The notes under the pieces were generated by a model. That model saw only the letters and a program-made list of their open reading frames with translations, was not told the origin of the DNA and did not search any database. Shown piece by piece: positions 1-42,307 of a stretch of DNA of 42,307 bases. The position numbers were made by a program, and so were the translations under genes. The stretch is from Lentisphaerota bacterium (GTDB lineage: Bacteria; Verrucomicrobiota; Kiritimatiellia; PWTM01), in NCBI GenBank assembly GCA_016873715.1, contig VGWF01000024.1, positions 1 to 42,307 of the forward strand, given 5' to 3'. Numbering within the stretch: position 1 is the stretch's first letter; the number at the start of each line of letters is the position of its first letter.

Positions 1-317
1 TGGTTCGTATCGTTCAGTTCGTGGGTCTCGTGACGGCCGAAGGTCGGGGAGCCGGCGCGGAGATCGACGACGACGTCGAGGATGGCGCCGTGGACGACGT
101 CCAGCAGCTTGGCCTGGGGATTCCGGACCTGGTAGTGCAGGCCGCGCAGGACGCCGCGGACGGAGCGGGAGTGGTTGTCCTGCACGAAGCGGCGCGGGAT
201 GCCCGCGGCCTCGTAGTGGGCGAGCTGGAAGGTCTCCTCGAAGTAGCCGCGCGGGTCCGGGAAGACGCGCGGGGTCAGGAGGAGGATGCCTTCGAGCGAT
301 GTCGTTTCAGCGTTCAT
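1..317 (-). CDS. rfbC: dTDP-4-dehydrorhamnose 3,5-epimerase, 3' end cut by the window edge
   Basis: Reading leftwards from the ATG at 317, about 105 codons stay open to the window edge, so the C-terminal half is missing. RmlC epimerases invert C3 and C5 of dTDP-4-keto-6-deoxyglucose on the way to dTDP-rhamnose in the cytoplasm. Family signatures are visible: PRGYFEE near residue 22, FVQDNHSRS near 44, VLRGLHYQ near 56 with the catalytic-type His at about 61, and DVVVDLRAGSPTFG near 81. It follows rfbA by 155 bp on the same strand, the usual pairing for this pathway; rfbB and rfbD are not in the window. No strong ribosome binding site precedes the start, and the gap holds two structured repeats. 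Family call is secure from the motifs; the length cannot be judged. Confidence 0.93.
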   Translation of the reverse strand, partial: MNAETTSLEGILLLTPRVFPDPRGYFEETFQLAHYEAAGIPRRFVQDNHSRSVRGVLRGLHYQVRNPQAKLLDVVHGAILDVVVDLRAGSPTFGRHETHELNDTN

Positions 318-340
318 GGGGTCTCAGGTGGTCCTGCGTG

Positions 341-387
341 CGGCCGCGCGGAGCGCGGCCGTCCCGCCGTCCTCATTGAATCCGTGG
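341..387. repeat. GC-rich hairpin repeat, copy 1
   Basis: The core (342-360) is a perfect palindrome, GGCCGCGC, loop GGA, GCGCGGCC, followed by a common tail containing CCGTC and TCATTGAATCCGTGG. Two further copies lie at 415-462 and 1576-1620, always in gaps of the nucleotide-sugar gene cluster. Confidence 0.8.
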
Positions 388-414
388 CATCCGTGCGATC
401 CGTGGTTCTGTGTC

Positions 415-462
415 CGGCCGCGCGGAGCGCGGCCCTCCCGGCTGTTCGCGTCGAATCCGTGG
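415..462. repeat. GC-rich hairpin repeat, copy 2
   Basis: Same palindromic core (416-434) as copy 1, with the tail diverged in the middle but ending again in GAATCCGTGG. It ends close to the rfbA stop codon (473-475), so it could act as a transcript-end structure or processing site; that role is inference. Confidence 0.8.
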
Positions 463-472
463 CAGGGCCGCC

Positions 473-1348
473 CTACCCCCGCGGTTCCTCGGCAAGGCGG
501 AGGAGGTAGCGGCCGTAGTCGTTCTTGGCGAGCGGCTCGGCGAGGCGGCGGAGGTCGTCGCGGGTGATGTAGCCGCGGGTGTAGGCGATCTCCTCGAGGC
601 AGGCGATCTTGAGGCCCTGGCGGTCCTGGATGGCCTGGACGAAATTGGCGGCCTGGAGGAGCGAGTCGTGGGTGCCGGTGTCGAGCCACGCGCAGCCGCG
701 ACCGAGGCGCTCGACATGGAGGTTGCCGCGCGCGAGATAGGCGCGGATGACGTCGGTGATCTCGAGTTCGCCGCGGGCCGAGGGCCGCAACGAGGCGGCG
801 ATGTCCGTGACGTCGCGGTCGAAGAAGTAGAGGCCGGGGATGGCGTAGTTCGACTTCGGCTTCGCGGGCTTCTCCTCGATGCCCACCACCCGGCCGGCGG
901 CGTCGAACTCGTAGACGCCGTAGCGCTCGGGGTCCTGGACGGGCTAGCCGAAGACGATGCCGCCGGAGGTCAGCCGGCCGGCCCGCGCGAAGACGTCGGC
1001 GAGGCCGTGACCGTAGAAGATGTTGTCGCCGAGGATCAGCGCCGCAGCGTCGCCGCCGAGGAACTCGCGGCCGATGACGAACGCCTGCGGCAGCCCCTCC
1101 GGGCGGGGCTGGACGGCGTAGCGGAGGCGGAGGCCGAACGGCGCCCCGTCGCCGAGCAGATCTTCGAATCGCGGAAGGTCCTGCGGGGTGGAGATGATGA
1201 GGATGTCGCGGATGCCGGCGAACATGAGGACCGAGATCGGGTAGTAGATCATCGGCTTGTCGTACACCGGGAGCATCTGCTTGCTGACGCCGCGCGTGAT
1301 CGGGTACATGCGCGTGCCCGAGCCGCCGGCGAGTACGATGCCTTTCAT
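473..1348 (-). pseudogene. rfbA: Glucose-1-phosphate thymidylyltransferase interrupted by one in-frame TAG
   Basis: The ATG at 1348 is preceded by an AGGAAGGGA-type ribosome site about 9 nt away; the frame runs to a TAG at 473-475, 291 sense positions, the normal length for RmlA. RmlA makes dTDP-glucose from dTTP and glucose-1-phosphate. Visible motifs: GGSGTRMYP (residues 8-16), [16 protein letters not shown] (22-37), [22 protein letters not shown]-like [12 protein letters not shown], and a full C-terminus. Codon 135 (946-944) is TAG where relatives have Tyr in an FGY-x-V stretch; both halves are otherwise intact and in the same frame. One substitution (TAC or TAT to TAG) explains it. As written it gives only a 134-residue fragment lacking half the nucleotidyltransferase fold. 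Sequencing error, a young pseudogene and suppression are all possible; TAG is an ordinary stop for many neighbours. Confidence 0.9.
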
Positions 1349-1452
1349 GTCGGGGTCCCTTCCTGTGTCCGGCCGGGCCGGCAGCGCCGACCCGCCTTCG
1401 CTTCGCTGCGGCGCGGCAAGGTGGAGCGGCGCCCGGCGTCGTTCCAAGCCCT

Positions 1453-1528
1453 GGAGGGGCACGCTCCGTCGTGCCCCGTCGCCGCGTTCCAGAACCGCGC
1501 CCCGGCGCCGACAGAGCGGCGCCCTCCA
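1453..1528. repeat. Two-hairpin repeat with complementary loops, copy 1
   Basis: Left hairpin: GGGGCACG, loop CTCCGT, CGTGCCCC. Right hairpin: GGCGCCG, loop ACAGAG, CGGCGCC. The outer ends TGGAGGGG and GCCCTCCA form an imperfect terminal inverted repeat. The copy at 2790-2857 has identical arms, with a right loop ACGGAG that is exactly complementary to the left loop CTCCGT. Confidence 0.85.
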
Positions 1529-1575
1529 TGAGCCCTGGACCTCATTGAATCCATGTCATCCGTGGTCCTGCGTTC

Positions 1576-1620
1576 GGCCGCGCGGAGCGCGGCCCTCCCG
1601 CCGTCCTCATTGGATCGGTG
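1576..1620. repeat. GC-rich hairpin repeat, copy 3
   Basis: Core palindrome at 1576-1594, identical to copies 1 and 2, followed by the same CTCCCGCCGTCCTCATTG tail. It sits just downstream of the DegT aminotransferase gene. The rest of the 299-bp gap 1349-1647 holds the two-hairpin repeat and fragments of the ATCCGTGG-type repeat; I see no gene there. Confidence 0.8.
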
Positions 1621-1647
1621 GTTCCGCGTGCGGGCGCTCGGGGACGT

Positions 1648-2763
1648 TCAACCGTAGAACCCGCGGATCGTATCGACGACATAGGCGGCCTGGTCGTCGG
1701 TCAGTTCGGGATAGACCGGCAGGGCGAGGGTTTCGGCGGCGGCCCGCTCGCTCTCGGGGAAGTCGCCGGCCTTGTGGCCGAGGCAGGCGAAGCACTCCTG
1801 GAGGTGGAGCGGGACGGGGTAGTAGACCTCGCAGCCGACCTGGGCCTTCTTCAGGTGCTCGATCAGGGCGTCGCGCCGCGGGACGCGGACCACGTACTGG
1901 TTGAAAATGTGGCGGTCGGTGGTGATGGCCGGGGTGCGGACGAGGCCGCGGTCGAGGAGACCGGCCTCCCGGAAGAGGCGGCCGTAGCGGGCGGCGTTGC
2001 GGCGGCGGCCCTCCGTCCACGCATCGAGGTGGCGCAGCTTCACCTGGACGACCGCGGCCTGGAGGGTGTCGAACCGGAAGTTGCCGCCGATGAGCTTGTG
2101 GATGTACTTCGGACTCATGCCGTGCATGCGCATGACGGCGAGTTTCCCGGCCCGCGCGGGGTCGTTGGTCGTCACCATGCCGCCGTCGCCGAAGCACCCG
2201 AGGTTCTTCGACGGGAAGAAGGAGAAACAGCCGTAGGCGCCGATCGCGCCGGCGCGGCGGCCGCCGTGGGCGGAGCCGATCGCCTGGGCGGCGTCCTCGA
2301 TCACGACGAGCCCGCGGCGGGCGGCGATGGCGCAGACCCGGTCCATGTCGGCGAGCTGGCCGTAGAGGTGGACCGGCATGATGGCCTTGGTGCGGGGCGT
2401 GACGGCGGCCTCGATGCGGGACGGATCGATGTTGAAGGTCACGGGATCGATGTCGACGAAGACCGGCCGGGCGCCGACGCGGGCGATGGAGCCGGCGGTG
2501 GCGAAGAAGGTGTAGGGCGTCGTGACGACCTCGTCGCCGGGGCCGATCCCCTCGTTCATGAGGGCGATCAGGAGCGCGTCGGTGCCCGACGAGACGCCGA
2601 CCGCGTGGGCGACGCCGCAGTAGGCGGCCACGTCGCGCTCGCAGGCGGCGACCTGCGGGCCGTTGATGAAGTACTGCGACTCGATCACGTCGCGGATGAC
2701 CGGCTCGATCTCGTCGCGGATCGGGGCGTACTGGGCCTTCAGGTCAAGAAGGGGAACATTCAT
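1648..2763 (-). CDS. DegT/DnrJ/EryC1/StrS-family nucleotide-sugar aminotransferase
   Basis: A 371-residue fold-type I PLP enzyme. These transfer an amino group from glutamate to a keto nucleotide sugar in the cytoplasm, feeding O-antigen, capsule or glycan synthesis. Visible: the N-terminal PLLDLKAQY motif, GTDAL near residue 60, [11 protein letters not shown] near 84, [10 protein letters not shown] with the pyridine-nitrogen Asp157 and Gln160, SFFPSKNLG with the Schiff-base Lys186, and a C-terminal domain with [12 protein letters not shown], the ring common to WecE, QdtB and WbpE-like proteins. The length is normal. It is upstream of rfbA and rfbC on the same strand, so the product is probably an amino-deoxy sugar on a dTDP carrier, but sequence alone does not tell the substrate or the position aminated. 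Confidence 0.93.
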
Positions 2764-2789
2764 GGTAGTCAGGGGTCAGATACGAACAT

Positions 2790-2857
2790 GGAGGGGCACG
2801 CTCCGTCGTGCCCCGGGATGGTGCGCCATGCTGGCGCCGACGGAGCGGCGCCCTCCA
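2790..2857. repeat. Two-hairpin repeat with complementary loops, copy 2
   Basis: Same arms as the copy at 1453-1528; the linker between hairpins is shorter here. It lies between the GbsR-like gene and the DegT gene. The remainder of 2764-2983 has no convincing gene: short open frames there are repeat-derived. Confidence 0.85.
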
Positions 2858-2983
2858 GGTCCGGGAGGAAGCTGTCGAATCCCACGGTCCCGCAGACCCC
2901 GCTCCAGCCGGGCAGGCTTCCGCCCTTGGTCGAGGATCCCGCGGGGGCTCCATGACCCGGGCGTCGCGCGCACAAGCGGCGGT

Positions 2984-3484
2984 TCACGTTTGAATCAACT
3001 GCAGCACCATCGGGAGCAGGCGGTCGGACCGGCTGTGCCAGCTGGCCAGACGATCCACCCGCTCCTTCAGGGCCGCCTTCTCCGTCCCCTCGACGCCGTC
3101 GAGGAGCTTCCGGATGCCGGCCAGCCGTTCCTCACCGCTCTCGAGGTGGGGAATGACCTCTTCCTTCAGAAACCCGCTGACGAGTTTCCGAAGTTCGCGT
3201 TCGGCCGTGAAGTGGTCGCGGCGGTCGCCGGGGACATAGACGGTGCGGGCCGCGCCGAAAGACTTCAGCAGGCGCAGCCCCTGGCTCGTCGCACCCTTGC
3301 TGAGGCCGAGGCGCTCCATGAGGACGTCCATCGGAAGCGGGTCGCGGGAGACGAAGAGATAGCCATAAAGCTCGCCCACGGAACGGGGAAGGCCGATCAA
3401 CGATGCAAGGTGGACAAACAACTCCACCACCTCGTGCTCGATCTGACGCACGGTCCCGTCGCCGCTGACCGGTGGCGAGTTCAT
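2984..3484 (-). CDS. GbsR/MarR-type winged-helix transcriptional regulator
   Basis: About 166 residues. The N-terminal half reads like the GbsR branch of MarR regulators: LASLIGLPRSVGELYGYLFVS, then a winged helix with PLPMDVLMERLGLSKGATSQGLRLL as helix-turn-helix and a DRRDHFTAERELRKL wing. GbsR relatives often control osmolyte uptake or transporters, but no such target is next to it. The start ATG at 3484 lies only a few bases after the predicted transcription start, so translation may be leaderless; a GTG at residue 10 with GGGA upstream is an alternative. The upstream promoter carries an inverted repeat over the -10 box, suggesting autorepression. Family call is firm, the regulated genes are unknown. 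Confidence 0.85.
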   Translation of the reverse strand: MNSPPVSGDGTVRQIEHEVVELFVHLASLIGLPRSVGELYGYLFVSRDPLPMDVLMERLGLSKGATSQGLRLLKSFGAARTVYVPGDRRDHFTAERELRKLVSGFLKEEVIPHLESGEERLAGIRKLLDGVEGTEKAALKERVDRLASWHSRSDRLLPMVLQLIQT

Positions 3485-3487
3485 TCT

Positions 3488-3505
3488 GTTCACAAAATAA
3501 TGAAC
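3488..3505. promoter_or_regulatory. Candidate operator for the GbsR-like regulator
   Basis: Inverted repeat GTTCA, 8-nt spacer, TGAAC. It overlaps the -10 box and the start region of the regulator gene, the expected place for autorepression by a dimeric MarR-type protein. Unusually AT-rich for this window. Confidence 0.6.
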
Positions 3506-3523
3506 CCAGCCCCCGGATGTCAA
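3494..3523 (-). promoter_or_regulatory. Sigma-70-type promoter of the GbsR-like gene
   Basis: On the minus strand a perfect TTGACA (3523-3518), an 18-bp spacer and TATTTT (3499-3494), or TTATTT with 17 bp. Transcription would start near 3487, three bases before the ATG. The -35 box shares bases with the TGA stop of the upstream hydrolase gene. Confidence 0.7.
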
Positions 3524-5454
3524 CCTGAAACGTTAACCAGAAAGTGGACGATCCGGCAGGCTGTGCCCGCGGACTTCGGGTTCTTCTCCGCGGTCATCCG
3601 CAGGCGCAGCGTGTGGGGGCCGGGCTTCAGGGCGGGGTCGAGCATCACGGCCCAGGGCAGGTGGAGTTGCGGACTCCACTGCGTGAAGAGGTCGCGGCGC
3701 TGCGCCGGGGCGCCGTCGACGGACCACTCGACGATCCCGGCGTCGGGGCCCGAGGCGATCATCAGCCCGATCCCGCGACCGGTGAAGTCGAACTCGAGTT
3801 CGGCGCCGGCCTCGGAGGCGACCATCATGGGCACACGGACGTAGCCGGGGCGCGTGCCCTTTCCATCCGTTGGACCCCAGGCCGGATCGAGCGTCCAACC
3901 CTTGGAACCCCGGGCGCTCTCCGGGGGTGCGAGGCATCCGCCGTCGTAGCTCAGGGGGTCCAGCGGCGCGGGCATCGGCCGGGCCCGGCGCGGCGCGGCG
4001 AAGCCCGACGCGTCGAAGAGGCGGTCGATGGACGCCGCGTAGAGCCGGTGGCCGAACGGCGACGGGTGGAGGTCGCGGAAGTCCTTCTCCCACGTGAACT
4101 CCCCGGCGTGCATCCGCTCGAACACCTCGCGGGCGAGGTCGATCGACGGCGTGCCGTAGTGCCCGGCGACGCGTTCGTGCTGCGCGACGACCACGGGCGT
4201 CGCGCCGGAGGCGAGGGTCTTCGTCTTGCCGGGGTCGGCGAAGTGGAGCAGGACGATGTCCATGTCCGGCTGGTGCGCGCGGGCATGGCGGACGACGCCC
4301 TCCATGCCGCGCAGCATCTCCTCCGGCGTCATGCCGTTGGTCTCGTCGTTGACGGCGGCCTCGACGAACATCAGGTCGATGCGGCCCTTCGACAGCGCAT
4401 CGCGCACGAGCCGGAACGCGTGCGGGGTCGACCCGAGCGAAGGGATGCCCGCGTTGACGAACTCGAACTGCGTCGACGGGAACCGCCGCCGGAGCGATTC
4501 GCCCACGTGGTCGCGCCAGCCGCCGCCGGCGGTGATGGAACCGCCGAGGAAGACGACGCGCGCCGGGCCGGCGGGGAATCCGGACAGCCCGCCGCGCAGG
4601 GTGAAGTAGTCCGCCCCGTACGGCACCGGCGGATCCGGCTGCCGGAACCCCTCCATGCGCGGCGTGTTCTCGAGGATGAAGTTCACGATCCGGGCGGGGT
4701 CCTTCAGGCTGTGCGGGTGATGTTCGCCGTTCGGCTTCGCGATGACCGTGATCTTTCCGCCCAACTCGCGGTAGCGCTGCGCCAGGAGGAGCGTGTTCTC
4801 CTCGATCGGCACGACGGTGTCGGCCTCGCCGCAGACGTGCAGCAGCGGGATCCCGGCCCGCGCCAGCGGTTCGAGGCGATCGAGCGGGTTGCCGCGGAAG
4901 TCCTTCGCCGTCTCCTCCGTGAGCCCGAACTCCTTCAGGCAGGCCGCCCACGTCGGGGAGTGGCCCGGCCCCCTGCCCTTCCCGCCGGGCCAGCTGCGGA
5001 TATCGAGCACGGGCGCGTCGGCGTAGATGCAGGTCACCTTGCCGGGGTTGGCGGCGGCCCAGTTGTAGATGTAGAGGCCGCCCCGGCTCATGCCCTCCAG
5101 CGCGGCCCTGGGCGCGAACCCGTGCTCCTTCACGAGCAGTTCGTGGAACCGGTCCCAGTGCGCGACGGCGCGCGGCGAGCCGAACATCTCGGCGACGTCC
5201 ATGTGGGCGACGTGGTAGCCGAGTCGCAGCAGGGCGAGGTCGGCCTGGGGCTCGTGGCCCCAGAACCGCGCGCGCCAGATCCACGGGCGGCCCGGCGCCT
5301 CGTTCGTCGGCGCGACGACGATGCACCGGCGGCCGTCGTGCTCGAAGTCCCACCGCGGCCAGCCGAACCACTGGGTCTGCGTCCCGGGAAACGGCGCGGC
5401 CGAGGCCGACGCGGCGATCCCCGCAGCCATCACCATCCGTTGCACGGCGTTCAT
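3520..5454 (-). CDS. Secreted two-domain hydrolase: alpha/beta-hydrolase fused to SGNH/GDSL esterase
   Basis: 644 residues with an N-terminal signal peptide (about 1-20, ending ASASAA). Domain 1 (about 25-270) is an alpha/beta hydrolase of the prolyl-oligopeptidase-like type: nucleophile Ser123 in GMSRGG, acid Asp212 in CGEADTVVP, and His245/246/248 in GEHHPHS. Domain 2 (about 285-480) is SGNH: block I FLGGSITAG with Ser306, block III VNDET with Asn369, block V RDLHPSPFGH with Asp461 and His463. The last 150 residues look like a beta-sandwich, possibly carbohydrate-binding. Such proteins in this group of bacteria act on esterified plant or algal glycans; the precise ester is unknown. An AGAGG ribosome site precedes the ATG at 5454. 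Its stop codon overlaps the -35 box of the GbsR-like gene. Confidence 0.85.
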   Translation of the reverse strand: MNAVQRMVMAAGIAASASAAPFPGTQTQWFGWPRWDFEHDGRRCIVVAPTNEAPGRPWIWRARFWGHEPQADLALLRLGYHVAHMDVAEMFGSPRAVAHWDRFHELLVKEHGFAPRAALEGMSRGGLYIYNWAAANPGKVTCIYADAPVLDIRSWPGGKGRGPGHSPTWAACLKEFGLTEETAKDFRGNPLDRLEPLARAGIPLLHVCGEADTVVPIEENTLLLAQRYRELGGKITVIAKPNGEHHPHSLKDPARIVNFILENTPRMEGFRQPDPPVPYGADYFTLRGGLSGFPAGPARVVFLGGSITAGGGWRDHVGESLRRRFPSTQFEFVNAGIPSLGSTPHAFRLVRDALSKGRIDLMFVEAAVNDETNGMTPEEMLRGMEGVVRHARAHQPDMDIVLLHFADPGKTKTLASGATPVVVAQHERVAGHYGTPSIDLAREVFERMHAGEFTWEKDFRDLHPSPFGHRLYAASIDRLFDASGFAAPRRARPMPAPLDPLSYDGGCLAPPESARGSKGWTLDPAWGPTDGKGTRPGYVRVPMMVASEAGAELEFDFTGRGIGLMIASGPDAGIVEWSVDGAPAQRRDLFTQWSPQLHLPWAVMLDPALKPGPHTLRLRMTAEKNPKSAGTACRIVHFLVNVSG

Positions 5455-5553
5455 GATCCTCTTGATACGGCGGACCGGCCGCGGAAGCAACCCCGGCGGC
5501 CCCGGGAGCTTGCCATGCATCTCCGGCTCGGGTACGTTGGACGCGAGGATTTC

Positions 5554-7269
5554 ATGGTCAAGAAACCTTTTGAATCGCGGGTACAGGACCTCGTCTACAA
5601 CATCGACGTGGGCATCGGGCTGCGCCTCGTCCAGATCGGCGTGGTCTCGCTGATCATCCTGGGCCTCCTCCTGATGTTCACGGCCATCCAGTTCCGCGGC
5701 CTCAAGGACGGCGAGGCGATGGAGCTGGCCCAGCTCGGAAAGAACCTGTCGGCCCAGAAGAGCTTCGTGACGCAGTGCGTGAGGCCCTCGACGATGCGGA
5801 TCCTCCAGCAGGGCCCGCTCCGGAACGCCTCCGTCGAACGCCATCCGGACATCCTCCACCCGCCGGTCTATCCGGCCCTGCTGGCGGCGGGCTTCGCGGC
5901 GTTTCCGAACGCCTTTTCGCCGGAGAAGCGGGGCGGCATCTTCACGCCCGAGCAGTGGATCGTGATCCCCCTCAACCATCTCTTCGTGCTGGCGACCGGG
6001 GTGTTCGTCTTCCTGGCCTCCCGCCGGCTCTTCAGCCTTCGCATTTCCGTCCTGACCACGATCTCGTTCTTCCTGAGCCGCCTCGTATGGGACGACAGCA
6101 TCTCGGGCCTCGGGATTCCGGTGGTCGCCTTCTTCTGCATCGGGTCCTTCTACTTCGCGCTGCGCGTGGCCGACGCGGCGGGCTCGGGGATGCCCGTGGG
6201 ACGGTGGATCGTCTCGTTCCTCTTCTCCGCGGGCTTCGCCGGCATGGCCGTCCTGACCCGGTACGCGGCGCTGGCGGTCATCCCCGGCATCCTGCTCTAC
6301 CTCGGCTTCGCCCTGCGCCGCCGCGCGACGGTCTGGCTGCCGCTGTTCCTCGTGATCGTCGCGGTCATGCTGACCCCGTGGCTCCTCCGGAACCGCAAGG
6401 TCTCCGGCGCGTTCTGGGGCGCGGCCCCCCGCACGGCGCTGCACAACAGCGGGCTCTCCGACGGCGACATGATCGACCGCACGCTCAAGACGGAACTCAA
6501 GGCCGGCGGTGTCGTGCGCAAGCTCCAGTCGAAGTTCGTGTCGCGCGCGTCCCGCCTCGTGCGGGAGGATCTCGACACGCTCGGCGAGGGGCTCCTGCTG
6601 CCCTTCTTCTTCGCCACGTTCTTCTTCCGGTTCGCCCGGCGGGAGGTGCACCTGTTCCGGTGGGGCATCGCCCTGTCCATGATCCTTCTCTTCCTCACCG
6701 CCTGCCTGTTCGACGGCGCCTTCCGCCTGCTGCACCTCTTCTGGCCGTTCGCCATCGCCTACGGCTACTCGTTCTTCTCGATCCTGCTCGACCGGCTGCA
6801 GTTCCAGCTCCGGCTCGCCCGGATCGCGGTGACCGGCATCGTCATGCTCTCGTCGGCATTCCCGTTCGCCGCCGCCTTACTCCCGCCCCGCCCGGGCATC
6901 CCCTACCCGCCCTACATCCCCCTCTTCATCACCTCCGTCAGCGGGATGCTCGAACCCAACGAGGTCATGTGCACCGACATGCCCTGGGCCACGGCCTGGT
7001 ACGGCGACCGCGTGTCCATCTACCTGCCCCCCTCGCTCGACGAGTTCTACGAAATCAACGACTACTACAAGGCCGTCAAGGGGCTCTACTTCACGACGCT
7101 GACCCGCGACCAGCCCTACGCCCGGGGCCTGCGCACCGGCCCCTACAAGTCGTGGTTCCCGATCCTCGAGGGCCGCATTCCGAACGACTTCCCGCTGACG
7201 CAGGGGTTCCCCCTGAACAACCTCGACCAGTTGTTCCTCTCCGACCGCATCCGATGGGGCTCGCGCTAG
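5554..7269 (+). CDS. GT-C (GT39/ArnT-like) membrane glycosyltransferase
   Basis: 571 residues with roughly ten hydrophobic segments. GT-C enzymes move sugars from polyprenyl-phosphate donors on the outer face of the inner membrane. After the first transmembrane helix (about 25-47) comes a loop with KDGEAMELAQLGKNL carrying the expected acidic residues (Asp52, Glu54), then HPDILHPPVYPALLA near residue 97, the typical PMT_2 HPP-hY-P-LL signature. The C-terminal 120 residues after the last helix form a soluble tail containing PWATAWYGDR. I start at ATG 5554 because GCGAGGA precedes it by about 7 nt; an ATG at 5516 has no such site. Divergent from the hydrolase gene and followed after 52 bp by gspK on the same strand. 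Acceptor and sugar are unknown. Confidence 0.8.
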   Translation: MVKKPFESRVQDLVYNIDVGIGLRLVQIGVVSLIILGLLLMFTAIQFRGLKDGEAMELAQLGKNLSAQKSFVTQCVRPSTMRILQQGPLRNASVERHPDILHPPVYPALLAAGFAAFPNAFSPEKRGGIFTPEQWIVIPLNHLFVLATGVFVFLASRRLFSLRISVLTTISFFLSRLVWDDSISGLGIPVVAFFCIGSFYFALRVADAAGSGMPVGRWIVSFLFSAGFAGMAVLTRYAALAVIPGILLYLGFALRRRATVWLPLFLVIVAVMLTPWLLRNRKVSGAFWGAAPRTALHNSGLSDGDMIDRTLKTELKAGGVVRKLQSKFVSRASRLVREDLDTLGEGLLLPFFFATFFFRFARREVHLFRWGIALSMILLFLTACLFDGAFRLLHLFWPFAIAYGYSFFSILLDRLQFQLRLARIAVTGIVMLSSAFPFAAALLPPRPGIPYPPYIPLFITSVSGMLEPNEVMCTDMPWATAWYGDRVSIYLPPSLDEFYEINDYYKAVKGLYFTTLTRDQPYARGLRTGPYKSWFPILEGRIPNDFPLTQGFPLNNLDQLFLSDRIRWGSR

Positions 7270-7321
7270 GCGCGGAACCCCCGCCCGGGACCGCGACCGA
7301 TCATCACGGAGGAGCGATCGC

Positions 7322-8308
7322 ATGCCTTCGAAGCCCAGCCCCGGCCGCCGGCCGTCCCGGCGGGGCGGCGCGCTCGTCTTCGTGCTCGTGATGCTGGGCG
7401 TCCTCGTCACGCTCCTCGCCCATCTCCTGGCGGAATCCCGCGCCGCCGCCGCGCTCTCCGCCGCCGTGCTGGAACGCGAGCGGCTCGCCGCCGCCGGGAC
7501 GGACGCCATCCGCCGCGCCGCGCAACGGCTCGCGGACGACGAGGACCTGCTGGTCGACCATCCCGGCGAGCCGTGGGCCCGGGACGAGGCGCTCACCGAT
7601 CCCACCGGCATCACCGTCCGCACCCGCATCGTCGACGAGGGCCGCCGGCTCGACATCAACAACCTCGCCCTCGACGCCGGCGTCGAGCGAAGGCGCCCCC
7701 CGGAGGACATCCTCCACGACCTTTTCCTGGTCTGCGGCGACCCGGCCCCCGGCGAGCGGATCGAGGCCCTCCGGGACTGGGTCGACGCCGACAACGACGG
7801 CCGCTTCGAGACGGCCCGCTACCTCGAGCGGAAACCGCCCTCGACACCGCCCAACCAGCCGCTGTCGACCCGCGCCGAGTGGCTGCACGTCGAGGGCTTC
7901 CCGGCCGCGTGGTTCGACGACCCCTCGTTCGGCGATGCCGAGTCCAACTCCCTGCCCCGCCCCGACGACCTCGTCTGCGTGATCCCGGGACGCCACGCCC
8001 GGACCGTTCCGATCAACCTCAACACGGCCCCCGAGGCGCTGCTGACCGTCCTGTTCGGCCGCGGACAGGAGTACCTCGCCCGCGCCGTCCTCACCCTCCG
8101 CGAGGCCGATCCGCTGCGGTCGGCCGACGGGCTCGCCGCGCTCGCCGATCCGATCCGGATGACGCGTCTCCTCCCGTGGCTCGACCTGAAGAGCGAGTGG
8201 TTCCGGATCGAGACCGTCGCGGCCGGGACGCGCGGGCGGCTTCGCATCGAGGCGCTGGCGAAGCGGGACTCGGACGGAACGGTCCGGATCGTGCGGTGGT
8301 CGCGCTGA
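7322..8308 (+). CDS. gspK: General secretion pathway protein K (minor pseudopilin)
   Basis: 328 residues. GspK caps the type II secretion pseudopilus tip and initiates its assembly. The N-terminus has a basic leader ending RRGG followed by a hydrophobic helix ALVFVLVMLGVLVTLLAHLL without the Glu at +5, as is characteristic of GspK. Inside are RIVDEGRRLDINNL (near 104), DWVDADNDGR (near 153) and INLNTAPEALLTVLF (near 230), all hallmark GspK segments, the last being the helix-hairpin-helix-like insert. A GGAGGAG ribosome site precedes the ATG. No other type II secretion gene is present in the window, so it is either a stray part of a system encoded elsewhere or serves another pilus-like machine. 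Identification is secure. Confidence 0.87.
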   Translation: MPSKPSPGRRPSRRGGALVFVLVMLGVLVTLLAHLLAESRAAAALSAAVLERERLAAAGTDAIRRAAQRLADDEDLLVDHPGEPWARDEALTDPTGITVRTRIVDEGRRLDINNLALDAGVERRRPPEDILHDLFLVCGDPAPGERIEALRDWVDADNDGRFETARYLERKPPSTPPNQPLSTRAEWLHVEGFPAAWFDDPSFGDAESNSLPRPDDLVCVIPGRHARTVPINLNTAPEALLTVLFGRGQEYLARAVLTLREADPLRSADGLAALADPIRMTRLLPWLDLKSEWFRIETVAAGTRGRLRIEALAKRDSDGTVRIVRWSR

Positions 8309-8335
8309 TCGCGGCCGCGGTCCGTCCCCGGCGGA

Positions 8336-10150
8336 TCAGGCGGATTGCGGCGCCCGGCCGTGGAAGGCACGGAACGAGGCGGCCTCCTTGCGGCCGAGGA
8401 ACCGGCCGAGGATCCTCTCGTTGATCTCGAGCAGGTCGACCCAGATCAGCCCGTCCAGCACGTCGCTGAACTCGGGGTCCACGTTGAACCCGAGGAGCTT
8501 GCCCCCCAGGCGGAGGTACTGCCGGAGCAGGATGGGCACGCCCTTGCGGTCCTTCTCGATCTCCGCGATCAGTTCGGACACGTCGTCGGGGTCCTTGACC
8601 ACGCGGCGGAACACGTCGGCCTTCCACCGCTCGCCGCCCTTGTCCCGGGCCGGCGGATTCCGGGGCTTCACGAACCGCGCCCAGCGGATGTCGAAGTTGT
8701 TCGCCCGGAGGAACTGCACCATCATCTGCCGCGAGAGGCTCTGGTACTCGTTGTTGATGCTCACCGGCCCGATCATGTGCCGGTAGCGCGGCTCGCGGAG
8801 GATCACGCGGCCGATCCCCTTCCAGAGGAGCAGCAGCGGCGAGTAGGAGCGCTGGTACTCGGGGCGCACGAACGAACGCCCGAGCTCCAGCGACGGCCCG
8901 AGGGTGTCGAGCAGCTTCCGCGAGTAGCGGAACAGCGTGCTCGTGTAGAGGCCCTTCTTCCCGTGGCGCGCGAGGATCTCGTCCGTCCGCCCGATCCGGT
9001 AGGCGCCGACGAGCTGGCCCGCCTTCCGGTTCCAGACGAAGAGGTGGTGGTAGTGGTGATCGAAGCGGTCGAGATCGATCTCGCGCCCCGTCCCCTCGCC
9101 CGCCGCGCGGAACGTGACCTCGCGGAGCCGGCCGATCTCGTGCAGGAGCCGCGGGATCTGCGCCGCGGGCGCGAAGTACACGGCGAAGTCGTCCGCCTCC
9201 ATCAGGCAGGCCTCGGGCGGGAGCATCCACACGTCCTGCGCGATCGATTCCGCATGCAGCGGCGCCGCGACCGGCAGCTGGGGCGCGGGCTTGCCCGGCA
9301 CGGACGGGGACGCCGCCCGGCTGCGCAGGATGTAGGTCCGCAGGCGGAGGTAATCGATCATCTCCGCGTCGCCCATCTCCTTCACGCGCGAGAACGGGAT
9401 GAGGCTTCCGATCCGCATCGAGATCGAGCCGCCGCGCTTCTGCATGAACTCCCGCGGGAGCATCGCGGTGCGGAACCGGGGGTGGAGCATGCCGAGGATC
9501 TGGAACATCGCGCTGTTCCGGCCCTCGACGAAGACCGGCAGGACGGGGCAGGCCGCCATCCGGATCATGCCCGCGATCGTCGCGCTCCACCGCGGGTCCG
9601 ACACCTGCTTGTCCATCAGCTGCAGCCGCGACACGTCGCCCGAGGGGAACACCAGCAGCACGTGCCCGGCCCGGAGCCAGCGGACGCTCTCCTTCATCGG
9701 CCGGAGGTTCGAGTGCGCCGCGTCGTCGCCGCCGTAGGGGTCCACGAAGATCGAGAAATCGTGCATCTCCGGGATCCGGCGCATCAGGTGGTTGCCCACG
9801 AGCTTCACGTCGGGCCGGACCTTCCGCAGGAGGGCCAGCAGCACGATGCCGTCCGCCCCGCCGAACGGATGGTTGGCGACCACCAGGACCGGGCCGGTCT
9901 TCGGGATGCGCCCGACGTCCTCCGGCGAGACCTCCGCCCTCAGCCCGAGCGTCTTCATCACCGCCTGGCCGAACTCCGCGTCCTTCCCCTGCGCCACCGC
10001 GCCCCGGTACACCTGGTCGAGCTGGTCGAGCAGGAAGAACCGCTCGAGCGACCGGCGCATCATGCCGAAGAGCTTCTGGCGAAACGGATCCCGGAACGGG
10101 ACCCGCAGCGCGAACGGCGATGCGACTGGCGGCTCGTTGGTCATGCCCAT
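8336..10150 (-). CDS. olsF: OlsF-type bifunctional ornithine lipid synthase (PlsC-like plus OlsB-like domains)
   Basis: About 604 residues. The N-terminal domain is a 1-acyl-glycerophosphate-type O-acyltransferase: VANHPFGGADG (His94...Asp100) and LLVFPSG near 168. The C-terminal domain (about 310-560) resembles the GNAT-like N-acyltransferase OlsB: RIGRTDEIL, GLYTSTLFRY, LELGRSFVRPEYQR and LLLLWKGIGR. This order, O-acyltransferase first and N-acyltransferase second, is that of OlsF, which makes ornithine lipid from ornithine and two acyl-ACPs without separate OlsB and OlsA. Glycine or other amino-acid head groups are possible in relatives. Two ATGs (10150, 10144) are plausible starts; neither has a clear ribosome site. 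A TATAAT at 10183-10178 lies upstream. It converges on gspK with a 27-bp gap. Confidence 0.82.
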   Translation of the reverse strand: MGMTNEPPVASPFALRVPFRDPFRQKLFGMMRRSLERFFLLDQLDQVYRGAVAQGKDAEFGQAVMKTLGLRAEVSPEDVGRIPKTGPVLVVANHPFGGADGIVLLALLRKVRPDVKLVGNHLMRRIPEMHDFSIFVDPYGGDDAAHSNLRPMKESVRWLRAGHVLLVFPSGDVSRLQLMDKQVSDPRWSATIAGMIRMAACPVLPVFVEGRNSAMFQILGMLHPRFRTAMLPREFMQKRGGSISMRIGSLIPFSRVKEMGDAEMIDYLRLRTYILRSRAASPSVPGKPAPQLPVAAPLHAESIAQDVWMLPPEACLMEADDFAVYFAPAAQIPRLLHEIGRLREVTFRAAGEGTGREIDLDRFDHHYHHLFVWNRKAGQLVGAYRIGRTDEILARHGKKGLYTSTLFRYSRKLLDTLGPSLELGRSFVRPEYQRSYSPLLLLWKGIGRVILREPRYRHMIGPVSINNEYQSLSRQMMVQFLRANNFDIRWARFVKPRNPPARDKGGERWKADVFRRVVKDPDDVSELIAEIEKDRKGVPILLRQYLRLGGKLLGFNVDPEFSDVLDGLIWVDLLEINERILGRFLGRKEAASFRAFHGRAPQSA

Positions 10151-10177
10151 GCCGCCGGCCCGGCCGGCGACTCGCGA

Positions 10178-10183
10178 ATTATA
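10178..10183 (-). promoter_or_regulatory. -10 box for the olsF-like gene
   Basis: A perfect TATAAT on the minus strand 28 to 34 bp upstream of the two candidate start codons. No good -35 hexamer is visible at the usual distance, so only the -10 element is annotated. Confidence 0.5.
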
Positions 10184-10317
10184 CGGCCGCGCCCCGCCAT
10201 GCCCACACAAATCGGCTCCGGAGCCCGGCGGGCGCATCTCGGCCCGGTGCCGGGATGGCGAGGATGCCCGTACGGGCCTTCCGTTCGTCCGGGCCCGGCC
10301 CGCCGGCCGCACCGCGG

Positions 10318-10346
10318 TTGCGGATGCCGCCGGGGGCTGCTATAGC
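10318..10346 (+). promoter_or_regulatory. Promoter of the FMN-carrier/polyferredoxin operon
   Basis: TTGCGG (10318-10323), 17-bp spacer, TATAGC (10341-10346). Transcription would begin near 10353, about 10 nt before the ATG at 10364, giving a very short leader with no ribosome site. Confidence 0.55.
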
Positions 10347-10363
10347 TGGCGCCGCGGTTGCGC

Positions 10364-11602
10364 ATGATCGCACGCATTCCAGCGGTGTGCCTCGCGGTGG
10401 CGGCCATCCTCCCGGCGCACGCCCGTACGTGGACCAGTTCCACGGGCAAGACCGTCGAGGCCGAGTTCGTCGGCATGCAGGGCACCACCGTGACCCTGCG
10501 GACGCCCGACGGCCGCCAGCTCGGCATCGCCATCGGCTCCCTGAGCGCGGCGGACCAGGACTACCTCCTCGCCCGACCCCGGGCCGAGACGGCGGCGAAA
10601 CCGGCGGGGCGCTCGCCGACCGACATCCTGGCCGAGATCGCCCGCGTCGGCCCGACGACGCCCGCCTGGTGGGCCACGGTGCAGATGCGGACGCCCTCGA
10701 CGCTCGACCTGACCGGAACCTACCGGCCCAAGGCGTGGGAGCCGCAGAAGGCCTACGGCGCCTACTTCTGGTCCATCATCAGCCCGAATCCCGGCCGCTG
10801 GCGCGAGGGCATCAAGCTGCACACGCAGGCGATGGAGGTCCGGCAGAAGGACAAGGACGCCCTCCTTCAGTGCATGAGCAGCCTGGCCGACGCCTATCTC
10901 CGCTACGAGAAGGACCACGCCCGCGCCGCCCACTGGTGGACGCGCGCGATCCAGATGGGATGGTCGCCGCCGCCGGAGCCGGCCGCCGGACTCGCCGAGT
11001 GCTTCTTCCGGCTCGGCAGCGCGACGATGGCGGCCGAGACCCTCCGCAAGCACGGAAGCGTCTGCGGCGCGGCGGTGAAACTGCTGGCCGAGATGGGCGA
11101 CACCGACGGCGCCATCCGCATCGCCGAGCAGATGGCGCAATCCACGCCCGAGGCGGGCCACGTGTACGCCGGCAACGTGTGCCGGCTCGCCGGGGACCTC
11201 GCCCGCGCCGCCGGCTACTACGAGAAGGCGCTCGCGGTGAAGCACGGCGGTCGCCGGCTCGCGCAGTACCAGCAGCGCGCCCGCGACGCGCTCCAGGCGA
11301 TGGAGCTCTACGACAAGCTCGACGTGTCGCGCGTGCGCGATGGAACCCACCAGGGGTCCTGCGCCGGCTACCGCGGCCCCGTCGAGGTGCAGGTGAGGGT
11401 CGCGGCCGGACGGATCGCGGAGGCGCGCGTCTCGCGGCACCGGGAGGACGAGTACTTCTTCCATCTCACGGTTCCCGAGCTTCCCGACCGCATCGTGAAG
11501 GCCAACACCGTCAAGGGCGTCGACACGGTCACCGGCGCGACGGTGACCGGCGAGGCCATCCTCAACGCCGCCGCCCAGGCCCTGCGGTCGGGCATGAACT
11601 AG
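10364..11602 (+). CDS. Secreted SHD1 - TPR-like - FMN-binding domain protein
   Basis: 412 residues. A signal peptide (1-20, ending PAHA) is followed by an SHD1 domain (RTWTSSTGKTVEAEFVGMQG to SAADQDYL, about 21-70), common in Planctomycetes and relatives. The middle (about 140-310) is helical and TPR-like. The C-terminus (about 335-408) is an FMN-bind domain as in RnfG, NqrC and NosR, with DTVTGATVTGEAI: Thr393 in the TGAT motif is the expected site of covalent FMN attachment by ApbE, which is not in the window. Such proteins shuttle electrons outside the cytoplasmic membrane. The polyferredoxin gene starts 15 bp after its stop, so the two probably act as one chain. The SHD1 plus TPR plus FMN order is unfamiliar to me. 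The start ATG is preferred over an in-frame TTG two codons upstream. Confidence 0.82.
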   Translation: MIARIPAVCLAVAAILPAHARTWTSSTGKTVEAEFVGMQGTTVTLRTPDGRQLGIAIGSLSAADQDYLLARPRAETAAKPAGRSPTDILAEIARVGPTTPAWWATVQMRTPSTLDLTGTYRPKAWEPQKAYGAYFWSIISPNPGRWREGIKLHTQAMEVRQKDKDALLQCMSSLADAYLRYEKDHARAAHWWTRAIQMGWSPPPEPAAGLAECFFRLGSATMAAETLRKHGSVCGAAVKLLAEMGDTDGAIRIAEQMAQSTPEAGHVYAGNVCRLAGDLARAAGYYEKALAVKHGGRRLAQYQQRARDALQAMELYDKLDVSRVRDGTHQGSCAGYRGPVEVQVRVAAGRIAEARVSRHREDEYFFHLTVPELPDRIVKANTVKGVDTVTGATVTGEAILNAAAQALRSGMN

Positions 11603-11616
11603 GACCGCCCCCGCGC

Positions 11617-13224
11617 ATGCGCTGGAACTGGTACCGGCCGCCGCCCCCCCGACGCCGGTCGTTGCGCCACCGCGTGCCGGCGCTCGGCGCCGGCTGGGCC
11701 ACGTCGCCGTGGCGCAAGGCGACCCAGACGCTCTGCCTGCTCGCGTTCGGCGCGCTGGTGTTCCACGTCCTCCGGCCCGAGGCGCGCGACGCGGCGGCGG
11801 CCTTCGAACGGCGCGAGATCGTCGAGGCGGAGGCCTTCCTGCTGCTCGATCCGCTCGTCGGAACGACGGCGGTCCTCGCCTCCCGCGCCTGGCACGTGTC
11901 CCTGGCCTGGGCGGCGGCGGTCCTGGCCGCATGCCTCGTCGTGCCGCGTCTCTTCTGCGGATATCTCTGCCCTCTCGGCACGCTGATCGATCTCGCGGAC
12001 TGGGCGGCCGGCCGCCACCTGCGGCGATTCCATCTTCCGGCGTGGGGCGGCTGGACGCGGATCAGGTACGCCGTGCTGGTCGCGATCGCCGCGGCCGCGG
12101 CGGCGGGCACGATGCTGGCCGGGTTCGCCGCGCCGATCCCGGTCCTGACGCGCGGACTCGCCTTCGTCCTCGGTCCGCTCCAATCGCGGTTGATGAACGG
12201 GGCGGACGCCGGCAACGCCGCGTTCGCCGGCACGGCCGCGGGCGCCGCGATCCTGGCCTTCACGCTGGCCGCGACGGTGCTCGGCCCGCGCTTCTGGTGC
12301 CGGGTTCTGTGCCCCACCGGCGCACTGCTCTCTCTGGCCGGCCGGGCCGGATTCCTGCGGCGTCGCACCACGGAGCGCTGCACGCATTGCGGCGAGTGCG
12401 AGTCCGTCTGCACCTTCGGCGCGATCCGGGACGACCACACCACGCGGGATACGGAGTGCACCACCTGCCAGCAGTGCGGCGGGGCGTGTCCGGCCGGCGC
12501 GATCGATTTCGTCATCGGCGCCGGCGCCGCCCCGGCCCCGTCGCCCCCGGCCGCCGAGGGCCTTTCGCGGCGCGCACTGCTCGTCGGCGCCGCCACCGGT
12601 CTCCTGGGCGGCCTGGGCGCGTCGCGCGCCGCGGCCCCCGGAGCGGCGGGCGCGGTCGAGCCGCCCCTCCGCCCACCCGGAAGCCTCCCGGAACCCGCCT
12701 TCCTCGCGGCGTGCGTCCGGTGCGCCTCGTGCATCAAGGGGTGTCCGACGGGCGTGCTCGTCCCCACCGCCCCGGGTCATGGATTCCACTCGCTGTGGAC
12801 GCCGCGCTTCGACGCCGACCGCGCGGGCTGCGCGCCCGACTGCGCCATCTGCGGACAGGCCTGCCCGACCGGCGCCATTGCCCCGCTGCCCCTGGAGGAG
12901 AAGCGCCGCGTGCGCGTCGGCCTCGCGGCGGTCGACATCGAAACGTGTCTGCCTCACGCGGGAAAGCAGGACTGCCGGCTCTGTGTCGACGCGTGCAAGG
13001 CGGCCGGCTACGACGCGATCGAGTTCATCCTGACCGGCGTCGAGATGGACGCCTCCGGCGCGCCGGTCGAGGACACGGGCCGGCTGGCCCCGTCGGTGAT
13101 CGCGGACCGTTGGGGCGGCTGCGGTCTGTGCCAGGCAATCTGCCACCGGATCAACGTCCGCGAGGCGCCGACGCTGGCCGCCTCCGCGATCGTCGTCCGG
13201 GCCGGCGGTCAGCGGATGAAGTAG
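11617..13224 (+). CDS. NapH/NosR-like membrane polyferredoxin fused to an exported NapG-like ferredoxin
   Basis: 535 residues. The N-terminal part has about four to five hydrophobic helices and the NapH/NosR/CcoG motifs FCGYLCPLGTLIDL (Cys114, Cys118) and FWCRVLCPTGALLSL (Cys228, Cys232). Next come two [4Fe-4S] ferredoxin motifs, CTHCGECESVC (255-265) and CTTCQQCGGAC (281-291). At 317-336 a second signal-like stretch appears, LSRRALLVGAATGLLGG, with a twin arginine and hydrophobic core. It is followed by further cluster motifs: CVRCASCIKGC (366-376), CAPDCAICGQAC (405-416), a group at 444-460 and CGLCQAIC (502-509). This looks like NapH joined to NapG through an internal Tat-type segment. With the FMN protein upstream it should carry electrons from quinol or cytoplasm to an extracytoplasmic acceptor; the acceptor is unknown. 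Its 3' end overlaps the convergent DUF4019 gene by 16 bp. Confidence 0.85.
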   Translation: MRWNWYRPPPPRRRSLRHRVPALGAGWATSPWRKATQTLCLLAFGALVFHVLRPEARDAAAAFERREIVEAEAFLLLDPLVGTTAVLASRAWHVSLAWAAAVLAACLVVPRLFCGYLCPLGTLIDLADWAAGRHLRRFHLPAWGGWTRIRYAVLVAIAAAAAAGTMLAGFAAPIPVLTRGLAFVLGPLQSRLMNGADAGNAAFAGTAAGAAILAFTLAATVLGPRFWCRVLCPTGALLSLAGRAGFLRRRTTERCTHCGECESVCTFGAIRDDHTTRDTECTTCQQCGGACPAGAIDFVIGAGAAPAPSPPAAEGLSRRALLVGAATGLLGGLGASRAAAPGAAGAVEPPLRPPGSLPEPAFLAACVRCASCIKGCPTGVLVPTAPGHGFHSLWTPRFDADRAGCAPDCAICGQACPTGAIAPLPLEEKRRVRVGLAAVDIETCLPHAGKQDCRLCVDACKAAGYDAIEFILTGVEMDASGAPVEDTGRLAPSVIADRWGGCGLCQAICHRINVREAPTLAASAIVVRAGGQRMK

Positions 13225-13640
13225 CCGGAGACGCGCCAGGCGCCGTCGGGGTCGAGCATCGGCGTGACCGTCTCGACGGCCGACTTCTTGTTCGCAAACG
13301 AGGACCGGAAGAGGATCACCACGTACTCGCCGTCCGGGGCGCCGGGAAGGCGCGTCGCGTACTTCCTTGCCTTCACCGTCCGGTTCAGGAGGCCGCCGAG
13401 CGGCGCGCGCGCAGCCGACAGGCTCTTCGTCCACTGCTCCTGCGTGACGGCCTTGCGGAAGAACTCCGCCGAGGCCTGCCAGCTTCCGGCGGCATCCCCC
13501 GCGTCGGTCATCTTCAGCCACGCCTCGGCGGCTGCAACGGCCGCCGCCTCCTTGGCCTTCGTCTCCGGCGAGGAGCACGACGCGACGACCACGGCGAGCA
13601 GCGCCGCGGCCATCCCGATCACGACGGACGGATGCCTCAT
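13209..13640 (-). CDS. DUF4019 lipoprotein
   Basis: 143 residues. The signal peptide ends in a lipobox VASC with Cys22, so the protein should be lipid-anchored. The rest matches the DUF4019 pattern: AEAWLKMTDAGDAAGSWQASAEFFRKAVTQEQW near the N-terminus, then RKYATRLPGAPDGEYVVILFRSSFANKKSAVETV and GAWRVSGYFIR at the end. Function is unknown for the family. Its ATG overlaps the stop of the upstream MFS gene (ATGA), so the two are translationally coupled. Its last 16 bp overlap the convergent polyferredoxin gene. Confidence 0.8.
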   Translation of the reverse strand: MRHPSVVIGMAAALLAVVVASCSSPETKAKEAAAVAAAEAWLKMTDAGDAAGSWQASAEFFRKAVTQEQWTKSLSAARAPLGGLLNRTVKARKYATRLPGAPDGEYVVILFRSSFANKKSAVETVTPMLDPDGAWRVSGYFIR

Positions 13641-14869
13641 GCGGGATCCTTCACGGCCTCGGGGACGGACGGCGCCGCCTTCTTCGCCTCGGGCACATGC
13701 CCCTTGAAGAGCACCGCCATGACGACCGTTCCGGCGAGTACGACGATCAGGGGGATCATCCAGATCTTCTTCCAGAGGAACCGGCCCTCGACGGAGAACT
13801 TGTCCATGACGACCCCCGCCATCCGGGTGCCGAGGAACATGCCGAACCCGACGGTGGCCGCGAAGATCAGGGCCTGCATCGAGCTCGGCGCATCGGCGCC
13901 GATGGCGCCCGCGAAGATCTGTCCGACGATGATGAACATGACGTAGGCCAGCCCGTGGAGGGGCTGGACGGCGAGGATCAACCCCCGGGGCTTGCCCAAT
14001 ACGTAGGCCGCATACAGCAGGAGCCAGCATCCCGCGCCGATCGTCAGCGTCCACTGGAATCCGAACTTGGCCAGGAGGAAGCCCAGGGCGAAGTACGTCG
14101 CAACGGCCTGCGCCACCTGCGCACCGGCCATGGAGGCGGGCACCGCCTTGCCGGAAATCCCCATGTTCATCATGAACTGCGCCGAACCGAGGAAGTAGAA
14201 CTGCATCGTCCCCGAGACGAAGACGGAGGTGATGAAGAAGACGAGGAAATCGACCTGGCCGAGCTTGCCCAGCGCGTTGACGAGCGGCGAGCCGCCGGTC
14301 TGGGCGGGCGGCGTCGCCGGCAGCATGAGGCAGCCGATGGCCATGAGCAGCGACAGCAGCGCGGCCAGCTTCAGGCAGTCGCTTCCGTCGCCCTCGCCCT
14401 TGCGCAGCATCCGCCATCCGCTCAGGAAGTAGCCGACCAGCGCCCACGAGGTGGGCGCCCAGATGAACACGAGGCTCTGCGTGGGCATGTCGCTCACGTG
14501 GGCGAAGAGAACGGCGTTCACCAGCGGCAGCGTGGCCGCGAACGCGGTGGAGTAGGCCAGCATCACGAGGAACAGGGGACGGAACGCCCCGGTGCGCCCC
14601 GCCACGAACAGGAGGACCGCGCCCGCCAGGTGGGCCACGGCCAGGATCCACTTCGCGTCGAACCATTTGTCCGCGAGCCAGCCCGAGAGGAACGGCGCGA
14701 ACATGCAGGCCAGCGGCAGCGTCGCGTAGATCCAGCCGGTCTGCTTCCCGGTCATCTTCAGCGGCCCCAGCAGGCGGGCGGCCAGCACGGGCGCCCATGC
14801 GCCCCAGATTGCGAACTCGAGGAACATGACCACGCTCAACGGGACGTAGACGTTCGATCCAACGCTCAT
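13637..14869 (-). CDS. MFS transporter, nucleoside:H+ symporter type (first of a pair)
   Basis: 410 residues with about 12 hydrophobic helices. The opening VPLSVVMFLEFAIWGAWAPVLAARL and GWIYATLPLACMFAPFLSGWLADKWFD match the NupG/XapB-like nucleoside symporter family (Nuc_H_symport). Such proteins import nucleosides or related small sugars with protons; in these bacteria homologues often sit in sugar-catabolic loci, so the substrate is open. GGGAGGG precedes the ATG at 14869, which is chosen over an in-frame ATG 20 codons upstream. It is followed by the coupled DUF4019 lipoprotein and preceded by a related transporter 192 bp away. Confidence 0.82.
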   Translation of the reverse strand: MSVGSNVYVPLSVVMFLEFAIWGAWAPVLAARLLGPLKMTGKQTGWIYATLPLACMFAPFLSGWLADKWFDAKWILAVAHLAGAVLLFVAGRTGAFRPLFLVMLAYSTAFAATLPLVNAVLFAHVSDMPTQSLVFIWAPTSWALVGYFLSGWRMLRKGEGDGSDCLKLAALLSLLMAIGCLMLPATPPAQTGGSPLVNALGKLGQVDFLVFFITSVFVSGTMQFYFLGSAQFMMNMGISGKAVPASMAGAQVAQAVATYFALGFLLAKFGFQWTLTIGAGCWLLLYAAYVLGKPRGLILAVQPLHGLAYVMFIIVGQIFAGAIGADAPSSMQALIFAATVGFGMFLGTRMAGVVMDKFSVEGRFLWKKIWMIPLIVVLAGTVVMAVLFKGHVPEAKKAAPSVPEAVKDPA

Positions 14870-15061
14870 GGAGCCCTCCCGGCGGCCTGCCAACCCTCGT
14901 CGGGCCGTGCGGACATGAGCCCGCGACAACCGGCCCGCAAGACCGCCTTCATGGCGGCAACGTGACAGAACAGGCGCGGAACCGCAAGCCCGGTCCGCCG
15001 TCCCGGCTCCCCCGCCCTCCCTCCGTCCCGGGAGCCCGTCCGGGCGCCCGGCGGGAGATCC

Positions 15062-16297
15062 TCACGCCTTCGCGGGTTCCTCGCGGAAGAAGAGGCCGAA
15101 GAGGACCATCACGACCGCGGCCAGCACGGCGGGGATGATCCAGAACGTCCGCCACTGCGCGAGCTGCTCCGGCGTGCCCGCGGCGGCCTTCACGATCCCG
15201 TTGAACAGGGCGCCCGCGACCTGCGCGCCGATCAGCATGCCCAGCCCCAGCGTCGCGAGCACGACGAGCCCCTGCGCCTGCGCGCGGATTCCCTCGGGGG
15301 CGACCTTGTCGGTGTAGATGTAGCCCGTCACGAAGAAGAAGTCGTAGCAGATGCCGTGCAGCAGGATCCCGCCGAGGATCATCCACGCGACGGAGGCCGT
15401 CGCGCCGGCCGCGAAGAGCCCGTAGCGCACCGCCCACGCCAGCACGCCGACGAGGATCATCTTCTTCACGCCCAGGCGCGCGAAGATCAGCGGCATCGCC
15501 AGCAGGAAGAAGACCTCCGACATCTGGCCGTACGTGAGGCTGAACCCCGGGTTCTCGAAGCCCGTCGCCGCCAAGTAGACCGGCGCGTAGGCGAAGTAGG
15601 CCGACAGCGGGATGCAGATCAGCAGCGAGGCGACGAGGAACACCGCGAAGGACGGATTGCGGAGCAACTGAAGCGCGTCGGCCCCCATCGCATCGCGCCA
15701 CGCGAAGGCCTTGCCCTTCGCCGGCGGCGGCGTGTGCGGCAGGGAGAGACTGTAGAGGCCCATCAGCAGCCCCGCTGCGGCGGCGACCTTCATCGGCAGG
15801 TCGGTCTCGTCGGCCTTCAGCACCTTGCTGACGAGCACGCCGGCGGCGATCCAGCCGAACGTCCCGAACGTGCGGATGACCGGGAACTGCTTCTCCTGGT
15901 TCGTCAGGTTGCGGAAGGCCAGCGTGTTCGCGAGCCCGATCGTCGGCATGTAGCAGAGATTGTGAAGCTGCAGCAGCAGGATGAAGGCCAGCGGCGACCC
16001 GCCCGGCTCCGCCGGCACGGCCATCGGCGCAAGAAGGATCGCCGCGGCCCCGGCGAAATGAAGCGTCGCGAGGACGGCCTGGGTCGGGAAGAAGCGGTCC
16101 GCGATCATCCCGAGGAAGAATGGCGCGACGAACGCCGCGATCGGGCCGACCGTGTAGGCCCAGAAGATCGCGGACCCCATGCCGGCCCTGGTCATGAAGT
16201 TCCCGACCGTGGCGAACCAGCAGCCCCACACGAAGAACTGCAGGAACATCATCGCCGCCAGGCGCGGCAAGACTCCGGACGACATCCGATCCGTCAT
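15062..16297 (-). CDS. MFS transporter, nucleoside:H+ symporter type (second of a pair)
   Basis: 411 residues, about 12 helices, distant paralogue of the neighbouring transporter. Characteristic stretches are MMFLQFFVWGCWFATVGNFM, GMIADRFFPTQ, NLCYMPTIGLANTLAFRNL and FPVIRTFGTFGWIAAG, the last two being strong markers of the Nuc_H_symport family; GYIYTDKVAP and GLVVLATLGLGMLIG follow in the second half. The ATG at 16297 follows a GGGAGGAG ribosome site by 8 nt; upstream in-frame starts would translate repeat sequence. A 192-bp gap to the next transporter holds only GC-rich sequence with short hairpins. Confidence 0.85.
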   Translation of the reverse strand: MTDRMSSGVLPRLAAMMFLQFFVWGCWFATVGNFMTRAGMGSAIFWAYTVGPIAAFVAPFFLGMIADRFFPTQAVLATLHFAGAAAILLAPMAVPAEPGGSPLAFILLLQLHNLCYMPTIGLANTLAFRNLTNQEKQFPVIRTFGTFGWIAAGVLVSKVLKADETDLPMKVAAAAGLLMGLYSLSLPHTPPPAKGKAFAWRDAMGADALQLLRNPSFAVFLVASLLICIPLSAYFAYAPVYLAATGFENPGFSLTYGQMSEVFFLLAMPLIFARLGVKKMILVGVLAWAVRYGLFAAGATASVAWMILGGILLHGICYDFFFVTGYIYTDKVAPEGIRAQAQGLVVLATLGLGMLIGAQVAGALFNGIVKAAAGTPEQLAQWRTFWIIPAVLAAVVMVLFGLFFREEPAKA

Positions 16298-16380
16298 GGC
16301 CCATCTCCTCCCGGCGGCCGCAAGGCTCATCCGGTCTTGTCGACACCGTAGAGACACGGACGGGCGGAGGGCAAGAGGGA

Positions 16381-16475
16381 ATGAACGATGAACATCGAAC
16401 GCCGAACATCGAACAACGAACATCGAACTTCAACAGCCAATAGCCGACAGCCGACGGCCAACGGCCGACATCCAA
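16381..16475. repeat. Degenerate AACATCGAAC-type repeat array
   Basis: Overlapping variants of GAACATCGAAC and GCCGACAGCC/ACGGCCAAC run for about 95 bp between the Y-family polymerase and the MFS gene. Read on the minus strand it gives the FDVRCSMF-like peptides seen as spurious proteins in many PVC genomes. The rest of the 274-bp gap 16298-16571 has no gene I can support. Confidence 0.75.
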
Positions 16476-16571
16476 TGATTGGACGGGCGGACGGGGGATG
16501 TTTCCAAGGCTTGGAAGCCGCGGGCCGCGGCTCGGCGGCGCTCGCCGAAGTCCGCCCCGTCCCGGGACCCG

Positions 16572-17891
16572 TCAGACCCGCACGAGCATCTTGGGAAGAT
16601 GCAGGCGCCGGCGCGCGGTTTCCCCCGGCAGAAGGTCGGTCTTCCGGCGCGGGGCCTCGTCGCGGGCGGTGCGGCGGTGGTGTGACAGGAAGAGCGAGGT
16701 GCCGAGGGCGACGCGGTGCTTGCCGAAGAGGGCGTTGACGGCGTCGATCGCGCGCGAGGCGCGCTGCATCGCGTCGATGCTCAGGCGGTCCTCGAAGAGA
16801 TCGAGCTGCTCGCCCGCGTCGGCCTCGAGCCTCTCGAGCAGCACCATGGTGCCGCGGTACTCGGCGCCGGGTTCGGCGATCGCGTCGAAGAGCGGGCGCA
16901 GCAGCGGCAGCACCTCGTGCGTGGCGGAGGTGGGGCGGCTCAGGCGCGCCCCGAGCGCCTGCTGGTCGAAATCCTGCCGCCGCAGGGCGATCGCCATCAC
17001 CCGCGCGCGCAGCTTGTGGCGGCGGAGCTTGATGAAGGCCGATTCGACGTTGCGGACGAGCTTCGCGTAGACGTAGTCCGGGTTCGTCTCCGGCGCGGTG
17101 AAGGTCTTGCACTTGCTGACGCTCGCGAAGGACGACTTCTCCTCCGTCGTGACCGGGTAGACCGCGTCGCCGCGCAGCTCGCTCCACAGTTCGCGGCCGA
17201 TCTTGCCCATCCACCGGTCCGCCCACGCCTGCGGGCGGACCACGAAATCGTACGGCGTCGTCATGCCGTGCTTCTGCAGCAGCGCAACGGTGTTCGGGCC
17301 GAAACCCCAGACGTCGGCGAGGGCGCGCCGCTGCAGGAAGAGATGGATGTGCCGCCCGGCGACGGGCGTGAAGCCGGCGGGCTTGCGGAACTTCGAGGCG
17401 AGCTTGGCGAGGCTCTTCGAGAGGCTCAGGCCGACCGAGATGCCGAGGTCGAGTTCGTCGCGCACCGCGGCCTGGATCGCCCGCGCGATCTGCGCATAGG
17501 ACCCCTGGTGCAGGCGGCGGAGGCCCGTGAGGTCGGCGAAGCCCTCGTCGATCGAGTATTCCTCCACCATCGGCGTGAAGCGGCGGACGATGTCGAACAT
17601 CCGCTTCGAATAGAGGCTGTAGGTTTCGTAGTCGCTCGGCAGCACCACGAGGTCCGGGCACATCCGCTGCGCCTCCCAGAGGGCGACGCCGCGCTTGATG
17701 CCGCGCTTCTTGGCCTCGTAGGACGCGCAGGCGATGATCCCGCGCTCCTTCCCCGTCACCAGCGGCCGCCCCTTCAGCGACGGGTCGAGGGCCTGCTCGA
17801 CGGACGCGAAGAACGCGTCCCCGTCGAAGTGCACGATGGCCCGCGGGAAGTCGTCCAGGCGCGAGAAGGGAGTTGCAGGTTCCACGTTCAA
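16572..17891 (-). CDS. dinB: Y-family translesion DNA polymerase (DinB/UmuC type)
   Basis: 439 residues at most. Family motifs: IVHFDGDAFFASVEQ with catalytic Asp23, KERGIIACASYEAKKRGI, EEYSIDEGFADLTG with the catalytic Asp115-Glu116 pair, SVGLSLSKSLAKLASKFRKP, and ADVWGFGP in the thumb hairpin. An EQLDLFED stretch (Gln362-Phe366) matches the beta-clamp binding motif QLxLF. The C-terminal RRKTDLLPGETARRRLHLP tail is shared with SOS-linked Y polymerases. It copies past damaged bases. It follows the LexA/UmuD-like gene by 81 bp on the same strand, so it is probably in the same SOS unit. The start is uncertain: TTG at 17891 or GTG at 17885, both lying in a repeat and lacking a clear ribosome site. 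Confidence 0.87.
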   Translation of the reverse strand: MNVEPATPFSRLDDFPRAIVHFDGDAFFASVEQALDPSLKGRPLVTGKERGIIACASYEAKKRGIKRGVALWEAQRMCPDLVVLPSDYETYSLYSKRMFDIVRRFTPMVEEYSIDEGFADLTGLRRLHQGSYAQIARAIQAAVRDELDLGISVGLSLSKSLAKLASKFRKPAGFTPVAGRHIHLFLQRRALADVWGFGPNTVALLQKHGMTTPYDFVVRPQAWADRWMGKIGRELWSELRGDAVYPVTTEEKSSFASVSKCKTFTAPETNPDYVYAKLVRNVESAFIKLRRHKLRARVMAIALRRQDFDQQALGARLSRPTSATHEVLPLLRPLFDAIAEPGAEYRGTMVLLERLEADAGEQLDLFEDRLSIDAMQRASRAIDAVNALFGKHRVALGTSLFLSHHRRTARDEAPRRKTDLLPGETARRRLHLPKMLVRV

Positions 17892-17930
17892 AGTCTCAAG
17901 GTGAAGAGGTTTCAGGTGTCAGGAAGGGCC
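17873..17930. repeat. Repeat-like segment at the start of the polymerase gene
   Basis: Contains TGCAGGTTCCACGTTCAAAG and TTTCAGGTGTCAGG, variants of the short phrases found in other gaps of the window. The first codons of the polymerase frame lie inside it, so the repeat appears to supply or have replaced the original start. Confidence 0.55.
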
Positions 17931-17972
17931 AGCCGGACGAGGCGGACATGCCGGCCATTTTCCCCGACACCC

Positions 17973-18560
17973 CTACCCGTACTTCCGTATCACCGCCTTG
18001 ACGATCCCGCCCACCGTCATCGACCGCGCGGGGCGGATGGGCTTGTACTTCGGGTTCGCGGGATCGAGGCGGACGCCGTCGGCGTCGCGGACGAAGTACT
18101 TCAGCGTCCACTCGTCGTCGACCTGCGCGACGACGATGTCGTTGTTCCGCGGCGGCCGGCCGCGTTCGACGAGGACGAGGTCGCCGGGGTGGATGCCGGC
18201 GTCGATCATCGAGTCGCCGCTGACCGTCAGCAGGAACGTCGCCTCCGGCCGCCGGATCAGGAATTCGTCGAGGCTCAGGATGTCCGCCAGTTCCTCCTCC
18301 GCCGGCGACGGGAAGCCCGCCGCGACGGCGCCGAGGAGGCGGACGGCGCCCGTCAGCCGCCGCGTCGGCGCCGCCTTGCCGCCGGGGCCCTTGCGGACAT
18401 AGCCCTCGCGCGACAGCCGCGCGAGCAGCCCGAACGCCGCGTTCTTCGAGCGGAAGCCGAGCATCGCGAGCATCTCCGCGTACCCGGGCATCCGTCCCTC
18501 CCGCCGGCAGAAATCCCGCAGCCGCCGGATCTTCTCGTCCCACGCCAACCGCTTCGCCAT
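17973..18560 (-). CDS. lexA: LexA/UmuD-like self-cleaving SOS repressor
   Basis: 195 residues. The N-terminal 60 residues form a LexA-like winged helix (EKIRRLRDFCRREGRMPGYAEMLAMLGF, then SKNAAFGLLARLSREGYV). The C-terminal half is an S24 peptidase closer to UmuD than to classic LexA: cleavage site Ala81-Gly82 in AAGFPSPAEEE, nucleophile Ser117 in VSGDSMIDAGIHPGDLVLV, and Lys154 in DDEWTLKYF. RecA-stimulated autocleavage should release repression. The ATG follows GGAGG by 8 nt. A palindrome GAAC-N4-GTTC occupies the spacer of its promoter, so autoregulation is expected. The Y-family polymerase follows. It could be the global LexA or a local regulator of the polymerase; whether another lexA exists cannot be seen here. 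Confidence 0.85.
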   Translation of the reverse strand: MAKRLAWDEKIRRLRDFCRREGRMPGYAEMLAMLGFRSKNAAFGLLARLSREGYVRKGPGGKAAPTRRLTGAVRLLGAVAAGFPSPAEEELADILSLDEFLIRRPEATFLLTVSGDSMIDAGIHPGDLVLVERGRPPRNNDIVVAQVDDEWTLKYFVRDADGVRLDPANPKYKPIRPARSMTVGGIVKAVIRKYG

Positions 18561-18582
18561 GGCCGTATCCTCCGCCGGGATC

Positions 18583-18610
18583 AGGATACTGAACCAAGGT
18601 TCAGTTTCAA
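18583..18610 (-). promoter_or_regulatory. SOS-controlled promoter with LexA box between -35 and -10
   Basis: On the minus strand: TTGAAA (18610-18605), a 16-bp spacer, TATCCT (18588-18583). The spacer is exactly the palindrome CTGAACC-TT-GGTTCAG; with flanks the arms reach 8 bp. The core GAAC-N4-GTTC is the form known for Firmicutes and many Gram-positive LexA proteins. Confidence 0.8.
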
Positions 18611-18640
18611 GCGCCAAGTTCCGGGTTTCAGGTCCGGGGC
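18605..18640. repeat. Short TTTCAAG/TTTCAGG repeat-like segment
   Basis: TTTCAAGCGCCAAGTTCCGG followed by GTTTCAGG resembles the phrases found at 17873-17930. It abuts the SOS promoter and contributes its -35 hexamer. Confidence 0.4.
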
Positions 18641-18690
18641 GCGGAGGGCGGGGGCTTGACAGGGCCCGTACGGCGGCGGACCCTGACGCC

Positions 18691-19233
18691 GTGATCGCAC
18701 CGTGGCAGCGGCGGGCGCTGGGGATCGCGGCCTTCCTCGCGGCGACCGCGGCGGGATGGGCGGCGGACGGCGTCGCAAGTTCCCCCGCCCCCGCCGGGGC
18801 GGTCGCACCCCCGGCCGCCGCACCGGTGCCACCCGCCAGGGCGGGACCGGTTCGGGCGATCGCCAGCGACGCGATCGGGGCCGACAAGGCGAAGGCCTAC
18901 CTCGTCTACTCGCATCCGCTGCTGCCTTCGGAGGGCGCGCGGTGGATCGCCTTCGGGCGGCGCGAGGACTACACGGAGAAGCGGGGGGCATCCGAGGTCC
19001 GCGGCTCGCGCTACGACGTCGTCTTCCGGACCGTCTTCGAGCGCACGGGGCAGATGATCTTCGAACTCGAGCCCGGCCGTTACGAGGTCGCCCTCTACGC
19101 CTCGCCCGACCTCGACCGCCGGCTTTCCAAGGAGATGCGCTTCGATCTCGTCCCCGGCGACATCAAGACCGCCAGCGTGCGGCGCATGCTCCAGCGCGTG
19201 GGCACGAAGCCCCAGGACCCGGACGGAAAATAG
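18691..19233 (+). CDS. Exported protein of unknown function
   Basis: About 180 residues from a GTG start. A basic N-terminus (APWQRRALG) and a hydrophobic core ending AGWAADG look like a signal peptide, followed by a Pro/Ala-rich linker (about 28-55). The conserved-looking part (about 60-175) contains AYLVYSHPLLPSEGARWIAFGRREDY, RGSRYDVVFRTVFERTGQMIFELEPGRYEVALYASPDLDRRLSKEM split over two stretches, and FDLVPGDIKTASVRRML, reading as a small beta-rich domain. I do not recognise the family. It is divergent from the SOS repressor gene, and convergent with ykgJ. Codon pattern is strong third-position G/C in this frame, which supports a real gene. Confidence 0.6.
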   Translation: MIAPWQRRALGIAAFLAATAAGWAADGVASSPAPAGAVAPPAAAPVPPARAGPVRAIASDAIGADKAKAYLVYSHPLLPSEGARWIAFGRREDYTEKRGASEVRGSRYDVVFRTVFERTGQMIFELEPGRYEVALYASPDLDRRLSKEMRFDLVPGDIKTASVRRMLQRVGTKPQDPDGK

Positions 19234-19284
19234 GCGGGGGTGGAGGCGGGGCGCCGGGCGGTTTCGTGCTTCCCTCCCGGCCCG

Positions 19285-19325
19285 ATCTCAACCACGGATC
19301 GTCACGGATTGACACGGATTCGACC
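19285..19325. repeat. Dispersed CACGGATTG-type repeat
   Basis: ACCACGGATCGTCACGGATT then GACACGGATTC. It matches, in the other orientation, the ATCCGTGG phrases at 377-405 and 1548-1565. The 231-bp gap 19234-19464 is otherwise repeat-derived; I see no gene. Confidence 0.65.
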
Positions 19326-19424
19326 CGGTGGCTGTTGAATGTTGCCGCCTTCCTCGCAGCCTTCCGCGACGGAGGCCGGGACCGGAAGTCCGGCTCCCGG
19401 TTCCCGACTCCCCTCTCCGGGTGT

Positions 19425-19500
19425 TCGGTGTTCGGTGTTGGATCTTGGGTCCGTCGTTCGACGTTCAATGTCGGGTGTTCGATGTTCCCAGGGCCGGGCA
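19425..19500. repeat. Degenerate GTTCGATGTT-type repeat array overlapping the ykgJ 3' end
   Basis: Variants of GTGTTCGGTGTTCG, TTCGACGTTCAATG and TGTTCGATGTTCC over about 75 bp, the reverse orientation of the array at 16381-16475. The stop codon of the ykgJ-like gene (19467-19465) lies inside it. Confidence 0.75.
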
Positions 19501-19794
19501 CCCCTCGACCCGCCAGCCGTGGGGAAACTCGCGACACTGGCGCGGGCGGGCGTCGTAGACGCGGCAGCGGTCGGCGTCGAGGAACTCGCAGGCGCCGTCC
19601 GCCCTCTCGACCAGGCTCAACTGCGAGCGGTTCGAGGCGAGGCGCGCGTGGCGGTCGATGAAGGTCGGTTCGTCGAGCCCGAGCGCCGCGGCGAGGCGCG
19701 CGATGTCGGATTCCGTCAGCAGCACGTGGCCGGGCCAGCGGCAGCAATCGCCGCAGCCGGTGCAGGCGAACGCGGGCGACGGCTCAGGCGGCAC
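19465..19794 (-). CDS. YkgJ-family cysteine-cluster protein
   Basis: 109 residues from a GTG at 19794 that follows GGGGGAG by about 8 nt and overlaps the last codons of the upstream gene. The CxxCxxCC cluster is clear: ACTGCGDCCRWPG near residue 9, then LTESDIARLAAALGLDEPTFIDRHAR split by a helix, and the second cysteine set CEFLDADRCRVYDARPRQCREFP near the C-terminus. Family members bind zinc or iron through these cysteines; the biological role is not established. The final residues after EGC (PALGTSNTRH) are encoded by a dispersed repeat, so the natural C-terminus may have been replaced. Last gene of a five-gene operon. Confidence 0.8.
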   Translation of the reverse strand: MPPEPSPAFACTGCGDCCRWPGHVLLTESDIARLAAALGLDEPTFIDRHARLASNRSQLSLVERADGACEFLDADRCRVYDARPRQCREFPHGWRVEGCPALGTSNTRH

Positions 19795-20698
19795 GGGCGG
19801 GCTCCCCCGGGTCCGGGCGGCGGACGAGGCGCAGGAGGACGACCACAGCCGCCAGTGCGAGCCCGGCGACGGTCTGCAGGTCGCGCTGGCCGGCCGGATG
19901 GACACGGACCTCGCCGACGCGGACGCGGTCGGGCGCGGTGAACGTGCCGCGCACGGAGACGAGGCCGTCGCGATCGCCGCGGAATCCCTCGAGCACGAGA
20001 CGGCTGCCGTCGATCGCGACGGCGGCATCCTCCGTCGCGCCGTGGAGGAGCGGCACGCGGTCGAGGACGATCGTCCGTCCGACGCGTCCGTCCCGGTTGC
20101 GGAGCGTCGCGGCGTCCTGCATCCCCGACGCCTCCAGCGCCCCGGTCCACGCCGCCGGCAGCGCCATCCATGCCGCGGCCAGCACGGCGGCGGCGGCGAC
20201 GCGCGCGGGCGTCGGGCGGCGCAGGAGCGGCGGCCCGCGCGCGGCGGAGCGCCACTGGATCAGCACCGCGGCGAGGCTCGCCGCGGTGAGGCCGTGGATC
20301 CACGCGCTCTCCGGCCACACCCAGCCGAGCGACAGGGGCCGCCAGGAGAGGGGCGCGAGGAGGTGGACGCAGTTGCCCCACTTGATCTCGACGGTATCGA
20401 GCAGCAGGTGGGCGAGGCACGTGACGCCCAGCAGGAGGAAGACGCGGCGCGAATCGCGCGCGAGGAGCGCGACCGCCCCCGCGAGGACGAGGCAGAAGAG
20501 GAACGAGGCCTGGACGGCGGTGTGGAGGTGCCAGTCGAGCAGGTTCACCGACGGCGCGACGGCCGGCACGGTGCGCCGGAGGATCCACGGCAGGTCGGGG
20601 ATCACGCAGCCGGCGTAGATCCACGCGGGGTCGGCGCCGCGCCATGCGGCCCGGGTTGCGAGCCCCTGGACGCCGAGGTGGACCAGCGTGTTCGGCAT
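19784..20698 (-). CDS. YdjM-like membrane-bound metal-dependent hydrolase family protein
   Basis: 304 residues. The N-terminus MPNTLVHLGVQGLATRAAW, the PDLPWIL motif near residue 34, HLHTAVQASFLFCLVLAGA near 57 and the LAHLLLDTVEIKWGNCVHLLAPLSWRPLSLG region (split near 96-125) match the YdjM/LexA-regulated DUF457-type inner-membrane family, with the His and Asp residues thought to bind metal. About five hydrophobic helices are visible, including one at the C-terminus after a soluble beta-rich insert (about 195-270) that is not usual for the short family members. Its start is 19 bp after the msrB stop, and its last codons overlap ykgJ. Biochemical role unknown. Confidence 0.72.
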   Translation of the reverse strand: MPNTLVHLGVQGLATRAAWRGADPAWIYAGCVIPDLPWILRRTVPAVAPSVNLLDWHLHTAVQASFLFCLVLAGAVALLARDSRRVFLLLGVTCLAHLLLDTVEIKWGNCVHLLAPLSWRPLSLGWVWPESAWIHGLTAASLAAVLIQWRSAARGPPLLRRPTPARVAAAAVLAAAWMALPAAWTGALEASGMQDAATLRNRDGRVGRTIVLDRVPLLHGATEDAAVAIDGSRLVLEGFRGDRDGLVSVRGTFTAPDRVRVGEVRVHPAGQRDLQTVAGLALAAVVVLLRLVRRPDPGEPARAA

Positions 20699-20717
20699 GG
20701 GCGGGCGGCGGCCGGCT

Positions 20718-21275
20718 CTACTTCTTCGTCCCGGCCGGATCCGGCTCGAACTTCAGCGCGGCGGAGTTGATGCAGTAGCGCATGCCGGTCGGCTTCGGAC
20801 CGTCGGGGAAGACGTGCCCCATGTGGGCGTCGCAGCGGGCGCAGCGGATCTCGACGCGGACCATGCCGTGGCTGCGGTCGGCCAGCTCGCGCAGGTTGAG
20901 CTTGTGAACGGGCTGGAAGAAGCTCGGCCAGCCGGTGCCCGACTCGAACTTGTCCTTCGCGCGGAACAGGCCGGTGCCGCAGCAGACGCAGCGGTAGAGT
21001 CCCTCGCCCTTCGACTTGTGGAACTGGCCGGTGAACGCGCACTCGGTGCCGCCCTCGCGCGTGACGGTGAACTGCTCCGGCGTGAGCTGGAACTTCCATT
21101 CCTCGTCGGTCTTGATCACGCGCGGAAGCTTCACCACCGCGTTCGATTCGACCGAGAAGATCTCGATGTCGCCCGGTTTGAAGTCCATGCCCGGCCTCCC
21201 TGTCCCCGCGGCGCACGCGGAGACGATCGCCGCGGCGGCCAGGGCCGCGGCCGTTGTGATTGCAGTTGCCTTCAT
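20718..21275 (-). CDS. msrB: Lipid-anchored peptide-methionine (R)-S-oxide reductase
   Basis: 185 residues. A signal peptide ends in a lipobox VSAC (Cys21), so the enzyme should sit on the membrane outside the cytoplasm. It repairs Met-R-sulfoxide in proteins. Motifs: [21 protein letters not shown], zinc-binding CVCC (Cys96, Cys99) and CARC (Cys145, Cys148), [18 protein letters not shown], and catalytic Cys168 in [13 protein letters not shown]. Cys79 in GTECAFTG is a likely resolving cysteine. The reductant outside the cytoplasm is not evident here. Its ATG overlaps the uvrC stop (ATGA), indicating translational coupling. Ends with TAG. Confidence 0.93.
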
Positions 21276-22897
21276 CGAGTCACTCCATTTTCACGTCGGG
21301 ACACTATCCCCGTCCCGGGCCGCGGTTTCAACCCTGCGCGCCCGGGTTCCGGAGGCGCCCGGGTTCCCGGGGTCGCCGTTCCGGGTTCCGCGTTCCGGGC
21401 GGCGGGCGGTGAAGGTTCGTCGTCGGCGCCCGCGGCCAGGGCGGCGGCGATGCGGGCGGCGAGCGCGGGGCCGACGCCCGGGACGGCGGCGATCGCGTCG
21501 ACCGGGGCGCGGCGCAGGCGAAGGACGGAGCCGAAGCGGCGGAGCAGCGCGGCCTTGCGGCTCGGACCGACGCCCTCGATCTCGTCGAGGGCGGACTCCC
21601 GGATGCGGCGGGCCCGCAGGCGGCGGTGGTAGGTGACGGCGAAGCGGTGGGCCTCGTCGCGCAGCGCGCGCAGCACGGTCAGCGCGGGGGAGTCGAGCGG
21701 CAGCGAGAGCACGCGCTCGGCGTCCTCCGGCCCCCAGTGGATCTCCTCGAACGTCTTGGCGAGGCCGGCGGTCGGCAGTGCGGCGAGGCCGAGCTCCCGC
21801 AGCACGGCGCGGGCGGCGCGGAGCTGCGGAAGGCCGCCGTCGACGAGGACCATGTCCGGCGGCCCCCACCCCGCCTCCCCGGCGCGCCCGAAGCGGCGCC
21901 GGAGCACCTCGGCCATCATGGCGGGGTCGTCGCTGCCCTCGACGGTGCGGATGCGGAAGAGGCGGTAGCGGGCGCGGCGCGGGACGCCGTCGACGGCGCA
22001 GACGAGGCTGCCGACGGCGAGCGTCCCGCCGATGTTGGAGATGTCGTAGCACTCGATGACGCGCGGCGGCGCCGGGAGGCCGAGGGCGGCCCCGAGGGCC
22101 TCGACGCCGGTCCGCGACGCGGCGGCGCGGGTGTCGAGCGAGCGGGCGGCGATCGCGCGCTGGCGGACGGGGGGGTGGAGCAGGCCGAGCCAGTCGCGCA
22201 GCGCGGCGGCGCGCTCGAAGTTCAGCTCGGCCGAGGCGCGCAGCATCTCCCCGCGCAGGTCCTTGAGCACCTCCGGGCTCTCGCCCCGGAGGAAGGCGCA
22301 GGCGGCGTCGACCCGCGCGCGGTACTGCTCCGCGGTGACGCGCAGGATGCAGGGCGCGCTGCAGAAGCGGACGACGTCGTCGATGCAGTGGCGGTGGTCC
22401 TTCGCCCCCGGCACGCGCGGCCGGCAGCGTCGCAGGCCGAAGTGCTTGTCGAGGAACTCGTGGGCGGCGCGCGCGACGGCGGCGGAGGCGTAGGGGCCGA
22501 ACCACCGGGCGCCGTCGTCGCGGCGCAGGCGGCAGAGCGCGAAACGCGGGAACGGCTCGGCGGGATCGACGCGCAGGAGCAGGAAGCGCTTGTCGTCCTT
22601 GAAGGCGACGTTGTAGCGCGGGCGGAAGTCCTTGATGAACTGTCCCTCGACGATCGTCGCCTCGGCCTCGGTGCGCAGCGGCATCACCTCGAGATCGTGG
22701 ACCGAGTGCACGAGGCTCAGCAGCTTGGGATCGCCGCGGCGCAGGGTGCCGGCGCGGAAGTAGGACTGCACGCGCCGCCGCAGCGAGCGCGCCTTGCCGA
22801 CGTAGATCACGGCGCCCGCGCGGTCGCGCATCACGTAGACCCCGGGCTTGTCGGGGAGCTGCGCGAGCCGCTCGCGGATGCGGTCGGTCACCTTCAC
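21272..22897 (-). CDS. uvrC: Excinuclease ABC subunit C, short form
   Basis: 541 residues from a GTG (22897) that overlaps the tauE-like stop. UvrC makes both incisions in UvrABC nucleotide excision repair. N-terminal GIY-YIG nuclease: [20 protein letters not shown] (17-36). UVR motif that binds UvrB: about 213-240. RNase H-like nuclease: Asp285 in [11 protein letters not shown], Asp353 in VLVDGG, His417 in DEAHRFA and Asp438 in SALDEI, all expected catalytic residues. C-terminal tandem helix-hairpin-helix: [18 protein letters not shown] and [12 protein letters not shown]. The stretch between the UVR motif and the RNase H core is only about 45 residues, roughly 115 shorter than in E. coli. 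The last 45 residues (after AAALAAG) are Pro/Gly/Arg-rich and derive from repeats. Confidence 0.93.
21335..21405. repeat. CCGGGTTCC-type repeat inside the uvrC 3' end
   Basis: Four to five variants of (C)CCGGGTTCC and CGTTCCGGG in about 70 bp. The same phrase family occurs near 19387-19405. It encodes the non-conserved UvrC tail [19 protein letters not shown]. Confidence 0.65.
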
Positions 22898-23841
22898 ATC
22901 GCGTCCCCCCGCGGCCGGCGAGAGAGGGCGCGCGGCAGGATCGCGGCCGCGAGCGCCCCCGCCGAGAGCAGCATGCCGGCGAGGCTCGCGGCGGGCCACC
23001 CGGCGCGCGCGAGGCCGAGCGAGGCGGCGGCGAGGATCATCATCGCGCCGAAGAGGCGGCGGAAGCCGGCGACCCCGGCGGCCCGGCACGCGCGGACGCC
23101 CAGCGGGACGCCGGCCAGCGATCCCGCGACGAGGCACGCGGCGACCGGGAACGCGACGTGGCCGCCGAGGCCGTAGCCGGTCGCGCCCCAGAGCCCCGCC
23201 GCCGAAACGCCGACGAGGCTCGTGGCGACGGCGGCGCGATGCCCGACGCCCATCAGGCCGATCATCGCGGGGACGAGGACCATGCCCCCGCCCAGGCCGA
23301 GAAGCCCGCCCATCGCGCCGGCCAGGAGCCCGGCGCCCGCGATCACCCACACCGAGACCGGTTCGGCGGCGCTGCGGACGACGAGGCGCGGCGGCCATGC
23401 GATCCGCATCCCGCCGCCGGGTCCGCGGGCGGCGGCCGGCCGGAACGCGGCGGCGCCGAGGCCGGCCATCCACGCGAGCAGGGTCCATTGCACGGCGGCC
23501 TCGCCCCACCCCGCCCCGTCCAGGCGCAGCAGGATCCGGCGGCCGGCCTCGACCCCGCCGACCAGCGCGACGCCGAGCGCGGCGCCGAGGCGGAGATCGA
23601 CGCCCCCGTGCCGCGCGTGGCGCGCAACGCCCGCCAGCGCGGTGACGGCCAGGAAGGCCATGCCGGTCCCCACCGCCTCCGGCGCCCCGAGCCCGGCCAG
23701 CATCAGGACCGGCGTCACGATCCATCCGCCGCCGATGCCGAAGAAGGCGCTCAGCAGCCCCGCGACGGCACCGAGGCCCGCGAACGCCGCACCCTGCGCG
23801 ACCGTTGGAGGATCGGGGAGCATCCTCCGGCAGCATGCCAT
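22894..23841 (-). CDS. TauE/SafE-family membrane permease
   Basis: 315 residues with about eight hydrophobic helices in two homologous halves: GLLSAFFGIGGGWIVTPVLMLAG (near 29) and GAMGGLLGLGGGMVLVPAMIGLMG (near 176), the diagnostic GxGGG repeats of TauE/SafE (DUF81) transporters. Members export sulfite, sulfoacetate or other organic anions; the substrate is not predictable. First gene of the operon with uvrC, msrB, ydjM-like and ykgJ-like genes; its stop overlaps the uvrC GTG. Two starts are possible (ATG at 23841 or 23823); neither has well-spaced ribosome sites. Divergent from the DUF1080 gene. Confidence 0.85.
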   Translation of the reverse strand: MACCRRMLPDPPTVAQGAAFAGLGAVAGLLSAFFGIGGGWIVTPVLMLAGLGAPEAVGTGMAFLAVTALAGVARHARHGGVDLRLGAALGVALVGGVEAGRRILLRLDGAGWGEAAVQWTLLAWMAGLGAAAFRPAAARGPGGGMRIAWPPRLVVRSAAEPVSVWVIAGAGLLAGAMGGLLGLGGGMVLVPAMIGLMGVGHRAAVATSLVGVSAAGLWGATGYGLGGHVAFPVAACLVAGSLAGVPLGVRACRAAGVAGFRRLFGAMMILAAASLGLARAGWPAASLAGMLLSAGALAAAILPRALSRRPRGDAM

Positions 23842-23935
23842 CCCGCCGCGCCCTCCGCCAGCGCGGGGATGCGTCCGGTGTGCGTTGCGGCCGCCGCTGC
23901 GCTATAGTGCCCGCGACAACGGAAGGAGACCGCGG

Positions 23936-24721
23936 ATGAACGGATCGACGGTGCGGGCGGGGATCGCGGCGGCGCTGCTGGCGGCATGCGGGGCGGCGGT
24001 CGCGGCGGACGGGTGGATCCCGATGTTCAACGGGAAGAACCTCGACGGATGGACGCCGAAGATCACCGGCTTCGATCTCGGCGAGAATGCGCTCGACACG
24101 TTCCGCGTCGAGGACGGCGTGCTGAAGGTGCGCTACGACCGCTACGAGAAGTTCGACGGCAAGTTCGGCCACCTCTTCTACAAGACGCCCTACTCGCACT
24201 ACCGCCTGCGCGTCGAGTACCGCTTCGTAGGCGAGCAGTGCCCCGGGGGCCCGGGCTGGGCGCTGCGAAACAGCGGCGTGATGATCCACGGCCAGCCGCC
24301 CGAGACGATGAAGAAGGGGCAGAACTTCCCGGTCTCCATCGAGGTCCAGCTCCTCGGCGGCGGAGGCAAGGGCGAGCGGTCCACCGGCAACCTCTGCTCC
24401 CCGGGCACGCACGTCGAGATGAACGGGAAGCTCGAGACGCGCCACTGCATCAACTCGACGTCGAAGACCTTCCACGGCGACGTGTGGGTGACGCTGGAAC
24501 TCGAGGTGCGCGGCAACGATCGCATCGTGCACCTCATCAACGGCGAGAAGGTGCTCGAGTACTCGAAGCCGCAGTACGATCCGAAGGACGGCGACGCGAA
24601 GGACCTGATCAAGGACGGCGCCGTGCAGATCGGGGGCGGTTCGATCTCGCTGCAGGCCGAGAGCCACCCGGTCGAGTTCCGGAAGGTCGAGATCCTGCCG
24701 CTGGACCCGAAGGCTCCCTGA
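23936..24721 (+). CDS. Secreted 3-keto-disaccharide hydrolase-type (DUF1080) protein
   Basis: 261 residues with a signal peptide (1-24, ending AAVAAD). The mature part opens with GWIPMFNGKNLDGWTPKITGFDLGENALDTF, continues with VEDGVLKVRYDRYEKFDGKFGHLFYK, NSGVMIHGQPPE, SIEVQLLGGGGKG and ends in HPVEFRKVEILPL, the concanavalin-like DUF1080 fold common in PVC bacteria and Bacteroidetes. Characterised relatives cleave 3-keto-glycosides made by Gfo/Idh/MocA oxidoreductases; one such oxidoreductase lies at 40945-42294, although distant. GGAAGGAG precedes the ATG by 8 nt, and GCTATAGT (-10-like) lies at 23901-23908. Confidence 0.87.
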   Translation: MNGSTVRAGIAAALLAACGAAVAADGWIPMFNGKNLDGWTPKITGFDLGENALDTFRVEDGVLKVRYDRYEKFDGKFGHLFYKTPYSHYRLRVEYRFVGEQCPGGPGWALRNSGVMIHGQPPETMKKGQNFPVSIEVQLLGGGGKGERSTGNLCSPGTHVEMNGKLETRHCINSTSKTFHGDVWVTLELEVRGNDRIVHLINGEKVLEYSKPQYDPKDGDAKDLIKDGAVQIGGGSISLQAESHPVEFRKVEILPLDPKAP

Positions 24722-24737
24722 GCGCGGCCCGCGAGGG

Positions 24738-24765
24738 TTGAATCGGGCGCGGCGGAGCCTATACT
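24738..24765 (+). promoter_or_regulatory. Promoter of the UVR-motif gene
   Basis: TTGAAT (24738-24743), 16-bp spacer, TATACT (24760-24765). Predicted transcription start near 24772, four bases before the ATG, implying a leaderless or nearly leaderless mRNA. Confidence 0.7.
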
Positions 24766-24775
24766 TTTCCCAACG

Positions 24776-25513
24776 ATGAGCCTGGACCTCCAGTCGATCA
24801 CGCAGGGGTGGGATTACCAGCCCGGGCGGGTCATCGCGCGGTGGGTGACCGGCGGCGACGGCGTCCGCCGCGTGCAGCTCCGCGTCGACCTCGGCGTCCT
24901 GCAGATGGAGCTCGACGGCCGGCCGGACGGCCGCCGGCCGCACGGCTACGAGTCGCTCCTCGACTTCCACCGGCGCATCGAGCGCACCAGCACGAACGCG
25001 CCCCGCGTGCGCCTGTCGGCCGCCGAGTGCGGCGAGTTGCAGCAGGAGGCGGTGCAGTACTACTACCGCTACCTCGCCTTCGCGGCGCTCGAGCACACCG
25101 ACGGCCTCCTGCGCGACACCGAGCACAACCTCGAGATCATCCGGCTCATCCAGCGGCTCGCGCCGGACGAGACCGTGTCGTGGCAGTTCGTCCAGTTCTT
25201 CCCGTACGTCCGGATGATGAACGCGCAGGCCCGCGCGCAGAAGATGCTCGACGACGGGAGCCCGGAGGAGGCGGAACGGCTGGTGACCTCGTCGATCGAG
25301 GAGATCCGCACCTTCGCCCGCGAGCACGGGCTTCCGACCGAACCCGCGCGCATGGGCGAACTGCACACGCTCGAGGAGTTCCGCGCCCGCATCCTGGCGC
25401 GGCGGCCGGTCAGCCCGGCCGAGAAGATGCGCGCCGAGATGGCCGAGGCGATCGCGGCCGAGGACTACGAGCGCGCGGCGGCGCTGCGCGACGAGCTCAG
25501 GCGGCTGGTGTAG
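24776..25513 (+). CDS. UVR-motif (UvrB/UvrC-interaction domain) protein
   Basis: 245 residues, mostly helical and acidic. The N-terminal 55 residues (LQSITQGWDYQPGRVIARWV, then DGVRRVQLRVDLGVLQMELDGRPDG) form a small beta domain; the middle contains LQQEAVQYYYRYLAFAALEHTDGLLRDTEHNLEIIRLI in two stretches, reminiscent of TPR-like helices; the C-terminus (about 215-244) is a UVR motif, [30 protein letters not shown] (split), as found in UvrB, UvrC, McsA and ClpC. I do not know a function for this architecture. A role in DNA repair or protein quality control is inference; uvrC lies 1.9 kb away. It overlaps the convergent membrane-protein gene by 17 bp. Confidence 0.75.
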   Translation: MSLDLQSITQGWDYQPGRVIARWVTGGDGVRRVQLRVDLGVLQMELDGRPDGRRPHGYESLLDFHRRIERTSTNAPRVRLSAAECGELQQEAVQYYYRYLAFAALEHTDGLLRDTEHNLEIIRLIQRLAPDETVSWQFVQFFPYVRMMNAQARAQKMLDDGSPEEAERLVTSSIEEIRTFAREHGLPTEPARMGELHTLEEFRARILARRPVSPAEKMRAEMAEAIAAEDYERAAALRDELRRLV

Positions 25514-26189
25514 CCGCGGCCCGCCCCGCCCGGATCTCCGCCAGGCAGAGCGCCCTCGCGCGCCACGCGCAGGCCATCGCGATCGTGAAGGGGAGCACCG
25601 CGACCACGGCGGTCCCTTCGGGCAGGTGAAAGAGAACCTTGAACCACGCGGCGTAGAGGCCGGTGCCCTCGATCCCCGCGCGAATCGCGGTCCACGCGGC
25701 CAGGCCGGCCAGGACCGCGCCGGCCAGCACCCCGCACCCGGCGGCCGCCCATCGCGCCTCGCGCGCGAACGCGGCCGCGCCCAGAACGAGGCCGGTCCGC
25801 CCCGCCTCCCGGCAGATCGAGGCCAGCAGCCACAGCGCCGAGGCGGCGGCAGCCATCGCGTTCACCAACAGGTGGCCGGAGTACGGGGCGTCGCGCCACC
25901 AGAGCACGAACGGGGCGAAGTAGAGGGCGAGTCCGGCCGGCACCCAGAGCATCGCGGGCGCGCGGAGCGGCCCCGTGTCGGGGCGCCGGAGCCAGGCGAC
26001 GCCGGCGGCGACGAGGACGCAGCCGGGAAGGTGCGGGGGGACCGGGAGATCCTCCATCGCGCGGAGCCGCAGGGCGCCGGAGAGCATCAGGAGGCCGATC
26101 GCAGCGCCCCAGAAGCACAGGACGAAGCCCCGGGCCGCATGCAGCAGCCCGGCCGCGGACACGCCGTGGCTCTCCGTCGTCGCGTTCAT
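25497..26189 (-). CDS. Multispanning membrane protein of unknown function
   Basis: 230 residues with about six to seven hydrophobic segments (for example FVLCFWGAAIGLLMLSGAL, MLWVPAGLALYFAPFVLWW, VLAGAVLAGLAAWTAIRAG and AVVAVLPFTIAMACAWRA). There is no soluble domain and no motif I can assign. The ATG at 26189 is preceded by GCTAGAGT (-10-like) about 17 bp upstream. The coding frame shows the strong third-position G/C bias of its neighbours. Its 3' end overlaps the UVR-motif gene by 17 bp. Confidence 0.65.
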   Translation of the reverse strand: MNATTESHGVSAAGLLHAARGFVLCFWGAAIGLLMLSGALRLRAMEDLPVPPHLPGCVLVAAGVAWLRRPDTGPLRAPAMLWVPAGLALYFAPFVLWWRDAPYSGHLLVNAMAAAASALWLLASICREAGRTGLVLGAAAFAREARWAAAGCGVLAGAVLAGLAAWTAIRAGIEGTGLYAAWFKVLFHLPEGTAVVAVLPFTIAMACAWRARALCLAEIRAGRAAATPAA

Positions 26190-26247
26190 CGCCGGTGCGG
26201 CAGACTCTAGCGGGACGGGCCCGCGGGCGCCACACCGCAGACGGTCG

Positions 26248-26862
26248 CTACTTCGCGGCGGCCGGCTTGAGCGCCGACAGGCCCTTCAGGTCGATCGCCG
26301 CGGCGGCGGTCTTCAGGGCGGCGGCCGGGATGTTGCGGCCCTCGATCTGGACCGTGAAGCGTCCCACCATCACCGTCAGGCTCCCGGACTTCGACGGCGT
26401 GTTGTACTTCTCGATCCCCTTGTAATCGCCGATCTTCGTCGTCCGCTCGTAGCCGTCGTCGCTCTCGTTGTCGATCTCGGTCGCCGCGAGCCCCATCTGC
26501 GCGATCGCGCCGAGCCCGCCGACGCCGGCGGTGTCCGTGATCTCGACCGTCATGCCCGCCTCGTTGGCGCCCTCGTACACGCCCTCGGCCTTGGCGACGG
26601 TCATGCCCATCGCGCCGCTCTTCTCGCCCTTGGCGCTCGTCCGCTTCAGGTCGCCGAGCGCCTCGGGGAGGAAGGTCTTCAACTGGCGGAAGTCGACCAC
26701 CGGCTGGGCGGACTGCGCGTTGGCCTGCAGGGCCTTCTGCATCGCCTCCATCTGCTTCTGGAACTGGGCCGCGTCAAAGCCCGGGGGCTGCTGCTGCTGC
26801 TGCGCGAGGGCCGCCCCCGCCGCAAGGACCGTGACCGCCGCCGCCAAACGAATCGTACGCAT
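26248..26862 (-). CDS. Secreted protein of unknown function
   Basis: 204 residues. Signal peptide 1-21 (ending ALAQ), then QQQQQPPGFDAAQFQKQMEA, a coiled-coil-like Gln-rich region, and a beta-rich body: LKTFLPEALGDLKRTSAKGE, VAKAEGVYEGANEAGMTVEI, ERTTKIGDYKGIEKYNTPSK and a C-terminal VMVGRFTVQIEGRNIPAAALKTAAAAIDL. The last part, a statement-like segment ending in an Ala-rich helix, resembles small periplasmic domains that lack known activity. GGGAG precedes the ATG at 26862 by about 6 nt. I do not recognise the family. It is separate from the ior genes by 66 bp. Confidence 0.65.
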   Translation of the reverse strand: MRTIRLAAAVTVLAAGAALAQQQQQPPGFDAAQFQKQMEAMQKALQANAQSAQPVVDFRQLKTFLPEALGDLKRTSAKGEKSGAMGMTVAKAEGVYEGANEAGMTVEITDTAGVGGLGAIAQMGLAATEIDNESDDGYERTTKIGDYKGIEKYNTPSKSGSLTVMVGRFTVQIEGRNIPAAALKTAAAAIDLKGLSALKPAAAK

Positions 26863-26927
26863 GATGATCTCCCCTGATGAATGCGGAAACGTAGCCGACC
26901 GGGAGGCCCCGCGCAACCCGCAGCGGG

Positions 26928-27398
26928 TCACCCGGCGCGGCCCAGGGCGAAGGCCTGGTCGTTCGCGGCGTGCAGGGCCGGGGCGAGGTGGGCGTGGAGC
27001 GACTCGATCCACAGCGACTCGGGGAACGGCAGGTGCCGGCTCAGGATGCCGAGCAGGGCGACGTTGAGGCTCTTCCGGTTCTGCAGCTTCGCCGCATCAA
27101 CCGCCGAGGGCGCGATCAGCACCCCGCCGGGCTTCAGGTGGCGACGGTTGATCTCGACCTGGTCCTCGGCGACGACCACGAGGATGTCGCTCGCGCCCTC
27201 CGGCGTCAGCGGGGAGAGGACGCAGGGGCCGAAGCGGACGTCGCTCGTCACCGCGCCGCCGCGCTGGCTCATGCCGTGGACCTCGGCCTTCTTGACGTCG
27301 AGCCCGGCCGCGAACGCGACGCCGGCGAGGATGTCCGTCGCCGTGATGATCCCCTGCCCGCCCAGTCCCGCGAACTTCACATTGGTCACGCCGTCCAT
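26928..27398 (-). CDS. iorB: Indolepyruvate ferredoxin oxidoreductase, beta subunit
   Basis: 156 residues. The gamma-type domain of 2-oxoacid oxidoreductases is evident: VKFAGLGGQGIITATDILAG at residues 7-26, KKAEVHGMSQRGGAVTSDVRFG near 36, and DILVVVAEDQVEINRRHLKPGG near 71. With IorA it oxidises arylpyruvates to aryl-acetyl-CoA, passing electrons to ferredoxin, in anaerobic aromatic amino-acid degradation; in reverse it can serve biosynthesis. It is 30-40 residues shorter than usual, ending soon after ALGRAG. A GAGGAG ribosome site precedes the ATG. It begins 15 bp after the iorA stop, one operon. Confidence 0.88.
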   Translation of the reverse strand: MDGVTNVKFAGLGGQGIITATDILAGVAFAAGLDVKKAEVHGMSQRGGAVTSDVRFGPCVLSPLTPEGASDILVVVAEDQVEINRRHLKPGGVLIAPSAVDAAKLQNRKSLNVALLGILSRHLPFPESLWIESLHAHLAPALHAANDQAFALGRAG

Positions 27399-27413
27399 CG
27401 GGGTCTCCTCGCG

Positions 27414-29000
27414 TCAGCCCTTGGCGGCCTTCGCGGCCTTCGCCTCGCGCGAAACCGCGAGGATGCACGGCCGCCGCGCGACGATCACGGTCAGGTCGTC
27501 GGACGCCATGGAATCCGCCAGCGCCTTCTCGAGCCCGGCCGCGTCGCGCGTCGGATCGACGATCGTCACGCGGTCGACGCCCATCGCCCGGCAGGTTTCC
27601 TCGATCGACAGCGTCTTCGCCGCCGGACGGTGGTCGAGCAGGCGCCCCGTGCCCGGGTGCTCCTGGAGGCCCGTCATCGCGGTGGTCGCGTTGTCGAGGA
27701 TCAGCACGACGTGGCCGGTCGGCGGGCGGTTGTAAACCATGTCCGCGACGCCGGTCAGCCCGCTGTGGATGAACGTGCTGTCGCCGATGACGCTGACGAC
27801 GCGGCGCGCCTGCTCCGGCGGCAGCGCGTGGCGGAGGCCGAGGCCGACGCCGATGCTCGCGCCCATGCAGACGCACGTGTCCATCGTCTGGAACGGCGGC
27901 ATCACGCCCAGCGTGTAGCAGCCGATGTCGCCGGCGACGATGCACCCGAGCCGCTTGAGGATGTCGAACGACGTCCGGTGAGGGCAGCCCGGGCAGAGTT
28001 GCGGCGGCTTGCCCGGCGGCGGAGGCGGCGGCTCGGCGGTCTCGCCCGCGAGCAGGCGGCGCACGCGGTCGACGTCCAGCTCGCCGAACCGGTACGGCTC
28101 CGGCCGCGGCTCGATGCGGACCCCCGCCGCGAGCAGGGCCCGGCTCAGGACCGGGTCGCCCTCCTCCACGACGGCGCACCGCGGGAACCGCGACGCGAAC
28201 GCGCGGATCCTCTCCACCGGCAGCGGGTAGATCATGCCGACCGCCATCACGGTCGCCCCCGGCGCCGCCTCGAGCGCGTGGCACACGCAGATGCCGTCGG
28301 CGACGATCCCCAGGTCCGCGCCGCGCGCGTGAACCGTCACCGGCCCCTCGGCCTCGTTCCACGCGGCGATCTCCGCGAGCTTCGCCCGCAGGCGGCGGTG
28401 CGCGGTCCTCGCATAGCCCGGGATCATCACGCGCGCGGGGATGTCCTGCACGTACGACGGGGCGCGCGGGACCTCCGGCGCACGCGACCGGACGATCGTC
28501 TTGGAGTGGCAGACGCGGGTCGTCATGCGGAGGATCACCGGAAGCCCCCACCGCTCCGACACCTGGAAGGCCAGGCGCGCATAGTCGTAGGCCTGCTGCG
28601 AGTCGCAGGGCTCGAGCATCGGCGCGCCCGCGGCCTCGGCGTAGCGACGGCTGTCCTGCTCGTTCTGCGACGAGGCCAGCCCCGGATCGTCGCACGCGAC
28701 GATCACCAGCGCGCCCGAGACGCCCGTGTAGGTGGCGGTGAAGAGCGGGTCGGCGGCGACGTTGACGCCGACGTGCTTCGTCGTCATCAGCGCCCGCCCG
28801 CCGGCGAAGGCGACGCCCAGCGCGACCTCGAGCGCGACCTTCTCGTTCGGCGACCACTGGCACGGCACGCCGAGCCGCGCGGCGTTCTCGAGGATCTCCG
28901 TCGACGGCGTGCCGGGATAGCCCGCGCCGCGCGTCAGCCCGACGTGCAGGGCCGCCAGCGCGACCGCCTCGTTTCCGCTCAACAGCTTCCGTTCTTGCAT
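27414..29000 (-). CDS. iorA: Indolepyruvate ferredoxin oxidoreductase, alpha subunit, lacking the ferredoxin domain
   Basis: 528 residues. The pyrimidine-binding half opens with LLSGNEAVALAALHVGLTRG and GYPGTPSTEILE; MTTKHVGVNVAADPLF and DDPGLASSQNEQDSR follow. The TPP-binding half has CPGCPHR (336-342), GDIGCYTLG, MGASIGVGLG, IGDSTFIHSG and LDNATTAMTG, all IorA signatures. Usual IorA proteins continue about 80-100 residues with two [4Fe-4S] motifs; this one stops at ARRPCILAVSREAKAAKAAKG, a short Lys/Ala tail, with no CxxCxxC cluster. Electrons must leave by another route or an unlinked ferredoxin. No ribosome site is visible before the ATG at 29000. Confidence 0.92.
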   Translation of the reverse strand: MQERKLLSGNEAVALAALHVGLTRGAGYPGTPSTEILENAARLGVPCQWSPNEKVALEVALGVAFAGGRALMTTKHVGVNVAADPLFTATYTGVSGALVIVACDDPGLASSQNEQDSRRYAEAAGAPMLEPCDSQQAYDYARLAFQVSERWGLPVILRMTTRVCHSKTIVRSRAPEVPRAPSYVQDIPARVMIPGYARTAHRRLRAKLAEIAAWNEAEGPVTVHARGADLGIVADGICVCHALEAAPGATVMAVGMIYPLPVERIRAFASRFPRCAVVEEGDPVLSRALLAAGVRIEPRPEPYRFGELDVDRVRRLLAGETAEPPPPPPGKPPQLCPGCPHRTSFDILKRLGCIVAGDIGCYTLGVMPPFQTMDTCVCMGASIGVGLGLRHALPPEQARRVVSVIGDSTFIHSGLTGVADMVYNRPPTGHVVLILDNATTAMTGLQEHPGTGRLLDHRPAAKTLSIEETCRAMGVDRVTIVDPTRDAAGLEKALADSMASDDLTVIVARRPCILAVSREAKAAKAAKG

Positions 29001-29100
29001 GATGAACACGCGACCGGACAGGCCGGGCGCGAGCCGGGGAAGATACCGGGGCACCCCCCTCCGAGGCCAGCAAAACCGGCGAGACGGGCGACGGAGGATT

Positions 29101-29934
29101 TCAGGGAGACGGCGCCGGAGCGGCCGGGGCGTGGGTCGCAAGGCCGCCGGGAGCCACGACCAGCGACTCGGGCGCCGATTCCCCGGCCGGCGCGGTCCGG
29201 CGGAGAACGAGGTCGTACGTCCCGGGCGGCGCGATCACGCGCCGCCAGAGGGGCTCGTCGTTGTCGCTCCGGCGCGCAACCTCGAGCCACGGGGCGGTCT
29301 CCCCCTGCCGCGTGACCTTCCATCCCTCGACGCGCGGCCCGGCGGGCTTCCTCACGACGAACCCGCTGTCCAGGCGGACCGTCGTCGTGTCCGCCGCGCT
29401 CACGCGGACGCCCGTCGCGACGACCGACGGAGCGGTCGAACGCGCGTAGCGGATCGCCACCTCGTAGACCCCCTCCGGCAGCGGCTTCGGCTTGAAGAAG
29501 TAGTAGGTGTTGCCGGTGTCCTTCAGCTCCAGTTCGAACGGCCATCCGCCGCCGGTTCGCCGGACGAGGATGCCGGCGAGGTTCAGGTCCGGCAGGCCCT
29601 CCGCGACCTCGAAGGCCAGCGCGCCGAGCCGCACGATCTTGTGTGCCTCCGCGGCGATCGCGACCTCGTCGACGGCGACCTCGGTCGGCGGCTGGTGGTT
29701 GGAGTTTGCGAAGCCGAGGACGATCCGGCGCGCGCCGGGGGCCATCGCGGCGATGGCGACCGCCGCGCCGTTGCTCGCCACGGTCATCCGCGCCGTGCCG
29801 TCCGGCCGCTCGACGTGCACCGCCGCGAGGCTGGCCGCCGCATCCGCCGGCGCATGGACCTCCAGCATCCCCTGCCGGCCGCACCCCGCAAGCAGCACGG
29901 CGCCGGCCACCGCCATCCACCCGGAACGCTGCAT
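29101..29934 (-). CDS. Lipoprotein of unknown function
   Basis: 277 residues. The signal peptide ends LLAGC with lipobox Cys18, so it should be lipid-anchored. The mature protein seems to be two or more beta-sandwich repeats: GMLEVHAPADAAASLAAVHV near the start, LPEGVYEVAIRYARSTAPSV near 160 and APPGTYDLVLRRTAPAGESA near 240; the two GxY segments suggest PEGA- or carboxypeptidase-regulatory-like domains. It ends in a low-complexity APAAPAPSP tail. GGAGG lies about 10 nt before the ATG at 29934. Upstream of iorA on the same strand with a 100-bp gap; a functional link is not evident. Confidence 0.65.
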   Translation of the reverse strand: MQRSGWMAVAGAVLLAGCGRQGMLEVHAPADAAASLAAVHVERPDGTARMTVASNGAAVAIAAMAPGARRIVLGFANSNHQPPTEVAVDEVAIAAEAHKIVRLGALAFEVAEGLPDLNLAGILVRRTGGGWPFELELKDTGNTYYFFKPKPLPEGVYEVAIRYARSTAPSVVATGVRVSAADTTTVRLDSGFVVRKPAGPRVEGWKVTRQGETAPWLEVARRSDNDEPLWRRVIAPPGTYDLVLRRTAPAGESAPESLVVAPGGLATHAPAAPAPSP

Positions 29935-30106
29935 CGGATCGCCTCCTCCCTCGCGGCGAGTCTGGGCGGACCGCGGGGCGGTTTCAAGCGCGGAAGCGCA
30001 CGGAAACGCGGGGGGCGACGGCGGAGAGCGGCGGCATTCCTGACAAACCGCCGCTGGCCGCGCACGGAGGCACGTGTTACTGTGTCCATCCGATGGGACT
30101 TCCGGC

Positions 30107-31090
30107 ATGAAATCGAACAAGAACCGTTTCTGGATCGGCTTCGACCTCGGCGGCACCAAGATGCTCGCGGGCGTGTTCAACTCCCGCCTCCGCCTCGTCG
30201 CGGCGGAGCGCAAGCGCACGCGCACGGACGAAGGCGCCCGGTCGGGCGTCGACCGCATGATCGGCCTCATCCACGAGGCCCTGGCGGCGGCCAAGGTCAC
30301 CCCGCGCCAGCTCGGCGGCATCGGCATCGGAACCCCGGGTCCCCTCGACCTCGAGAAGGGCGTTCTTCTCTTCGCGCCCAACCTGGGGTGGAAGAACGTT
30401 CCCCTCCGCAAGCGTCTGCAGGCCGAGTTCGGCTGCGCCGTCGCGGTGGCCAACGACGTCGATGCGGGAACCTACGGCGAGTACGTCGGCGGCGCCGCCC
30501 GGGGCGCGCGCAGCGTGCTCGGCGTCTTCCCCGGCACTGGCATCGGCGGCGGGTTCGTCTACGAGGGCGGGCTGGTGCGCGGGCGGACGCAGTCCTGCAT
30601 GGAGATCGGCCACATGAAGGTGGTTCCGCGCGGGCGCCTGTGCGGCTGCGGGAAGCGCGGATGCCTCGAGACCGTCGCGAGCCGGCTCGCGATCTCGGCC
30701 GAGGCGGCGATGGCCGTCTACCGCGGCGAGGCGCCGGTGCTGGCGAAGCTCGCGGGCACCGACCTGGCGAAGATCCGCAGCCGTTCCCTCGCCGACGCCA
30801 TCAAGGGCGGCGACCGCGTCGTCGAGAACATCGTCCGCCGCGCCGCCTCGTTCATCGGCCTGGCCGTCGCCAACACCGTCAACCTGCTCGCGCCCGACAT
30901 GGTCATCCTCGGCGGCGGCCTGATCGAGGCGATGCCGAAGCTGTTCCTCGAGGAGGTCCGCCTCGCCGCGGACGACCAGGTGATGGACGCCTTCCGCCGG
31001 ACGTTCAAGCTCGTCGCCGCGGAACTCGGCGACAACGCCGCGATCACGGGCGCCGCCGCGCTGGCCGCCCGGGCGGCGGACGAGGCCTGA
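30107..31090 (+). CDS. ROK-family sugar kinase (probable glucokinase)
   Basis: 327 residues. ROK kinases phosphorylate glucose or related sugars. Visible are the ATP-binding FWIGFDLGGTKMLAG (8-22), GIGIGTPGPLD near 74, catalytic Asp in VANDVDAGTYGE near 122, GTGIGGGFVYEGG near 145, the zinc site EIGHMKV and CGCGKRGCLE near 170-190, and VILGGGL. There is no helix-turn-helix N-terminus, so it is a kinase rather than a NagC-type repressor. It lies 15 bp upstream of ppx, which itself overlaps ppk, so it may be cotranscribed with polyphosphate genes. Polyphosphate as phosphoryl donor is thus worth testing, although the full zinc motif is typical of ATP-using ROK glucokinases. Confidence 0.87.
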   Translation: MKSNKNRFWIGFDLGGTKMLAGVFNSRLRLVAAERKRTRTDEGARSGVDRMIGLIHEALAAAKVTPRQLGGIGIGTPGPLDLEKGVLLFAPNLGWKNVPLRKRLQAEFGCAVAVANDVDAGTYGEYVGGAARGARSVLGVFPGTGIGGGFVYEGGLVRGRTQSCMEIGHMKVVPRGRLCGCGKRGCLETVASRLAISAEAAMAVYRGEAPVLAKLAGTDLAKIRSRSLADAIKGGDRVVENIVRRAASFIGLAVANTVNLLAPDMVILGGGLIEAMPKLFLEEVRLAADDQVMDAFRRTFKLVAAELGDNAAITGAAALAARAADEA

Positions 31091-31105
31091 CCCCGGAGCC
31101 CCCCG

Positions 31106-32734
31106 ATGAAGAGACCCCCGTCCCCGTCCCGCGCGCGCCCCCGCGCCGCCCCCGCCCCGGCCCCGGCCGCGCCCCCGCGCCTCGTCGCGGCGATCGACAT
31201 CGGCGCCACCGCGATCCGCATGGAGATCGCCCAGCTCGGCCCCGGCGGCACGCCGAAGACGCTCGAGTCGCTGTCGCAGCCCGCGGGCCTCGGCAAGGAC
31301 ACCTTCACCTCCGGTTCGATCCGCCGCGAGACCATCGAGGAGTGCGTCCGCATCCTGCGCCGGTTCCGGAAGGTGATGGACGAGTACGGCATCCGCGACC
31401 CGTCCGCGATCCGCGCGATCGCGACGAGCGCCGTGCAGGAGGCCGCCAACCGCGACCGGTTCCTCGACCGCGTCTTCATCGCCACGCAGATCCAGGTCGA
31501 CTGCGTCGAGGACATCGAGCTCAGCCGCCTCACCTACCTCGCGATCCGCGACCTGCTCGCCCGCGAGGGCGGCGCGCGGGCGCGCGACGCGCTGGTCGTC
31601 GAGGTCGGCGGCGGCAGCACCGAGGTCCTGCTGATGCAGGGCGGCCACGTGACGTTCTCCGAGACGTACCGCCTCGGCGCGCTGCGCATGCGGGAGACCC
31701 TCGAGAGCGGGCGCGCGCCGGCCGACCAGCAGCGGCGCACGCTCGCGGAGGACATCCACCGCACGGTCGAGCAGATGGTCCACTCGATCCCCGTCCGCCG
31801 CATCCCCACGATGATCGCCATCTCCGGCGACGTCCGCCTCGCGGCGTCGCGCCTCGTGCCGGGCTGGGAATCCGCGCGGCTCGGCGTCCTCCCGCCGCGC
31901 GACCTCGCCCGGTTCGTCGAGCCCCTCCTCGGCCTCGACGCCGACGCCCTCGTGCGGCGGCACCGGATGACGCCGCTCGAGGCCGAGACCCTCGGCCCCG
32001 CGCTTCTCTCCTACGGCGAGATCGCCCGCGCCTTCGGCGTGCGGCGGATCCTCGTGCCCAAGGTCAACCTGCGGACCGCCCTGGAACTCGAGATGACGGC
32101 CCGGCCGGAATGGGCCGGGGAGTTCCGCGACCAGGTCCGCCACTCCGCCGCCGCGCTCGCCGCGCGGTACCATGTGGATGTCCGGCATGCGGACCAGGTG
32201 GCCGACATCAGCCTCCGCCTCTTCCGCGCCCTGCAGCCGCTGCACGGGCTCGGCCCGCGCCACGGGTTCCTGCTCGAGATCGCCGCCCGGCTGCACGAGG
32301 TGGGGCTCTTCGTCAACAACCGGAGCCACCACAAGCACTCGATGTACCTGATCCTGAACAGCGACCTGTTCGGCGTCACCCGCGAGGACCTGCTGCTGAT
32401 CGCCCTGATCGCCCGCTACCACCGCCGGTCCGCGCCGCTGCCCGAGCACCCCTACTACGGCACCCTGCCCCGGGAGCAGCGGCTCGTCGTGCAGAAGCTC
32501 GCGGCGATCCTCCGCGTCGCCGACGCGCTCGAGCGCAGCCACCTGCAGCGCGTCCGCGACTTCACCGTGGAGCGGACCGACGGCCGCCTGACGGTCACCA
32601 TCGGCGACGTCGAGGACCTCACGATCGAGCGCATGGCCATCCGCGAGAAGGGCGGACTCTTCGAGGACATCTACGGTGTCACGATCGACCTCGACCGCGG
32701 CCACGCGATGAAAGGACCGGAAGGCAATGTCTAG
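31106..32734 (+). CDS. ppx: Exopolyphosphatase/GppA-type phosphatase with C-terminal HD-like domain
   Basis: 542 residues. Ppx removes terminal phosphate from polyphosphate; GppA relatives also hydrolyse pppGpp. After a Pro/Ala/Arg-rich N-terminal 25 residues come VAAIDIGATAIRMEIAQLG, RAIATSAVQEAANRDRFL, the phosphate-binding VEVGGGSTEV near 165 and MIAISGDVRLAA. From about 350 a helical HD-like domain follows: FLLEIAARLHEVGLFVNNRS, HHKHSMYLI, ALIARYHRRS. This full Ppx-HD arrangement equals E. coli-type enzymes. CGGAG precedes the ATG. It ends 8 bp inside the ppk gene, indicating coupled translation and opposing activities under one control. Confidence 0.88.
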   Translation: MKRPPSPSRARPRAAPAPAPAAPPRLVAAIDIGATAIRMEIAQLGPGGTPKTLESLSQPAGLGKDTFTSGSIRRETIEECVRILRRFRKVMDEYGIRDPSAIRAIATSAVQEAANRDRFLDRVFIATQIQVDCVEDIELSRLTYLAIRDLLAREGGARARDALVVEVGGGSTEVLLMQGGHVTFSETYRLGALRMRETLESGRAPADQQRRTLAEDIHRTVEQMVHSIPVRRIPTMIAISGDVRLAASRLVPGWESARLGVLPPRDLARFVEPLLGLDADALVRRHRMTPLEAETLGPALLSYGEIARAFGVRRILVPKVNLRTALELEMTARPEWAGEFRDQVRHSAAALAARYHVDVRHADQVADISLRLFRALQPLHGLGPRHGFLLEIAARLHEVGLFVNNRSHHKHSMYLILNSDLFGVTREDLLLIALIARYHRRSAPLPEHPYYGTLPREQRLVVQKLAAILRVADALERSHLQRVRDFTVERTDGRLTVTIGDVEDLTIERMAIREKGGLFEDIYGVTIDLDRGHAMKGPEGNV

Positions 32735-34856
32735 GAAGTCCGACCCGTCGCGGTTCATCAACCGGGAGCTGTCCTGGCTGGAGTTCAACGAGCGCGTCCT
32801 CGAGGAGGCGTGCGACCCCTCCGTGCCGCTGCTGGAGCGCGTGCGCTTCCTCGCCATCACCGCCTCGAACCTCGACGAGTTCTTCATGGTCCGCGTCGGC
32901 GGCCTCCGCATGCTGGCCGCGCGCGGCGCCAGCCGCCGCGACATCTCCGGCATGACCGTGCGCGAGCAACTCGCCGAGATCTCGCGGCGCGTCCACCGCA
33001 TGGTCGACGCCCAGCACGCCTGCCTCGCCCGGGAACTGGAGCCCCGGCTCGAACGCGCCGCGATCCGACGCATCGCGTGGGAGCGGACGACCGGGGAACA
33101 GGCCGGGCACTTGGCCCGCATCTTCGAGCAGGAGATCCTCCCGCTGCTGACGCCGCGCGCAATCGACCCCGAGCAGGAGTTCCCGATGGTCGCGGGGCTC
33201 ACCCTGCACCTCGCCGTGCGCCTGAAGCGCGCAGCCCCGGCGGCGGGCGCACCCGCCGGCGAGGGATGGGCCGTCGTCGCGATCCCCCGGACCCTCTCGC
33301 GCTTCTACACGGTGCCCGCCGAGGACGCCTACCACTACGTGCTCGTCGAGGACATCGTCCGCGGCCACCTCGCCCGCCTCTTCCCGGGGTGCGAGATCCT
33401 CGACACCGCGGTCTTCCGCGTCACGCGCAACGCCGACATGAGCGTCGTCGAGGACCTCGCGGCCGACCTGCTCGCGCGCATGCAGGATGTGCTCGTCGCC
33501 CGCCGCGAGAGCGACTGCGTGCGGCTCGAGATCGAGGCCGGAACCGACCCGCGCCTCGCCGGCTGGCTCCGCCGGCAGCTCGAGGCCGACGAGGCCCAGG
33601 TCTACCGCGTGCCCGGCCCCCTGGCCCTCTCCGCCTGGTTCGGCTTCGGCGACCTCCAGGGCTTCGACGCGCTGAAGTCCGAGCCGTGGCCCCCGCAGCC
33701 GTCCCCGCTCGTGCCGAAGGGGGAACCGCTCTTCGACGTGCTCGACCGCCGCGACGTGATCCTCTACGCACCGTTCGAGAGCTACGACCCGGTCGTCCGC
33801 TTCGTCGAGGAGGCCGCCGCCGACCCGAACGTGCTGGCGATCAAGCAGATTCTCTACCGCACCAGCAAGAACAGCCCGATCGTCGCCGCGCTCGCCCGCG
33901 CCGCGGCCGACGGCAAGCAGGTGACCGCGCTCGTCGAGCTCAAGGCGCGGTTCGACGAGGCCCGCAACATCGACTGGGCGCGCGCGCTCGAGCGCGCCGG
34001 CGTGCAGGTCATCTACGGCATCCGCGGACTCAAGACCCACGCCAAGGTCTGCCTCGTCGTCCGCCGCGAACCGCAGGGCATCCGGCGCTACGTCCACTAC
34101 GGCACCGGCAACTACAACGAGATGACCGCCCGCGTCTACGCCGACGTCAGCCTGATGACCGCGGCCGACGACTACGGCGCCGACGCCTCCGCCTTCTTCA
34201 ACACGATCACCGGCATCACGCAACCCGGCCCCTACCGCCGCATCGAGGCCGCCCCGCTCGGCCTGCGCCGCCGCCTGCTCGACCTCGTCGAGGGCGAGAT
34301 CCAGCGCTGCCGCCAGGGCCGCCCCGCGAGGATCGTCGTGAAGGTCAACTCGCTGGCCGATCCCGAGCTGATCGAGGCGCTGTACCGCGCCTCGCAGGCC
34401 GGCGTGACGGTCGACTGCCTCGTCCGCGGCATCTGCTGCCTGCGCCCGGGCGTGAAGAAGCTCAGCGAGACCATCCGCGTGTTCAGCGTCGTCGACCGGT
34501 TCCTCGAGCACGCGCGGATCCTCTACTTCCACCAGGACGGCGATCCCGCCCTCCTCCTCTCCAGCGCCGACTGGATGCCGCGCAACCTCGACAAGCGCAT
34601 CGAACTGCTCGTGGAGGTCGTCGACCCGGCGGCGCGCCGGTTCCTCGGGCGCATCCTCGACACCTGCCTCGCCGACAACGTCAAGGCCCGCCGCCTGCGG
34701 CCCGACGGCACCTACGAGAGCGTCAAGCCCGTTCCGCGCGCGAAACGCCTGCGCAGCCAGGAGGCCCTCTACGACGCCGCCCGCCGCGCCGCCAAGTCCG
34801 CCGAGGACTCCGGCAAGGCCGTCTTCGTCCCGCACCGCCCCTCCGGCGGACGTTGA
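32727..34856 (+). CDS. ppk1: Polyphosphate kinase 1
   Basis: 709 residues, full length for Ppk1, which makes polyphosphate from ATP reversibly at the membrane. The N-terminal FINRELSWLEFNERVLEEA and ITASNLDEFFMVRVGG are unmistakable. Later come the ATP/phosphoryl-transfer regions: DVILYAPFESYDPVVRFVEE, IKQILYRTSKNSPIVAAL, LVELKARFDEARNIDWA and the autophosphorylated-type His near 438 in LKTHAKVCLVVRR; the second catalytic His near 594 in FLEHARILYFH; and NLDKRIELLVEV. GGAAGG precedes the ATG. Co-directional and overlapping with ppx. Confidence 0.97.
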   Translation: MSRKSDPSRFINRELSWLEFNERVLEEACDPSVPLLERVRFLAITASNLDEFFMVRVGGLRMLAARGASRRDISGMTVREQLAEISRRVHRMVDAQHACLARELEPRLERAAIRRIAWERTTGEQAGHLARIFEQEILPLLTPRAIDPEQEFPMVAGLTLHLAVRLKRAAPAAGAPAGEGWAVVAIPRTLSRFYTVPAEDAYHYVLVEDIVRGHLARLFPGCEILDTAVFRVTRNADMSVVEDLAADLLARMQDVLVARRESDCVRLEIEAGTDPRLAGWLRRQLEADEAQVYRVPGPLALSAWFGFGDLQGFDALKSEPWPPQPSPLVPKGEPLFDVLDRRDVILYAPFESYDPVVRFVEEAAADPNVLAIKQILYRTSKNSPIVAALARAAADGKQVTALVELKARFDEARNIDWARALERAGVQVIYGIRGLKTHAKVCLVVRREPQGIRRYVHYGTGNYNEMTARVYADVSLMTAADDYGADASAFFNTITGITQPGPYRRIEAAPLGLRRRLLDLVEGEIQRCRQGRPARIVVKVNSLADPELIEALYRASQAGVTVDCLVRGICCLRPGVKKLSETIRVFSVVDRFLEHARILYFHQDGDPALLLSSADWMPRNLDKRIELLVEVVDPAARRFLGRILDTCLADNVKARRLRPDGTYESVKPVPRAKRLRSQEALYDAARRAAKSAEDSGKAVFVPHRPSGGR

Positions 34857-34927
34857 CCGCAGCCGCGACCCCCCGGGTTCGCGCCGGCTGTCCTCGCGTC
34901 GAACCAGGCACGGGAGACGGCGCCAGG

Positions 34928-35201
34928 ATCCGCGCGATCGTCCTGATCCAGACCGAGCGGCGCGGGGGTGAACAAGATCGCTTCCTCGCACCTGGAAATC
35001 CCCGGCGTCACCGGGGTCTGCTCGGTCGCCGGCGTGCAAGACCCTGTGACCATCGTCCGCGTGACGGACAGCGACGCCCGCGCCGCAATGGTCAGGGAGA
35101 AGATGCTGAAGCTCGACGGACTCCGGAAGACCAAGAGCCTGATCGCGTTCAAGGCCTACTCCAGGCACGACCTCGAACCCATGCTCTCCCTCGGCGCCTA
35201 A
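34928..35201 (+). pseudogene. Stand-alone Lrp/AsnC ligand-binding (RAM) domain gene with a frameshift
   Basis: Two frames together spell a complete small RAM (ACT-like) domain: IRAIVLIQTERRG in one frame (34928-34966) and then VNKIASSHLEIPGVTGVCSV, DPVTIVRVTDSDARAAMV, EKMLKLDGLRKTKSLIAFKAYS in the +1 frame (from 34968 to the TAA). They meet at a GGGGG run (34964-34968); removing one G restores RRGVNKIASS. The first strand is essential for the fold, so the downstream frame alone (78 codons from GTG) is unlikely to be complete. In addition, the codon expected to be ATG before IRAIVLIQ is AGG (34925-34927), 8 nt after GGGAG. Two lesions favour a pseudogene; one sequencing error plus a rare start is also possible. 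Intact homologues bind amino acids or act as small regulators. Confidence 0.75.
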
Positions 35202-35455
35202 GGGGCGCCGGACCCGCCCTCGGAGCGCGCCCCACTGCCCGCACCGTCGCACGGACCGCCGGAACGGCCGGGGCACTTCGGGTTCGGGCATGCGCCCGTG
35301 GTCTGGCAGAAACGCCGCCGGGCCTCCGCGACCGCCCGGGCGTAGTCCGCGGCGTCCATCGGATCGTACGCGACGTAGTTGCTGGAGTAGTCGTCGGATT
35401 CCGGATGCCCGTCATCCACGAAGATCCCTCGTCCGTTGACGGTTGGCGTTTTCAT
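35198..35455 (-). CDS. Small Cys-containing hypothetical protein
   Basis: About 85 residues from the ATG at 35455. The N-terminal half is acidic and aromatic (GIFVDDGHPESDDYSSNYVAY split, DPMDAADYARAVAEARRRF), the C-terminal half has CQTTGACPNPKCPGRSGGPC, four cysteines that might bind a metal, and a Gly-rich tail. I do not recognise it. The region upstream (35440-35515) is lower in GC than its surroundings, as expected for a promoter, but no clean hexamers are seen. Four bases overlap the RAM pseudogene. A real small protein is plausible but unproven. Confidence 0.4.
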   Translation of the reverse strand: MKTPTVNGRGIFVDDGHPESDDYSSNYVAYDPMDAADYARAVAEARRRFCQTTGACPNPKCPGRSGGPCDGAGSGARSEGGSGAP

Positions 35456-35519
35456 GCGGTCAATGTACGCCACGACTGTTTGGATTCCATTCAGAACCGG
35501 TCAGATTACTCCCCGCGTG

Positions 35520-36224
35520 TCAAAGGTCCAGGATCCGGAGGACGCCATCGAGGTCCGACAGATCCGCAACCGTCTTGTCGGCACCGGCTTCCGTGAGAGC
35601 ATCCATGGAATGTCCGCCCGTCGCGACGGCCAGGCACCGCGCCCCGATCGCATGCGCCGCCGCCACGTCGGCCGGCGTGTCGCCGACGACCCACACGGAT
35701 CCGATCCCGCCCCCGGGCACGTGCCGCCGTGCCCGCTCGAGGGCGAGCGCCGCGATCGCCTTCCGGTCCCCGTGCTCGTGGCCGTAGGCGCCGAGGACGA
35801 AATGCCCGTGCAGGCCGGCCGCCTCCAGCTTGATCCGCGCGCACCGCCCCGTGTTCCCGGTCACCAGCCCGACGACCGCCCGCGGATCGGCGGACAGCCT
35901 CTCCAGCAGCTCCCGCACACCGGGAAGGACCGTGGGCACCACGTGGCGGATCGTCTCGCGCAACTCGACGGCGAGGCGGTCGAAGAACCGGTCGACCTCC
36001 GCCGCCGTCGCCGTCCGCCCGTGATGGCGCAGGATCCGATCGAGCACATCCAGGTCCGTCGCGCCGGCGAAGTCGATGTAGGGAATAGCGTCGTCCCACC
36101 CGAACACCGCGGCGAGCGCGCGGATGAACGACGCCCGCCCCGCGCCGCGCACGTGCAGCAGCGTGCCATCGATGTCCAGCAGCGCGACCACCCGCCCGCA
36201 GCCCGCTCCGTTCTCCCCGCTCAT
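35520..36224 (-). CDS. HAD-superfamily phosphatase, phosphoglycolate phosphatase-like
   Basis: 234 residues. All four HAD motifs are present: I, LLDIDGTLL with nucleophile Asp17 and Asp19; II, VGLVTGNTG near 120; III, the Lys in GDRKAIAALAL near 160; IV, VWVVGDTPADVAAA near 180. The helical cap between motifs I and II (FIRALAAVFGWDDAIPYIDF to VPTVLPGVRELL) is of the phosphoglycolate phosphatase (Gph) type. It removes phosphate from a small metabolite; the substrate cannot be fixed. GAGGA precedes the ATG by about 8 nt. Divergent from the glycosidase-like gene. Confidence 0.85.
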   Translation of the reverse strand: MSGENGAGCGRVVALLDIDGTLLHVRGAGRASFIRALAAVFGWDDAIPYIDFAGATDLDVLDRILRHHGRTATAAEVDRFFDRLAVELRETIRHVVPTVLPGVRELLERLSADPRAVVGLVTGNTGRCARIKLEAAGLHGHFVLGAYGHEHGDRKAIAALALERARRHVPGGGIGSVWVVGDTPADVAAAHAIGARCLAVATGGHSMDALTEAGADKTVADLSDLDGVLRILDL

Positions 36225-36333
36225 GCGCCCGTCCTCATCCGGGGCGTTTGTACCAGAAGCCGCACGGTCGGCGAAGCGGGCGGATCCCCCGAAGCGCGTT
36301 GCGGCGATCCGCGGCGGCGGCTACCTTCGGCCC

Positions 36334-38079
36334 ATGCGACATTTCCCGGTCCTTGCCGCCGCCGCCCTGGCCGCCCTGTCCGCCCGGGCCGACGGGCCGC
36401 GCGACCTCATGAGCGACACTTGGCTCGCCACCGACGCTCTCGGACGCGAGGTCCCCGGCTACGAGCAATGCGGCCCGCCGAAACCCGGCCGCACCGTCGG
36501 GATCTTCTACTTCCTCTGGCTGGGCACCCACGGAACCAACCTCTTCGACATCTCGCGGATGCTCGCCGCCAAGCCGGACGCCCCGGCCTTCGGACCGCGC
36601 GGCGCGTTCCACTGGTGGGGCGAGCCGCATTTCGGGCACTACCGCAGCGACGACCCCTGGGTGATCCGGAAGCACGCGCAGATGCTCTCCGACGCCGGCG
36701 TGGACGCCCTCGCCTTCGATGTCACCAACGCCTACACCTACGACAACGTGGTCGACGCCGTCGGCACGACGTTTGCGGGCATCGTCCGCGAGGGCGGCCG
36801 GCCACCGCCCCGGTTCTTCTTCCTCACCCATTTGCGCAGCCCGGAGGTTTCGAAACGCCTGCTCGACCGCGTCTACACGCCGCGGCTCCACGAACCGTTC
36901 TGGTTTTCGTGGAAGGGCCGGCCCCTCCTGCTGGCCGACCTCGACGGACAGGATCCGGCGGTGGGCGCGTTCTTCACGATCCGCGAATCGTGGGCATGGA
37001 CGCAGAAGCAGAAGTGGTTCGGCGACGGGCGCGACCGCTGGCCCTGGCTCGACCACCACCCGCAGACGCCCGGCTGGCACGACGACCCGTCCAGACCCGA
37101 ACAGGTCGTCGCCTGCGTCGCGCAGCACCCGGTCTCGAACATCGGCCGCTCGTTCCACGCCGGCGCCCAGCCGCCGCCCGGGGCGACGGACACGGGCCGC
37201 GGGCTGTGCTTCATCGAACAACTCAAGCGCGCGATCGAGGTCGGCCCCGAGTTCCTTTTCCTCACCGGCTGGAACGAATGGGTCGCGCAGCGCTTCGTCA
37301 GCGACAAGGGCGGGCAGACCTTCCTGGGCCGCAAGCTCCCTCCCGGCGGGACGTTCTTCGTCGATGCGTACAACCAGGAGTTCAGCCGCGACATTGAGCC
37401 GATGCGCGGGGGCCATGCGGACAACTTCTACCACCAGATGGTCTCCGGCATCCGCCTCTACAAGGGCGTCCGCCCGCGGCCGGCCGCCTCCCCCGCGAAG
37501 ACGATCCGCATCGACGCAGACTTCTCGCCGTGGGACGACGTCCGCCCCGTCTACCTCGACGATATCGGCGACACATCGCCGCGCGACCACGCCGGCTGGG
37601 GCGGGGAACACCACGTCAACCGCTCGGGACGGAACGACCTCGACACGATGCACGTCGCCCGCGACGGCACCCACCTCTATTTCCACGCGCGGGCGCGGAC
37701 CTCCCTGACCGCCCCGGAGGGAACGAACTGGATGGTCCTGCTTCTCAACACCGACTGCGACCCGCGGACCGGATGGTGTGGATACGACGTCGCCATCAAC
37801 CGGTCCCGCGACGCAGCGGGCGGAACGAGCATCGAGCGCAACGCGGGCGGATGGTCGTGGAAGCCGGCGGGCACGGGCCGGATCGCCGTCCTGGGCCGCG
37901 ACCTGCACCTGGCGGTGCCGCGCGATCTTGTCCTCCCCGGGCAAAGCGGCGGACGCGTCCGCCTCGACTTCAAGTGGTGCGACAACCTCCCCGCACGCGG
38001 GGACCCGATGGACTTCATCGACCAGGGCGACACCGCCCCCAACGGACGCTTCCGGTACCGGTACGAGGAGGCGCCCTGA
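36334..38079 (+). CDS. Secreted GH71/99-like glycosidase with CBM9-like C-terminal domain
   Basis: 581 residues. The signal peptide (1-19, ending SARAD) is short. The first domain (about 45-385) reads as a TIM barrel like GH71/GH99: RTVGIFYFLWLGTHG, GAFHWWGEPHFGHYRSDDPW, VIRKHAQMLSDAGVDALAFD, FLFLTGWNEWVAQRF, with acidic and Trp residues at strand ends. The second domain (about 390-575) looks like a CBM9/DOMON module: KTIRIDADFSPWDDVRPVYL, GTHLYFHARARTSL, WMVLLLNTDCDPRTGWCGYD, LHLAVPRDLVL. The likely role is cleavage of complex, possibly mannose-containing, glycans outside the cell; catalytic residues cannot be named with certainty. Ends at a strong hairpin shared with the convergent EF-hand gene. 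Confidence 0.75.
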   Translation: MRHFPVLAAAALAALSARADGPRDLMSDTWLATDALGREVPGYEQCGPPKPGRTVGIFYFLWLGTHGTNLFDISRMLAAKPDAPAFGPRGAFHWWGEPHFGHYRSDDPWVIRKHAQMLSDAGVDALAFDVTNAYTYDNVVDAVGTTFAGIVREGGRPPPRFFFLTHLRSPEVSKRLLDRVYTPRLHEPFWFSWKGRPLLLADLDGQDPAVGAFFTIRESWAWTQKQKWFGDGRDRWPWLDHHPQTPGWHDDPSRPEQVVACVAQHPVSNIGRSFHAGAQPPPGATDTGRGLCFIEQLKRAIEVGPEFLFLTGWNEWVAQRFVSDKGGQTFLGRKLPPGGTFFVDAYNQEFSRDIEPMRGGHADNFYHQMVSGIRLYKGVRPRPAASPAKTIRIDADFSPWDDVRPVYLDDIGDTSPRDHAGWGGEHHVNRSGRNDLDTMHVARDGTHLYFHARARTSLTAPEGTNWMVLLLNTDCDPRTGWCGYDVAINRSRDAAGGTSIERNAGGWSWKPAGTGRIAVLGRDLHLAVPRDLVLPGQSGGRVRLDFKWCDNLPARGDPMDFIDQGDTAPNGRFRYRYEEAP

Positions 38080-38084
38080 CGAAC

Positions 38085-38113
38085 GCGCCCGGCCGGGGGG
38101 CCCGGCCGGGCGC
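38085..38113. terminator. Bidirectional hairpin between convergent genes
   Basis: Perfect 13-bp arms, GCGCCCGGCCGGG and CCCGGCCGGGCGC, around a GGG loop. It sits in the 54-bp gap between convergent genes. There is no T tract on either strand, so it may need a factor or act as an RNA 3'-end barrier. Confidence 0.65.
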
Positions 38114-38133
38114 ATCACTCGAAAGGTCCGGAC

Positions 38134-39120
38134 TCAGATCGTTCCGCCGGGCGCCCTCGGACGGCGGCCTTCGCCATCGCCCCGGCGGGGACGGTCGCCG
38201 CCTCCCTCGCGATGCTTCTCCATCGCCTCGCGGGCGGCCGTGCGCTCCTCGTCGCTGAGCTTGCCGTCACCATCCTTGTCGAAGCGCTTGAGGAACTCCC
38301 CTTGCGGGCGGCCGTCGCCGGGACGGTTCTGCTCCCACGCCTCGCGGGCGGCCTTGCGCTCCTCGTCGCTGAGCTTGCCGTCGCCATCCTTGTCGAAGCG
38401 CTTGAGGAACTCCCCCTGCGGGTGGCCGTCGCCGGGACGGTTCTGCTCCCACGCCTCGCGGGCGGCCTTGCGCTCTTCGTCGCTGAGCTTGCCGTCGCCA
38501 TCCTTGTCGAACTTCTTCAGGATCTCCTCGCGCGAGGGGCGCTCGGGAGGGGTGCCCGCTCCCGGACCGGGCTGTCCGTCGCGGCGCTTCATCATCTCCT
38601 CGCGGAGGGCCGTGCGCTCCTCGTCGCTCAGTTTCCCATCGCCGTCCTTGTCGAACTTCTTGAGCATCTCCTCGCGGGACGGGGGCTCCGGCCGGTCGCC
38701 CTTCGGCGCGTCGCCGCCCGGTCCGCCGGGCCGATCGCCGTTCTCGATGTGCTCGCGGGCGGCCTTCTTGGCAGCCTCGCGCTCGGCGTCGTTGAGCTTC
38801 CCGTCGCCGTCCGCGTCGAACTTCTTCACGAGTTCGTCGCGGAAACCGCGGGCCTTCTCCATCGCAGCCTGCTTCTCCTCCTCGCTGACCTGGCCGTCGC
38901 CATTGGTGTCGGCTCGCTGCTTCATCTTCTCCGCCGCGGCCTTCGCCTTCTCGATCTCGTCGCCCGTCAGCTGGCCGTCGCCGTTGGCATCGAACATCTG
39001 TCGCAGGTGCTCCCGGAGGGGGCCGCCGCCCGGCCCGCCGGCACCGGCGCCCTCATCGGCCGCCCGCGCCGTCGCGACGGCCACCAGCGCCGCCGCCAGA
39101 ACGATCCATGGGGTCTTCAT
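38134..39120 (-). CDS. Secreted protein with seven EF-hand calcium-binding loops
   Basis: 328 residues. Signal peptide 1-20 (ending TARA), then a Gly-rich stretch and seven DxDGDG-type loops: FDANGDGQLTGDE, ADTNGDGQVSEEE, FDADGDGKLNDAE and four copies of FDKDGDGKLSDEE, each followed by a charged helix (for example ERKAAREAWEQNRPGDG). These should bind Ca2+ outside the cytoplasm. Linkers are Pro/Gly-rich, and the C-terminus is RPRRGDGEGRRPRAPGGTI. Loops 5 to 7 lie in near-identical 38-residue repeats, a sign of recent duplication. AGGAGA precedes the ATG. EF-hand repeat proteins of this kind are common in Planctomycetes and Verrucomicrobia; the function is not known. Confidence 0.88.
   Translation of the reverse strand: MKTPWIVLAAALVAVATARAADEGAGAGGPGGGPLREHLRQMFDANGDGQLTGDEIEKAKAAAEKMKQRADTNGDGQVSEEEKQAAMEKARGFRDELVKKFDADGDGKLNDAEREAAKKAAREHIENGDRPGGPGGDAPKGDRPEPPSREEMLKKFDKDGDGKLSDEERTALREEMMKRRDGQPGPGAGTPPERPSREEILKKFDKDGDGKLSDEERKAAREAWEQNRPGDGHPQGEFLKRFDKDGDGKLSDEERKAAREAWEQNRPGDGRPQGEFLKRFDKDGDGKLSDEERTAAREAMEKHREGGGDRPRRGDGEGRRPRAPGGTI
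38287..38514. repeat. Tandem 114-bp repeat within the EF-hand gene
   Basis: Two units (38287-38400 and 38401-38514) that are nearly identical, apart from a few changes and the final bases of the second unit. Each encodes a 38-residue block with one EF-hand loop and its helix. Confidence 0.85.
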
Positions 39121-39239
39121 TGTACTTCGGTCTCCTGGTCGCCCCGGACCCGCCGGGGCTCGGTTCTGAGCGGATAACGGACCGGGACCCCGGGTTATTG
39201 CAGGTCGCGAGAAACGAAGGCGGGCGATCGCCCGGCGCG

Positions 39240-40112
39240 TCAGCGGGAGACGGTCGCCGAAGCCCACCGCGCCCAGGTGCCGTTCGGCAGCGGGGCCACG
39301 CCCGGGGCGCCGGTGAGGAGCATCTCGCCCTGCTCGATGCGACCCCCGGCGTCGCGCATCGTCTGCCCGAGCACGTTGGCCAGGATCACCGGGGAGAAAC
39401 CCGGCGTGTGGCCGCTCAGAAGCACGAACAGCGGCTCGGGCGAGAGCACGGCGCGGCAGAGGTCCAGGCTCCGGATGAGGTCGCGCTCGATCTTGTAGAT
39501 CTCCCCGGCGGCGCCCCGGCCGAAGCTCGGAGGGTCGAGGATCACGGCCTCGTAACGGCGGCCGCGCCGCTCCTCGCGCCCGAGGTACTTGTGGGCGTCC
39601 TCGGTGATCCACCGGACCGGCGCGCCGGCGAGGTCGTTGAGCGCGGCGTTGTCGCGCGCCCACTGCACCATCCCGCGCGAGGCGTCCAGGTGGCACACCT
39701 CGGCGCCCGCCCGCAACGCGGCGAGCGTCGAGCCCCCGGAGTACGCGAAGAGATTCAGCACGGCGGGGCGGCGGCCCGTCCGCGCGGCGGCGGCGCGGAC
39801 CGCGCCGTCGATCCACCGCCACTGCTCGCGCTGCTCGGGAAAGAGGCCGAGATGGCCGAAATCCGTCCCGGACAGGCGGAACCGCAGCCCGTCGATCGCA
39901 ATGACCCACGACTCGGGAAGCGCGCCCCGGTTGTGCCAGCGCTGGCCGTCCTCGCGGTCGAAGGACGCGACCGCCTGCGCCCAGCGGGCCGGCGGGAGCG
40001 ACGGACGCCACACCGCCTGCGCCGCGGGCCGCGAGAGGACGTGCGGCCCGAAGCGTTCGAGCTTCCGCCCGTCGCCGCTGTCGAGGAGTTCGTAGTCCGT
40101 TGCCTGCGTCAC
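39240..40112 (-). CDS. Class I SAM-dependent methyltransferase, RlmI/RlmK-like
   Basis: 290 residues from a GTG at 40112, immediately behind a good promoter. The catalytic Rossmann domain contains VLNLFAYSGGSTLAALRAGA (SAM motif I, near 155), HLDASRGMVQWARDNAALND (motif II), WITEDAHKYLG and ILDPPSFGRGAAGEIYKIERD (motif IV with DPPSF). This is the arrangement of YccW/RlmI- and SAM_MT_RlmK-type enzymes that modify 23S rRNA at C5 of cytosine or N7 of guanine; the N-terminal PUA domain of RlmI is missing, replaced by about 90 residues of beta-rich sequence. The exact target is unknown. The GTG is favoured because the upstream frame is not gene-like and the promoter -10 is 6 bp away. Confidence 0.82.
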   Translation of the reverse strand: MTQATDYELLDSGDGRKLERFGPHVLSRPAAQAVWRPSLPPARWAQAVASFDREDGQRWHNRGALPESWVIAIDGLRFRLSGTDFGHLGLFPEQREQWRWIDGAVRAAAARTGRRPAVLNLFAYSGGSTLAALRAGAEVCHLDASRGMVQWARDNAALNDLAGAPVRWITEDAHKYLGREERRGRRYEAVILDPPSFGRGAAGEIYKIERDLIRSLDLCRAVLSPEPLFVLLSGHTPGFSPVILANVLGQTMRDAGGRIEQGEMLLTGAPGVAPLPNGTWARWASATVSR

Positions 40113-40118
40113 GCGAGC

Positions 40119-40146
40119 ACTATAGCTTCGCCGCCGGCGGCGACAA
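40119..40146 (-). promoter_or_regulatory. Promoter of the methyltransferase gene
   Basis: On the minus strand TTGTCG (40146-40141), 16-bp spacer, TATAGT (40124-40119). The GTG start is 6 bp after the -10 box, so transcription would begin at or next to it: a leaderless mRNA. Confidence 0.6.
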
Positions 40147-40383
40147 CCCCCGCCGCGGCACCGGCGCCGCGCGGCGCCTCTCCGGAATCCGGCATGCTCC
40201 CGGAGTCCGTCGAACGGCCGGGCGAGCCGCCCGGCCCCACCGTTCCCTCCCGTGGAGTCCGCGGCAGGGACCGGGCCGCGGCCCGACCGAGCTCGCCGGG
40301 GTCCGGCCCGGCCGGCGGACGATTTCCGGATCGCACCCGCCATCGGTCGTGCGCCCGTGCCGCCGCGGGCCGCAAGTTCGCCG
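40147..40383. other. Intergenic region without a recognised gene
   Basis: Part of the 328-bp divergent gap between the methyltransferase and ABM-domain genes. It is extremely GC-rich with several short palindromes (for example GGGCGAGCCGCCC near 40224) but I see no gene, RNA family or repeat shared with the rest of the window. Confidence 0.5.
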
Positions 40384-40413
40384 TTGTGAACCGATCCTCG
40401 TTGCGGCTATTCT
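40384..40413 (+). promoter_or_regulatory. Promoter of the ABM-domain lipoprotein gene
   Basis: TTGTGA (40384-40389), 18-bp spacer, TATTCT (40408-40413). A GGAGG ribosome site follows at 40431-40435, 5 nt before the ATG. Confidence 0.5.
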
Positions 40414-40440
40414 GCGGCTCCAACAAACCGGAGGACGTGA

Positions 40441-40869
40441 ATGAAGGCGATTCTGAAGGCGGTTCTTGCCGTGGCGGTGGCGGGGCTGGTCGCAACCGGG
40501 TGCGCGACGACCTGCGCGAAGTCCTGTTGTTCGGACGCGAGCTCCTGCTGCATGAAGTCCGCGTGCAAGAAGCTGATCGTGGCGAAGATCACCCTCAAGG
40601 CCGACAAGGCCGACGCCTTCGCCGAGGCCGCGAAGACCATCGTCGCCGCGTCCCGCGCCGAGCCGGGCTGCATCAGCTACACGCTCTACAGGAACCCGCA
40701 CGAGCCGACGGCGTTCTTCTTCTTCGAGGAGTGGAAGGACCAGGCCGCGATCGATTTCCACTTCGCCACGCCCCACTTCAAGGCCTTCGGGGACCAGATC
40801 AAGGACATGATCGTCGGCGCGCCCGAGATCAAGATCCTGAACGCCTGCGAGCCGCCCGCGGCGAAGTAG
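40441..40869 (+). CDS. Lipid-anchored ABM-domain (YgiN-like monooxygenase fold) protein with Cys-rich linker
   Basis: 142 residues. The signal peptide ends with lipobox ATGC (Cys21). The next 22 residues hold six more cysteines (25, 29, 30, 36, 37, 42), several in CC pairs. From about 44 to 135 comes a dimeric alpha+beta ABM domain: LIVAKITLKADKADAFAEAA, IVAASRAEPGCISYTLYRNP, TAFFFFEEWKDQAAIDFHFA and TPHFKAFGDQIKDMI, with the His residues usual for this fold. Cytoplasmic relatives are quinol monooxygenases or detoxify reactive quinones; an envelope-anchored version with a Cys-rich stalk is unusual. A GGAGG ribosome site supports the start. Activity is not predictable. Confidence 0.82.
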   Translation: MKAILKAVLAVAVAGLVATGCATTCAKSCCSDASSCCMKSACKKLIVAKITLKADKADAFAEAAKTIVAASRAEPGCISYTLYRNPHEPTAFFFFEEWKDQAAIDFHFATPHFKAFGDQIKDMIVGAPEIKILNACEPPAAK

Positions 40870-40944
40870 CGCGGCCTCCGCCGGATTCGCCGATGCCGGG
40901 GCCGACGGTCCCGGCTGCAGCGGTTGTCACCGGGGAATCGGGCG

Positions 40945-42294
40945 CTATCCGATCGCCCACGGCTTGCGCCACGCGGGGCCCCGGAGCAGCGCGTTGGCCG
41001 CGTCGTCGCCCGGGAACGTCTCCTTTTCGGGATCCCAGGCCAGCTTCCGGCCGCCGAGTTTGACGGAGATGTGCGCGAGATGGCAGAGCGAGGTGGTGCG
41101 CTGCCCGACCTCCTCGTCCTCGAGCGTCCGGCCGCGCGTCTTCACGCAGTCGATGAAGTCCTCCTTCTCGCCCCGCAGCGGGAAGTGGACCTCCTCCGGA
41201 CCGATCTTCGCCTTCAGGATCGCCGGGTCGCTCGCCTCCAGCTTGTCGGGATGGAGCTCGTCCTGGACGTAGTTGACGCGGATCCAACCCTTGTCGCCCT
41301 CGAAGTACACGTGGGGCGTCCCCATCTGGTAGAAGAGCTCGACGCCGTTCGCAAAGCGGTACCACGCGTCGAATTGCTCCAGCACGTTCCAGACCTTGCC
41401 CGCGTGGAACGTGCCGGTCGCCTTCACCTCGACCGGGCCGGTGCGCTCGGTGCCCGCGCCCCACTGGGCGATGTCGTTCAGATGCGTGCCCCAGTTCGTG
41501 ATCATCCCGTCGCAGTAATCGAGATTCCGCATCCATCCCGGGCGGCTCCGGATATCCCGGGGCGCGTGCACGCGCTTCTGGATGTAGTCCACCTTCGGCG
41601 CGGGGCCGAGCCACAGGTCGTAGTCGAGGTCCGCCGGCGGCGCGGTGACGTCCTCGGGCTCATTCGGGAACACCTCCTTGGGCGAACCGGTGCGCATCAG
41701 CTTGAGCTTTCCGATGCGCCCGTTGCGCACGAGTTCGGCGGCGCGGTGCATGGGCTCGAGGGAGCGGAACTCGCTGTCGACGCGGAAGACCCGCTTGCCT
41801 CGCGCGGCGGCGTCCGCCATCATGCGGCCCTCGACGACGGTGCGCGTGATGGGTTTTTCGAGCGCCACGTCCTTCCCCGCCGCGAACGCGGCCAGCGTCA
41901 TGGGCGCGTGCCAGTGGTCGGGCGTCGAGATCATCACCGCGTCAATGTCCTTCTGCGCGAGCAACTCGCGGAAATCCCTGTAGGTCCGGCACCCTCCGCC
42001 GCCCGCCGCCGCGTTCTTCGCGTACGCCTTGTCGACGGCCAGCCTCCCCTGCTCCATCCGCCACGCGTCGACATCGCACACGGCGACCACGACGCAATCC
42101 GGGATCTTGAAGAACGAGGCGAGATTGGAGCCGTAGGCCTGCCGGCCCATGCCGATCATGCCGACCGCGATCTTGCCGCCCGGTCCGTTCGCGCCGAGCA
42201 GGCGCGACGGCAGGATCAGCGGCGCCGCGACGGCGGCACTCGCGGCCTTCAGGAAACCGCGGCGGGTGGGAGCTGAATACGAGCGGGGATTCAT
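40945..42294 (-). CDS. Tat-exported Gfo/Idh/MocA-family oxidoreductase
   Basis: 449 residues. A Tat signal, TRRGFLKAASAAVAAPLIL (10-28), precedes a Rossmann fold with VGMIGMGRQAYGSNLA (44-59). Family signatures follow: VVAVCDVDAWR, MISTPDHWHAP (121-131) and LEKPITRT with Lys147 of the EKP catalytic motif. The C-terminal half has the substrate-binding beta sheet with NWGTHLNDIAQWGAG (His probably catalytic) and VYFEGDKGWIRV. These bind NAD(H) tightly and oxidise or invert sugars and inositols; exported members are frequent in PVC bacteria, where some produce 3-keto-glycosides for DUF1080 hydrolases. GGAGG precedes the ATG at the window edge by about 6 nt. Substrate unknown. Confidence 0.92.
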   Translation of the reverse strand: MNPRSYSAPTRRGFLKAASAAVAAPLILPSRLLGANGPGGKIAVGMIGMGRQAYGSNLASFFKIPDCVVVAVCDVDAWRMEQGRLAVDKAYAKNAAAGGGGCRTYRDFRELLAQKDIDAVMISTPDHWHAPMTLAAFAAGKDVALEKPITRTVVEGRMMADAAARGKRVFRVDSEFRSLEPMHRAAELVRNGRIGKLKLMRTGSPKEVFPNEPEDVTAPPADLDYDLWLGPAPKVDYIQKRVHAPRDIRSRPGWMRNLDYCDGMITNWGTHLNDIAQWGAGTERTGPVEVKATGTFHAGKVWNVLEQFDAWYRFANGVELFYQMGTPHVYFEGDKGWIRVNYVQDELHPDKLEASDPAILKAKIGPEEVHFPLRGEKEDFIDCVKTRGRTLEDEEVGQRTTSLCHLAHISVKLGGRKLAWDPEKETFPGDDAANALLRGPAWRKPWAIG

Positions 42295-42307
42295 GGGGGC
42301 CTCCGGA

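Follow-up and report, generated by a model that had tools for sequence, protein, structure and literature searches.

Two adjacent genes in the window, the 42,307-nucleotide stretch of Lentisphaerota DNA analysed here, encode an exported flavin-binding protein (gene 1) and a fusion of NapH- and NapG-like polyferredoxins (gene 2), and their conservation in four genomes shows that they form a real unit. We propose that the pair is probably a variant of the NapGH quinol dehydrogenase that ends in a flavin and relays electrons outwards to a periplasmic acceptor encoded elsewhere. This proposal draws on the domains and motifs of the two proteins, the conservation of the pair, the grouping of the paired fusions in one clade and the presence of ApbE in the genome.

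Domain architecture of the two proteins

The preliminary description of this DNA read the gene 1 product as an exported protein with a C-terminal FMN_bind domain and a TGAT motif, and the predicted signal peptide, the Pfam match and the DTVTGAT sequence at residues 387-393 bear this out (Table 1). The FMN_bind domain scores 45 bits against a Pfam cut-off of 22, and the SHD1 domain 28 bits against 23.7. Several models match the TPR-like helices, each below its own cut-off. DTVTGAT fits the published flavinylation consensus [S/T]G[A/S]TX[S/T] (PMC5928378), and from its motif the protein probably carries a covalently bound flavin. The position of the motif makes Thr393 the predicted acceptor, the residue first named. 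Folded alone with AlphaFold2, it gave a mean pLDDT of 42.

On the same strand, 14 nt separate the stop of gene 1 from the start of gene 2. The first 300 residues of its product match NapH (2.4e-21) and residues 318-509 match NapG/MauM (8.6e-20), both NCBIfam scores lying far below the curated cut-offs; a Fer4_5 match (PF12801) reaches 2.2e-15. The protein contains 29 cysteines. Two NapH and four NapG motifs can be placed, the last one partial, in agreement with the earlier count of at least six cluster motifs or partial motifs. Three [4Fe-4S] motifs of the part predicted to be exported are complete and the fourth retains three of its four cysteines. Residue 499 is encoded by TGG (window 13111-13113), and the paired fusions of G328 and G603 have cysteine there and a complete cluster.

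Hydropathy predicts four helices, at about residues 34-52, 96-114, 152-170 and 204-222, and together with charge it would place the CX3CP motifs and the NapH clusters on the cytoplasmic side. The segment after SRRALL is weakly hydrophobic and falls short of the hydropathy cut-off for a helix. NapH-like helices followed by a twin arginine and a weakly hydrophobic fifth segment are the layout of a dual Sec/Tat polyferredoxin; with the NapH and NapG matches and SRRALL at residue 317, the protein can be read, as it had been from the first, as a NapH-like polyferredoxin joined to a second ferredoxin through an internal twin-arginine segment.

Table 1. Features of the gene pair, in window coordinates
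Feature	Position	Strand	Remarks
Gene 1, exported SHD1-TPR-FMN_bind protein, 412 aa	10364..11602	+	start ATG 10364
Predicted Sec signal peptide MIARIPAVCLAVAAILPAHA, AHA cleavage site, residues 1-20	10364..10423	+	read from sequence
SHD1 domain, residues 17-68	10412..10567	+	Pfam PF03983, 2e-06
TPR-like helical region, about residues 96-320	10649..11323	+	kept in homologues
FMN_bind domain, residues 335-407	11366..11584	+	Pfam PF04205, 1.8e-11; genome search
Flavinylation motif DTVTGAT, residues 387-393; predicted acceptor Thr393 at 11540-11542	11522..11542	+	
Gene 2, NapH-NapG fusion, 535 aa	11617..13224	+	start ATG 11617
First CX3CP motif, C114-P119	11956..11973	+	invariant in four pairs
Second CX3CP motif, C228-P233	12298..12315	+	invariant in four pairs
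NapH cluster 1, C255/258/261/265	12379..12411	+	
NapH cluster 2, C281/284/287/291	12457..12489	+	
Internal twin-arginine signal/anchor SRRALLVGAATGLLGGLG, residues 317-342, SRRALL at 317	12565..12642	+	
NapG cluster 1, C366/369/372/376	12712..12744	+	
NapG cluster 2, C405/409/412/416	12829..12864	+	
NapG cluster 3, C444/453/456/460	12946..12996	+	
NapG cluster 4, partial, W499 in place of first Cys, C502/505/509 kept	13111..13143	+	

Conservation and phylogeny of the pair

Besides the window, three other genomes, G328 (L100), G348 (L125) and G603 (L173), have the two genes in the same order, either adjoining or with overlapping ends, which upholds the earlier treatment of them as a two-gene system. 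The four genomes belong to four different families, spread over three classes of the phylum. In G328, found in a class sample of 346 genomes, the FMN-TPR protein is directly followed by a fusion 43% identical to that of the window; in G348, from a phylum sample of 388 genomes, the genes have overlapping ends and the fusion ends close to the contig end; G603, among 198 genomes of the class of G539, has a complete pair. FMN_bind genes number about two per genome, so that repeated adjacency by chance would be negligible, and because the pair is kept in three other genomes chance adjacency can be excluded. FMN_bind was found at the site of the NapH-NapG fusion in none of 57 relatives. A contig scan with gene 2, which used single-sequence patterns and was the sole search outside the phylum, returned distant relatives only.

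Three of the four paired fusions have RR as the twin arginine, and that of G603 has RK. In the paired FMN protein of G348 (L125:1393-2694), DATTHAT stands where DxxTGAT would be expected. This departs from the published consensus; either it is doubtful that the protein is flavinylated, or the motif allows more variation than has been published.

A maximum-likelihood tree was built from 44 fusion proteins, four of them paired. The paired fusions, mutually 38-45% identical, form a single clade with support of 100/99 that appears in 100% of bootstrap trees, and none of 500 label shuffles scored as low as the paired-fusion grouping. Among the fusions examined, about 40 related NapH-NapG proteins have no adjoining FMN_bind or flavin gene, and those in the neighbouring branch, which likewise have no FMN gene, are clustered with DUF6599, DUF362 and an aldo/keto reductase. 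With a single clade of paired fusions, and sister fusions that have no FMN gene, the flavin partner is thus a trait of one old fusion lineage. An apparent DUF6599 - DUF362 - fusion - Tat-type aldo/keto reductase cluster recurs in five loci (L034, L035, L036, L104 and L105; Pfam-confirmed in L035), and looks like another role for this membrane module. TPR-FMN relatives with no adjoining fusion occur in G323, G325, G326, G539, G610 and G612, at loci that include L101-L103, L172 and L174.

All paired FMN proteins have a TPR-like region and an FMN domain in common. Pfam SHD1 was detected in the window protein only, and not in the paired proteins of G328, G348 and G603, so it is probably not essential; those of G348 and G603 have a short stretch at a position similar to that of SHD1. 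This N-terminal module is also present on at least five other proteins of the window's genome. On both counts SHD1 was set aside as a conserved recruiter, and the suggestion in the preliminary description that it recruits the acceptor is now doubtful. Recruitment of a partner by the TPR region, which is kept in all pairs, is possible.

Genomic context

The upstream neighbour is a divergent gene (window 8339-10312) in which acyltransferase and GNAT acetyltransferase domains are joined, and downstream of the pair lie a convergent DUF4019 gene and a nucleoside-H+ symporter gene. As had been noted at the outset, the neighbours examined include no nos, nap or rnf gene; nor do they include NapA or NapB, which would mark a Nap system. 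Nothing persuasive was found in the way of inverted repeats upstream of the pair. A co-occurring third gene next to homologous pairs, a check proposed in the preliminary description, was also looked for, and no conserved one was found beside the pairs with usable flanks; the contigs of G348 and G603 are short and leave little flank, so that one could be missed there. No terminal acceptor gene was found beside the pairs either, which accords with the earlier view that the acceptor is not encoded next to them.

The search for ApbE that had been proposed yielded two genes in the genome, one on contig C4, within the Nqr locus, and one on C34. FMN_bind occurs five times in the genome, and two of the other occurrences are in the Nqr locus and the Rnf locus, the latter on C37. 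An Rnf or Nqr identity for the pair was rejected: the rnfG model scores 20.6 bits against a cut-off of 102, and the true loci are those on C4 and C37. Membership of the NosR/RdhC family was rejected since the FMN domain and the NapH module lie in two separate genes rather than in one polypeptide.

Two further FMN_bind loci were observed in the same genome. On contig C43 (L056:7111-10995), a 1294-aa protein joins a SpeE-like (polyamine-aminopropyltransferase-like) first half to FMN_bind and a NosR/NapH-like membrane domain; comparably sized ORFs with FMN_bind as well as NapH-like matches were seen in about 17 of 58 relatives. On contig C121 (L057:5368-8916), the gene for an FMN_bind protein adjoins TRAP transporter TAtT and DctP genes.

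Relation to described systems

The preliminary description called the system undescribed, a claim that is not supported, because both of its constituent arrangements have been published. NapH-NapG fusions are known dual Sec/Tat proteins, and Tat-dependent export of the C-terminal side has been shown by reporters for one member (Tooke 2017, PMC5449189). NapH-like systems with a separate FMN-binding gene have been reported in 539 clusters (Meheust 2021, PMC8238504).

Gene 2 resembles the polytopic polyferredoxin of MLMS-1 (Q1NSB0, PMC5449189), in which a four-helix NapH is fused to NapG via a twin-arginine fifth helix, with clusters on both sides of the membrane. Whereas the MLMS-1 protein has seven clusters, here there are six motifs, one incomplete, and an adjoining flavin-protein gene. 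The pair shares with the NapH-like flavinylation systems (PMC8238504) a NapH-like Fer4_5 membrane protein that adjoins an exported FMN-binding protein, and it shows the arrangement by which Meheust 2021 recognised them, a PF12801 membrane protein gene clustered with an FMN-binding gene. It differs from them in that NapG is inside the membrane protein and the FMN protein carries TPR and, in the window, SHD1. With NapGH of Wolinella and E. coli and Qdh of Sulfurospirillum (PMC4585668) it has in common the NapH/NapG cluster layout and the proposed quinol-to-periplasm route; here, however, the two are fused, NapA, NapB and NapC are not beside the pair, and a flavin is predicted to be the carrier that follows. 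PceC/RdhC and NosR (PMC5928378) likewise combine FMN_bind with a NapH-like CX3CP membrane module, but their FMN domain lies within the membrane protein, whereas here it is separate and NapG is fused instead.

What is new is the combination of NapH-NapG with FMN, the TPR flavoprotein partner and the sparse, ancient distribution. We found no published description of the fusion combined with a flavin gene in a search that mostly lay outside subscription journals, and the supplementary tables of Meheust et al. may include such loci.

Proposed relay and alternative functions

NapGH passes quinol electrons to periplasmic reductases (PMC4585668), and flavin proteins stand in for cytochromes in such electron chains (PMC8238504). 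With this in mind, we infer flavinylation, a topology, an electron donor, a direction of flow and a partner for the pair as follows. The gene 2 product would be a five-helix inner-membrane protein, whose NapH half would take electrons from a membrane or cytoplasmic donor, most likely menaquinol, and pass them through two cytoplasmic-side [4Fe-4S] clusters. The NapG half, exported by Tat via the internal twin-arginine helix, would carry them across four periplasmic clusters, the last one altered in the window. ApbE is predicted to attach FMN to Thr393 of the gene 1 protein, which would be soluble, periplasmic and reduced by NapG, and whose TPR region may dock a partner encoded elsewhere. The domains, motifs and conservation of the pair are those expected of an extracytoplasmic flavin/iron-sulfur electron-transfer system, as first proposed. 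Several findings count against the outward relay: the failure to find an acceptor or a conserved third gene beside pairs with usable flanks, DATTHAT in G348, RK in G603, and the TPR-FMN relatives that have no paired fusion.

If the relay is correct, a flavin carrier can come after NapG and not only after NapH, and the rule by which flavins and cytochromes substitute for one another outside the cytosol would become broader. The pair would also be a small system of two genes whose predicted path runs the whole way from membrane to periplasm, suited to reconstitution, and its TPR part makes partner choice by the carrier a testable question. A bolder form of the same idea, which we offer tentatively, is that the pair represents a distinct ancient branch of periplasmic electron transfer in which the TPR flavoprotein replaces the NapC/NapB cytochromes after the fused NapH-NapG and is the adaptor on which several alternative reductases, encoded elsewhere in the genome, would dock.

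It is unlikely that the same pair is instead a dedicated periplasmic metal or siderophore reductase, in which the reduced FMN-TPR protein would free iron from complexes imported by TonB-dependent receptors. Flavinylation clusters have been linked to iron uptake (PMC8238504), and in G539 a TPR-FMN relative is followed by a TonB-dependent receptor gene in the same direction (L149:171-3637). TonB receptors occur in 7/7 TPR-FMN genomes checked, a figure with no background rate for comparison, and each of three paired genomes searched has one, that of G348 adjoining genes for apparent Fur- and DtxR-type regulators (identified by eye). However, direct TonB adjacency was seen once only, in a genome without the pair, and an iron transporter was seen beside none of the pairs.

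Inward flow, in which the FMN protein receives electrons from a periplasmic dehydrogenase and hands them back through NapG-NapH to the quinone pool, seems to us quite unlikely: no dehydrogenase gene lies beside any pair and characterised NapGH runs outward, although Meheust et al. did find NapH-like flavinylated systems beside alcohol oxidases (PMC8238504). Another reading is that, rather than serving bulk respiration, the pair helps a metalloenzyme to mature or to be repaired, in the way that NosZ needs NosR. A sparse distribution would suit a dedicated helper of this kind, and NosR has FMN and NapH modules in common with the pair (PMC5928378), but such a role is improbable given that no nos gene or other obvious client is nearby and none co-occurs in the loci examined. 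That the genes are chance or decaying neighbours with no joint function is hardly credible, for while one NapG cysteine is gone in the window and G348 and G603 have odd motifs, order and adjacency are kept over three classes at about 40% identity and the paired fusions form a single well-supported clade.

Other loci encountered in the survey show further combinations of these modules. In G328 (L114:8811-17921), a further fusion lies near a second NapH-like protein, a PQQ-type beta-propeller and a NuoE/NuoF-like fusion. Exported nitroreductase-FMN_bind fusions were seen at L106:7756-8874 and L110:569-1534 (by Pfam) and at L109:8321-9328 (by sequence similarity).
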